Positions 1-43,261 of a stretch of 43,261 nucleotides of DNA are shown here, one piece after another; the first letter of the stretch is position 1, and every line of letters begins with the position of its first letter. Location of the stretch: the NCBI GenBank assembly GCA_017395935.1, contig JAFQNL010000023.1:1-43261 (forward strand), given 5' to 3'. The position numbers and the translations under genes were made by a program. The notes beneath the pieces are model-generated. The model was not told the DNA's origin, did no database searches, and was given only the letters and a program-made list of their open reading frames with translations. The stretch comes from Oscillospiraceae bacterium (lineage in GTDB: Bacteria; Bacillota; Clostridia; Oscillospirales; Oscillospiraceae).

Positions 1-197
1 AAATCGGTATTACCGGCATCCTGTTCACCGGCGTTGATGTAGTTGGTCAGATTTTCGGAGATATATCTGTAAAACATCGTGCCGAGGACGTAATTCTTGA
101 AATCCCATCCGTCCACAGCGCCACGAAGCTCGTCTGCAATCGCCCATATCGCACGGTGCAGCTCATCACGTTCTTGTTCTTTCTTTGTATCAATCAT
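1..197 (-). CDS. hsdM: Type I restriction-modification methyltransferase subunit M, N-terminal fragment
   Basis: The first 65 codons of a gene that runs off the left edge. The protein starts MIDTKKEQERDELHRAIW and continues with WDFKNYVLGTMFYRYISE. This is the typical helical HsdM N-terminal domain, which precedes the N6-adenine methyltransferase domain and contacts HsdS. The ATG at 197 overlaps the end of the upstream regulator gene in an ATGATTGA arrangement, so the two are translationally coupled. The catalytic NPPF region, HsdS and HsdR would lie beyond position 1. HsdM methylates adenines at sites chosen by HsdS, protecting host DNA from HsdR. The gene is partial only because the window ends; whether it is intact cannot be seen. 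Confidence 0.85.
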   Translation of the reverse strand, partial: MIDTKKEQERDELHRAIWAIADELRGAVDGWDFKNYVLGTMFYRYISENLTNYINAGEQDAGNTD

Positions 198-417
198 GGC
201 GTTTCTGCTCCTTTTCGTCGGGTATAAATTCCAGAATATCGTCCACACCGCAATCGAGGGCATAACAGATTTTTTCAATGCTGTCTAATGCCACATAATT
301 GTCTCGCTTCAATCTGGTGATAATATTTGCGCTAAAGCCGCCTTTTTCAATCAGCTCGGCGTTGGTCATGCCTTTATCAATTAAAAGATGGAACAGTTTT
401 TTATAGCTTACAGCCAT
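190..417 (-). CDS. XRE/Cro-CI family DNA-binding regulator of the hsd operon
   Basis: A 75-residue single-domain helix-turn-helix protein. The recognisable HTH spans about residues 8-62: the segment MTNAELIEKGGFSANIITRL holds the two recognition helices, and LDSIEKICYALDCGVDDIL is the usual end of the fold. It has an AAGGAGGG ribosome site just upstream of the ATG and ends inside the start of hsdM. Small regulators of this type often set restriction-modification expression so that methylase accumulates safely. A palindrome lies between the -35 and -10 of its own promoter, which suggests autorepression (inference). The role as an hsd regulator is inferred from position only. Confidence 0.85.
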   Translation of the reverse strand: MAVSYKKLFHLLIDKGMTNAELIEKGGFSANIITRLKRDNYVALDSIEKICYALDCGVDDILEFIPDEKEQKRHD

Positions 418-447
418 TCTTTCGCCCTCCTTTTCACTTTACTTATT

Positions 448-476
448 ATTGTATCACGCAAGTGTGATAAAATCAA
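448..476 (-). promoter_or_regulatory. Promoter of the HTH-hsdM operon with embedded palindromic operator
   Basis: Read on the minus strand: -35 TTGATT (471-476), 17-base spacer, -10 TACAAT (448-453). The spacer contains an 18-base near-palindrome, TATCACAC-TT-GCGTGATA (452-469), with 7 of 8 half-site positions matching. A repressor bound here would block RNA polymerase. The natural candidate is the HTH protein encoded immediately downstream. Confidence 0.7.
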
Positions 477-590
477 TGAACGGCCGAAATATTCAAACTA
501 CATTTAATTTCCGTCCTTTCCTGTCCTACAACGGATAAGAAAGGATTAGTATCACTATATTAGTCTTATTATTATAAGTATTATTACATT

Positions 591-664
591 GTGCTTTTGA
601 CAACTCTTGAATTGTCAAAAGCACAATTCAAGAACTTTCCAAAAGACAATTCAGTAATTGTCTT
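591..664. repeat. Cluster of nested and tandem inverted repeats
   Basis: In the AT-rich gap upstream of the HTH promoter there are three overlapping or adjacent perfect inverted repeats built on one core, GACAATT/AATTGTC. They are GTGCTTTTGACAA (591-603) with its complement at 612-624; CTTGAATTGT (606-615) with its complement at 622-631; and AAGACAATT (643-651) with its complement at 656-664. The first two are mutually exclusive folds. There is no T-run typical of a terminator. Function unknown; it could be a recombination or transposon-end site, or a regulator binding cluster. The rest of 480-590 shows nothing recognisable. Confidence 0.6.
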
Positions 665-671
665 CCCACAA

Positions 672-709
672 CAAAATGCCACCCGAAGGATTTCTCCCAT
701 GGGTGGCAT
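672..709 (-). terminator. Rho-independent terminator after the tnpV/DUF6809 unit
   Basis: The inverted repeat ATGCCACCC (676-684) / GGGTGGCAT (701-709) is followed on the minus strand by TTTTGTTG. It lies 18 bases downstream of the distal stop codon of the broken DUF6809 gene, as expected for the end of that transcript. Confidence 0.7.
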
Positions 710-726
710 CAAATAGTTTATCGTTT

Positions 727-990
727 TTATTCATCCATGACTTCTAACATCATCCTGGCTCCCAGTTTGAAGCTATTTTGGAATATCAGGCACTCCGTAA
801 TTGTTTAATGTTCTCGGACACAATCCGTGTATTTCTCGAACAATGCTTTCTGCTCGTCCGTCATAGCCGCTCGGAGCTTTTCTTCATTCTGGCAAATCAG
901 TTCCTGTAATTTCTTATACTCCTTACAGGAAGAAGTATCGTAGTCGGTAGGCTCGATATTGCCGTACCAAAACTCTTCGAGAATTTTCAT
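727..990 (-). pseudogene. DUF6809-like small protein interrupted by an in-frame TAA
   Basis: The reading frame starts MKILEEFWYGNIEPTDYDTS at 990 and stops with TAA at 805-807 after 61 residues. The same frame then continues without a gap as TITECLIFQNSFKLGARMML and ends EVMDE at a second stop (727-729). FKLGARMMLEVMDE closely resembles the usual C-terminus of this small, mobile-element-associated family as I remember it. A full protein would be about 87 residues, so the ochre codon looks like a recent nonsense mutation, or less likely a readthrough site. The start overlaps the stop of tnpV (ATGA). No function is known for the family. Confidence 0.7.
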
Positions 991-1349
991 ACGATATCCT
1001 CCTCATAGACCAGTTCTCGGAGGACGATTTCTTCCGCCTGTGCTTTCAGACTATTCATATGTGCTACCCATGCAAGCTGCTGTGTTGCCTTGTCTGGAGC
1101 TGGATTTTTCACCAACAATTCCTTCATCAGTAACCCCATTCGTTTCTCACAGGTCTGCTGTACTTCCCATAGGTGCGGAAACAGCGTTTCACTCAAGATC
1201 ATATCGTTGAAAAGCATCGGATTATTCTGTTCCAGAAACACTCTGCGCATCCTACCATATTTGCCAAGCGTCTGTGTTCCCGTATGTTCCAATCTGATAT
1301 CAGGGATATAGTAATCACCGCATTGGGTGTAAGTTAAGTTCTGAGCCAT
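987..1349 (-). CDS. tnpV: TnpV family transposon-encoded protein
   Basis: A 120-residue protein of the TnpV family. The pattern 'GDYYIPDI ... GKYGRMRRVFLEQNNPMLFN ... LFPHL ... LAWVAHMNSLKAQAEEIVLREL' matches the family along its length. TnpV proteins are accessory genes of integrative elements and transposons in Clostridia; their biochemical role is unknown. A good ribosome site (TTGGAGG) precedes the ATG, and the downstream small gene overlaps by ATGA. The AT-rich base composition sets it apart from the GC-rich genes beginning at 1.6 kb and supports acquisition by transfer. Confidence 0.8.
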   Translation of the reverse strand: MAQNLTYTQCGDYYIPDIRLEHTGTQTLGKYGRMRRVFLEQNNPMLFNDMILSETLFPHLWEVQQTCEKRMGLLMKELLVKNPAPDKATQQLAWVAHMNSLKAQAEEIVLRELVYEEDIV

Positions 1350-1419
1350 AATAGTACCTCCAATAAATCTTTGATTTTAATATTGGAAGTAATGTAAGCG
1401 TGAGTTTTGGGTAGTTTCT

Positions 1420-1545
1420 TTAACTTTGGGAAACTCCCTTCTCCCACTTGGATACCGTCTGCCGGACTACGTTCAGCCGGACAGCCAGCTCCTCCTGAGT
1501 CAGTCCCCGCTGCTTGCGCAGCGTCTTAATTGTCTCCATCAGCAT
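1420..1545 (-). pseudogene. Truncated XRE-type HTH regulator (N-terminal 41 residues)
   Basis: A frame starting at the ATG at 1545, with AAGGAGG in front of it, reads MLMETIKTLRKQRGLTQEEL and then AVRLNVVRQTVSKWEKGVSQ before a TAA at 1420. This is a textbook XRE helix-turn-helix up to the SKWEKG motif, where a longer C-terminal part normally follows (usually ...KG-S-PD-). The break coincides with the change to AT-rich, mobile-element-like sequence carrying tnpV. The gene therefore appears cut by an insertion or rearrangement. The short product might still bind DNA. Confidence 0.65.
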
Positions 1546-1570
1546 GGCTTATCGCCTCCTTTTCCCGCCC

Positions 1571-1599
1571 AGTATAGTAGAAGGGGGGCTTCTTTGCAA
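1571..1599 (-). promoter_or_regulatory. Promoter of the truncated HTH gene
   Basis: Minus strand: -35 TTGCAA (1594-1599), 17-base spacer, -10 TATACT (1571-1576). The spacer contains AGAAG-CCCCC-CTTCT, a small inverted repeat that could be the regulator's own operator. Confidence 0.55.
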
Positions 1600-1620
1600 G
1601 CAACGGGAATTAACATGGGC

Positions 1621-1920
1621 CTACCTGACCAGTTTCCAGCCGTTTTTTCGGACAATGGCCAGCATATTTTCCCGTCCCACCGGGTTCATGGTGTGCATGG
1701 CGATGGGGTATGCCCTCCCGGTCTCCTCCAGCCAGTCCAGCAGCCGGATATAGTCTCCGCCCTGACAGGCGAAGTCACCGGCGTCATGGTCCAGATCCAG
1801 CAGCGTAAAGGGCTGCCCCACCCCCTCGGCGGCCAGAATCATCTCCCGGGCCTGCGCTACACTTCTGGCCCAGAGACAGCCGGCAGGGGCCGGACGGAGA
1901 TCATCAATCCAAAGCTTCAT
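1621..1920 (-). CDS. Cyclic-phosphate-processing receiver-domain (cREC) protein
   Basis: A 99-residue protein. It contains MKLWIDDLRPAP at the N-terminus, LLDLDHDAGDF near residues 40-50, GGDYIRLLDWLEE, and the terminal motif HTMNPVGRENM. This set (IDD, DLDHD, GGDY, H-x-x-NPxG) matches the small receiver-like family called the cyclic-phosphate-processing receiver domain. That family was predicted from gene neighbourhoods to act on 2',3'-cyclic phosphate ends of RNA; I know of no direct biochemical proof. The start at 1920 was chosen because the upstream in-frame extension lies inside kptA and does not look like protein. It overlaps kptA by 17 bases, so the two are co-translated. Confidence 0.7.
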   Translation of the reverse strand: MKLWIDDLRPAPAGCLWARSVAQAREMILAAEGVGQPFTLLDLDHDAGDFACQGGDYIRLLDWLEETGRAYPIAMHTMNPVGRENMLAIVRKNGWKLVR

Positions 1921-2485
1921 GGCTGCCCTCCCGCTCCATGACCGACAGATACTCCGGAGGTACCGCCTCGGCCTGCCAGACGCCGTTGGCCGAGCGCATG
2001 AGCGGATGTCCGGCCCGGACGAAGTCTCCGGCCCGGAAGAGAAGGACCACCGGCGTTCCGTGGCGGGCGCCGACGATACGGGCAGTAGCCGGATCGGAAG
2101 AGATATGGACATACTGCCGGCTCATGGGCCGGAGCCCTTCCTGGAAGATTGAATCCAGAAAGCGGCTGGCTGTGCCATGGTAGAGCAGCTCCGGCGGTTC
2201 CGGCCGCTCCATTTCAATGACCACGCCGGGTACCGAATGGCCCTGATTGGCCCGAATCCGGCTGCCGGAGGAGTCAAAGCTGTAGCGGCCCTTCTGGTCC
2301 TGAGCTACGATGGCTTCCAGATCGGCCCGCTCAAGCTGGGGATAGGTCTTCCGGAGGGCGGTCAGAATGTGTTCCACCGGAGCCCAGCCTCCGTCAAGGG
2401 AAATATAGTCATGGCTATGGCGCAGCAAATAGGACAGGCGCTTGCTGCAGCGCTGATAGTGGTGCTGTAATAGCATCCGTTCCAC
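1904..2485 (-). CDS. kptA: RNA 2'-phosphotransferase (Tpt1/KptA family)
   Basis: A 193-residue NAD-dependent RNA 2'-phosphotransferase. It removes an internal 2'-phosphate from RNA by ADP-ribosylation, giving ADP-ribose 1'',2''-cyclic phosphate. Signature segments: LSYLLRH near residue 20 in the N-terminal winged-helix part, RANQGHS near 80, LLYHGTASRFLDSIFQEGL at the NAD-binding start, and HISSDPATARIVGARHG. Length is normal for bacterial KptA. In bacteria, which lack the fungal splicing ligase, the substrate is probably RNA rejoined by other ligases after damage. The overlap with a cREC protein supports a role in RNA-end repair (inference). It has a GGAGG ribosome site and is divergent from trkH. 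Confidence 0.9.
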   Translation of the reverse strand: MERMLLQHHYQRCSKRLSYLLRHSHDYISLDGGWAPVEHILTALRKTYPQLERADLEAIVAQDQKGRYSFDSSGSRIRANQGHSVPGVVIEMERPEPPELLYHGTASRFLDSIFQEGLRPMSRQYVHISSDPATARIVGARHGTPVVLLFRAGDFVRAGHPLMRSANGVWQAEAVPPEYLSVMEREGSHEALD

Positions 2486-2525
2486 CTCCTGCTAAATTGA
2501 GTGTTTCATTTTATCGAGATTTTAC

Positions 2526-2554
2526 TTGTGATAACTGGGCGTCAAGGCTATAAT
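2526..2554 (+). promoter_or_regulatory. Promoter of trkH-trkA
   Basis: -35 TTGTGA (2526-2531), 17-base spacer, -10 TATAAT (2549-2554). The predicted leader before the trkH start is only about 45 bases, too short for a c-di-AMP riboswitch, so potassium or c-di-AMP control by RNA is not indicated here. Confidence 0.65.
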
Positions 2555-2603
2555 AAGGATAATTATTCCTTTGGTTTCAACCCCTGAGAGGAGAAACGAT
2601 GCC

Positions 2604-3947
2604 ATGATTAAGAAATGGCTTACGGATATTACCCCGGCCCGGGTTATTCTGGGGGGCTTCGCGGCGCTGATCCTGACGGGCGCGCTGCTGCTGATGCTCC
2701 CCTTTGCCACTCGGGACGGACAGGGCGCCGGATTTTTGGACGCCCTCTTTACCGCCACCTCGGCCACCTGCGTTACCGGCCTGGTGGTTCAGGATACAGC
2801 CCAGTACTGGAGCACCTTCGGCCATGTGGTGCTGCTTACCCTAATCCAGATCGGCGGCATGGGCGTGGTCACCATGGCGGTTGCCATCTCCATGCTGGCC
2901 GGCCGAAAGATCGGCCTGAAACAGCGCTGGATCATGCAGGAGTCTATCTCCGCTCCTCAGGTGGGCGGTATCCTGAAAATGACCGGCTTTATCCTCAAGG
3001 CCTCCTTCCTCATGGAGGGTGTGGGTGCCCTGCTGCTGTCAATCCGGTTTATACCGAAATACGGCCTGCTCAAGGGCCTCTGGTACGGCCTGTTCCACTC
3101 CATCTCCGCCTTCTGTAACGCCGGCTTCGACCTGCAGGGCCATGAGGCCGCCTTCTCCTCCCTTACCGGCTATACCGGCGACCCGGTGATCAACCTGACC
3201 GTCATGGCTCTGATCGTTCTGGGCGGTATCGGCTTTCTCACTTGGGAGGATCTGCTCCACCATAAGCACCATTTCTCCCACTACCGGCTCCAGACCAAGC
3301 TGGTACTCACCTTTACTGCCGTGCTGCTGGTGGTGCCTGCTCTGTTTTTTTTCTTCTATGAGTTTTCCAGAGGCCACTGGGAGGGGATGAGTCTGGGTCA
3401 GCGGCTGCTGGCTGCCGCCTTCCAGTCGGTAACCACCCGTACTGCCGGCTTCAATACGGTAGATCTCACCCTCTTCAGCCAGAGCAGCCTGCTGATTATG
3501 ATCATGCTCATGCTGGTAGGCGGCTCCTCCGGCTCTACTGCCGGCGGCTTTAAGGTGACCACGCTGTCCGTACTGGTGGCGACCGCCTTCTCTACCTTCC
3601 GGCAAAAGGAACATACGCAGGCCTTCGGCCGCCGGCTTCCCAACGAGACCCTGCGCAGCGCGGCTACCATCTTTCTGATGTACCTGCTGCTGTTTCTGGG
3701 CGGCGGTATCGCCATCGCCTGCGTGGAAGAGGTCAGCCTGTTAAGCGCCCTCTTCGAGTCGGGCTCGGCCATCGCCACTGTAGGCCTCAGCCTTGGCCTG
3801 ACCCCCACTTTGAGCGCGTTCAGCCGTCTGCTGCTGATCTTTTTGATGTACTTTGGCCGTGTAGGCGGCCTGACCCTGATCTTCGCCGTGGTCAGACAGG
3901 ACCGGAATCCCGGCCAGCTGCCTCAGGAGCGGATCACCGTTGGCTGA
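2604..3947 (+). CDS. trkH: Trk/Ktr potassium uptake transmembrane subunit
   Basis: A 447-residue polytopic membrane protein, the ion-conducting subunit of a Trk/Ktr potassium system. Four selectivity-filter repeats are visible, each with a central glycine: TSATCVTGL, ISAFCNAGFD, TTRTAGFN and SAIATVGLS. Each is flanked by hydrophobic helices (M1-P-M2 architecture). The size is closer to KtrB than to the longer proteobacterial TrkH. The ATG at 2604 was chosen because GAGAGGAG lies at the right distance; an ATG at 2599 is out of frame and hits a stop at once. The cytosolic gating subunit follows 19 bases downstream. Confidence 0.92.
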   Translation: MIKKWLTDITPARVILGGFAALILTGALLLMLPFATRDGQGAGFLDALFTATSATCVTGLVVQDTAQYWSTFGHVVLLTLIQIGGMGVVTMAVAISMLAGRKIGLKQRWIMQESISAPQVGGILKMTGFILKASFLMEGVGALLLSIRFIPKYGLLKGLWYGLFHSISAFCNAGFDLQGHEAAFSSLTGYTGDPVINLTVMALIVLGGIGFLTWEDLLHHKHHFSHYRLQTKLVLTFTAVLLVVPALFFFFYEFSRGHWEGMSLGQRLLAAAFQSVTTRTAGFNTVDLTLFSQSSLLIMIMLMLVGGSSGSTAGGFKVTTLSVLVATAFSTFRQKEHTQAFGRRLPNETLRSAATIFLMYLLLFLGGGIAIACVEEVSLLSALFESGSAIATVGLSLGLTPTLSAFSRLLLIFLMYFGRVGGLTLIFAVVRQDRNPGQLPQERITVG

Positions 3948-3966
3948 GAAAGGAGAACTATCCGTT

Positions 3967-4611
3967 ATGAAATCTATTCTGCTCATTGGCCTTGGCCGCT
4001 TCGGACGCCATCTGGCCGCCAAACTGAAAGAACTCCACCATCAGGTGCTGGCTGTAGACGTCAGTGAGGAACGGGTCAACGAGGCGCTGAAATACGTCAC
4101 CCATGCCCAGATCGGCGACAGTACCAACGAGGACTTTGTGGCCTCGCTGGGTGTCCGGGACTTTGACGTATGTATCGTGGCCATCGGCGACGATTTCCAG
4201 AGCTCGCTGGAGACTACCGACCTGCTCAAGGTCTATGGCGCCCGAACCGTCGTGGCCCGGGCCTCTCAGGACGTACAGGCCAAGTTCCTCCTCCGCTGCG
4301 GCGCCGACGAGGTAATCTATCCGGAGAAGCAGGTGGCCAACTGGACGGCCGTCCGCTACAGCTCGGAGAATATCTTCGACTATGTGGCCCTGACCTCGGA
4401 GTATTCGATCTACGAGATCGCCGTCCCCAGAGCCTGGGCCGGCAGGACCATTGCCAACCTCTCCATCCGGCAGCGGTACGATGTGAGTGTTCTTGCCACC
4501 AAGAAGGGCGGCACCCTCTACCCCATGCCCGCTCCCAGCCACGAGTTCCATACCGACGAGACCGTTCTCATCATGGGAAGCAACGAGTCGGTGGCCAAGC
4601 TGGTAGACTGA
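3967..4611 (+). CDS. trkA: Trk/Ktr potassium system regulatory subunit (RCK domain)
   Basis: A 214-residue cytoplasmic RCK protein that gates the TrkH channel. It opens with a Rossmann nucleotide-binding loop, LIGLGRFGRHLA. The acidic residue at the end of the second strand is in AVDVSEER, which normally contacts ATP/ADP or NAD ribose. The N-domain runs to about residue 125, and a RCK_C domain (EIAVPRAWAGRTIANLSI...) fills the C-terminus. The single RCK module matches KtrA rather than the duplicated E. coli TrkA. The start at 3967 has AAAGGAG nine bases upstream. It forms an operon with trkH. Confidence 0.92.
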   Translation: MKSILLIGLGRFGRHLAAKLKELHHQVLAVDVSEERVNEALKYVTHAQIGDSTNEDFVASLGVRDFDVCIVAIGDDFQSSLETTDLLKVYGARTVVARASQDVQAKFLLRCGADEVIYPEKQVANWTAVRYSSENIFDYVALTSEYSIYEIAVPRAWAGRTIANLSIRQRYDVSVLATKKGGTLYPMPAPSHEFHTDETVLIMGSNESVAKLVD

Positions 4612-4624
4612 CCAAACGCTCTCT

Positions 4625-4651
4625 AAGCCCCCGGCAGCGCGCCGGGGGCTT
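4625..4651 (+). terminator. Hairpin at the end of trkH-trkA
   Basis: A perfect 11-base-pair stem, AAGCCCCCGGC / GCCGGGGGCTT with a 5-base loop, 13 bases after the trkA stop. There is no proper T-run on either side, so termination efficiency is uncertain. Confidence 0.65.
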
Positions 4652-4668
4652 ATAATGATTCCGCCGGA

Positions 4669-4706
4669 GAAAAAAGAAAAAGACCTCCGCACGAAAGGCA
4701 GAGGCC
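4669..4706 (-). terminator. Rho-independent terminator of secG
   Basis: Minus strand: stem GGCCTCTGC (4698-4706) with GCGGAGGTC (4682-4690), including two G-T pairs, followed by TTTTTCTTTTTT. It lies just after the secG stop. Confidence 0.85.
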
Positions 4707-4729
4707 ACTTTTCTCAGTTCACAGCGTGA

Positions 4730-4966
4730 TCAGATCAGGTTCAGAACCAGAACGGCAACGACGAACACCAGAGCGATCCACTTGGTGTAGCGAGCCAGCT
4801 TGGCATCCATGCCGGAAGCCCGGTTCTTGCCCAGATAGGTGTCAGAGTTGCCACCGAAGGCGCCGGTCAGGCCGGAGCTCTTGCCGCTCTGGAAGAGGAC
4901 GATGGCAGTCAGCAGGACGGCTGCGATGACGACGATGACAGAGAAAATGATCTGAGGAGTGGTCAT
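4730..4966 (-). CDS. secG: Preprotein translocase subunit SecG
   Basis: A 78-residue protein with two membrane helices (about residues 6-25 and 58-77). The conserved cytoplasmic loop has the family signature LLTAIVLFQSGKSSGLTGAF, followed by a short Gly/Asn-rich stretch. SecG pairs with SecY and SecE in the plasma membrane and assists SecA-driven protein export. It is a single-gene transcript with its own promoter and terminator. The ribosome site is AAAGGATG, moderate in strength. Confidence 0.93.
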   Translation of the reverse strand: MTTPQIIFSVIVVIAAVLLTAIVLFQSGKSSGLTGAFGGNSDTYLGKNRASGMDAKLARYTKWIALVFVVAVLVLNLI

Positions 4967-5032
4967 GATTTTTCATCCTTTCGAAAAATATCCCGTACAG
5001 CAGACGGAGACATCATATCAGCGATAGTAGTA

Positions 5033-5061
5033 AGTTTAGCACAGAGCCCCCTGAAATGCAA
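5033..5061 (-). promoter_or_regulatory. Promoter of secG
   Basis: Minus strand: -35 TTGCAT (5056-5061), 17-base spacer, -10 TAAACT (5033-5038), about 65 bases upstream of the start codon. Confidence 0.55.
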
Positions 5062-5144
5062 GGCTTTTTTTCTCATCCGATGAATTTTCTTCCCAATTTT
5101 CCCGAAAGAGGGAGAAAAGCCGCCCTTTCCCGCCGGCTGTCAAG

Positions 5145-5173
5145 TTGCGTCGGGGAAAAGAATCTGCTATAAT
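5145..5173 (+). promoter_or_regulatory. Promoter of glf
   Basis: -35 TTGCGT (5145-5150), 17-base spacer, perfect -10 TATAAT (5168-5173); AAAGGAG and the ATG follow about 30-40 bases later. Confidence 0.7.
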
Positions 5174-5211
5174 AACAGCACAGACCATCAACTCTCAAAG
5201 GAGCGTTTTTT

Positions 5212-6306
5212 ATGTATGATTATCTGATCGTAGGCGCCGGACTCTACGGCGCCGTCTTTGCCCGGGAAGCGGTCAAGCGGGGCAAGAAGTGTCTGGTCAT
5301 TGACAAGCGGGACCATATCGCCGGTAATATCTATACCAAGGACGTGGAGGATATTCAGGTCCATCAGTACGGCGCCCATATCTTCCACACCAACAATAAG
5401 CAGGTCTGGGACTACGTCAACACCTACGCCACCTTTAACCGCTATACCAACAGCCCGGTGGCCAACTATCACGGCCAGCTGTATAACCTGCCCTTCAATA
5501 TGAACACCTTTAACAAGATGTGGGGCGTGGTCACTCCCGCCGAGGCTAAGGCCAAGATCGAGGCCCAGCGCCGGGAAGCCAATATCACCGAACCCCGGAA
5601 TCTGGAAGAGCAGGCCATCAGCCTGGCCGGCAAGGACATCTACGAGAAGCTGGTCAAGGGCTATACCGAGAAGCAGTGGGGCCGGCCCTGCACGGAGCTC
5701 CCCGCCTTCATTATCAAGCGCCTCCCTCTCCGCTTTACCTTTGACAATAACTACTTTAACGCCCTCTATCAGGGCATTCCCAACGAGGGCTATACCCAGA
5801 TGGTAGCCAATATGCTGGAAGGGATTGAGGTCCGGCTGGGCGTTGACTATCTGGAACAGAAGGCCGAGCTGGACGCTCTGGCAGAGAAGGTCATCTATAC
5901 CGGCCCCATTGACGCCTACTTCGGCTTCCGGCTGGGTTATTTGGAATATCGGAGCGTCCGCTTTGAGACCGAAGTGCTGGACGAGGAGAACTTCCAGGGC
6001 AACGCCGTAGTCAACTACACCGACCGGGAAACCCCCTACACCCGGATCATCGAGCACAAGCACTTTGTCTTCGGCACCCAGCCCAAGACGGTCATCAGCA
6101 AGGAATACTCCTCCGAGTGGAAGCCGGGCGACGAGCCCTACTATCCCGTCAACGACGACAAAAACGGACAGCTCTATCAGCAGTATAAGCAGCTGGCCGA
6201 CGCTGAGGAGAAGGTCATCTTTGGCGGCCGTCTGGGCGAGTACAAGTACTACGATATGGACAAGGTAATCGAGAGCGCTCTGGCCAAGGTGGCCGAGGAG
6301 CTATAA
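5212..6306 (+). CDS. glf: UDP-galactopyranose mutase
   Basis: A 364-residue FAD enzyme interconverting UDP-galactopyranose and UDP-galactofuranose, supplying Galf for cell-surface glycans. The N-terminal dinucleotide-binding loop is LIVGAGLYGAVFA, followed by the conserved HQYGAHIFHTNN segment that lines the active site. KGYTEKQWGRP, RFTFDNNYF and the C-terminal FGGRLGEYKYYDMD region are also typical. Length is normal. It is monocistronic, with its own promoter and strong terminator, and no galactofuranosyltransferase or other surface-polysaccharide genes are adjacent. The substrate is therefore assigned from family only. Confidence 0.96.
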   Translation: MYDYLIVGAGLYGAVFAREAVKRGKKCLVIDKRDHIAGNIYTKDVEDIQVHQYGAHIFHTNNKQVWDYVNTYATFNRYTNSPVANYHGQLYNLPFNMNTFNKMWGVVTPAEAKAKIEAQRREANITEPRNLEEQAISLAGKDIYEKLVKGYTEKQWGRPCTELPAFIIKRLPLRFTFDNNYFNALYQGIPNEGYTQMVANMLEGIEVRLGVDYLEQKAELDALAEKVIYTGPIDAYFGFRLGYLEYRSVRFETEVLDEENFQGNAVVNYTDRETPYTRIIEHKHFVFGTQPKTVISKEYSSEWKPGDEPYYPVNDDKNGQLYQQYKQLADAEEKVIFGGRLGEYKYYDMDKVIESALAKVAEEL

Positions 6307-6330
6307 GCAGACCACTCAAAACAGTCAGAA

Positions 6331-6358
6331 GAGCACGGCCTCAGCCGTGCTCTTTTTT
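6331..6358 (+). terminator. Rho-independent terminator of glf
   Basis: Stem GAGCACGGC / GCCGTGCTC with loop CTCA, followed by TTTTTT (6353-6358). Confidence 0.92.
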
Positions 6359-6369
6359 CGTTCGGAAGG

Positions 6370-7017
6370 TCAAAAGATCTCTGCCAGTCGGGCCGGAGAA
6401 AGCGCCTCTGCCGGCAACGCCTCCCAGCTCTTTGTCTTCAGACAGAGGGCGGCATAATACCCCTCCTCCGGCCCCTCCAGCAGAGCGGAGGAAAAGCCTG
6501 CTCCCGGACAGACCGCCTCAAAACTCCCAAAGGGACAGAGCAGCCCCTGACCGGTACACTTGGCATAGGCTTCCTTGAGCGTCCAGAGCTGGAAGAGACG
6601 GCGGTTGTAGTCCTCAGGGGAGAGGTCGGCCAGCTCGCGCCGCTCAGCAGCGGTGAAACGCCGGGCCAGCCCCGGCCGGACCGGCCGGACCTGCTGGAGA
6701 TCCGCCCCTACCGGCACCGGCGCAAAGGCGCAGAGGGCCCAGTGACCGGAATGGGAGAGACTGAAGTGAAACTCCGGATGACCGGGGAGAAAGGGCTTGC
6801 CCAGCGGGTCCTCCTCCCGAAGGGCGGGAAGGGGAAGATCGGGGCGGTGCCGGCTTACGGCGTACTGGAAGAGCAGCTCGGCGCCCAGAGAGGGGAGATG
6901 GTCCTGGGGGGCCCGGGCAAGGATCCGTGCCTGCCGCCCCTCCGGAACCTGGAGCAGCCAGTCCGCCTCCCGGCCTGCCAGCTGCCGGCAGTCCAGCGTG
7001 TAGATCGCCGCCTTCAT
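6370..7017 (-). CDS. Sfp-type 4'-phosphopantetheinyl transferase
   Basis: A 215-residue transferase that moves the phosphopantetheine arm of coenzyme A onto a carrier-protein serine. Motifs: GKPFLPGHPEFHFSLSHSG (the usual 'KP...F..SHS' block), VPVGADLQQV for the GxDxE metal site, and LFQLWTLKEAYAKCTGQGL for the WxxKEAxxK motif. The metal-site Glu is Gln here, a change whose effect is uncertain since some relatives vary at this position. The ATG overlaps the malQ stop (ATGA), so it is translationally coupled to malQ; the longer upstream reading frame is inside malQ and is not used. No NRPS or PKS is nearby. It may serve fatty-acid ACP or a distant pathway. Confidence 0.85.
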   Translation of the reverse strand: MKAAIYTLDCRQLAGREADWLLQVPEGRQARILARAPQDHLPSLGAELLFQYAVSRHRPDLPLPALREEDPLGKPFLPGHPEFHFSLSHSGHWALCAFAPVPVGADLQQVRPVRPGLARRFTAAERRELADLSPEDYNRRLFQLWTLKEAYAKCTGQGLLCPFGSFEAVCPGAGFSSALLEGPEEGYYAALCLKTKSWEALPAEALSPARLAEIF

Positions 7018-8507
7018 CGGGGCAGCCGGCCGTAAAGACCGGTCAGATGGCGGAGCAGTCCGGCCACCTCGCTGTTGAGCGCTTCCCCACGGACCCGCCA
7101 GCTCCAGTTGGCCGGCCCTACCGTGCCCGGAAAGTTCATTCGGCTGTCCCCGCCCAGACACAGAGCGTCCTGCAGGGGCGCCATGGCCAGCTGACAGGGA
7201 GAGTGCCATGCTCCGGCAATGGCTGCCCAGCCCACCGCGTCCTGAGGGGAGATCCGGAGGTAGTCAGCGGCGTAGTGGCGCTGCCGACTGTCGGCCATGT
7301 CGTAATACCACTGGCAGAAAGTGGGAGTGTCATGGGTGCTGGTGTAAATGACCTTCGAGGGATCTGCCCGGTGGGGGAGAAAGTCGGATCCGCCCTCCGT
7401 GTCCCAGAAGGCGTCGGCCAGAACAGCCATACCGGGCAGCCCTGCCTGCTGAATGAACCGGAGGGCGGCCGGGCTGAGATCGCCCAGATCCTCGACAAGA
7501 TAGCGGCCCTGAGGGACGTTCTTTTGCAGCGCCTGAATCAGCTTCATCCCCGGCCCCTTCTTCCACTTGCCCATCAGAGGGCTTTCGGCCTGAGCGGGAA
7601 TCTCCCAATAGTCGGCAAGGGCCCGGAAATGATCCAGCCGGACCACGTCATAGAGCTCCATGGCTCCCTGAACCCGGCGGCACCACCAGGCAAATCCTGT
7701 CTTTTCGTGCTCCGGCCAGTTGTAGAGGGGATTGGCCCAGCGCTGGCCCTGATCGGAATACTGATCTCCGGGCAGGCCGCCCACATAGCGGGGCTTTCGG
7801 CCGGCCGAGAGTCGGAACAGCTGAGGATAGACCCAGACGTCTACCGAGTCGGGAGAGACGTAGATGGGGATATCCCCGATGAGAGATACACCCCGCTCCC
7901 GGGCATAGTCCCGAAGCTGAGACCACTGGGAGAAGAAGAGGTACTGAACAAACTTGTGATAGGCGATCTCATCGCTGAGCAGCTGGCTGTAGCGCTCCAG
8001 AGCGGCCTTCTCCCGGCGAATCAGCTTTTGATCCGGCCACTCCTGAAGGGGGAGGCCAAAGTGGTCCCGGAGGGCGGCAAAGAGGGCGTAGTCCTCCAGC
8101 CAGTCATGAGCGGAGGCAAAGTTCTGGACCTGAGCCAGCAGAGAGCGGTCGGCCCGCTGCCATGCCTTGTGCAGCAGCTCAGAGCGGACTACATGGAGAA
8201 AGGGAAAGTCTACCCGGTCGGGAGAGCCGGAAAATCGGGCGTACTCCAGATCCTCCCAGCTCAGCAGCTTCATGGCGGCCAGAGCGTCCAGATCCAGAAA
8301 GAGAGGGTTGCCTGCCTGACTGGAGATGGGCAGATAGGGACAGTCGCTGCCGCCGACTGCCGTCATAGGCAGTACCTGCCACCAGCTTTGACCGGCGCGC
8401 TGGAGAAAGCGAATAAAATGGCGGGCTTCCTGACCCATGGAGCCGATACCGTAGGGACCGGGGAGGGAGGACAGATGGAGCAGGATACCGCTGGAACGGG
8501 GAAACAT
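7014..8507 (-). CDS. malQ: 4-alpha-glucanotransferase (amylomaltase)
   Basis: A 497-residue GH77 enzyme that transfers glucan segments between malto-oligosaccharides. It starts MFPRSSGILLHLSSLPG, the classical N-terminus. The catalytic set is intact: nucleophile Asp in VVRLDHFRALADYWEIP, acid/base Glu in YLVEDLGD, and the third Asp in STHDTPT. IGDIPIYV and WANPLYNW are also family marks. The start at 8507 fits AGGAGG; an in-frame upstream extension to 8552 has no support. It belongs functionally with the glycogen genes at 28-37 kb but has its own promoter and is coupled to the transferase downstream. Confidence 0.96.
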   Translation of the reverse strand: MFPRSSGILLHLSSLPGPYGIGSMGQEARHFIRFLQRAGQSWWQVLPMTAVGGSDCPYLPISSQAGNPLFLDLDALAAMKLLSWEDLEYARFSGSPDRVDFPFLHVVRSELLHKAWQRADRSLLAQVQNFASAHDWLEDYALFAALRDHFGLPLQEWPDQKLIRREKAALERYSQLLSDEIAYHKFVQYLFFSQWSQLRDYARERGVSLIGDIPIYVSPDSVDVWVYPQLFRLSAGRKPRYVGGLPGDQYSDQGQRWANPLYNWPEHEKTGFAWWCRRVQGAMELYDVVRLDHFRALADYWEIPAQAESPLMGKWKKGPGMKLIQALQKNVPQGRYLVEDLGDLSPAALRFIQQAGLPGMAVLADAFWDTEGGSDFLPHRADPSKVIYTSTHDTPTFCQWYYDMADSRQRHYAADYLRISPQDAVGWAAIAGAWHSPCQLAMAPLQDALCLGGDSRMNFPGTVGPANWSWRVRGEALNSEVAGLLRHLTGLYGRLPR

Positions 8508-8554
8508 GAGGGCTCCTCCTTTCAGAGAGGAAGGTGGGAAGGATACTTTCAACC

Positions 8555-8584
8555 ATTATAGAGGATAAAAAGCGACCCTGTCAA
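8555..8584 (-). promoter_or_regulatory. Promoter of malQ
   Basis: Minus strand: perfect -35 TTGACA (8579-8584), 18-base spacer, perfect -10 TATAAT (8555-8560), about 50 bases upstream of the malQ start. Confidence 0.85.
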
Positions 8585-8636
8585 ACCGGGGCTGTCGAGA
8601 TATGGAAAAATAGTTTCCGAAGGCGGGGGAAAACCC

Positions 8637-8664
8637 TTGCAATTGTCGGACAGCTTGCTATAAT
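8637..8664 (+). promoter_or_regulatory. Promoter of the aro operon
   Basis: -35 TTGCAA (8637-8642), 16-base spacer, perfect -10 TATAAT (8659-8664). Transcription from about 8671 gives a roughly 245-base leader before aroF, long enough for the attenuator described below. Confidence 0.7.
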
Positions 8665-8696
8665 GAAAGGCAGAACTGACAACGCCGAGGTGCCCT

Positions 8697-8801
8697 ATGA
8701 ATAAAGCCGCCCTCAAAACCGCATCCTTTGCCTATTTTGGCTGTGGCCGATTTACCGGTTACGGCTTTTTTGGCATGGAGAATATGAGCGGGGCGCAATG
8801 A
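8697..8801 (+). CDS. Phe/Tyr-rich leader peptide of the aro operon
   Basis: A 34-residue open frame with its own GAGG ribosome site six bases upstream. It begins MNKAALKTA, and then from residue 10 reads SFAYFGCGRFTGYGFFG. Seven of the residues 11-25 are aromatic (five Phe, two Tyr), with no Trp. It stops with TGA at 8799-8801. Such a peptide makes ribosomes stall when charged Phe- or Tyr-tRNA is scarce, as in classical pheA-type attenuation. Its stop codon lies within CAATGAG (8796-8802), which is complementary to the 5' arm of the downstream terminator. The protein product itself probably has no function. Confidence 0.8.
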   Translation: MNKAALKTASFAYFGCGRFTGYGFFGMENMSGAQ

Positions 8802-8863
8802 GCGAAGTCTCCCGGTTCTGTTTCCGGGGGAAGGGTGCAGGCAGAACATACTTGTACAGTGAA

Positions 8864-8899
8864 AGGACTCATTGAGCGATCAATGGGTCCTCTTTTTTT
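8864..8899 (+). terminator. Attenuator terminator in the aro operon leader
   Basis: Stem AGGACTCATTGA (8864-8875) / TCAATGGGTCCT (8880-8891), tetraloop GCGA, then C and seven T. It lies 17 bases before the aroF start, with the aroF ribosome site AAAGGAG beyond it. Because it precedes the first structural gene, it must be overcome for expression. The CTCATTG part of its 5' arm can instead pair with CAATGAG (8796-8802) at the leader-peptide stop, an antiterminator. A separate hairpin CCCGG(8811-8815)/CCGGG(8824-8828) sits between the two partners. Confidence 0.85.
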
Positions 8900-8915
8900 G
8901 AAAGGAGCGAGAATT

Positions 8916-9935
8916 ATGGTCGTCATTATGAAACCCAGAGCCAGTCAGAACGACGTGCGCAAACTGGCGGCATATTTTGAGGCAAGAAACCTGAAGGTGG
9001 GCATTACTGTCGGTATGGGCTGCACCATTCTCGGTCTGGTGGGCGACACCACCGCTCTGGATATCGGCAAAATCCAGCAGTTTGATACCGTAGAGCGGGT
9101 CACCCGGATCAGCGAGCCCTATAAGAAGGCCAACCGGAAGTTCCATCCTGAGGACACCGTGGTGGACGTCTCCGGCGTCAAGGTGGGCCACGGCAACTTC
9201 ACCGTCATGGCCGGTCCCTGCTCGGTGGAGAGTGAGGAGCAGATTGTCTCGGTGGCCCGGTCGGTCCAGGCCGCCGGCGCCGGAATCCTCCGGGGCGGCG
9301 CGTTCAAGCCCCGTACCTCCCCCTACTCCTTTCAGGGCATGGGGATCCCCGGCCTGAACCTGATGCTGGAGGCCAAGGCGGAGACCGGTCTGCCCATCGT
9401 GACCGAGCTGGTCAGCCCCCATTACTGCGAGATCTTCAACGAAAAGGTGGATCTGGTCCAGATCGGCGCCCGGAATATGCAGAACTTCGAGCTGCTGAAA
9501 GAGGTGGGCAAGATGTCCAAGCCGGTCCTGCTCAAGCGGGGCCTCTGCGCCACCTATGAGGAGTGGATCATGTCGGCCGAGTACATTATGAGTCAGGGCA
9601 ACGAGAACGTAATTCTCTGCGAGCGGGGCATCCGCACCACCGAGACCTATACCCGAAATACGCTGGACGTCTCGGCCATTCCCTGTATCAAGCGCATGAG
9701 CCATCTGCCCATCGTGGTAGATCCCAGCCACTCCGGCGGCTACCGCTATCTGGTAGAGCCGCTGGCGCTGGCCGCCATTGCCGCCGGCGCGGACGGCCTG
9801 ATTATCGAGGTCCATAACGACCCCGACCACGCCAAATGCGACGGTCAGCAGTCTCTGACGCCCGGGCAGTTTGACACCCTCATGGGCAAGATGGGCAAGT
9901 TCGTGGAGCTCATGGGCAAGACCATCGTCCGCTGA
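8916..9935 (+). CDS. aroF: 3-deoxy-D-arabino-heptulosonate 7-phosphate synthase (type I)
   Basis: A 339-residue DAHP synthase, the first step of the shikimate pathway (PEP plus erythrose 4-phosphate). Residues 1-70 (MVVIMKPRASQNDVRKLAAY...) form the ferredoxin-like regulatory domain found in the Thermotoga/Bacillus subfamily, where it binds Tyr or Phe for feedback inhibition. The catalytic barrel has the metal and substrate motifs AGPCSVESEEQ, RGGAFKPRTSPYSFQG, IGARNMQNFELL and VVDPSHSGG. The start at 8916 follows AAAGGAG at good spacing; upstream in-frame codons overlap the attenuator terminator. It is the first gene of the aro operon, so enzyme-level and attenuation-level control may both act. 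Confidence 0.95.
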   Translation: MVVIMKPRASQNDVRKLAAYFEARNLKVGITVGMGCTILGLVGDTTALDIGKIQQFDTVERVTRISEPYKKANRKFHPEDTVVDVSGVKVGHGNFTVMAGPCSVESEEQIVSVARSVQAAGAGILRGGAFKPRTSPYSFQGMGIPGLNLMLEAKAETGLPIVTELVSPHYCEIFNEKVDLVQIGARNMQNFELLKEVGKMSKPVLLKRGLCATYEEWIMSAEYIMSQGNENVILCERGIRTTETYTRNTLDVSAIPCIKRMSHLPIVVDPSHSGGYRYLVEPLALAAIAAGADGLIIEVHNDPDHAKCDGQQSLTPGQFDTLMGKMGKFVELMGKTIVR

Positions 9936-9983
9936 GCGCGCCGGACAGAAGAGACCTTAGCCTTGAGAAAAGAAGGTGGAGCT

Positions 9984-11045
9984 ATGAAAACGATCACCGT
10001 CCCCCTGCCGGGCCGGGAATATGAGATTCTGATCCGCTGGGGTCTGCTGAAGGAGGCGGGGAGCTGCTGCCGCCGGGTGCTGCCCAAGTGCCGCAGAGCC
10101 CTGCTGGTCTCTGACAGCAATGTGGCCCCTCTCTATGGACCGGAAGCCGAGAAGAGTCTGCAGGAGGCCGGCTTTGAGACCCGGCTCCATGTGATCCCTG
10201 CCGGAGAGCGGAGCAAGAACGCGGAGGAACTGCTCTGCATTTGGAACGAGGCCATGGACTTTGGCCTCACCCGTACCGATGCCGTAATCGCTCTGGGCGG
10301 CGGCGTGGTGGGAGACCTGGCCGGCTTTGCCGCCGCCACCATCCTTCGGGGTATCCCCTTCGTCCAGATTCCCACCACTCTGCTGGCGCAGGTGGACTCC
10401 TCTGTAGGAGGAAAGGTGGCCATCGACCTGAGCGCAGGAAAGAATCTGGTAGGCGCCTTCTGGCAGCCCCGGCTGGTGCTCATGGATCCGGCCGTTCTGA
10501 CCACCCTCCCCGACGAGACCTTCTCCGACGGAATGGCTGAGGTAATCAAATACGGCTGTATCCGGGACCGGAACTTCTTCCGCCGTCTGGAAGGGGCGGG
10601 AGACCGGAACGGGATTATGGAAGAGATCGAAGAAGTGCTGGCCCACTGCTGTCGAATCAAGGCAGAGGTGGTGCTGGAAGACGAGCTGGATACCGGCCTT
10701 CGTATGATCCTCAATTTCGGCCATACGCTGGGACACGCCTATGAAAAGGCCTATCACTACGAGACCTATACCCACGGTCAGGCGGTAGCTGCCGGAATGG
10801 TGCTGGCCGCCCGCCTGGGTCAGCGGCTGGGACTGACAGAGCAGGGAACGGAGGAGGCTATTTCCGCCCTCTGTGCCCGGTTTGGCCTGCCTACCGCCAT
10901 TGAATGCAGTATCGAAGACTATACCGCCGCCATCGGTCTGGATAAAAAAGGCAGTGGCAGCGAGATTACCGTTATCTTCCTGAAAACGCTGGGAGAGACC
11001 CTGCCTACAAAAATGCCCAAGAGGGAGCTGCTGGAGCTGTTATGA
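9984..11045 (+). CDS. aroB: 3-dehydroquinate synthase
   Basis: A 353-residue NAD- and metal-dependent enzyme converting DAHP to 3-dehydroquinate. Family blocks: ALGGGVVGDLAGFAAATILRG (NAD binding), PTTLLAQVDSSVGGKVAIDL, KNLVGAFWQP, FSDGMAEVIKYG and the metal-binding ILNFGHTLGHAYE. The ATG at 9984 has GGTGGAG in front; a TTG at 9963 is in frame but poorly placed. The stop overlaps the aroA start (ATGA), coupling translation. Confidence 0.96.
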   Translation: MKTITVPLPGREYEILIRWGLLKEAGSCCRRVLPKCRRALLVSDSNVAPLYGPEAEKSLQEAGFETRLHVIPAGERSKNAEELLCIWNEAMDFGLTRTDAVIALGGGVVGDLAGFAAATILRGIPFVQIPTTLLAQVDSSVGGKVAIDLSAGKNLVGAFWQPRLVLMDPAVLTTLPDETFSDGMAEVIKYGCIRDRNFFRRLEGAGDRNGIMEEIEEVLAHCCRIKAEVVLEDELDTGLRMILNFGHTLGHAYEKAYHYETYTHGQAVAAGMVLAARLGQRLGLTEQGTEEAISALCARFGLPTAIECSIEDYTAAIGLDKKGSGSEITVIFLKTLGETLPTKMPKRELLELL

Positions 11046-12268
11046 ACGTTATCATTACCCCAAGCAAATTGACAGGGGCGGTCACCCCGCCTGCCTCCAA
11101 GAGCCAGAGTCACCGGCTGGTCATTGCTGCCGCTCTGGCACAGGGAACCAGCCGGATTGGCAACCTCTCCCGCAGCGAGGACATTGACGCCACTCTGGAC
11201 TGTATGGCGGCGCTGGGCGCCCGCTGGGAGGCCGGGGCGATTACCGGCGTATCGGCCGGAAGAGCTGGCGAAGGGCCGCTGCCCCGGCTGGATTGCCGGG
11301 AGTCGGGCTCTACCCTCCGCTTTCTGATCCCGGTGGCTCTGGCCCTTCGGGGCGGCGGCGTCTTTACCGGAAAGGGCCGCCTGCTTCGCCGTCCCATGGA
11401 GCCCTATGAGAAGCTGTTCCGGGACCGAGGTATCTTCTATCAGGCCGGAGAGGAGCAGATTGTCGTAAAGGGCGAGCTGAAGGCAGGAAACTACACTCTG
11501 CCTGGAGACGTCTCCAGCCAGTTTATTACCGGCCTTCTCTTTGCCCTTCCGCTGCTGGATGGGGAGTCTGAGCTGACGCTGACGACTCCGCTCCAGTCGG
11601 CAGGCTATGTGGATATGACGCTGGAGGCCCTTGACCAGTTCGGCGTCCGGGTGGAGAAGCTGGCCAACGGCTGGCGGATTCAGGGTCCCCAGCGGCCGCA
11701 GGCCGGAGAGCGCCGGGCAGAGGGGGACTGGTCTCAGGCCGCCTTCTACTACGCCGCCCGGGGCCTTGGAAACCCGGTAGAGATCTGGGGCATGAACCCG
11801 GACTCGGCTCAGGGTGACCGAATCATCCGGGCCTATGCCGGCCAGCTCAATGGAACGGGGACGGTGACGCTGGACGTAAGCCAGTGTCCCGATCTGGCCC
11901 CCGCCCTTGCCGTCCACGCCGCCCTCCGGGCCGGAGAGACCACCCATATCGTCGGTGGGGCCCGGCTGAGAATGAAGGAGAGCGACCGGATCGAGGCGAT
12001 TACTTCCGAGCTGAACAAGCTGGGAGCCCAAGTGACCCAGACCGCCGACTCCATGACCATTCGGGGCGTATCCGCCCTCAACGGCGGCGAGACCGACAGC
12101 CATAATGACCATCGGATCGCCATGATGCTGGCCATTGCCGCCACCCGGTCCCGGGGACCGGTACTGATCCGGGACGCGGGCAGCGTGGCCAAGAGCTATC
12201 CCCATTTCTGGGAGGACTATCAGATGCTGGGCGGCCGGATCGCCGTCAGTGACAGCCAGAGGAGGTAA
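11042..12268 (+). CDS. aroA: 3-phosphoshikimate 1-carboxyvinyltransferase (EPSP synthase)
   Basis: A 408-residue enzyme adding enolpyruvyl from PEP to shikimate 3-phosphate. N-terminal substrate loop PPASKSQSHRLVIAAAL, then the RESGSTLRFLIPVAL motif, PGDVSSQFITGLLFALP, and the C-terminal LRMKESDRIEAITSELNKLG and SHNDHRIAMMLAI. A conserved region that usually reads 'LxxRPM' is present as LLRRPMEPY. The protein is slightly shorter than average. It sits between aroB (ATGA overlap) and aroC (5-base gap). Confidence 0.96.
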   Translation: MNVIITPSKLTGAVTPPASKSQSHRLVIAAALAQGTSRIGNLSRSEDIDATLDCMAALGARWEAGAITGVSAGRAGEGPLPRLDCRESGSTLRFLIPVALALRGGGVFTGKGRLLRRPMEPYEKLFRDRGIFYQAGEEQIVVKGELKAGNYTLPGDVSSQFITGLLFALPLLDGESELTLTTPLQSAGYVDMTLEALDQFGVRVEKLANGWRIQGPQRPQAGERRAEGDWSQAAFYYAARGLGNPVEIWGMNPDSAQGDRIIRAYAGQLNGTGTVTLDVSQCPDLAPALAVHAALRAGETTHIVGGARLRMKESDRIEAITSELNKLGAQVTQTADSMTIRGVSALNGGETDSHNDHRIAMMLAIAATRSRGPVLIRDAGSVAKSYPHFWEDYQMLGGRIAVSDSQRR

Positions 12269-12273
12269 GAGAG

Positions 12274-13329
12274 ATGAAACACGCGATTTTCGGCGAGTCC
12301 CACGGCCCTGCCATTGGCGTCGTACTGGAAGGAGTTCCCGCCGGCGTAGAGCTGGATCTGGAGGAGATCGCTTTTGAAATGGCCCGCCGGGCGCCGGGAA
12401 AGGACCCCTTCTCCACTCCCCGGAAGGAGGCCGATCAGCCTGAGATTCTCTCCGGCTTCTTTCAGGGCCACACCACCGGCACTCCCCTCTGTGCCCTGAT
12501 CCGAAATACAGATACACGGAGCCGGGACTATGAAAAGACCAAGGATCTGGCCCGGCCCGGCCACGGCGATTGGCCCGGCTTTATGCGCTATCAGGGCTAC
12601 AACGACTACCGGGGCGGCGGCCACTTCTCCGGCCGACTGACGGCTCCGCTGGTCTTTGCCGGCGCTGTTGCCAAGCAGGTGCTGGCCGGAGAGGGCATTG
12701 TTATTCTGGCCCATATCAAGTCCATCGCCGATGTGGAGGATATTCCCTTCTCCCAGTGCCTGCTCAGCAGCGAGCTGGGCTGGGAGCTGCGGGAGAAGTC
12801 CTTCCCCGTGCTGGAGGACCAGCGTGGGGAGCAGATGCGTCAGGCCATTGTCCGGGCAAAGGAGGAGGGCGACAGCGTGGGCGGCGTAATCGAGTGCGCC
12901 GTGCTGGGCCTCCCGGCAGGCATGGGCGCCCCCGACTACGGAGAGAACGTAGAGGGTATCGTCTCTCAGCAGATGTTCGCCATCCCCGGCGTCAAGGCCA
13001 TTGGCTTTGGCGACAGCTTTGGCATTGCCCGGCTCCGGGGCAGCGAGGCCAACGATCCGCTCTACGTCCGGGGCGGCATGGTGGTCTCTCCCACCAACCA
13101 CTCCGGCGGCGTCAACGGCGGTATTACCAACGGCCTGCCTCTGGTCTTTGAGGTGGCCCTTCGCCCCACCGCCAGTATTTCCAAACAGCAGGATACCATT
13201 GACATGGATCTCTGGCAGGACAGTAAGCTGACCATTCAGGGTCGGCATGACCCCTGTATTGTCCATCGGGCCGTCCCGGTTGTCGAGGCCGCCGCCGCGC
13301 TGGCCGTCTGTCAGCTCATGGGTATCTGA
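12274..13329 (+). CDS. aroC: Chorismate synthase
   Basis: A 351-residue FMN enzyme producing chorismate from EPSP. Motifs: FGESHGPAIG, RRAPGKDPFSTPRKEADQ, RPGHGDWPGFMRYQGYND, YRGGGHFSGRLTAPLVFAGA, and near the end GGVNGGITNG and RHDPCIVHRAVPVVEA. All FMN and substrate His/Arg landmarks are visible. The N-terminus is unusually short: MKHAIFGESHG lacks the usual 8-10 residue beta-strand before the GESHG motif. AGGAGG directly precedes this ATG, and I see no better upstream start. Confidence 0.95.
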   Translation: MKHAIFGESHGPAIGVVLEGVPAGVELDLEEIAFEMARRAPGKDPFSTPRKEADQPEILSGFFQGHTTGTPLCALIRNTDTRSRDYEKTKDLARPGHGDWPGFMRYQGYNDYRGGGHFSGRLTAPLVFAGAVAKQVLAGEGIVILAHIKSIADVEDIPFSQCLLSSELGWELREKSFPVLEDQRGEQMRQAIVRAKEEGDSVGGVIECAVLGLPAGMGAPDYGENVEGIVSQQMFAIPGVKAIGFGDSFGIARLRGSEANDPLYVRGGMVVSPTNHSGGVNGGITNGLPLVFEVALRPTASISKQQDTIDMDLWQDSKLTIQGRHDPCIVHRAVPVVEAAAALAVCQLMGI

Positions 13330-13342
13330 GAAGGAGGGCATC

Positions 13343-14509
13343 ATGAAGGATCTGAAAGAACTCCGACAGGAGATCGACCATATCGACCGCCAGCTGGTAG
13401 ATCTCTTCCTCCGACGCATGGAGGTCTCCCGGAATGTGGCCGCCTATAAGATTGCCAACCAGATTCCCGTTCTGGATCCGGAACGGGAGCGTCAGGTGCT
13501 GGAGGCCAAGGCGGCTATGGTAGACACCCCCGAGATGAAGGCCGACGTGAACAAGCTCTTTGAGACTATTATGTCCATGTCCCGAGCCCACCAGCGCTCG
13601 ATTATGCAGGAGCGGGAGCCCGATCCCCCCGGTTTCTTCCGCCAGTACCGGACTATCTATCCTCCCATTGAGAATCCCCGCGTGGTCTATCAGGGAATGC
13701 CCGGAGCCTACAGCGAGGAGGCCGCCGTCAACTTCTTTGGCCCTCAGGTCAACAGTCAGGGCCAGAACTGGTTTGAGGACTCCTTCCGGGCGCTGGCTGA
13801 AGGGGCGGCAGACTACGCTGTTCTTCCCATTGAAAACTCTACCACCGGCTCCATCCGGCAGGTCTGCGACCTGCTCACCGAGTACCAGTTCTATATGGTG
13901 GGCGAGACCACTGTTAAGGTGGAGCACTGCCTGATGGCCCTCCCCGGTACCCGGCTGGAGGAGATCACCCACGTCTATTCCCATGAGCAGGGCCTGTTCC
14001 AGTCCGACCGCTTTCTGGACAGCCATCCCGACTGGGTTCGGATTCCCCTTCTGGATACAGCCGGCAGCGCCAAGTTTGTAGCCGAGTCCGGAGACCGGAC
14101 CAAGGCGGCCATCTGCAGCCGCCGGGCGGCCAAGGTCTACGGTCTGGAAATCCTTGTAGAGGGCACCAACCACAATGGGGAGAACTATACCCGCTTTGCC
14201 GTCATCTCCCGTCGGCCTGAACTGCGGCCGGGCAGCGATAAAATCACCGCCATTTTCAACCTGCCCCACCAGAGCGGCTCTCTCCATGAGATCCTGACCA
14301 TTTTCGCGGTCAATGGCCTGAACCTGGTCAAGCTGGAGTCCCGGCCCATGCCCGGTCGGAAGTGGGAGTATATGTTCTTTGTGGAGTTTACCGGCAATCT
14401 CCATGCCCCGGGCATGGACGCCATCCTCCGGGAGTTGGACCAGTCTACCGACCAGTTCCGGGTACTGGGTAACTACAAAGCCAATCTGGCTCAGCATGAC
14501 GCGGTATAA
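13343..14509 (+). CDS. pheA: Bifunctional chorismate mutase / prephenate dehydratase
   Basis: A 388-residue fusion. Residues 1-85 are an AroQ-type chorismate mutase (LRQEIDHIDRQLVDLFLRRM, later the conserved KxxxxxPVLDPERE). From about 110 to 290 there is prephenate dehydratase (VVYQGMPGAYSEEAA, LPIENSTTGSI, and the catalytic TRF motif in NGENYTRFAVISRR). An ACT domain follows (SGSLHEILTIFAVNGLNLVK and ESRPMPGRKWEYMFFVEF), whose GALH- and ESRP-like motifs bind Phe for feedback inhibition. It makes phenylpyruvate from chorismate, which explains Phe codons in the operon leader. The start at 13343 follows AAGGAGG. Confidence 0.96.
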   Translation: MKDLKELRQEIDHIDRQLVDLFLRRMEVSRNVAAYKIANQIPVLDPERERQVLEAKAAMVDTPEMKADVNKLFETIMSMSRAHQRSIMQEREPDPPGFFRQYRTIYPPIENPRVVYQGMPGAYSEEAAVNFFGPQVNSQGQNWFEDSFRALAEGAADYAVLPIENSTTGSIRQVCDLLTEYQFYMVGETTVKVEHCLMALPGTRLEEITHVYSHEQGLFQSDRFLDSHPDWVRIPLLDTAGSAKFVAESGDRTKAAICSRRAAKVYGLEILVEGTNHNGENYTRFAVISRRPELRPGSDKITAIFNLPHQSGSLHEILTIFAVNGLNLVKLESRPMPGRKWEYMFFVEFTGNLHAPGMDAILRELDQSTDQFRVLGNYKANLAQHDAV

Positions 14510-14520
14510 GGGAGAGGGAT

Positions 14521-15021
14521 ATGAATAATATTATCCTGATTGGCATGATGGGCTGTGGAAAGTCCACCTGCGGCCGGCTCCTCCGGGATAAACTGGGACT
14601 GGAACTGGTGGATACGGACGAACTCATTGTGGCCTGCGCCGGCATGACCATCAGCCAGATCTTCGACCAGCGGGGTGAACTCTGGTTCCGGGACCTGGAA
14701 AGCGAGATCGCCCGGGAGCTGAGCCAGACCTCCGGTCTGGTCATCGCTACCGGCGGCGGCCTCCCCCTCCGGGAGGAGAACCGGAGGGCCCTCCGGGAGA
14801 CCGGCACCGTCTTCTTCCTCAACCGGGATCCGGAGGCCATCTTTGAAAAGGCCAACTTGCAGGACCGGCCGCTGGCCCAAATGGGCAGGGAAAACTTTCT
14901 CCAGCGCTTCCGGGACCGGGAGCCCATCTACCGGGCCATGGCGCACCATGTAATGCCCTGTCTGGTCTCTGCCGACCAGACCACCGACGATATAATTGCC
15001 ATTCTGGGCCGGCAGTCCTGA
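14521..15021 (+). CDS. aroK: Shikimate kinase
   Basis: A 166-residue ATP-dependent kinase phosphorylating shikimate. Walker A is LIGMMGCGKSTCGRLL, the shikimate-binding DTDE is in LVDTDELIV, ATGGGLPLRE is the GGG substrate loop, and the lid contains LQDRPLAQMGRENFLQRFRD with its catalytic Arg. It is the last gene of the operon. aroD and aroE, needed between aroB and aroK products, are not in the window. Confidence 0.95.
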   Translation: MNNIILIGMMGCGKSTCGRLLRDKLGLELVDTDELIVACAGMTISQIFDQRGELWFRDLESEIARELSQTSGLVIATGGGLPLREENRRALRETGTVFFLNRDPEAIFEKANLQDRPLAQMGRENFLQRFRDREPIYRAMAHHVMPCLVSADQTTDDIIAILGRQS

Positions 15022-15031
15022 TGAGCAAGAG

Positions 15032-15063
15032 AAAAAACGCCCCTCATCCTTGGATGAGGGGCG
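15032..15063. terminator. Bidirectional terminator between aroK and the kinase-like gene
   Basis: Stem CGCCCCTCAT (15038-15047) / ATGAGGGGCG (15054-15063). On the minus strand it is followed by six T, terminating the convergent kinase-like gene. On the plus strand it lies 16 bases past the aroK stop with a weaker, delayed T-run. Confidence 0.85.
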
Positions 15064-15086
15064 CTGCACTTTTTGCGGATGGGGGC

Positions 15087-15731
15087 TCAGCGGTTGATTT
15101 CCTTAATGGCGTCAGCCATCTCGCTGCCAAAGACACTCATGGCATAGGTCTCGATAATGCCGGCGGCAGTATCAAAGTCCAGCCCGTCAGAGTTGAGAAT
15201 CAGATGGTAGTTCTCCCTCCGACCCCAGGGGTGGTCGGAGTAGAAATTATGATAGGCGGCCCGGGACTTGTCGATCTGCTTGACATAGGCTCTGGCCCGG
15301 TTTTCCGTCAGGGTGAGCCGCTCCATGGTCCGTCGGACCCGGGACTCCACGCTGGCCTGAATGAAGATATTGACCGTATTCGTATAGCCCAGCAGTACAT
15401 CGTCGGCGCAGCGGCCCACAATGACCGCCGGAGTCTGGTCGGCGATGGTCCGGATAATCCCCGACTGGACGGCGTAGAGCTGGTCACTGATGGGCATCGA
15501 GTAGGCCCCGCCCGCACCCAGCCGATTGATGGCGTAGAGAAAACTATTGGTGGCCGTAGTCTCCTCTACCTTGCGAAAGAGTTTGGGATCAAAGTGGCTT
15601 TCCCGGGAGGCAAGCTCAATGATCTCGTTGTCATAGAAGGGGATGCCCATATGCCGGGCCAGCCGGCGGCCGATCTCGGTGCCTCCGGCGCCAAACTGGC
15701 GGCTGATGGTGATAATGGGATAGGTCTTCAT
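15087..15731 (-). CDS. Cytidylate kinase-like family protein
   Basis: A 214-residue P-loop protein of the cytidylate-kinase-like family. It begins MKTYPIITISRQFGAGGTEI, where SRQFGAGGTEIGRRLA replaces a standard Walker A loop. It continues with FYDNEIIELASRES, VIVGRCADDVLL and the Arg-rich lid segment ENRARAYVKQIDKSRAAYH plus FYSDHPWG. These paralogues of Cmk are common in Clostridia; the phosphate acceptor is not established. The start at 15731 was preferred over an ATG about 50 bases upstream because that ATG overlaps the -10 box. The ribosome site is weak. Confidence 0.85.
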   Translation of the reverse strand: MKTYPIITISRQFGAGGTEIGRRLARHMGIPFYDNEIIELASRESHFDPKLFRKVEETTATNSFLYAINRLGAGGAYSMPISDQLYAVQSGIIRTIADQTPAVIVGRCADDVLLGYTNTVNIFIQASVESRVRRTMERLTLTENRARAYVKQIDKSRAAYHNFYSDHPWGRRENYHLILNSDGLDFDTAAGIIETYAMSVFGSEMADAIKEINR

Positions 15732-15783
15732 AGGTGCCACGACCTTTCTGGGCCTGCGCCGGCCTCCAAAATTAAGTGAGACC

Positions 15784-15812
15784 ATTATAACAAGGTTGCA
15801 CAAAAAAGGCAA
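15784..15812 (-). promoter_or_regulatory. Promoter of the kinase-like gene
   Basis: Minus strand: -35 TTGCCT (15807-15812), 17-base spacer, perfect -10 TATAAT (15784-15789). Confidence 0.7.
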
Positions 15813-15906
15813 CGGGAAAAGAGGGAAAATTGGGGATAATTACATATCTTTCCCGGAGAAAAATCGGACGCCGGAAGCCTTGGGAGAGGCTGGAAGTGGG
15901 GGAAAG

Positions 15907-15943
15907 GAAAAAAGGACCTGCCGACCTTGGGTCGACAGGTCCT
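15907..15943 (-). terminator. Rho-independent terminator of the carboxyltransferase gene
   Basis: Minus strand: stem AGGACCTGTCGAC (15931-15943) with GTCGGCAGGTCCT (15913-15925), one mismatch, followed by TTTTTT; 14 bases after the stop codon. Confidence 0.88.
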
Positions 15944-15956
15944 GTATGGGATTGGA

Positions 15957-17474
15957 TTACAGCGGAATATTGCCGTGCCGGTTCTTTTTCTGGCCGCTCT
16001 GGAAGGTGAGCTGGGCTTCCAGCACCTTTTCCAGCATCCGGCGGGTATCCTGAGGCTGGATGACGTCATCTACATAACCCATCCGGGCGCCCTCATAGGG
16101 ATTGAGATAGCGGTCCTTATAGGCCTGAACCTTCTCGTCCAGCAGCTCCTGATACTTGCTGCCGGCGGCCTTGAGCTCCCGCTTATTGATGATCTTGACC
16201 GCGCCTTCAGCGCCCATAACGGCGATCTCGGCGATGGGCCAGGCCCAGACCACATCAGCGCCCAGCTCCTTGGTGCACATGGCGATATAGGAGCCGCCAT
16301 AGGCCTTGCGGAGGATAATGGTGATCTTGGGCACCCGGCTCTCGGCGTAGGCGTAGAGCATCTTGGCGCCATGGCGGATAATACCCGAGCTCTCCTGCTC
16401 CCGGCCGGGGAAGAAGCCGGGCACGTCTACCAGATTGATCAGCGGGATATTATAGCAGTCGCAGGTCCGGATGAACCGGGCGGCCTTGCAGGAGGCGTTG
16501 ACATCCATGCAGCCGCTGAGGACGGCGGGCTGGTTGGCGACAAAACCTACCGTAGCGCCGTTGACCCGGCCGAAGCCCACGACGATATTGGCGGCAAATT
16601 CGGGCTCGATCTCAAAGAAACTCTCCGAGTCGGCCAGATAGTCGATGACCCGCTTCACGTCATAGATCCGCCGCTTGTTCTCGGGCACCACGTCCTGAAT
16701 GCCCCGCTGCCAGCGGGCCTTGGCCTTGGGCTGGATATCGGGGAGCTGGTCGCAGTTCTGAGGCAGATAGGTCAGCAGCTTTCTGATCTTGAGCAGGCAG
16801 TCCCGGTCGTCAGAGGCCCGGACATGGGCCACGCCGTTCTTTCTCATATGAACGTCGGCGCCGCCCAGCTCCTGCATGGTGATGTCCTCGCCGATAACAG
16901 CCTTGACCACGTCAGGGCCGGTGACGAACATCTCGCCGGTATTCTCCACGAAAAAGATAAAGTCCTGCAGAGCGGGGGAGTAGCTGGCGCCGCCGGCGCA
17001 GGGGCCCATAATGGCGGTGATCTGGGGAATCACGCCGGAGGCGGCCACGTTCTGGTAGAAGATATTGCCGTACTGGGCCAGCGCTTCCACGCCTTCCTGA
17101 ATCCGGGCGCCGCCCGAGTCCATGAGGGCGATAATGGGGGCTTTGGCCTTGAGGGCGGCCTTCTGGACCTCGGTAATCTTTCTGGCGTTGGAGGTAGAGA
17201 GGGAGCCGCCGGCAATGGTAAAGTCCTGGGCGTAAGCGAAGGCGAAGCGGCCGTTGATCTTGCCGCAGCCGGCGATGACACCGTCCCGGGAGGCGGGCTT
17301 GTCCGCGCTGCTGGTCCGGTTCTGGAAGACGTTGTACTCCACGAAGGTATCAGTATCGAAGAGAATATTCAGGCGCTCATCGGCCGTCAGCTTTCCCTTG
17401 GAGTGCTGGCGATCGGGCTTTCCGCTGCCCAACAGATCCCGGCGGCGCTGCTCTAAAAGCTGAAAGGAATTCAT
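15957..17474 (-). CDS. Acyl-CoA carboxyltransferase subunit (methylmalonyl-CoA decarboxylase alpha / propionyl-CoA carboxylase beta type)
   Basis: A 505-residue biotin-dependent carboxyltransferase with two crotonase-like halves. First half: MDSGGARIQEGVEALA and MGPCAGGASYSPAL (acyl-CoA oxyanion hole). Second half: LVDVPGFFPGREQESSGIIR and ILRKAYGGSYIAM. Enzymes of this size either move carboxyl from biotin to propionyl- or acetyl-CoA, or act in Na+-pumping methylmalonyl-CoA or glutaconyl-CoA decarboxylases. The biotin carrier, biotin carboxylase and membrane decarboxylase subunits are all absent from the neighbourhood, so the acyl-CoA substrate and partner complex cannot be told. It is monocistronic with its own promoter and terminator. 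Confidence 0.9.
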   Translation of the reverse strand: MNSFQLLEQRRRDLLGSGKPDRQHSKGKLTADERLNILFDTDTFVEYNVFQNRTSSADKPASRDGVIAGCGKINGRFAFAYAQDFTIAGGSLSTSNARKITEVQKAALKAKAPIIALMDSGGARIQEGVEALAQYGNIFYQNVAASGVIPQITAIMGPCAGGASYSPALQDFIFFVENTGEMFVTGPDVVKAVIGEDITMQELGGADVHMRKNGVAHVRASDDRDCLLKIRKLLTYLPQNCDQLPDIQPKAKARWQRGIQDVVPENKRRIYDVKRVIDYLADSESFFEIEPEFAANIVVGFGRVNGATVGFVANQPAVLSGCMDVNASCKAARFIRTCDCYNIPLINLVDVPGFFPGREQESSGIIRHGAKMLYAYAESRVPKITIILRKAYGGSYIAMCTKELGADVVWAWPIAEIAVMGAEGAVKIINKRELKAAGSKYQELLDEKVQAYKDRYLNPYEGARMGYVDDVIQPQDTRRMLEKVLEAQLTFQSGQKKNRHGNIPL

Positions 17475-17543
17475 TGCAATACTCCTTTATCATGCAATCA
17501 ACAATAACAGAAGGGGGAACACTCCCCGGCTATCATACCATGT

Positions 17544-17572
17544 ATTATAACAAGATCGCCGGAAAGATGCAA
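17544..17572 (-). promoter_or_regulatory. Promoter of the carboxyltransferase gene
   Basis: Minus strand: -35 TTGCAT (17567-17572), 17-base spacer, -10 TATAAT (17544-17549). The ribosome site AAAGGAG lies near 17485. The rest of 17475-17727 is AT-rich; a possible extended -10 TGGTACAAT at 17688-17696 probably serves the divergent FliB-like gene. Confidence 0.7.
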
Positions 17573-17727
17573 GTTTGATTGTAAAAACGGTCAAAAGTTC
17601 ATTTTCTGTTCAAAATAATACAAGTGGAAGAAAATGGAGACAAAATAAGCACCGAAAAGCCTCCTTCTTTCCTTTCCAAAGGGAATATGGTACAATCGGC
17701 AAAAGAGCGAAAAAGGAGATGGGAACT

Positions 17728-18813
17728 TTGGAACTGACTGCTCCCTGCTATTATCAGAAATTTCAATGCCTGGCCGGCGCCTGCCGCCACAGCTGCTGCC
17801 GCGAGGGCTGGCAGATTGTGGTGGACGAGAAGACGATGGACTTCTATCGGAGCCTGCCCGCCCCGCGTCGGGAGGCCATCCTCGGCTGTATCGCGCAGGA
17901 CGGGGAGGGCGATTGGGTGATTCAGAGCAGAGAGGGCGTCTGCCCCTTCCTGACCGCGGAAGGCCTCTGCCAGCTCGTTATCTCCTACGGCGATCAGGGG
18001 CTGGGAGAAATCTGCGCGCTCCATCCTCGCTATCGGGAGTGGTTCCCCGGCCGGATGGAGATTGGCGTGGGCCTCTGCTGTGAGGAGGCGGCCCGGCTGA
18101 TTCTCTCCGACCCGGCGCCCTGCGAGTTTGAGACCTGGATCACGGACAGTGAAGAGGAGGACGAGGAACCGGCTCCCCTCTATCCGCTGCTGGTGGAGGT
18201 GAGAGAGGTTCTCTTCGCCCTGCTGCAGGAGAGAGAGCAACCCCTTCGCCTGCGCCTGGCCCGGTGTCTCCGGCTGGCGCTCTCCCTGCAGGAGGCAGTC
18301 AACCGGGGCGAAGATCCGGAGGAGCTGGCCTTCTCCCGCCTTCCGGGTGAGCAGCGGAGCTGGCAGCAGGTGCTGGCCGCCATCCTCCGGGTCCATCAGG
18401 AGATGGAGCATCTGAATCCGGAGTGGACAGCTGTGCTGGAGGACCTGGACAGCCATCTGGAGGAGCTGGACTGGACCGGCTTTGAGCGGGCGCTGGGTCA
18501 ACGGAGCTATGAGTACGAGCATTTGGCCGTCTACCTCATCTTCCGCTACTTTCTCAAGGCGGTCTACGACAAAAAACCGCTGGAGAAGGTCTGGCAGACG
18601 GTGGTTATGGTGCTCATGATGGCGACACTGGCCGCCCGCCGCTGGGGAGAAAAAAACGATCTGACCCTGTTGGATCAGATCGAAGTGGTGCGGCTCTATT
18701 CCAGCGAGACGGAATATTCCGACGAGAATATGCAGCTGCTGGCCGAGGCGCTGCTCTTTGAGCCCGAACTCAGCGCCGCCGGCCTGCTGGGCCTGCTGGA
18801 GGGTTCTGATTGA
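17728..18813 (+). CDS. fliB: FliB-like lysine-N-methylase / Cys-cluster protein
   Basis: A roughly 361-residue protein of the FliB-type family. The N-terminus carries the hallmark YYQKFQCLAGACRHSCCREG, a CxxxxCxxxCC cluster thought to bind iron or zinc. Further conserved cysteines follow in GVCPF, EGLCQL and ICALHPR, and GLCCEEAARLIL later. FliB in enterobacteria methylates flagellin lysines, but no flagellar genes are present here, so the target is unknown. An ATG at 17719 is flush against AAGGAG, leaving no spacing; the in-frame TTG at 17728 is nine bases away and is preferred. The 3' end overlaps the convergent downstream gene by 44 bases. Confidence 0.75.
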   Translation: MELTAPCYYQKFQCLAGACRHSCCREGWQIVVDEKTMDFYRSLPAPRREAILGCIAQDGEGDWVIQSREGVCPFLTAEGLCQLVISYGDQGLGEICALHPRYREWFPGRMEIGVGLCCEEAARLILSDPAPCEFETWITDSEEEDEEPAPLYPLLVEVREVLFALLQEREQPLRLRLARCLRLALSLQEAVNRGEDPEELAFSRLPGEQRSWQQVLAAILRVHQEMEHLNPEWTAVLEDLDSHLEELDWTGFERALGQRSYEYEHLAVYLIFRYFLKAVYDKKPLEKVWQTVVMVLMMATLAARRWGEKNDLTLLDQIEVVRLYSSETEYSDENMQLLAEALLFEPELSAAGLLGLLEGSD

Positions 18814-19444
18814 GTTTTATACCGTAGGAGAGGATCTCCCCGCCCACTGTAGGCAGATAGTTCAGATCAGCCCTGTCCCGCCGGGCGTCTTCGTCAATGG
18901 CCTGGGCGATCTGGTCTCTGGCCCGCTGACGAAGCTGGTCAAAAGTGAGGTGGGAGATCTCCCAGGAGGCGGGGAGAGGCAGCTCGGAAGCGTACATTCC
19001 CGCCTGCAGAGAGAGGGCCATTTCCCCGGAGATGGGATAAACCTTCCGGTTGGATGTACCCTGATAGGAGCTCCAGGACCAGATGGTGGTGGTTTTGTTC
19101 TTGCGCTGGCCGATCAGTACATAGGAGACGACAGGATGACCACTGGCCAGATTGGTCCGGGTCCGGGGGACGATCTTCCGATCCAACTCGTCCAGCACAG
19201 CATCCACCGTTTCCTCCTGCGCGAGCAGCCGCCGGAGCTCGTTGCCTACATGAAGGCCGTCGATGAACAGAATGCCGCAGAAGGCGCAGACAATGCCCCG
19301 CTCCGGCACCTTGATACACTTGTCCACCAGCTCATCTCCTGCCACCGAGGGGTGCAGGGAGTGGGGGTCATAGAGATAGGTGAGAAACCGGTCCCCGGCG
19401 ACTACAATGCCGGTTTTGTTGGCCATCAGACAAACGTGTGACAT
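18770..19444 (-). CDS. Proteasome-like Ntn-hydrolase paralogue 2
   Basis: A 224-residue protein starting MSHVCLMANKTGIVVAGDRF. The first 20 residues resemble the beta-hairpin start of HslV and proteasome beta subunits: nucleophile at mature residue 1, hydrophobic strand, then 'GxVxAGD' with Asp 16 residues later. The initiator Met followed by Ser would be removed, exposing Ser as nucleophile. A lysine (K42) five residues before the shared PERG/PERQ motif aligns with Lys33 of proteasomes after an 8-residue insertion. It is paralogous to the upstream gene (shared CLMAN, AGD and PER motifs) and separated from it by 16 bases. Substrate and assembly are unknown. Family assignment is by eye and needs a profile search. 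Confidence 0.55.
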   Translation of the reverse strand: MSHVCLMANKTGIVVAGDRFLTYLYDPHSLHPSVAGDELVDKCIKVPERGIVCAFCGILFIDGLHVGNELRRLLAQEETVDAVLDELDRKIVPRTRTNLASGHPVVSYVLIGQRKNKTTTIWSWSSYQGTSNRKVYPISGEMALSLQAGMYASELPLPASWEISHLTFDQLRQRARDQIAQAIDEDARRDRADLNYLPTVGGEILSYGIKLNQNPPAGPAGRRR

Positions 19445-19460
19445 GGCATGCCGTCTCCTT

Positions 19461-20081
19461 TCAGGTTGGCAGAAAACGCAGTGACGCCAGATGGATCTGG
19501 CCGCCAATGGTCTGGTTATGGCGGGGATTGGCCGCTCGCCGGGCTTCGTCCCTCTCAATGGCCAGAGCCGCCCGGGTCCGGGCAGCCTCACGGAGGGCGT
19601 CATAGTCCAGCTCCCGCAGCTCCTCCGGATCAAACTCGGGCATGGCCGAGCACCACGCTCCGGCATGGAGGAAAACAGGCTGACCGATGGCCGGCCGGAG
19701 ATGCCGGCTCTTGAGCTGACCTTGATATACGACAGCGTCCCAGATATGGAGCTGTCCGGAGCAGACCTGAGCGATCAGCAGGTGGAAGGGCCCTGCCTTA
19801 CCGGCAAAGGAGGAGAGCCGGGTGAGGGTGGAGACCATCTGCCCGACCTTCTCCAGCTTCTCTTCTGTCTCGCCCGGGGCCTGAAGAATGTGCTTTGTCC
19901 ACCGGATCAGATCCGTGCCCAACCGGAGGGTGGGGCCACAGACCCCCCAGACCATCTGCCGCTCCGGCAGAGCAAAGACCTTCAGCCGCCAGTCCAGATG
20001 GACCTTGGCGGGAAACGTCTCCCGGCTGTCGCCGGCAATTACCGCGCCGGCCCGGTTGGCCATCAGACAGATATAGGACAT
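19461..20081 (-). CDS. Proteasome-like Ntn-hydrolase paralogue 1
   Basis: A 206-residue protein starting MSYICLMANRAGAVIAGDSR. With Met removed, Ser1, Asp17 and Lys33 fall at exactly the positions of the proteasome/HslV catalytic Thr1, Asp17 and Lys33 (K in WRLKVFALPERQ). AGDSRET resembles the ADSRAT of proteasome beta chains. An ATPase partner (HslU-like) is not adjacent. It is the first gene of a two-gene unit with paralogue 2 and has a GGAGG ribosome site. The longer reading frame upstream to 20123 overlaps the leader and is not used. The protein could be a peptidase or an amidase-type Ntn hydrolase; no activity is proven. Confidence 0.58.
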   Translation of the reverse strand: MSYICLMANRAGAVIAGDSRETFPAKVHLDWRLKVFALPERQMVWGVCGPTLRLGTDLIRWTKHILQAPGETEEKLEKVGQMVSTLTRLSSFAGKAGPFHLLIAQVCSGQLHIWDAVVYQGQLKSRHLRPAIGQPVFLHAGAWCSAMPEFDPEELRELDYDALREAARTRAALAIERDEARRAANPRHNQTIGGQIHLASLRFLPT

Positions 20082-20114
20082 GGGGCGCCAGCCTCCTTCT
20101 TTCCGGTTTCGTTT

Positions 20115-20144
20115 ATTATACAATGAGAAGAAAGCCCCTGTCCA
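20115..20144 (-). promoter_or_regulatory. Promoter of the Ntn-hydrolase pair
   Basis: Minus strand: -35 TGGACA (20139-20144), 18-base spacer, perfect -10 TATAAT (20115-20120). Confidence 0.65.
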
Positions 20145-20155
20145 GCAAAGAGAAC

Positions 20156-20187
20156 ACGCCCCGCCTGATTTCCTTCAGGCGGGGCGT
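20156..20187 (-). terminator. Hairpin terminator after the large helicase-like gene
   Basis: A near-perfect 13-base-pair GC-rich stem, ACGCCCCGCCTGA / TCAGGCGGGGCGT with loop of six. On the minus strand it is followed by GTTCTCTTT, a weak T-tract. It separates the gene from the Ntn-hydrolase promoter. Confidence 0.75.
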
Positions 20188-20204
20188 TGAAGTTTTATTC
20201 TGAG

Positions 20205-23200
20205 TCAGACCAGCGTGCCAATAGACGTCTCGTGGAACCGGGCTCCCATCATACCGTATTCCACACCCCGGCGCCCGCAGTCCAGAGCTGCCTCGTTTTC
20301 CGGGTCATAGCCCAGAAGACGAGCCGTCTCCTGTGCCAGACGGAGGGGGGTGAGCGTGGAGAAGCGACGAAGCGCCCAGGCGGCGGCGTTGGCAGCCTCC
20401 TGACGGGAGACCTCTTCGGGAGCACGGAAGTGCTCGTCCTGGCCGGAGACCCGGAAGCCGGTGTAGAACTCCGGGGCCGTCTCCCGGCTCCAGAGGAAGG
20501 TACGCTCCTCTTCAACGGTGGCCGTAATTTCCAGAGCGGACCAGAGCTGGCCGCACTGGCGGCAGAGGACCTCGTCCCCGGCGTCCAGACCGAAGGCGGT
20601 CAGTACCCGCTCAGTCAGCCGGAAATCGGGCATCGGCCCCTCCGATTTCAGTACCAGCTGAGACACCTGACCCACCCGGTTGCGGAAGGCGGGAGCAGTC
20701 AGCTCTTCGTCCCGAATACCCATAATGGTCAGCTCCGCCGGAGTGTAGAGAGGGGGTTGGGCCGGAGCGGGGGCCTTTTCCCGGGGCAGAGGGGGCAGGG
20801 ACTCCTGCTCCCGAATGGCCTCCAGCAGGCGGAGCATCTGAGCCATGACCCGATCGCTGTCCTGAAGCCAGTCCAGAGACCAGAGACGGCAGAGGTTCCA
20901 GCCCTGAGCCTGCAGAAGGGCGGTCCGATCCAGTTCCCGTTCCCGGGTGTCCCGAATCGCTCCATAGCCGGCGCCATCCATAAGGATACCCAGCAGGCAG
21001 CGCCCCGGCTCCTCGGGAGAGTAGACCCGAATGGCCAGAGGCTCCTGGCCGGGAAGGGCCTTATATCCGGCCTGCTCGAACCGGCGGCAGACCTCCTGCC
21101 GGATCCGGTCGGGACAGGGGAGGAGCGGCTCCGATGCCGGCGTCTGATTCTGGGCGTAGGCCAGGAACCGGCTGAGGCCGGGAGAGCCCAGCTTGGGCCA
21201 GTCCTGCCGGTCCAGAGAGGAGAAGATCCAGACCTGCTTCCGGGCGGCGGCCAGCAGTTGGGCAATGGGGGCCAGATCCTTCCAGAGCCCGGCCAGCTTT
21301 CTTGCCTCGGTGCAGCCGCCCCGCTTGCCGGGAGCCAGAGTCAGCGACACCAACAGCCGGTCAAAGCGCCGACTGCCAAAGTCCCGAGGCAGCAGAACGG
21401 GGAGTCGGGCCAGCTGCTCCTGCCGCTGGGGAGATTCCTGAGCGGTCTGAACGAGCATGGCGGAGATCAGATCCCGCTGGGGATGGGTAAGGGCGGCGAT
21501 GGCCAGCTCCTGCTCCCCCTCATCCAGCAGCCGCAGAGCCTGCGTGACGACTGCGGAAGCCTCGGCGGGATTGGTCTGATCCTTCATCTGGCCGACCACT
21601 GTCTTGTATTCCAGATCGAAGCGCTGAGGCTCGGGCGTGGGAAGACAGGTCAGTCCGTAGAGCTCCCGGTCAGCCCACTGGAGGCTCTCGCCCCGGAGCA
21701 GATAGCTCTGCTCCAGCCGAATCTCAGGCAGATGATACCCGGCGCAGCGGCTCCAGATGCTCTGCTCCTGTTCCAACATGGGATAGTCGGTCTCTCCCGG
21801 CCGGGAGAGCAGGAGACTGGTCCGGCCCAGAGCGGTGAGTGCCTGGCCCAGCGTGGCGGGCAGTCCTCCGGCCTCCTCCAGCACTGCGTAGCGGAAGGGG
21901 GGCTCCTCCCCGTCCAGCTGACCGAAGCAGGCCAGCGCGTCGGTGGGGGAGGCGATAACAGCGGCAAACAGGGCGTGAGTCAGCTTGGGGAGACTGGAGA
22001 CCAGCTCCTCAGCGGACAGATCCCGGCCCTGAGGCTGGTTGGCCCAAAGGAGCAAACCCAGCTCCTCCTGATACGCCTCGTCCAGCGGCAGGGTGGGGAT
22101 GGCCTTGGCAAAGTCATAAAACAGATGTTCCCGAACCCGGGTTTGCAGCAGCGCCTCCACCCGGCCAAAGCGGCGAAGCGTCTCGCCCATCTTTCGGGCC
22201 GAGAAGGTCCGCAGATCAGGGACCCACTCCATCTCCAGTACCAGCAGGCCCCGGTACAGGCTCTTACGGAAGAGGGCAAAGGTATCCTCTCCCTCGGGAA
22301 TGGGCTGGTCAAAGTGGGCGGCAAAGACATGCAGATCCAGCTCCTCGCAGCGCTGACGCTGGGCCAGATAGTTCATCCAGCTCTCCAGCATGGGCAGATG
22401 CTCCAGGATCATAGCGATATCTCCCCGAAGCAGAGCCAGCCAGTTTCCTCCCAGCCCACGGCCCATCCGGGCCCGGGTCAGGCGGGTGAATTGCTCCAGT
22501 TTAGCCCGGAAGGCGGCATGGGAGGAACAGAGGGCCATGGCGGCAGCCTGAGCCTCCTCGTCTCCGGCCAGCCGGAGCCGAAGCTCCAGATCGCCGGTAA
22601 TATTGGACAGGGCCTCGTCCGACTGGGCCGCCTGTACGCTGCGCTCATAGAGAGCCTCCCAGTCGGTGTCAGCGCCGGTATACACTTCTTCCAGCTCGGC
22701 CGACCACTTGTCGGCCAGCGCGGCAATGGCAGAGCGCTCCTTCTGGTGCCGGGCCAGCTCGCCCAGCGCCTGCGGGATATCACCCAGCGCCAGCGGTCCC
22801 TTGGACAGCTCCTCCAGCTGGCGGCGGACCCGGATTAGATTCCGGAGCCGGCGGCAGTCCAGCTGCCGGTCGGTCAGCCAGCGGTTGGTGTCCGGCTGGG
22901 AATGACGGCCGGTAACCACATCCATACGGCCCAGTACCTCCCGGGTCTTTTCCCAGGCCGACTGGAGCTCCTGAGCGGCGGATACCGCCTCGGAGGAGGA
23001 GCCGAACTGACGGAGGAAATCCTGACTGCCGGTGAGCTCGGCCAGCCAGTCGTGGCTCTCGGCGGCCACCACCCGGGCATTTTCCAGCCAGATCCAGCTG
23101 GTCTCTTCCTTACGGTAGACCGACTGGAGCTCCCGATGCCAGCGCTGCTCAATCTCCTGACACTGCTCCAGTTCATCCTGGAAGTCTACCAACCAGCGCA

Positions 23201-25364
23201 GACCCCGCTCCATCTCATCAGAGGAGAGCTTCTCGCCCTTGAAATGGGGCTCCATCTGGCTGCGCACCGCATTCTGACGGCTGAGCCAGCTCAGACCCCA
23301 GCTGCCGCCCTCCCGCTCCCAGCGGTTGAGCAGGCTGCGGCCCTCCAGAGAGAGCAGGCTGGGAGCCCAGTTTCTGAGCAGAACCTCCTTGCTCTCCTTG
23401 GCCTGCTTGCCGTGGCGGATCAGTTCGCTCACGTCCCAGAGCAGTGCTCTCAGGTTGGAACAGCTGCCCCATTCTCTGGGAATCTCTTTCCAGCGGGCCA
23501 GCTCCAAGGCCACCTCATAGCTCCGCTCCCAGCTGTCTCTGGTGGTGGGCATAGCCGAGCGGGTGGCGGCAGCCCAGCGGCGGCCTGCCCGCTCCAGCTG
23601 GGCCAGAAGGCCTTCTCCCTGAGCCAGCAGCTGGACCAGCGTCTCCTCCCGGTCGGGATCGGTGGGCAGCTGCCAGCCTTCCTGCAGCTGCCGCCACTGG
23701 CGGTCCAGCAGACGGCAATCCAGCTGGAAAATCTCTTCCTCCCACTTGCTCCGGATGGAGGCTTCCAGCCGGTCGGCCCGATCCAGCCGACTCCGAAGCT
23801 CCTTTACCGCCTCGGGCAGCAGGGGCACCCGGGGAGAGGTCCGCCAGCCGGCAGGATAGTCTGCCCAGTTGAGCAGGCAGCGGCCGGCGGCAGCCACATG
23901 GGTCCAGTCAGCCTCAGAGACGGGATAGCTCTGGCCGGTAAGGCCGCACCAATCGGCGGCAGCTGTCTCCATAGCCTTCATAGCCGAATGGAGCTCGTTG
24001 GCCAGCTGGGGAATGGCCTCGGCCTGAGCCGGATCATACTCGCCTCCCTCCAGGAAGGAGAGGGGGTGATCTGCCGTATTGCCCACCGCCTGAGCAGCCA
24101 GCGTCAGATCCTCGGCAGCAGACAGAACGGCCTCCAGATCCTCCCGCTCCAGATGGCCCACCATCAGCGGGGGCAGGTCAATGATCCCCTCCGTCTCCCG
24201 GACCTCCAGATAGCGGCAGATCAGCTCCCAGGGAGTGAGCCCGCAGCGGCCGGGGGTGTGAAGGGCGGTCAGATGCCGGTCCAGACGACCCCGGAGCTTA
24301 TCGCTCTCCTCGGTGAGAGAATAGAGATCCTCCTGCGGCTGTTGAGTCTGGATCTGGGCGGCAACATTGTACTGATGAAGAACGGCCTGCTTCCGGTCTC
24401 CGGAGGCAGGGATATGAAGGGTGAGCTTATCCAGACCCAGCTGCTTCATTTGCTCCAGAGCAGCCTCACGGTCGGTCTCCCGGGCGGCGATAAAGAGGGT
24501 CCGATCACCCTTTGCCATAGCGTTGACGGCCAGAGCGGCGGCAGTATGGGTCTTACCCGTGCCTTTTTGGCCGGAGAGGAGCAGGTGCTCTCCCTGCAGG
24601 GCCAGCTCCAGCGCCTGGCGCTGCTTGCTGTCCAAAGGAAGGGGGGCAATGAGGGAGGTGTGGCTGCCGGCGGCCAGCAACTCGCCATCCTCCGTTTCGG
24701 CCGCTGCCCGGACAGTGCCGGACTCCAGTCCGGCAGCCAGACTGTGCCGGGGAGCCGGTTGGCTCAGAGCCCGGTCCAGTGTCAGCACCCACAGGGGGAA
24801 GAGACCCAGATAGAAGCCCTCCTCCCGGACACAGCCGGGGGCGGCGGCGATGGCGGCGTCCAGCTGCCCGGCCAGCACCGAGCCCTGATAGCTCCAGCCG
24901 TCCTCAGGGACGGGGCAGCTGTCCGACAGCAGGCCCATGGCTACCGGGTTGAGCAGGGTGTCCCCGCCCTTTTCAAGGCGCCATTGTCCAGCCCTCTTCT
25001 CCAGCGTCACCGGATGCAGCAGCAGAGGGGACGACACCTTTCCGCCCAGCAGCCGGCCTTCGGCCAGACAGAGGCTCCGGCAGCCGTAATCCCGCTCCAG
25101 AGCACCGCTCACCTGTTCCAGCCGGTCCAGCAGAGCCATATTCTCGGCCGACAGGGAGAGGGCGAGGATATCTTCCCCGATCTCTTCCTGAGCCGGCAGC
25201 AGCAGGACCCGTCCTCCCTGAGCGAGGGTGTGAAGCAGACGCTCCTTTTCTCCGGCCGGCAGAGGAATCAGCAGCTCAGACCGCCCCATCTGACGCAGTC
25301 CGGCCGACCATTGGCTCCCTTCCAGCAAATCGTTGAGTTTGCTCGTTCTCTTCTCTGTATCCAT
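20205..25364 (-). CDS. Giant SF1 helicase-like protein with degenerate motor and nuclease motifs
   Basis: A 1719-residue protein with the architecture of UPF1-like SF1 helicases that end in an REase-fold domain and DUF3320. Walker A is perfect (GQKGTGKT, residues 265-272). Motif II near residue 1160 is VLEEAG instead of the usual DEA-type box. The segment near 1370, normally VTRAR with the arginine finger, reads AAARK. In the REase-like domain (near 1460) the expected 'GIECDGA' is GILMDGA, losing the acidic residue before Asp. DUF3320-like sequence follows (EGPMPDFRLTERVLTAFGL). A long helical region of about 700 residues separates Walker A from motif II. The start at 25364 is chosen from CAGGAG. 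Family assignment is moderate; loss of activity is inference. Confidence 0.65.
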   Translation of the reverse strand: MDTEKRTSKLNDLLEGSQWSAGLRQMGRSELLIPLPAGEKERLLHTLAQGGRVLLLPAQEEIGEDILALSLSAENMALLDRLEQVSGALERDYGCRSLCLAEGRLLGGKVSSPLLLHPVTLEKRAGQWRLEKGGDTLLNPVAMGLLSDSCPVPEDGWSYQGSVLAGQLDAAIAAAPGCVREEGFYLGLFPLWVLTLDRALSQPAPRHSLAAGLESGTVRAAAETEDGELLAAGSHTSLIAPLPLDSKQRQALELALQGEHLLLSGQKGTGKTHTAAALAVNAMAKGDRTLFIAARETDREAALEQMKQLGLDKLTLHIPASGDRKQAVLHQYNVAAQIQTQQPQEDLYSLTEESDKLRGRLDRHLTALHTPGRCGLTPWELICRYLEVRETEGIIDLPPLMVGHLEREDLEAVLSAAEDLTLAAQAVGNTADHPLSFLEGGEYDPAQAEAIPQLANELHSAMKAMETAAADWCGLTGQSYPVSEADWTHVAAAGRCLLNWADYPAGWRTSPRVPLLPEAVKELRSRLDRADRLEASIRSKWEEEIFQLDCRLLDRQWRQLQEGWQLPTDPDREETLVQLLAQGEGLLAQLERAGRRWAAATRSAMPTTRDSWERSYEVALELARWKEIPREWGSCSNLRALLWDVSELIRHGKQAKESKEVLLRNWAPSLLSLEGRSLLNRWEREGGSWGLSWLSRQNAVRSQMEPHFKGEKLSSDEMERGLRWLVDFQDELEQCQEIEQRWHRELQSVYRKEETSWIWLENARVVAAESHDWLAELTGSQDFLRQFGSSSEAVSAAQELQSAWEKTREVLGRMDVVTGRHSQPDTNRWLTDRQLDCRRLRNLIRVRRQLEELSKGPLALGDIPQALGELARHQKERSAIAALADKWSAELEEVYTGADTDWEALYERSVQAAQSDEALSNITGDLELRLRLAGDEEAQAAAMALCSSHAAFRAKLEQFTRLTRARMGRGLGGNWLALLRGDIAMILEHLPMLESWMNYLAQRQRCEELDLHVFAAHFDQPIPEGEDTFALFRKSLYRGLLVLEMEWVPDLRTFSARKMGETLRRFGRVEALLQTRVREHLFYDFAKAIPTLPLDEAYQEELGLLLWANQPQGRDLSAEELVSSLPKLTHALFAAVIASPTDALACFGQLDGEEPPFRYAVLEEAGGLPATLGQALTALGRTSLLLSRPGETDYPMLEQEQSIWSRCAGYHLPEIRLEQSYLLRGESLQWADRELYGLTCLPTPEPQRFDLEYKTVVGQMKDQTNPAEASAVVTQALRLLDEGEQELAIAALTHPQRDLISAMLVQTAQESPQRQEQLARLPVLLPRDFGSRRFDRLLVSLTLAPGKRGGCTEARKLAGLWKDLAPIAQLLAAARKQVWIFSSLDRQDWPKLGSPGLSRFLAYAQNQTPASEPLLPCPDRIRQEVCRRFEQAGYKALPGQEPLAIRVYSPEEPGRCLLGILMDGAGYGAIRDTRERELDRTALLQAQGWNLCRLWSLDWLQDSDRVMAQMLRLLEAIREQESLPPLPREKAPAPAQPPLYTPAELTIMGIRDEELTAPAFRNRVGQVSQLVLKSEGPMPDFRLTERVLTAFGLDAGDEVLCRQCGQLWSALEITATVEEERTFLWSRETAPEFYTGFRVSGQDEHFRAPEEVSRQEAANAAAWALRRFSTLTPLRLAQETARLLGYDPENEAALDCGRRGVEYGMMGARFHETSIGTLV

Positions 25365-25413
25365 ACGACGCTCCTGACGGGGCAATGCCCCTAAAAAAGT
25401 CAATATATACTGT

Positions 25414-25419
25414 ATTATA
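25414..25419 (-). promoter_or_regulatory. Extended -10 promoter of the helicase-like gene
   Basis: Minus strand TTGGTATAAT: a TGN extension plus a perfect -10 about 50 bases before the start codon. No good -35 is seen. It is divergent from the promoter at 25470. Confidence 0.55.
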
Positions 25420-25469
25420 CCAAAGAGAGGAGAAATAGAAAAGCTTTTTTCTCAAATCATCTCCCTGTC

Positions 25470-25499
25470 TTGACAGGAGACAGGGTCCGACAGTACAAT
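25470..25499 (+). promoter_or_regulatory. Promoter of the membrane protein gene
   Basis: Perfect -35 TTGACA (25470-25475), 18-base spacer, -10 TACAAT (25494-25499), followed by AGGAGG and ATG. Confidence 0.8.
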
Positions 25500-25527
25500 G
25501 GGGAAAATACCCCTTAGGAGGCCTGTG

Positions 25528-26253
25528 ATGAGCTTTGCCATCTATACCAATATGAGATTTCTCTTTCGCAGCCTGCTTTTGCTCTGGGGCAGCGTTCTCT
25601 GCCTGACTGACGGACCGAGGATCAGCGCTATCCTCACCGGCCAGAGCCAGAGCTTCAGCCTCTTTCTGGCAGTGGCCTGGGTCTCTATGATGGTCAGTAT
25701 CCTGCTGCGCTTCTTTCCCAGCCGGACAGAGAGCATGGGCGCCCAGCGGGAGCATGGGGAAAACTACCGGCCCAGAGCCTCGGTGGACCGGGAGAAGCTG
25801 GCCGCGGCCATCCGCCGGAGCAACCGGGACGCCCTGAAGGCGCTGGCCTTCTGGCTGGCTTTGAACGCTCTGGTGGGCTGGCTCTATGTGGCGCGAAAGA
25901 TCTCGGCGGCCATCCTGCTGCTGATCAGTCTCTTCTATAATCTGGCCGACCTGATCTGTATCAAGTTCTTCTGCCCCTTCCAGCGCTGGATTATGTCCAA
26001 CCGCTGCTGTACCACCTGCCGGATCTATAACTGGGACCATATGATGATCCACACGCCTGCGCTGCTCATCCCCCATCCGGCGGCCATCCCGCTCTGGCTG
26101 GGCTCAGCCCTTCTGGCCCTGCGCTGGGAATGGCGCTGGTATCGGTATCCGGAGCGCTTTCTGGAGCTGACCAATGAAAGCCTGGCCTGTGCCGCCTGCC
26201 GCCATCCGGGAAGCTGCCAGAGCTGCGTGAGAAAGAAAAAGAAGGCGACCTGA
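25528..26253 (+). CDS. Multi-pass membrane protein with Cys-rich motif, function unknown
   Basis: A 241-residue protein that I do not recognise by function. Hydrophobic segments at about residues 10-28, 40-60, 107-125, 129-150 and 190-205 suggest five membrane helices. Between the last two lies a conserved-looking motif, FCPFQRWIMSNRCCTTCRIY followed by NWDHMMI, with four cysteines. The C-terminus has another cluster, CAACRHPGSCQSC, ending in a lysine-rich tail. The paired Cys motifs could bind metal or an Fe-S cluster, or form disulfides. The start at 25528 follows AGGAGG with six bases spacing. It is a single-gene transcript. Confidence 0.7.
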   Translation: MSFAIYTNMRFLFRSLLLLWGSVLCLTDGPRISAILTGQSQSFSLFLAVAWVSMMVSILLRFFPSRTESMGAQREHGENYRPRASVDREKLAAAIRRSNRDALKALAFWLALNALVGWLYVARKISAAILLLISLFYNLADLICIKFFCPFQRWIMSNRCCTTCRIYNWDHMMIHTPALLIPHPAAIPLWLGSALLALRWEWRWYRYPERFLELTNESLACAACRHPGSCQSCVRKKKKAT

Positions 26254-26264
26254 GAAAAAGAAAG

Positions 26265-26303
26265 ACACCCTGCAAGGCGTCGGGCCCTGCAGGGTGTTTT
26301 TTT
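26265..26303. terminator. Bidirectional terminator between membrane protein and carboxypeptidase
   Basis: Stem ACACCCTGCA (26265-26274) / TGCAGGGTGT (26288-26297), T-run on the plus strand (26298-26303) and TCTTTCTTTTTC on the minus strand. It serves both convergent genes. Confidence 0.88.
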
Positions 26304-26314
26304 CGGTCAGCGGA

Positions 26315-27808
26315 TTAGTCCAGCTCGTAGATCTCGCTGTATTTTTTGGTCAGATAGCGGACCACGCAGTTGGGATCGAAGTCGCCGCCGCAGGCCTGCC
26401 GGATGAGCACGTCAGGGGTGCGCATCATGCCGTACTGCCAGAGATGCTCCCGCTGGAAGTCCAGAATGGGCTGAAGATCAGCTCTCTCGCAGCAGCCGTC
26501 AAAGTCAAAGTGCTCCTTCATATACTCCACCATCTGGGCGGCATAGGCGGTGCCCATGGCATAGCCCTGGAACTGGCCGAAGGAGCCCATGCTCCAGTGA
26601 ATATCCTGCATGACGCCCTGAGTATCGTCGGGCACGTCTACGCCCAGATACTCCTTGTAGAGCCGGTTCCATGCCTGAGGCAGATCCTTCACCTTCAGCT
26701 GGCCGGAGAAGAGCATCTTTTCCAGCTCGTAGCGGACCATAACGTGGAGAGAATAGGTCAGCTCGTCGGCTTCAGTGCGGATCAGACTGGGCTGAACCCG
26801 GTTGAGTGCCCGGTAGAACTCCTCGCAGGTGACGCCGGCCAGCTTGTCCGGGAAGAGCTCCAGCAGCTTGGGCCAGAGATAGCGGACGAAGCCCCGGCTC
26901 CGGCCTACAAAGTTTTCAAACAGACGGCTCTGGCTCTCGTGGAGACCGGCGCAGCTGCCGCCGGCCAAAACGGTATAGCGGAGCTTGGGGGAGATGTTGA
27001 GCTCATACAGGGCGTGGCCGCCCTCGTGGATGACGCTGAACATACTGCTGGTCAGATCCTTGGTGTAGTAGTGGGTGGTAATACGCACATCGTCGTCATA
27101 GAGCTGCAGGGTGAAGGGATGCTCCGACTCTGCCAGACAGCAGTGGTCGGGATCCAGCTTGAGCAGGCTCATCAGATACTTCGACAGCTCCTCCTGCTTG
27201 TCAATGGGCCAGGGGCCGTCCAGAAAGTCGGACCGGGGGGCCTTGCCTTCGGTGAGAATCCGGCGAAGTAGAGGGACAATGGCCTCCCGCAGGGCGGCGA
27301 AGAAGCTGTCCACCTCTTCCACCGTCAGACCCTCCTGACCCAGATCCAGCCAGGTGGCCATGGGATCCTTGCCGGGGGCGAAGTAGTTGGCCCAGCGGAT
27401 CCGGTTGTCCACGCACTGCTCCAGCAGAGGGGCATAGATGCTGAAATCTCTGGTGGCCTTGCCCTTGAGCCACGCCTCCCGGCACTCGTTGAGCATCCGC
27501 ATACCCTTGGCATATTCCTCGGCCGGGATTTTGGTGAACTGATCGTTCTGACGGCGAAGCTCCCGGACCTCGGCGGCAGCCTGCTCATCCAGCTCCTCCT
27601 GCTCAGCCTCGTCCAGCAGCCGGGGGAGCTGCTGGTCGGCGATGAGCTGGTAGCGAACGCCTTCCAGCACATCCAGCGCTTCCCGCCGGCCCTCGCCGCC
27701 TGCGCTGGGCGCTACGGTGGACTCGTCCAGTTCGATAACGGCGGCGGCATAGTTATAAGCGTACATGGTCTTCTGCAGTCGGCGCAGCTGATCCATTGCC
27801 TGTCCCAT
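26315..27808 (-). CDS. Carboxypeptidase M32 (thermostable carboxypeptidase Taq family)
   Basis: A 497-residue metallocarboxypeptidase of family M32. It has the zinc-binding HEGGHALYE (HExxH plus flanks) and the third ligand/active-site region AGLHESQSRLFEN. VRITTHYYTKDLTSSMFSVI just before the metal site and TADELTYSLH-like (RTEADELTYSLHVMVRYELE) after it are typical. It releases C-terminal residues from peptides in the cytoplasm. It has a GGAGG ribosome site. A short hairpin, GCGGC-AAAA-GCCGC (27828-27841), sits in the leader. It stands alone, with no peptide uptake genes nearby. Confidence 0.93.
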   Translation of the reverse strand: MGQAMDQLRRLQKTMYAYNYAAAVIELDESTVAPSAGGEGRREALDVLEGVRYQLIADQQLPRLLDEAEQEELDEQAAAEVRELRRQNDQFTKIPAEEYAKGMRMLNECREAWLKGKATRDFSIYAPLLEQCVDNRIRWANYFAPGKDPMATWLDLGQEGLTVEEVDSFFAALREAIVPLLRRILTEGKAPRSDFLDGPWPIDKQEELSKYLMSLLKLDPDHCCLAESEHPFTLQLYDDDVRITTHYYTKDLTSSMFSVIHEGGHALYELNISPKLRYTVLAGGSCAGLHESQSRLFENFVGRSRGFVRYLWPKLLELFPDKLAGVTCEEFYRALNRVQPSLIRTEADELTYSLHVMVRYELEKMLFSGQLKVKDLPQAWNRLYKEYLGVDVPDDTQGVMQDIHWSMGSFGQFQGYAMGTAYAAQMVEYMKEHFDFDGCCERADLQPILDFQREHLWQYGMMRTPDVLIRQACGGDFDPNCVVRYLTKKYSEIYELD

Positions 27809-27972
27809 GATATATCCTCCTATCCTTGCGGCTTTTGCCGCGGTGATCTTATCTATATTGTAACGGATTGGGAGGAAAAAGAAAAGAGCTGCTGAACAGT
27901 GAGAGTGATGAGAAGGAAGGAATTGTCCTTCACTTTACACCAAGAATACCGAAACAGTAAGCTGGCCAAGGT

Positions 27973-28002
27973 TTGCTGCTTCTTGTACTGCTGTGATAGA
28001 AT
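27973..28002 (+). promoter_or_regulatory. Candidate promoter for a small RNA
   Basis: -35 TTGCTG (27973-27978), 18-base spacer, -10 TAGAAT (27997-28002) in an intergenic region with no plus-strand gene downstream. Confidence 0.45.
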
Positions 28003-28008
28003 GAAAAC

Positions 28009-28147
28009 GACAAATTCCAATTTGTCGAGCAGATGAAGCTTCCTGTTCCCGCCATAAGGGCGGGCGCAATTATACGCACCGTTCCGGTGCATTGCATTTG
28101 GGGACCACATAAGCAAACGAGCATCCGAATGTCGGATGCTCGTTTGT
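28009..28147 (+). ncRNA. Candidate structured small RNA between glgP and carboxypeptidase genes
   Basis: Downstream of a plausible plus-strand promoter there are consecutive hairpins. The first is CGACAAATT/AATTTGTCG with two unpaired bases (28009-28028). Next come CCCGCC/GGCGGG and GCACCG/CGGTGC. The series ends in a long stem, CAAACGAGCATCCGA / TCGGATGCTCGTTTG (28114-28146). There is no sensible ORF with a ribosome site. The final stem may also terminate glgP on the minus strand, though neither side has a good T-run. It could equally be a dispersed intergenic repeat. No known RNA family was recognised. The remaining 27809-27972 shows only the carboxypeptidase leader. Confidence 0.45.
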
Positions 28148-28221
28148 TTGTCATTGGATAAATTGCTCCGTTAGAATCCTCCCGCCAGGCAGCGGGTCTT
28201 TTGCCAGATAATGGGATGGGA

Positions 28222-30657
28222 TCAGCCCTGATTGCGTACGTCCACGTGCCAGATATTGTTGGCGTAGTCGGCGATGGACCGGTCGGAGGCGAAGAGGCCG
28301 GAACGAGCCACGTTGGAAATGGACATCTGGTTCCACAGCTTCTGGTTGGCATAGGTCTCGGCAACCTTGCCCTGGGTGTAGCGATAGCTCTCAAAGTCAG
28401 CCAGCAGCAGATAGGGGTCTGCCTGACCGCCGTTGCCGTAGAGCAGACCGTTGACCAGGTCGGTATAGCTCTTGCCGTCGGAGAAGCCCTTGTTCATCAT
28501 GGCCAGAACGTCCCGGATGACGGCGTTAGAGTTATAGTACTCGTAGGAGTTGTAGCCGTGCAGCAGCTTGCTGGCCACCTCGTCGGCGGTGAGGCCGAAG
28601 ATGAAGATATTGTCGTCACCCAGCAGCTGGTGCATCTCCACGTTGGCGCCGTCCTCGGTGCCGATGGTGAGAGCGCCGTTCATCATGAACTTCATGTTGC
28701 CGGTACCGGAAGCTTCCTTGCCGGCGGTGGAGATCTGCTCGGAGACCTCGGCGGCGGGCATCAGACGCTCGGCCACGGAGACACGGTAGTTCTCCAGGAA
28801 GAAGACCTGCAGCTGATCCTTGCAGCGGGGATCGCTGTTGATCTCACGGCTCAGGGAGATGATCAGCTCGATAATCCGCTTGGCGGTCTTGTAGCCGGAA
28901 GCGGCCTTGGCGCCGAAGAGGAAGGTGCGGGGATGAATGGTCTTGCCCTGCTTGATCTGGTCATACAGATAGATGATATGCATGACGTTGAGCAGCTGGC
29001 GCTTGTACTCGTGCAGACGCTTAACCTGAACGTCGAAGATGGCGTTGGTGTTGAGCTTGAAGCCGTACTGACGCATGGCATACTCGGCAAAGGCCTCCTT
29101 GTTGGCCTTCTTGATCATAGCCATCTGGTTGAGAACGGAGGCGTCGTCACGGGCGGACTCGAAGCGCTTAAGGGTCTCCACGGGATGGAGCAGGTAGTCA
29201 TCGGTGCCGGTAACGTCCATGATCAGCTGATCCAGCTTGGGGTTGATCTCGCTGAGCCAGCGACGATGGTCGACGCCGTTGGTGACGTTGGTGAACTTAT
29301 CGGGCGTACGCAGATAAGCGGAGTGGAAGACGTCCTTCTTCAGGATGTCAGAGTGGAGAGCGGAGACGCCGTTGACAGCGTAGCAGGCGGCCACGCAGAG
29401 GTTGGCCATACGCACATCGCCGTCCCAGACAATGGCCAGCTCACGGGCCTTGTTCTCGTCGCCGTTGTAGAAGGCGCGGACCTCGGCCAGATAGCGGTCG
29501 TTGATCTCGCACATGATCATGAACAGGCGGGGCAGCAGACCCTGAACCAGGATCTGGGGCCAATGCTCCAGAGCCTCAGCCAGAACAGTGTGGTTGGTGT
29601 AGGCCACGGAATGAGTGGTGATATACCAGGCCTGATCCCAGCTCATGCCTTCCTGGTCCAGGAAGATACGCATCAGCTCGGGGATGACCAGAGTGGGATG
29701 GGTGTCGTTGATCTGGAGGACGTGCTTCTCATGGAAGTTCTCCAGCGTGCCGTAGAGGGCCTTGTGCTTCCGGCAGATAGACTGAACGGTAGCGGAGACG
29801 AAGAAATACTGCTGCTTCAGGCGCAGGTTCTTGCCCTCGTAGTGGTCGTCGGCGGGATAGATGACCTTGGCGATGGTCTCAGCGGTGACCTGCTGCTCCA
29901 CGGCCTTCAGGTACTCGCCGGAGGAGTAGTAGTTCATGTTGACGGGAGCGGGGCTCTTGGCGTCCCAGAGGCGGAGCTTATTGACGTGGCTGGTCTTGTA
30001 GCCGGCGATCAGCATATCGTTGGGCACGGCCAGAACGTCGGTGCAGCCCACCTGCTCGGTAACAAAGCGGCCTTCCTCGTTGAAATAGGAGTTGACAGTG
30101 CCGCCGAAGCGAACGGTCTCGGTCTCATCCCGGCGGGGCATCAGCCATGCGTCGCCCATATCCAGCCAGTCGTCGGCCAGCTCAATCTGCTTGCCGTCGG
30201 AGATCTTCTGCTTGAACAGACCCAGCTGATAGCAGATGGAGTAGCCGGTGGCGGGAATTTCCTGAGTGGTCATGGAGTCCAGATAGCAGGCAGCCAGACG
30301 GCCCAGACCGCCGTTGCCCAGGCTGGCGTCGGGCTCCAGCTCGAACAGGTCACCGGCGTTGAAGCCCATGGACTCGATGGCTTCCTTCAGAGGCTCCATC
30401 ACGCCCAGGTTATAGGCGTTCTTCATCAGGGAACGGCCCATGAGGAACTCCATGGACAGATAGTGGACCTGACGGACCTGGTTGGTGTCGATGGCCTTGG
30501 AAGTGGCCATACGGTTGGTAGCCATGATGTCACGGATGACCTCGGCGCAGGCTTTGAACATCTGAGGTGCGGTGGCGTCGGAAGGCAGACGGCCATAGTG
30601 ACGGCGGAGCTTGCCTTCGATGAGAGTGCGCAGCATCTCCTTGCTGAACTCTTGCAT
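28222..30657 (-). CDS. glgP: Glycogen/starch/alpha-glucan phosphorylase
   Basis: An 811-residue GT35 phosphorylase releasing glucose 1-phosphate from alpha-1,4-glucan ends. The pyridoxal phosphate lysine motif EASGTGNMKFMMNGALTIGT is intact, and DGANVEM follows. N-terminal blocks YYLSMEFLMGRSL (as HYLSMEFLMGRSL) and LGNGGLGRLAACYLDSM are textbook. Length is normal for the 800-residue class. It is the last gene of the glycogen cluster but has a separate promoter with an embedded palindrome, so it can be expressed independently of synthesis. GGAGG precedes the ATG. Confidence 0.97.
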   Translation of the reverse strand: MQEFSKEMLRTLIEGKLRRHYGRLPSDATAPQMFKACAEVIRDIMATNRMATSKAIDTNQVRQVHYLSMEFLMGRSLMKNAYNLGVMEPLKEAIESMGFNAGDLFELEPDASLGNGGLGRLAACYLDSMTTQEIPATGYSICYQLGLFKQKISDGKQIELADDWLDMGDAWLMPRRDETETVRFGGTVNSYFNEEGRFVTEQVGCTDVLAVPNDMLIAGYKTSHVNKLRLWDAKSPAPVNMNYYSSGEYLKAVEQQVTAETIAKVIYPADDHYEGKNLRLKQQYFFVSATVQSICRKHKALYGTLENFHEKHVLQINDTHPTLVIPELMRIFLDQEGMSWDQAWYITTHSVAYTNHTVLAEALEHWPQILVQGLLPRLFMIMCEINDRYLAEVRAFYNGDENKARELAIVWDGDVRMANLCVAACYAVNGVSALHSDILKKDVFHSAYLRTPDKFTNVTNGVDHRRWLSEINPKLDQLIMDVTGTDDYLLHPVETLKRFESARDDASVLNQMAMIKKANKEAFAEYAMRQYGFKLNTNAIFDVQVKRLHEYKRQLLNVMHIIYLYDQIKQGKTIHPRTFLFGAKAASGYKTAKRIIELIISLSREINSDPRCKDQLQVFFLENYRVSVAERLMPAAEVSEQISTAGKEASGTGNMKFMMNGALTIGTEDGANVEMHQLLGDDNIFIFGLTADEVASKLLHGYNSYEYYNSNAVIRDVLAMMNKGFSDGKSYTDLVNGLLYGNGGQADPYLLLADFESYRYTQGKVAETYANQKLWNQMSISNVARSGLFASDRSIADYANNIWHVDVRNQG

Positions 30658-30736
30658 TATATAATCCTCCAGTCTTTTATCGGTGCATTCAAACGGAAAA
30701 TAACGTTATTCCGCGGATTTTTAGACTAACATTCAA

Positions 30737-30765
30737 ACTTTACCATGGTAAGGCATAAATGTCAA
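30737..30765 (-). promoter_or_regulatory. Promoter of glgP with central palindrome
   Basis: Minus strand: perfect -35 TTGACA (30760-30765), 17-base spacer, -10 TAAAGT (30737-30742). A perfect 12-base palindrome, TTACCATGGTAA (30740-30751), overlaps the spacer and the -10 edge, the expected place for a repressor. The regulator is not identified. Confidence 0.7.
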
Positions 30766-30819
30766 TTGTGCGAGATGTACAAAACCTGTGTTTTTACAGG
30801 GAAAGCTGTGTTTTCATGG

Positions 30820-30849
30820 AAAAAGGCCCGCTGCCTGAGGCAGCGGGCC
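30820..30849 (-). terminator. Rho-independent terminator of glgA
   Basis: Minus strand: stem GGCCCGCTGCC / GGCAGCGGGCC (30825-30849) with a three-base loop, followed by TTTTT. Confidence 0.9.
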
Positions 30850-30882
30850 GAAGAAAAGGTGATGCAGTGATAGACAGGGGGA

Positions 30883-32319
30883 TTACTCCAGGATGGAGCG
30901 ATAGATGTCCATATATTCCTCAGCGGACTTGTTCCAGCTGAAGTCGGCTTCCATGCCGCGCTTCATCAGGCCGGCCCAGACATCCTTGTCTGCGTAAGCG
31001 GCCAGAGCGCGGTCAACGGCGTCGAGCATATCCTCGGCGTTGATGTTGCCGAAGGTGAAGCCCAGACCGGTGTCCTCTTCGGGCTCGTAGGCGGGGACGG
31101 AGTCCTTCAGACCGCCGGTGAGACGGACGATGGGCACAGTGCCGTAACGCATGGCGATCATCTGGCTCAGGCCGCAGGGCTCAGCGATGGAGGGCATGAG
31201 GAAGAGGTCGGCGCCGGCGTAAATGGCGGAGGACAGGGGAGCGGAATAGGTGATATTGGCGGAGACGCGGCCAGGATAGCGGGCCTGAGCGTTGCGGAAG
31301 AACTCCTCAAAGCCGTACTCGCCGGTGCCCAGAATAACAAACTGGACATTGTGCTCCATGATCCGGTCGAAGGCATTGACCACCAGATCGAAGCCCTTAT
31401 GGCTGACCAGACGGGAGATGCCGCCGATGATGGCCACGTCGGGATCCACATTCAGACCCAGCTGCTTCTGCAGCTCTTCCTTGCACTTGGCCTTGCCGGC
31501 GAAGTCGGTGGAAGAGAAGTTGGCGGGGATCTTGGTGTCCTTTTCGGCGTTGAAGCCGTCGACGTCGATACCGTTCAGGATGCCGCGGATCTTGTGCTGA
31601 TTCTCAGCGATCACGCCCTCCAGACCGTGGGCGTAGAAGGCATAGGACAGCTCCTTGGCATAGTTGGGGGAGACGGTGGTGACGAAGTCGGAGGCGTAGA
31701 TAGCGCCCTTCATCAGGTTGACATCGTTGTAGAAGGAGAGCATGCTCTCGTTGAAGTAGGTGTTGTAGTCCAGACCGAAGACATCAGACAGGATGGAGTT
31801 GCCGTAACGGCCCTGATACTCGATGTTATGGATGGTGTAGACGGTCTTGGTGCCGGACAGCTCGGGAACGCCCTTCTTGGCCTCGCGGAGGTAGAGGGGG
31901 ATCAGAGCGGTCTGCCAGTCGTTGCAGTGGATGATGTCGGGAGACCAGCCGATCTGGGCGGGGATCTCAACAACAGCCTTGGAGAAGTAGGCATAGCGCT
32001 CGCCGTCGTCAAAGTGACCGTAGAGACCGTTGCGCTTGAAGTAGGTCTCGTTGTCCACGAAGTAGTAGGTCACGTTGTTGCGCTCCAGCTGGAACAGGCC
32101 ACAGTAGCAGCTGCGCCAGCCCAGATGGAAGTAGAAATACTTGACGAAGGTCATCTGGCTGCGCCAGGTATCGGAGATACCGGAGTACAGGGGCAGGATG
32201 ACACGCACGTCGTTGCCGGGCTTGGCAGCCAGTGCGGGGGGCAGGGAGCCGGCAACGTCAGCCAGGCCGCCGGTCTTGATGAAAGGGGCGACCTCAGAGG
32301 AAGCAAAGAAGATTTTCAT
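30883..32319 (-). CDS. glgA: Glycogen synthase (ADP-glucose)
   Basis: A 478-residue GT5 enzyme elongating alpha-1,4-glucan from ADP-glucose. It begins MKIFFASSEVAPFIKTGGLADVAGSLP, with the ADP-glucose-binding KTGGL. PDIIHCNDWQTALIPLYL is the N-domain signature. The C-domain has IAEPCGLSQMIAMRYG with the catalytic Glu, then VRLTGGLKDSV. It works on ADP-glucose from GlgC/GlgD encoded just upstream. It lies 63 bases after glgD, with a hairpin between them, so part of the transcript may stop before glgA. Confidence 0.97.
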   Translation of the reverse strand: MKIFFASSEVAPFIKTGGLADVAGSLPPALAAKPGNDVRVILPLYSGISDTWRSQMTFVKYFYFHLGWRSCYCGLFQLERNNVTYYFVDNETYFKRNGLYGHFDDGERYAYFSKAVVEIPAQIGWSPDIIHCNDWQTALIPLYLREAKKGVPELSGTKTVYTIHNIEYQGRYGNSILSDVFGLDYNTYFNESMLSFYNDVNLMKGAIYASDFVTTVSPNYAKELSYAFYAHGLEGVIAENQHKIRGILNGIDVDGFNAEKDTKIPANFSSTDFAGKAKCKEELQKQLGLNVDPDVAIIGGISRLVSHKGFDLVVNAFDRIMEHNVQFVILGTGEYGFEEFFRNAQARYPGRVSANITYSAPLSSAIYAGADLFLMPSIAEPCGLSQMIAMRYGTVPIVRLTGGLKDSVPAYEPEEDTGLGFTFGNINAEDMLDAVDRALAAYADKDVWAGLMKRGMEADFSWNKSAEEYMDIYRSILE

Positions 32320-32344
32320 TTTCGTTTCCTTTCCGTGAGACAGA

Positions 32345-32369
32345 AGGCCCGGCGGGGTCCGCCGGGCCT
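32345..32369 (-). terminator. Hairpin between glgD and glgA
   Basis: Stem AGGCCCGGCG / CGCCGGGCCT with a five-base loop, followed on the minus strand by TCTGTCT, a poor T-tract. It probably acts as a partial terminator or an mRNA-end stabiliser. Confidence 0.6.
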
Positions 32370-32382
32370 CGGGAATGGTTGA

Positions 32383-33491
32383 TCAGATACGAGCGCCCTT
32401 GGCGTAGACGATGGGATAAGCCTCGCAGCCGGACAGAGTGCGGCCGGCGCCGATGGTGACAGCCTTGTCACAGATGACGCAGTTGAGGTTGGTGCCCTCG
32501 CCGATGTCGGTGTCCTTCATCAGGATGCAGTTCTTGACCACAGCACCCTTGGCAACCTTGACGTTGCGGAAGATGATGGAGTTCTCAACAGTACCCTCGA
32601 TCACGCAGCCGTCAGAGATCATGGAGCCGACGACCTTGGAGTCGGGACCATAATAGGTAGCGGGATCGGAGCGGTCCTTGGAGCGGATGGGATGGGCGGG
32701 GTTGAACAGATCGTCGCGGACATCCTTCTTCAGCAGATCCATGCTCTTGGCAAAGTAATCGGCCACGGTGGGGAAGCGGGCCACATAGCCCTCGAAGATG
32801 TAGGGGACGACCTTCAGGCCCAGCTGATCCTTGTTGGCCAGAACCTGATGAGAGAAGGAGTACAGGCCGCGGGCGGCAGCGTATTCGACCAGCTCGATGA
32901 GCTTGGCCTTGGCCACAACGTAGACGTTGAGAGACTCATAACCCACGGGCTTGTTGACAATCTCGGCGGCGGAGCCATCTTCTGCCAGAGTGTAGTAGGT
33001 GGCGTAGCCGGGACGGTCGGTATAGCTGGCGGAGCAGACGACGGTGACGTCGGCGCCGGAGGCGATGTGCTGGTCATAGACCTTCTCCAGCTCGATATTG
33101 GCAACCACGTCGGCATCGGCAATGACGATGTAGTCCTGCTTGATCTCGTCCAGATAGTCACGCAGGCCCACCAGAGCGTCCATCATGCCTCTGTAGTTGT
33201 GCTGCTGGGTGTTGGTCATGGAGAAGGGGGGCAGCAGGCGCAGACCGCCGCGGCGGCGAGCCAGGTCCCAATCCTTACCGGAGCCCAGATGGTCCAGCAG
33301 AGACTGATAGCCCTGCTGCAGGACGACGCCGATGTCAACGATACCGGCATTGACCATGTTGGACAGGACGAAGTCTACCAGACGATAGCGGCCACCGTAA
33401 GGCACGGAGGAGATAGAACGGATAGAAGACAGCTCTTTCAGGTTATAACCGGGCTGATTGGTCATCAGGATACCATGGACGTTGTTCAACA

Positions 33492-33492
<1 letters not shown>
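32383..33492 (-). CDS. glgD: GlgD, regulatory-type ADP-glucose pyrophosphorylase subunit
   Basis: A 369-residue nucleotidyltransferase-like protein. It keeps the fold (YGGRYRLVDFVLSNMVNAGI, left-handed helix repeats at the C-terminus such as VKNCILMKDTDIGEG). It lacks the GGxGxRL nucleotide-binding loop found in GlgC: the N-terminus is MLNNVHGILMTNQPGYNLKE. This is the normal state of the Bacillota GlgD, which pairs with GlgC and raises its activity. Its ATG overlaps the glgC stop (TAATG), giving coupled, roughly equal synthesis of the two subunits. Confidence 0.95.
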
Positions 33493-34682
<1,190 letters not shown>

Positions 34683-34802
34683 TTGCATTCACCTCAACAA
34701 TTATAGTAGTTGACGCAGCCTGGAGGGCTCAGCGCCAGGGGCTGGGAACAGCGTGCATCCGGAAGATGGCATATCTTAGGTGATACAGCGTCTCGTTCCG
34801 CT

Positions 34803-34829
34803 ATATAGGATGGAGACCCCATCGTATAT
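34803..34829 (-). promoter_or_regulatory. Hairpin between glgB and glgC
   Basis: Inverted repeat ATATA-G-GATGG / CCATC-G-TATAT around a five-base loop, with one internal mismatch, just after glgB. No T-run follows. It may be an RNA processing or partial termination site. A possible -10 TATAAT for glgC occurs near 34703, without a good -35. Confidence 0.4.
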
Positions 34830-34838
34830 ACATGAGTT

Positions 34839-36740
34839 TCAGTTGATCCCGTCCGCCGGACCTGTCCACCGGAGGACCATGCCGGTGAGAGGCGGGAGGT
34901 CGATCACGATGGACCGCTCCCGGTGGTGGCTGGGGATATGGACGCTCTGGATGGGCCGGTTGACCACCCGGCCCTCGCCGCCGAAGGCGGTGGCGTCACT
35001 GTGGAAGAGAACCTGCCAGCCTCCCTCCTCCGGCACGCCCAGACGATAGGCGGCCTTTCCCACAGGGGAGAAGTTGACGGCGATGAGCAGCGTCTGCCCG
35101 GCCTTGTTCCGACGGAGATAGGCCAGGATATTGCTGCTGGAGTCGCTGGTGATCCATTCAAACCCTTCCAGACTGTGATCCAGCTCCCAGAGAGGGGACT
35201 GCTCCAGATAGAACTGGTTTGCCGCCCGGAAGTAGGTCTGGTGCTGCCGGAAGGGCAGGTAGTCCAGCAGATGCCAGTCCAGAGACTGCTCGCAGCGCCA
35301 GGGCCCGGTCTGGCCGAACTCGGTGCCCATCATGAGCAGCTTTTTCCCCGGATGGGTAAGCATGTAAAGGTAGAAAGCCCGGGCCATATCAAACTTCTGG
35401 CTGTCGCTGCCCACCATCCGGCCGATCAGTGACCGGTGGGCGGTCACGTCGTGGGACAGAGGAAGCAGAAAGTTCTCCGACAGAGCGTAGGACAGGGAAG
35501 CCGACAGACTCTTTTGATTGAACTGGCGATAGATAGGGTCCATCTGCAGATAGTGCAGTGTATCGCCCATCCAGCCCAGATCCCACTTGAAGGAGAAGCC
35601 CAGAGAGGAAGGATTCTCGCTGGCGGGCTGGGTGACGCAAGGCCAGGAGGAGGAACCTTCGGAGATCATAATGGCGTAAGGGTACTGGCTGCGAAGAGTA
35701 TCGTTGAGCCGGCGCAGGAAGGCGGCGGCAGACAGGTTCTCCCGGCCGCCCTTTTCGTTGGGGGTGTAGGGCCGGCCCTCGTAGTCCAGATAGACCATGG
35801 AGGAAATTCCGCCCAGCCGGAGACCGTCAATATGATATTCCCGGAGCCAGAAGAGAGCGGAGGAGGCGAGGAAGTCCTGAACTTCCTGCCGATCAAAGTC
35901 AAAGACGTGGGTTCCCTGCAGAGGAAGCAACGCGACGTCGGGATCCTCGGGCTCGAAGCAGGCCTTGCCGTCAAAGAGGGCCAGACCGTGCTCATCGAGG
36001 GGGAAGCAGGCGGGCGTCCAGTCCATAATGACAATAATTCCGGCCTGATGGAGCTGGTCGACCAGATACATAAAGTCGTGAGGGGTGCCGAAGCGGCTGG
36101 TGGGAGCAAAGAAACCGGTGGTCTGGTAGCCCCAACTCCTGTCCAGCGGATGCTCGGTCAGCGGGAGAAACTCCACGGCAGAAAAGCCCATCTCCTTCAG
36201 ATAGGGGATCAGCCATCCGGCCACATCCCGGTAGGAGAGGAAATTGCCCCAGCGGTCCCGGCGCCAGGAGCCCAGATGGACCTCGTAGATATTCAGCGGC
36301 CGCTGATGAATGGGCCGGCGCTCCCGGTAGCGCAGCCACTGGCTGTCGCCCCAATGGTAGCCGGAGAGATCAAAGAGCTTGGAGGCGTTGGCCGGACGGG
36401 TCTCGGCATGAAAGGCGAAGGGGTCTGCCTTGTACAGCAGACGGCCGTCTTCGGTCTCCAGTACGTATTTATAGCTGTCATAGACGCTGGGACCGGGGAT
36501 AAAACACTCCCAGATACCATTGTCCGTTTGGGTCATAGGGTTGGCCGTCTCCGACCAGTCGTTAAAAGAGCCGGCAACAGAAACCGACTTTGCGTGAGGA
36601 GCCCAGACACGAAAAAACCAGCCGGACAGGTCTTCCCGCTGCAGGGGATGGGCACCCATGACCGACCAGGCAGAGCCGGGGGTATGGCAGAAGAAACCGG
36701 CAATATGGTTGTTGCCCTGACGGGCGGGAGAATAATTCAT
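34839..36740 (-). CDS. glgB: Glycogen branching enzyme homologue with altered catalytic residues
   Basis: A 633-residue GH13 protein with the GlgB plan: CBM48 at about residues 20-115 (GWFFRVWAPHAKSVSVAGSFND), then the catalytic barrel and a C-terminal beta domain. Several barrel motifs are conserved (NIYEVHLGSWRR, GYQTTGFFAPTSRFGTPHDF, KWDLGWMGDTLHY, GTEFGQ). However, the nucleophile region, normally DGLRVDAV, reads DGLRLGGI, with Gly310 where the catalytic Asp should be. The invariant His of DWVPxHF is Cys245. AEES-like region III is SEGS with the acid/base Glu361 kept, and SHD of region IV is kept. Loss of the nucleophile predicts no glycosidic activity. It is the first gene of the glycogen cluster. 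Confidence 0.9.
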   Translation of the reverse strand: MNYSPARQGNNHIAGFFCHTPGSAWSVMGAHPLQREDLSGWFFRVWAPHAKSVSVAGSFNDWSETANPMTQTDNGIWECFIPGPSVYDSYKYVLETEDGRLLYKADPFAFHAETRPANASKLFDLSGYHWGDSQWLRYRERRPIHQRPLNIYEVHLGSWRRDRWGNFLSYRDVAGWLIPYLKEMGFSAVEFLPLTEHPLDRSWGYQTTGFFAPTSRFGTPHDFMYLVDQLHQAGIIVIMDWTPACFPLDEHGLALFDGKACFEPEDPDVALLPLQGTHVFDFDRQEVQDFLASSALFWLREYHIDGLRLGGISSMVYLDYEGRPYTPNEKGGRENLSAAAFLRRLNDTLRSQYPYAIMISEGSSSWPCVTQPASENPSSLGFSFKWDLGWMGDTLHYLQMDPIYRQFNQKSLSASLSYALSENFLLPLSHDVTAHRSLIGRMVGSDSQKFDMARAFYLYMLTHPGKKLLMMGTEFGQTGPWRCEQSLDWHLLDYLPFRQHQTYFRAANQFYLEQSPLWELDHSLEGFEWITSDSSSNILAYLRRNKAGQTLLIAVNFSPVGKAAYRLGVPEEGGWQVLFHSDATAFGGEGRVVNRPIQSVHIPSHHRERSIVIDLPPLTGMVLRWTGPADGIN

Positions 36741-36850
36741 GGCTATCTCCTGAAAAAAGAATGCCGGTTTGTGGGGGAAAACAGAGGAAAAGGGGGGTTG
36801 TTGTCACCATTTCCTGTATTGTGACACACCAACAGGCTTAGTTTGTGTAA

Positions 36851-36879
36851 ATTATACAATAGTTTCTATATGCCGTCAA
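36851..36879 (-). promoter_or_regulatory. Promoter of the glycogen cluster (glgB)
   Basis: Minus strand: -35 TTGACG (36874-36879), 17-base spacer, perfect -10 TATAAT (36851-36856). The leader to glgB is about 105 bases and ends in CAGGAG. Confidence 0.82.
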
Positions 36880-36939
36880 GGGATAAGTGACATTTTCAAA
36901 TGTACAAGATTTTAGTTGAAAAATAGTGAAAAAGGGCCA

Positions 36940-36981
36940 AAAAAGCAGGCAGCCCCGCTGCCGGGAGGGGCAGCGGGGCTG
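36940..36981 (-). terminator. Rho-independent terminator of the Na/Pi cotransporter gene
   Basis: Minus strand: 13-base-pair stem CAGCCCCGCTGCC / GGCAGCGGGGCTG (36950-36981), loop of six, then CCTGCTTTTTT. Confidence 0.87.
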
Positions 36982-36993
36982 TAAAAGACAGAT

Positions 36994-38742
36994 TCAGAGG
37001 GCGTACTTATCGAAGAAGTAGTTGTAGTCGGCCACGTAGTCCGAGTCGCCGGAGTGATGGACGCTGTGGACATACTTGTGTGTGTCGTAGGTGTTGTGAG
37101 CCAGCTCAATCAGGCAGGCGGCCACGTTGGAGCAGTGGTCGGAGACGCGGCTGATATTGGAGATCAGGTCGGTAAAGACGAAGCCGCTCTCCACGCTGCA
37201 CTTGCCGGCCCGGAGCCGGTCGATATGGTGGGCCTTGAGCATATCCGACATCCGGTCCACCACCTCTTCCAGCGGCTCGATCCGGCGGGCGGCCTCCAGA
37301 TTCTTGGTGGAGAAGGAGGCGATGCACAGGCTGAGAGCCTCGGAGACGGCCTCGCTCATCCGGACCAGCTCCCGGCGGGCGTTGTCGGAGAGAACGTTGC
37401 TCTTCTGGTTGGCGTTCTCGGTGGAGATAATAATGCCCACGGCGTGGTCACTGATACGCTCGAAGTCGCTGATGGAGTGGAGCATAATGGTCAGCTCCCG
37501 ATTCTCGGCCTCGGTCAGATTCAGATTGGACAACTTGACCAGATAGGTGCCAAGCGCGTCCTCGTGCTTGTCGATGGTCTTTTCCAAAGCCCGGACCTGA
37601 GCGGCCACCTTGTCGTCCCACTTTTCCAACAGACCAACGGCCATATTGAAGCTCTCCTGAGCCATGAGGGCGGTCTCGACTGTCAGCCGCTGAGCCTGAG
37701 CCAGAGCGACGGCGGGGGTGGTAAGCAGACGGTCGTCCAGCAGGGGCTTGACCTCCTTCTCGCCCTTCTTGTCCGGGACGGTGAGGCAGGCCAGCTTGAC
37801 CAGGAACTGGGTAAAGGGCAGCAGAATCAGCGCGCAGCCCAGCTTGTAAATGGTGTTAAAGACGGCGATGGTAAAGGGGTTGACCGCTATATCCAGGAAG
37901 GAGACGCTGAAGACGTAACGGATGACGGAATAGGGGACGATAAAGATAATGGTGCTCAGGACGTTAATATAGAAGTGGATCATGGCGGCCCGGCGGGCGT
38001 CCCGGTTGGTGTTCATGGCCGAGAGGATAGCGGTAATGGTAGTACCGATATTCATACCCAGAATGATGGGGATGGCCGTGGCGTAAGTAACGACGCCGGT
38101 GGTGGACAGAGCCTGAAGGATACCCACCGAGGCGGAGGAGGACTGGATAATGGCGGTGAGAATCGTACCGACCAGAATGCCGAGGATGGGATTGGAGAAG
38201 GCGATAAAGGCCTGGGTAAACTCAGGCATATCCTTCAGCCCCTCCACAGCTCCGGACATGATGTCCATACCTACCATAAGGATGGAAAAGCCCAGCAGGA
38301 TGGAGGCTACACCCTTGCGCTTGCCGGTCTTTTCAAAGCACATGAAGTAGACGCCGATGATGGCCAGAATGGGCATCCAGGAGTCGGGCTTGAGCAGCTT
38401 GATAAAGAAGCTGGCTCCGTCAATGCTGGTCAGCGAGATGAGCCAGGCGGTGACGGTGGTACCTACGTTGGCGCCCATGATCAGACCCACGGCCTGCTGA
38501 AGGGTCATGAGGCCGGAGTTGACGAAGCCGACCACCATGACGGTGGTTGCCGACGAAGACTGGATAATGGCCGTGACCAGGAAACCGAGGAAGAAGCCCT
38601 TGATGGGGCTGGAGGTCAGTTTCATCAGGATCTCCTGCAGCCGGCTGCCGGCGCAGGTCTCCAGACCTTCTCCCATATAGGACATACCGAAGAGGAAAAG
38701 GGCCAGGCCGCAGACCATGTTCAGAATATTAAAAATGTCCAT
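36994..38742 (-). CDS. Na/Pi cotransporter family protein with C-terminal PhoU domain
   Basis: A 582-residue protein. Residues 1-310 hold two inverted repeats of the NptA/PNaS type, each with the QSSSA motif (TAIIQSSSATTVMVVGF and TAIIQSSSASVGILQAL) and a GANVGTT/GMNIGTT partner. The C-terminal 220 residues form a PhoU-like helical bundle (ISDFERISDHAVGI, ISRVSDHCSNVA), which binds metal and may regulate transport. It probably carries phosphate, import or export by sodium coupling. It has its own promoter and terminator and no pst genes beside it. Confidence 0.92.
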   Translation of the reverse strand: MDIFNILNMVCGLALFLFGMSYMGEGLETCAGSRLQEILMKLTSSPIKGFFLGFLVTAIIQSSSATTVMVVGFVNSGLMTLQQAVGLIMGANVGTTVTAWLISLTSIDGASFFIKLLKPDSWMPILAIIGVYFMCFEKTGKRKGVASILLGFSILMVGMDIMSGAVEGLKDMPEFTQAFIAFSNPILGILVGTILTAIIQSSSASVGILQALSTTGVVTYATAIPIILGMNIGTTITAILSAMNTNRDARRAAMIHFYINVLSTIIFIVPYSVIRYVFSVSFLDIAVNPFTIAVFNTIYKLGCALILLPFTQFLVKLACLTVPDKKGEKEVKPLLDDRLLTTPAVALAQAQRLTVETALMAQESFNMAVGLLEKWDDKVAAQVRALEKTIDKHEDALGTYLVKLSNLNLTEAENRELTIMLHSISDFERISDHAVGIIISTENANQKSNVLSDNARRELVRMSEAVSEALSLCIASFSTKNLEAARRIEPLEEVVDRMSDMLKAHHIDRLRAGKCSVESGFVFTDLISNISRVSDHCSNVAACLIELAHNTYDTHKYVHSVHHSGDSDYVADYNYFFDKYAL

Positions 38743-38825
38743 AGCAGATTAGCCTCCAAAGGAAGTGAGCCGCCGGAGCGGCGGAGTAGACGGATAAACC
38801 GCCATAATAAACGCTATACAAACCA

Positions 38826-38855
38826 ATTATACCTGAGCAGACGGGAAAAAGTAAA
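38826..38855 (-). promoter_or_regulatory. Promoter of the Na/Pi cotransporter gene
   Basis: Minus strand: -35 TTTACT (38850-38855), 18-base spacer, perfect -10 TATAAT (38826-38831). The leader contains a small GC-rich hairpin, CCGCCGCTCCGGCGG. Confidence 0.65.
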
Positions 38856-38937
38856 GAGAGAATCAAATCTTTGTTAAATTCGTGGAAGATACGTCCTGTT
38901 TGTCAAGAACGGGGAGAGGAAAAGAGAACAAACTGAT

Positions 38938-38965
38938 AAAAAAACTCCCGGCTGACAGCCGGGAG
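38938..38965 (-). terminator. Rho-independent terminator of the YczE-type gene
   Basis: Minus strand: stem CTCCCGGCT / AGCCGGGAG (38945-38965), three-base loop, then TTTTTTT. Confidence 0.92.
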
Positions 38966-38982
38966 AGAGAAAGGAGAGGGAT

Positions 38983-39627
38983 TCAGATATGGGAAAAGAA
39001 CCGGGAGACCAGACCGGTAACCCAGGAGATAACCGAGCCCAGAGAGAAGGCCATGATCAGTGTCACGATACCGAAATCGGCGCCCAGAACCACACCGATG
39101 ACCAGCGCAGTCACATCCCAGACGGTGCGCACGAGGCTGAAGGGGAGATGACCGATTCGGTTGGTAATGATATAGGGCATGGCGTCGTAGGGAGCGACGC
39201 CTACGTCCATGGACAGATAGACGGCCACGATCAGGATAAAGAGGGCCAGCACCGGCAGACAGATTGCCAGCCGGAAGATCAGCGAGTCAACAAGCGGGCC
39301 CTGAGGGAGAAACCGGTCTATAAGCCAGCAACCAAAGTCGGCGGAATAACCGACGACGATCATATTGGAGACGGTGCCGATGCCCAGCTTGGTCCGGTCA
39401 AAGAAAAAGACGATCAGCAGCATAGCGGCATTGAAGAGCATACTCCAGGTGCCGAAGGAGATGGGAAGATGATTGGAGATGCCTACGTTCATGGTGGTGC
39501 AGGGATCGGAGCCCAGTTTGGCCCAAAGGATGACAGCAATGCAGAGACCAATCAAAAAGTGGCAGAGAACGACAATGCCGCCCCGGCGGAGCAGGATAAG
39601 GAGCCGGTTGTCTTTGGACAGAGACAT
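38983..39627 (-). CDS. YczE/YyaS/YitT-type membrane protein
   Basis: A 214-residue membrane protein with about five helices (near residues 14-34, 57-73, 80-100, 117-138 and 160-205). The motif WAKLGSDPCTTMNVGISNHL and its later echo MDVGVAPYDAMPYIITNRIG are the duplicated 'G..P...' blocks of this family, frequent in Bacillota. Transport substrate is not established. An inverted repeat at the predicted transcription start suggests control by a dedicated repressor. Confidence 0.8.
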   Translation of the reverse strand: MSLSKDNRLLILLRRGGIVVLCHFLIGLCIAVILWAKLGSDPCTTMNVGISNHLPISFGTWSMLFNAAMLLIVFFFDRTKLGIGTVSNMIVVGYSADFGCWLIDRFLPQGPLVDSLIFRLAICLPVLALFILIVAVYLSMDVGVAPYDAMPYIITNRIGHLPFSLVRTVWDVTALVIGVVLGADFGIVTLIMAFSLGSVISWVTGLVSRFFSHI

Positions 39628-39670
39628 AGCAGAAGACGCCTTCTTTCGTAAGTATGGAATACGGGTTGCG

Positions 39671-39719
39671 ATCAGACCAGTTCTGATGTATCATACTCTC
39701 TGAGGAAAGCGGCTGTCAA
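39671..39719 (-). promoter_or_regulatory. Promoter and operator-like palindrome of the YczE-type gene
   Basis: Minus strand: perfect -35 TTGACA (39714-39719), 18-base spacer, -10 TATGAT (39690-39695). Immediately downstream, over the expected start site, lies the perfect inverted repeat ATCAGA-ACTGG-TCTGAT (39671-39687). Confidence 0.75.
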
Positions 39720-39755
39720 TGTACTGAAAACGAGAGAATGGGAGGGGAAAATCCG

Positions 39756-40043
39756 GTGTATTATGTCTATATTCTCCAATGTGCCGACGATACGCTCTAT
39801 ACGGGCAGCACCAGCGACCTTTGCCGTCGGCTGGCCGCGCATAACCGGGGCAAGGGAGCTAAATATACCCGGAGCCGGCTGCCGGTCCGGATGGTCTACG
39901 CCGAGGAGCAGCCCGACCGAAGCGCCGCCCTGCGCCGGGAGGCGGCCGTTAAGAAGCTGACCCGGGCGCAAAAAAAGACTCTGATCGCTCAGAGCCCATA
40001 CCGGGATCCCGATACCGGGAAAACAGAAGCCGAAACGTGCTGA
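39756..40043 (+). CDS. GIY-YIG domain protein (YhbQ/UPF0213-like)
   Basis: A roughly 95-residue single-domain GIY-YIG protein. The motif pair is YYVYILQCADDTLYTGSTSD (Y-V-Y ... Y-T-G); then comes the catalytic Arg in DLCRRLAAHN, followed by GKGAKYTRSR, and a Glu-bearing helix (REAAVKKLTRAQKKTLI). Such small proteins are related to the nuclease domain of UvrC; YhbQ is linked to DNA metabolism, but the role here is unproven. An ATG at 39738 is itself part of the GGGAGGGG ribosome site, so the GTG at 39756, eight bases downstream of that site, is preferred. Confidence 0.85.
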   Translation: MYYVYILQCADDTLYTGSTSDLCRRLAAHNRGKGAKYTRSRLPVRMVYAEEQPDRSAALRREAAVKKLTRAQKKTLIAQSPYRDPDTGKTEAETC

Positions 40044-40083
40044 ACCCCTGTCCGTCTTATCTTCTTTCGGACAGGGGTTCAGC
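40039..40083. terminator. Long hairpin between convergent transcripts
   Basis: A perfect 16-base-pair stem, GCTGAACCCCTGTCCG (40039-40054) with its complement at 40068-40083, and a 13-base T-rich loop. It overlaps the GIY-YIG stop. There is no T-run on either flank, so it may be a bidirectional roadblock or an RNA 3'-end stabiliser rather than a standard terminator. Confidence 0.55.
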
Positions 40084-40556
40084 GATGATTCTTGATATCC
40101 AACATCATTTTCATTTACCTCTCTTTCTTTTTATTTGCGAGTGCCTTCCGCATGTTTGTTTCGCTGCCGCGCAGCTGTTAATACGCCCTTCTTTTTGAGT
40201 TATTTCGTGGTCCTTCTGATCTTTTTCACTCTTTTGAGTTTGTGTGTTTGCTTTGCCTGTCCGCTTCTTCTCTCTAACGTCTGTTTGGATAATTCCTGAT
40301 TCCGAAATTGATCAGCCTATTTCAGGATTTCTTATGTCCGGTCGTTCAGGATATCGTTCTTGACCTCGTGAAGCTTTTGTTTGACTTGCTTTTCACACCG
40401 ATTTTGGAAGGCGCTTCTCAATTGGGCTTTCACTGCTGCGACGCTACTTTTTTCTTTCGCGGCTCGCATTTTTTTCTGATGATCCTATACTCTAAACTGG
40501 AGAGGGATCATCGAAAGGCTGCTTTCCTGTTCATTGGAATCACCCTTTCTTGTTGT
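40084..40556 (-). ncRNA. Candidate long purine-rich noncoding transcript divergent from gdhA
   Basis: About 470 bases on the minus strand, from a strong promoter (40563-40591) to the long hairpin at 40039-40083. The strand is strikingly purine-rich (the plus strand is full of T and C runs). Local hairpins are visible, such as GATGATCC/GGATCATC (complement near 40484-40514) and AATCCTGA/TCAGGAATT (near 40292-40330). Only tiny ORFs exist, for instance a 45-codon Lys/Gln-rich frame at 40332-40469 without a ribosome site, and an 11-codon frame (MKMMLDIKNHR) after GAGAGG close to the 3' end. No known RNA family was recognised. It could instead be a decayed gene. Confidence 0.4.
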
Positions 40557-40562
40557 GAACCT

Positions 40563-40591
40563 ATCATAGCATGGCCGGCTGGATTTGTCAA
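40563..40591 (-). promoter_or_regulatory. Strong promoter with no obvious gene downstream
   Basis: Minus strand: perfect -35 TTGACA (40586-40591), 17-base spacer, -10 TATGAT (40563-40568). It faces away from gdhA. The AT-rich stretch 40592-40779 between the two promoters holds a 7-base inverted repeat, GCAAGGA/TCCTTGC (40636-40642, 40653-40659), and several TTGCAA copies. Confidence 0.75.
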
Positions 40592-40771
40592 GCACTTTTG
40601 GAAATAAAAATAGAAAAAGTTTTTGCAATTATTCTGCAAGGACGTGCAGTTATCCTTGCAAATTCAGTGCTTTAGCAGAGCAAATTACTAAAATGATGAC
40701 GGTAAACTTGCAAAATTGTAAAGTGGACCAGAAAAATCCGGAAAAATTGGGGAAAAATCAAAAAAGAATGA

Positions 40772-42265
<1,494 letters not shown>

Positions 42266-42315
42266 GCCCTCCCCAACCTTACAGCTCAATCCTGATTCTG
42301 AAAAGCGGCCCACTC

Positions 42316-42368
42316 GGGTAGCTTCCAATAAGACCGTATGAAAACTACTGACATAGGGTAGCTGCCAA
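42316..42368 (+). repeat. Imperfect direct repeat downstream of gdhA
   Basis: GGGTAGCTTCCAA (42316-42328) recurs as GGGTAGCTGCCAA (42356-42368), 12 of 13 bases identical, at 40-base spacing, between the gdhA stop and its terminator. No ORF or known element was recognised in 42270-42386. Confidence 0.5.
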
Positions 42369-42386
42369 ACAGGGTGCAACAAGAAT

Positions 42387-42432
42387 AAAGCGTGATACTT
42401 CGGCTCTTTGGGCCGGGTATCACGCTTTTTCT
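42387..42432. terminator. Bidirectional terminator between gdhA and the acetyltransferase gene
   Basis: A 12-base-pair stem AAAGCGTGATAC (42387-42398) / GTATCACGCTTT (42417-42428) with an inner GGC/GCC pairing, then TTCTTTTTT on the plus strand; the minus side reads CTTTATTCTT. It serves both convergent genes. Confidence 0.88.
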
Positions 42433-42444
42433 TTTTTGGGGAGG

Positions 42445-42897
42445 TTATCTGTGAATATACATCCTTGTCATATCGGGTTCGCCGTCACCCTGTACCATGC
42501 ACAAGAACTCCCAGCCGTACCGTTCATAGAAGCCGGTGTGGTCGGTCACAAGATAGGCAGGAGAGATACCCTTGGCACGCAGATCTTCCACGGCCATGTT
42601 CAGCAGCTTTCCCGCGATGCCCTGGCAGCGGTGGCTTTCCTCCGTATACACGGCGCAGACATTAGGAGTCAGATCGGGCCGGTCATGGAAATCATTTTCA
42701 ATGACACCAAGACCGCCAACGATCTGGTCGCCATCCAGACAGAGAAACCAGCCCAATTCGGTATCCTTGCTCAGATAAGCTTCCATGCACTCCAGATAGG
42801 CTTCCCTGGGAACACCCCACTTGTTGTTAAACCAAGCAGCGGCCGTGTCCATCAGCCCCGGTTTTTCCCGTAAGTCAATGTACTGATATTGTTTCAT
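42445..42897 (-). CDS. GNAT family N-acetyltransferase
   Basis: A 150-residue acetyl-CoA-dependent acyltransferase. The core is visible: beta strands GWFLCLDGDQIVGGLGVIEN, the acceptor-side PDLTPNVCAVYTEESHR, the acetyl-CoA pyrophosphate loop RCQGIAGKLLNMAVEDLRAKG (Q/RxxGxA type), and HTGFYERYGWEFL near the C-terminus with the usual 'FYER.GF' motif. The acceptor (small molecule or protein) cannot be deduced. AAGGAAGG precedes the ATG. Base composition is lower in GC than the core, consistent with the accessory right flank. Confidence 0.88.
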   Translation of the reverse strand: MKQYQYIDLREKPGLMDTAAAWFNNKWGVPREAYLECMEAYLSKDTELGWFLCLDGDQIVGGLGVIENDFHDRPDLTPNVCAVYTEESHRCQGIAGKLLNMAVEDLRAKGISPAYLVTDHTGFYERYGWEFLCMVQGDGEPDMTRMYIHR

Positions 42898-43020
42898 CGG
42901 TATAACCTTCCTTTTTCGATTTTCTTTATGCTACCACAGATCCACGGATTATGCCATCCCCATACATTTTTTCTTAGAATCCATTTCCGGGACGCAGATT
43001 TTTCCGAAAAATCTTTGCGA

Positions 43021-43049
43021 TTGAAAATACTGCCATTTTGACGTATATT
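43021..43049 (+). promoter_or_regulatory. Candidate promoter upstream of the recombinase fragment
   Basis: -35 TTGAAA (43021-43026), 17-base spacer, -10 TATATT (43044-43049), followed by AAGGAGGA near 43068. A short TTG-initiated frame (43084-43110, MIRYVMAA) with this ribosome site ends in TAA, just before the recombinase-like frame becomes recognisable. Confidence 0.45.
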
Positions 43050-43076
43050 ATGGGGTGGAATCCCGAAAAAGGAGGA

Positions 43077-43261
43077 TTGCGCCTTGATTCGTTATGTAAT
43101 GGCTGCATAAGTATTGGCTATAAGTTTATCTGTCAGGCGAAGAAGTATCTGCATCTGGAGAAGTTGACTCCCGCAGTGCTGAACGATCTGGTCAAAGCGG
43201 TCTATGTCCATGCCCCGGACAATTCCAGCGGACACCGGGTGCAGGATGTGGAAATCAGCTA
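43077..43261 (+). pseudogene. C-terminal fragment of a large serine recombinase (DUF4368 region)
   Basis: From about 43110 the frame reads SIGYKFICQAKKYLHLEKLT, then PAVLNDLVKAVYVHAPDNSS and GHRVQDVEISY to the window edge. This strongly resembles the DUF4368-type C-terminus of large serine recombinases in clostridial mobile elements ('..LTP.ILNE....I.VH..DKSSG.R.Q..DI.Y'). The catalytic resolvase and zinc-ribbon parts that should precede it (about 400 residues) are absent; promoter-like DNA and a broken start sit there instead. The gene is therefore 5'-truncated, a remnant of an integrated element. Residues before about 43110 are probably not part of the original protein. Confidence 0.65.

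Follow-up and report, generated by a model that had tools for sequence, protein, structure and literature searches.

Leader-peptide attenuation of pheA (by pheL) and of trp (by trpL) is textbook knowledge in enterobacteria. For Clostridia, accounts of amino acid regulation usually centre on T-boxes and repressors. The T-box leaders of Firmicutes control the same kinds of genes by tRNA charging, with no translation of a leader ORF.

An upstream ORF with one or more Phe codons, located before aroF and beside an intrinsic terminator, is known as motif uORFC-13-1 (PMC8632094). In the part of that paper available to us attenuation is proposed, and the motif is reported only in Acholeplasma and in environmental sequences, with 24 representatives. 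The accessible text of PMC6429828, a study of five genomes including Clostridium novyi, presents two uORF candidates with shikimate genes, for which F and Y are noted; the motifs in its Fig. 6b may be members of the wider leader set described below. For other amino acids, the available portions of the respective papers describe a His leader peptide before hisZ and hisS* in bacilli (PMC2965389), a leucine-rich attenuator peptide of Staphylococcus aureus (PMC5794164) and branched-chain leaders of Firmicutes (PMC5794164, PMC5864092). The accessible parts of PMC4833913, PMC11109978 and PMC2494555 contain no description of an aromatic leader before DAHP synthase, and a literature search, to which subscription papers contributed little, returned no published description of such leaders across Clostridia.

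We analyzed a stretch of 43,261 nt from an Oscillospiraceae bacterium (contig JAFQNL010000023.1), called the window in the following, which is part of a genome of 2.07 Mb that is 97% complete. The window contains an aro-pheA operon, and the positions of its genes and of the leader elements are listed in Table 1. An earlier interpretation made from the letters alone (the sequence-only reading) had proposed that a leader peptide rich in Phe and Tyr controls this operon by attenuation, and it had counted six common-pathway genes. The gene count was right for DAHP synthase, aroB, aroA, aroC and aroK and wrong for pheA. The proposed mechanism was supported by our comparison of related loci and by predicted folding, and we regard ribosome-mediated transcription attenuation as the best explanation of the aro-pheA leader, with a probability of roughly 0.8.

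Table 1. Elements of the aro-pheA leader and operon, with positions in the window.
Feature	Position	Strand	Basis or remark
Predicted promoter, sigma-70-type, TTGCAA-16 nt-TATAAT, TG before second hexamer	8637..8664	+	10/12 consensus matches
Shine-Dalgarno sequence of leader ORF, GAGG	8687..8690	+	sequence
Putative leader peptide ORF, 34 codons, F/Y-rich	8697..8801	+	homologues in relatives, ATG columns invariant
Regulatory codons F11 to F25	8727..8771	+	aromatic positions kept in relatives
Hairpin P1 within ORF, 11 bp, loop AUUUAC	8739..8766	+	terminator-like scan, folding, covariation
Antiterminator 5' strand CAATGAG	8796..8802	+	pairing recurs in relatives
Hairpin nested in antiterminator, UCUCCCGG...CCGGGGGA	8808..8831	+	predicted, RNA downstream of stalled ribosome
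Second hairpin nested in antiterminator	8835..8857	+	predicted structure
CTCATTG, terminator 5' arm and antiterminator 3' strand	8868..8874	+	CTCA core nearly invariant in 42 loci
Intrinsic terminator: hairpin 8864-8891 (12 bp, loop GCGA) and T-run 8893-8899	8864..8899	+	scan, folding, compensatory changes
Shine-Dalgarno sequence of DAHP synthase, AAGGAG	8902..8907	+	sequence
DAHP synthase, first gene of operon	8916..9935	+	NCBIfam NF006421, TIGR01361 above cut-off; Pfam PF00793, PF18152
aroB, 3-dehydroquinate synthase	9963..11045	+	TIGR01357 above cut-off
aroA, EPSP synthase	11042..12268	+	TIGR01356 above cut-off
aroC, chorismate synthase	12274..13329	+	NF003793, TIGR00033 above cut-off
pheA, bifunctional chorismate mutase-prephenate dehydratase	13343..14509 (start approximate)	+	Pfam PF01817, PF00800, PF01842 above cut-off
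aroK, shikimate kinase, last gene	14521..15021	+	NCBIfam shikimate kinase models, best 1.3e-37, all below curated cut-offs
Hairpin 3' of aroK, likely operon end	15038..15063	+	CGCCCCTCATCCTTGGATGAGGGGCG, then T-run 15070-15074; read by eye

The Shine-Dalgarno sequence, the 34-codon ORF with its aromatic codons, the stop codon within CAATGAG and the terminator with CTCATTG, all named by the sequence-only reading, were present at slightly refined coordinates, while the promoter and hairpin P1 are elements absent from it. The predicted leader peptide reads MNKAALKTASFAYFGCGRFTGYGFFGMENMSGAQ and has seven Phe and Tyr residues within 15 codons (F11, Y13, F14, F19, Y22, F24 and F25). P1 runs into UUUUUU (8766-8771), which forms codons F24-F25, and together they score as terminator-like; the region 8500-9000 contains two terminator-like sites, compared to a mean of 0.6 in shuffled sequences. 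The stop codon TGA (8799-8801) lies inside CAATGAG, for which CTCATTG is a perfect 7-nt complement. The whole leader (8671-8915) has a folding energy of -90.3 kcal/mol (z -3.4), and none of 200 shuffled sequences was equally stable. The locus combines the parts of an attenuator: a short ORF with start signal and pathway codons, a terminator between this ORF and the first gene, and a competing antiterminator strand that would lie under a ribosome at the stop codon. Competition between the two structures is predicted.

The end of the promoter-like site is 32 nt away from the leader ATG, and from its position transcription would be expected to start near 8671. Similar sites no more than 130 nt upstream of the leader were detected in 18 of a set of 42 loci that includes the window's (shuffle mean 3.1, maximum 9), and in 17 of these 18 the -10 element ended 29-36 nt before the ATG; the scan did not find such a site in the other 24 loci. 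A transcription start downstream of the leader, which would speak against attenuation, is thus not what the predicted sites point to. On the minus strand, a perfect consensus promoter (TTGACA-18-TATAAT, 12/12) at 8555-8584 points away from the aro promoter and precedes a gene for 4-alpha-glucanotransferase (7014-8552, minus strand).

Our analysis shows the anatomy of the locus, its conservation and covariation, and the pairing that folding predicts; from these we infer how ribosome stalling, polymerase pausing, the sensing of Phe and Tyr and the outcome for expression would be connected. RNA polymerase would start near 8671 and probably pause after P1, which gives a ribosome time to load on the leader ORF. 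When Phe-tRNA or Tyr-tRNA in charged form is scarce, the ribosome would stall at the aromatic codons, screen the 5' part of the leader and leave 8796-8802 free. This strand could then pair with 8868-8874 as soon as the latter is made, no terminator would form and the aro-pheA operon would be transcribed. With charged tRNAs the ribosome would reach the stop codon and cover 8796-8802, so that the terminator could form and transcription would end. Without translation the 5' leader RNA would compete with the antiterminator, and termination would also be the default.

Conservation of the leader was analyzed in the 110 nearest DAHP-synthase loci (L002-L111, that of the window included), of which 95 remained when 4 with short upstream regions and 11 duplicates were removed. 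The nearest named loci are labelled Oscillospiraceae, Ruminococcaceae, Clostridiales, Flavonifractor, Pseudoflavonifractor and the like, and because of these labels class Clostridia was taken as the scope of the comparison. A search by regular expression was too narrow (31/99) and an iterated HMM was used in its place. It detected a homologous leader peptide in 77 of the 95 upstream regions, the window included (E ≤ 0.01). Since the HMM was built from the same relatives, this count describes the family rather than tests it. Reverse complements and 5 base-shuffled copies of each of the 95 regions, which guard against compositional matches, gave zero matches at E ≤ 1.

The leader consensus is close to LTTASFLFSFGWARFMGAGFFGMEK and contains the motif GWxRFxGxGFF. 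A non-redundant set of 43 loci, reduced to 42 by removal of the truncated L041 and including the window, was used for alignment; the ATG columns and one G column of the Shine-Dalgarno region were invariant. The aromatic codons were conserved in the relatives, as the sequence-only reading required, and so was the pairing between stop region and terminator. Trp was present in 36 of the 42 leaders and absent from that of the window. A Lys codon at +11 after the CGA (8781-8783) was observed outside P1 and before the antiterminator strand: 62 of 77 leaders have K, encoded by AAA in 58 of these, and the window has Asn.

Conservation of start, frame and residues within the family would also be expected if the ORF encoded a functional small protein and the terminator was constitutive. 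The position of the stop codon ranges from CGA+36 to +90, however, the peptide of the window matches no NCBIfam or Pfam family, and the ORF is tied in position to the terminator and to DAHP synthase. We therefore consider a small protein highly improbable. Four other leaders compared to NCBIfam and Pfam gave a single NCBIfam match at chance level (E 0.13).

The HMM did not find a homologous leader in 18 of the 95 nearest loci. Six of these (L030, L093, L095, L100, L109, L110) are preceded by different ORFs that contain 5-7 Phe/Tyr in 15 codons. The other 12 (L008, L053, L059, L062, L067, L068, L072, L073, L081, L082, L087, L102) are close relatives in which no aromatic leader precedes DAHP synthase. 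Eleven of the 12 were examined, and in 8 of them a same-strand frame that stays open for at least 120 codons ends 69-151 nt upstream of the DAHP-synthase gene. In the whole stretch fetched for 16 of the 18 loci (L008 and L030 excluded) there was no match to the P1 model, and the best HMM match had an E value of 1.8. The 12 loci provide a natural comparison set for the absence of attenuation.

Conservation of the leader motif extends to the codons. Among the 77 leaders, R is encoded by CGA in 76/77, the following F by TTT in 76/76 and the G at -3 by GGC in 54/54. Over the 42 loci, the synonymous codon identity was 0.85 in the core, but only 0.57 in the leader codons just upstream and 0.60 in the first 100 codons of DAHP synthase. 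The nucleotides behind GWxRFxGxGFF are conserved since this coding stretch doubles as hairpin P1, and the motif is best explained as an RNA structure laid over the coding sequence. Over 61 distinct sequences, P1 pairing was possible in 80.5% of cells in a first register and in 84.3% in a second, bulged register. In both registers the paired percentage, the count of doubly changed cells and the score for covariation were each beyond the reach of all 500 shuffles. The number of pairs changed on both sides and the number of further pair types were matched by 450 and 284 of the 500 shuffles in the first register and by 378 and 128 in the second. RNAalifold recovered only 5 pairs from the same rows. 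One slid control outscored the first register in covariation (0.221 vs. 0.159), while the second register was above all its slid controls in score and percentage. Hairpin P1 with the following U-run resembles a pause hairpin and probably has a role in transcription pausing.

The same data bear on the view that a nascent peptide GWxRFxGxGFFG might arrest the ribosome on a bound aromatic ligand, and not via uncharged tRNA, just as TnaC arrests the ribosome in response to tryptophan. Such a mechanism could account for conserved residues beyond the aromatic ones (R in 77/77, G at +5 in 75/77). However, the conservation concerns codons located in the stem and loop of P1, the synonymous identity is raised in the P1 region and not in the codons just upstream, and the listed leaders of other families are rich in aromatic residues but lack the motif. 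Peptide arrest appears unlikely to us as the basis of the switch.

The terminator is the consensus structure of the 42 loci, and 9 of its 13 pairs showed compensatory changes. The CUCA core of its 5' arm was nearly invariant, while other terminator pairs varied with compensation. A nearly invariant arm in a varying stem asks for a second partner. The partner strand resembles RAUGRG and is located at or beside the stop codon. In 37/42 loci this strand can form 6 bp or more with the terminator arm of its own locus, the helix starting at CGA+43 to +57; the 200 dinucleotide-shuffled sets gave 9.1 such loci on average and 16 at most. For helices of at least 7 bp at the same fixed place the count was 29/42 (shuffle mean 3.0, maximum 8). 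Pairing of at least 6 bp at this place was absent in the five loci L015, L016, L017, L023 and L058. The best helix began no more than 14 nt from the end of the stop codon in 38/42 loci, and in the remaining four (L017, L025, L058, L061) it lay 23-54 nt before the stop codon, inside a longer ORF.

The pairing energy of the strands was less informative. Own and swapped strands within the family gave -12.53 and -12.54 kcal/mol, that is, there was no locus-specific matching. Swapping of strands costs no pairing energy because the core is invariant, and the swap test is therefore neutral. The duplex energy compared to shuffled strands was significant (p ≤ 0.05) in only 8/42 loci.

P1 itself could be the main switch, which would stop transcription early unless a ribosome follows closely, and the downstream hairpin would then be secondary. 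P1 with its U-run indeed scores as a terminator, and its Phe codons are mostly TTT. This reading leaves a terminator that is the consensus structure over 42 loci, with an invariant core and a positioned partner strand, without the function that these need, and the U-run after P1 is interrupted in many loci (UAUUUU and other forms). A main role of P1 in termination seems very unlikely.

We modelled the choice between antiterminator and terminator in transcripts reaching up to the completed 5' arm of the terminator, leaving out the RNA 5' of the ribosome. With the ribosome at three successive aromatic codon positions, the third being the last Phe codon, the mean antiterminator probability over the 42 loci was 0.42, 0.62 and 0.76. 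It was 0.25 with the ribosome at the stop codon and 0.20 without ribosome. The probability exceeded 0.5 in 21, 27 and 36 of the 42 loci at the stalled positions, in 7 with the ribosome at the stop codon and in 9 without ribosome. For the third position, the value was higher than at the stop codon by more than 0.05 in 33/42 loci and lower by as much in 5. Shuffled linkers (20 sets) gave a mean of 0.35 at this position, with 14.3 of 42 loci above 0.5 on average and 18 at most. For the window the values were 0.73, 0.63 and 0.68 with the stalled ribosome, 0.001 at the stop codon and 0.043 without ribosome.

With an earlier, cruder mask, which kept only the ribosome footprint unpaired and left the 5' RNA free to pair, the means for 38 of the 42 loci were 0.23-0.32 for the stalled positions, 0.21 without ribosome and 0.04 at the stop codon. 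The values for the window were 0.002-0.09 when stalled and did not exceed 0.09 throughout. Equilibrium folding at full length preferred the terminator on average throughout. The proposal that stalling at the aromatic codons favors the antiterminator was supported by the folding in which the 5' RNA was left out, and not by the cruder mask. Because of the low values with this mask and the equilibrium preference for the terminator, the model depends on folding during transcription and on screening of the 5' RNA by the ribosome. Both are standard for trp-type attenuators.

Since a conserved hairpin with the loop CGAUUU and a terminator are present, the leader might also be an RNA that binds a ligand or a protein (riboswitch, T-box or target of an RNA-binding regulator) and thereby controls the terminator, with the ORF being incidental. 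Rfam gave no gathering-level match in the window and no match at E ≤ 1 in the leader; at E ≤ 5, the region 8560-8960 gave only two chance matches to human lncRNAs (E 1.3 and 2). Conservation of the ATG, the frame and the aromatic codons argues against an incidental ORF, as does the aromatic richness that is kept in loci with quite different leader and terminator sequences. We attach next to no weight to a binding RNA as the regulator. The T-box covariance model (RF00230) had no match in the window, though it finds T-boxes elsewhere in the genome: there were 11 matches, 6 of them over the cut-off, all on other contigs. Leader-peptide control would thus be used beside T-boxes and not for want of them.

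The distribution of candidate leaders was followed at two levels. A model of P1 (R1) detected one strong site in the window's own genome, which is that of the window (E 2.9e-12; the next match had 0.07). Across 295 genomes of the order it scored strongly (E ≤ 2.2e-8) at 13 sites, one of them that of the window. Each of the 13 lies upstream of DAHP synthase in a genome of the window's family. Of the 26 listed members of this family, 13 have a strong P1 site and 13 do not. Further 14 weak matches (E 2.8e-4 to 0.0093), with no DAHP synthase in the fetched flanks, were rejected as chance.

A wider criterion asked for an ORF no more than 400 nt upstream with at least 7 Phe/Tyr/Trp per 15 codons; ATG, GTG or TTG starts were accepted and a Shine-Dalgarno sequence was not required. 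It was applied to 40 loci of the order, hand-picked from DAHP-synthase matches not yet assigned a locus, and to 69 loci of the class (29 returned and 40 hand-picked), so that both sets are samples and not censuses. Such an ORF was present in 26/40 loci of the order (0 in the reverse complement; mean 1.4 and maximum 3 in dinucleotide shuffles) and in 46/69 loci of the class (4 in the reverse complement; shuffle mean 2.6, maximum 5). As L206 duplicates L159, the combined count of 72/109 becomes 71/108 distinct DAHP-synthase loci, from 40 of 56 families, with 11/16 loci in the window's family. L197 was counted negative, although its leader is the one also present in L088, a member of the nearest set; L222, whose match starts at residue 23, was kept as positive, and L242, which failed the frame check, was kept as negative. 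A terminator was located between the aromatic ORF and DAHP synthase in 65/71 distinct loci (66/72 before removal of the duplicate), compared to 0.7 expected for 72 loci from single-base shuffles.

The leaders of the wider sample, for example KYYFYFSWGYFYFSTGYFFCKK (L210) and AYVFYFYFYFICDKVKVISAAK (L168), are rich in Phe and Tyr and lack the P1 motif. The last 40 residues of 65 of these leaders consist of 16% Phe, 11.5% Tyr and only 0.7% Trp. The abundance of Phe and Tyr and the scarcity of Trp suggest that Phe and Tyr are likely the amino acids sensed.

Matching of antiterminator strands to terminator arms was also compared between families, with one locus per family (n = 39). The match to the own arm scored 13.8, compared to 12.4 for the arms of other families (sd 0.36, z about 4). 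Twenty draws were made, and in every one of them at most 1 of 1000 permutations reached the own-arm score. The median rank of the own arm was 18/65, so single cases are often weak. As judged from these scores, the strand sequences differ by lineage and their complementarity is kept. The sequence-only reading had called for covariation between CAATGAG and CTCATTG. The pairing recurs at a fixed place in the near relatives, and own strands match better across families; within the family, where the core is invariant, the swap test was neutral. Terminator 5' arms of the order and class loci recur in types, one with CTCAT (e.g., in families f65, f83, f56, f53, f9, f46, f5, f48) and another with CACAG or GCAG; in some loci of the second type, the last leader codons look complementary to the arm.

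Rfam was run on 60 of the wider loci, namely all 40 loci of the order and 20 leaderless loci of the class. A T-box over the gathering score was located upstream of DAHP synthase, in the direction of the gene, in 3 of them (L191, L194, L244), and none of the three has an ORF that satisfies the aromatic criterion. A glmS ribozyme match (95.9 bits) at positions 435-589 of L188 adjoins the DAHP-synthase gene of a relative on the opposite strand.

Taken together, we find it fairly probable that throughout class Clostridia the first shikimate enzyme is as a rule controlled by leader-peptide attenuation that reads Phe and Tyr codons. The logic would stay the same, while peptides and antiterminator and terminator strands drift until they are unrecognizable or arise anew in different lineages. 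Within part of the Oscillospiraceae, one segment of the ORF would be under two codes, that of the aromatic codons and that of a pausing hairpin which fixes codons. A textbook leader-peptide switch, in a form that is missing from the annotation libraries searched, thus seems to govern the entry gene of the pathway in this major group of gut bacteria. From the signature of the leader, the aromatic genes would most likely switch on only when aromatic amino acids run short, and the output of the aro-pheA operon is predicted to follow the charging of Phe-tRNA and Tyr-tRNA. The sequence signatures are now available for annotating small ORFs that are otherwise unexplained, and the many lineages offer material for studying how one regulatory logic outlives the turnover of its sequence.

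The proposed mechanism as such is the classic one. Of particular interest are its apparent prevalence in the class, the sequence turnover under constant logic and the constraint from the overlapping P1. With the pheA and trp attenuators of enterobacteria, the leader of the window shares the Shine-Dalgarno sequence, the short ORF with cognate codons, the predicted, mutually exclusive antiterminator and terminator, and the proposed choice between them by ribosome position. Unlike these, it occurs in another phylum and precedes DAHP synthase and a six-gene aro-pheA operon, and it uses both Phe and Tyr codons. Its P1 lies wholly inside the ORF and excludes the antiterminator strand, and its antiterminator encloses further hairpins. 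T-box leaders regulate the same types of genes and stand upstream of DAHP synthase in the three loci named above, whereas the window has no T-box match. The His leader (PMC2965389) and the leucine-rich leader (PMC5794164) are, as described in the accessible parts of these papers, also leader-peptide attenuators of Firmicutes, but for other amino acids and other genes. The layout of uORF, Phe codon or codons and terminator before an aro gene is the same as in uORFC-13-1 (PMC8632094), a comparison based on the description in the available text of that paper.
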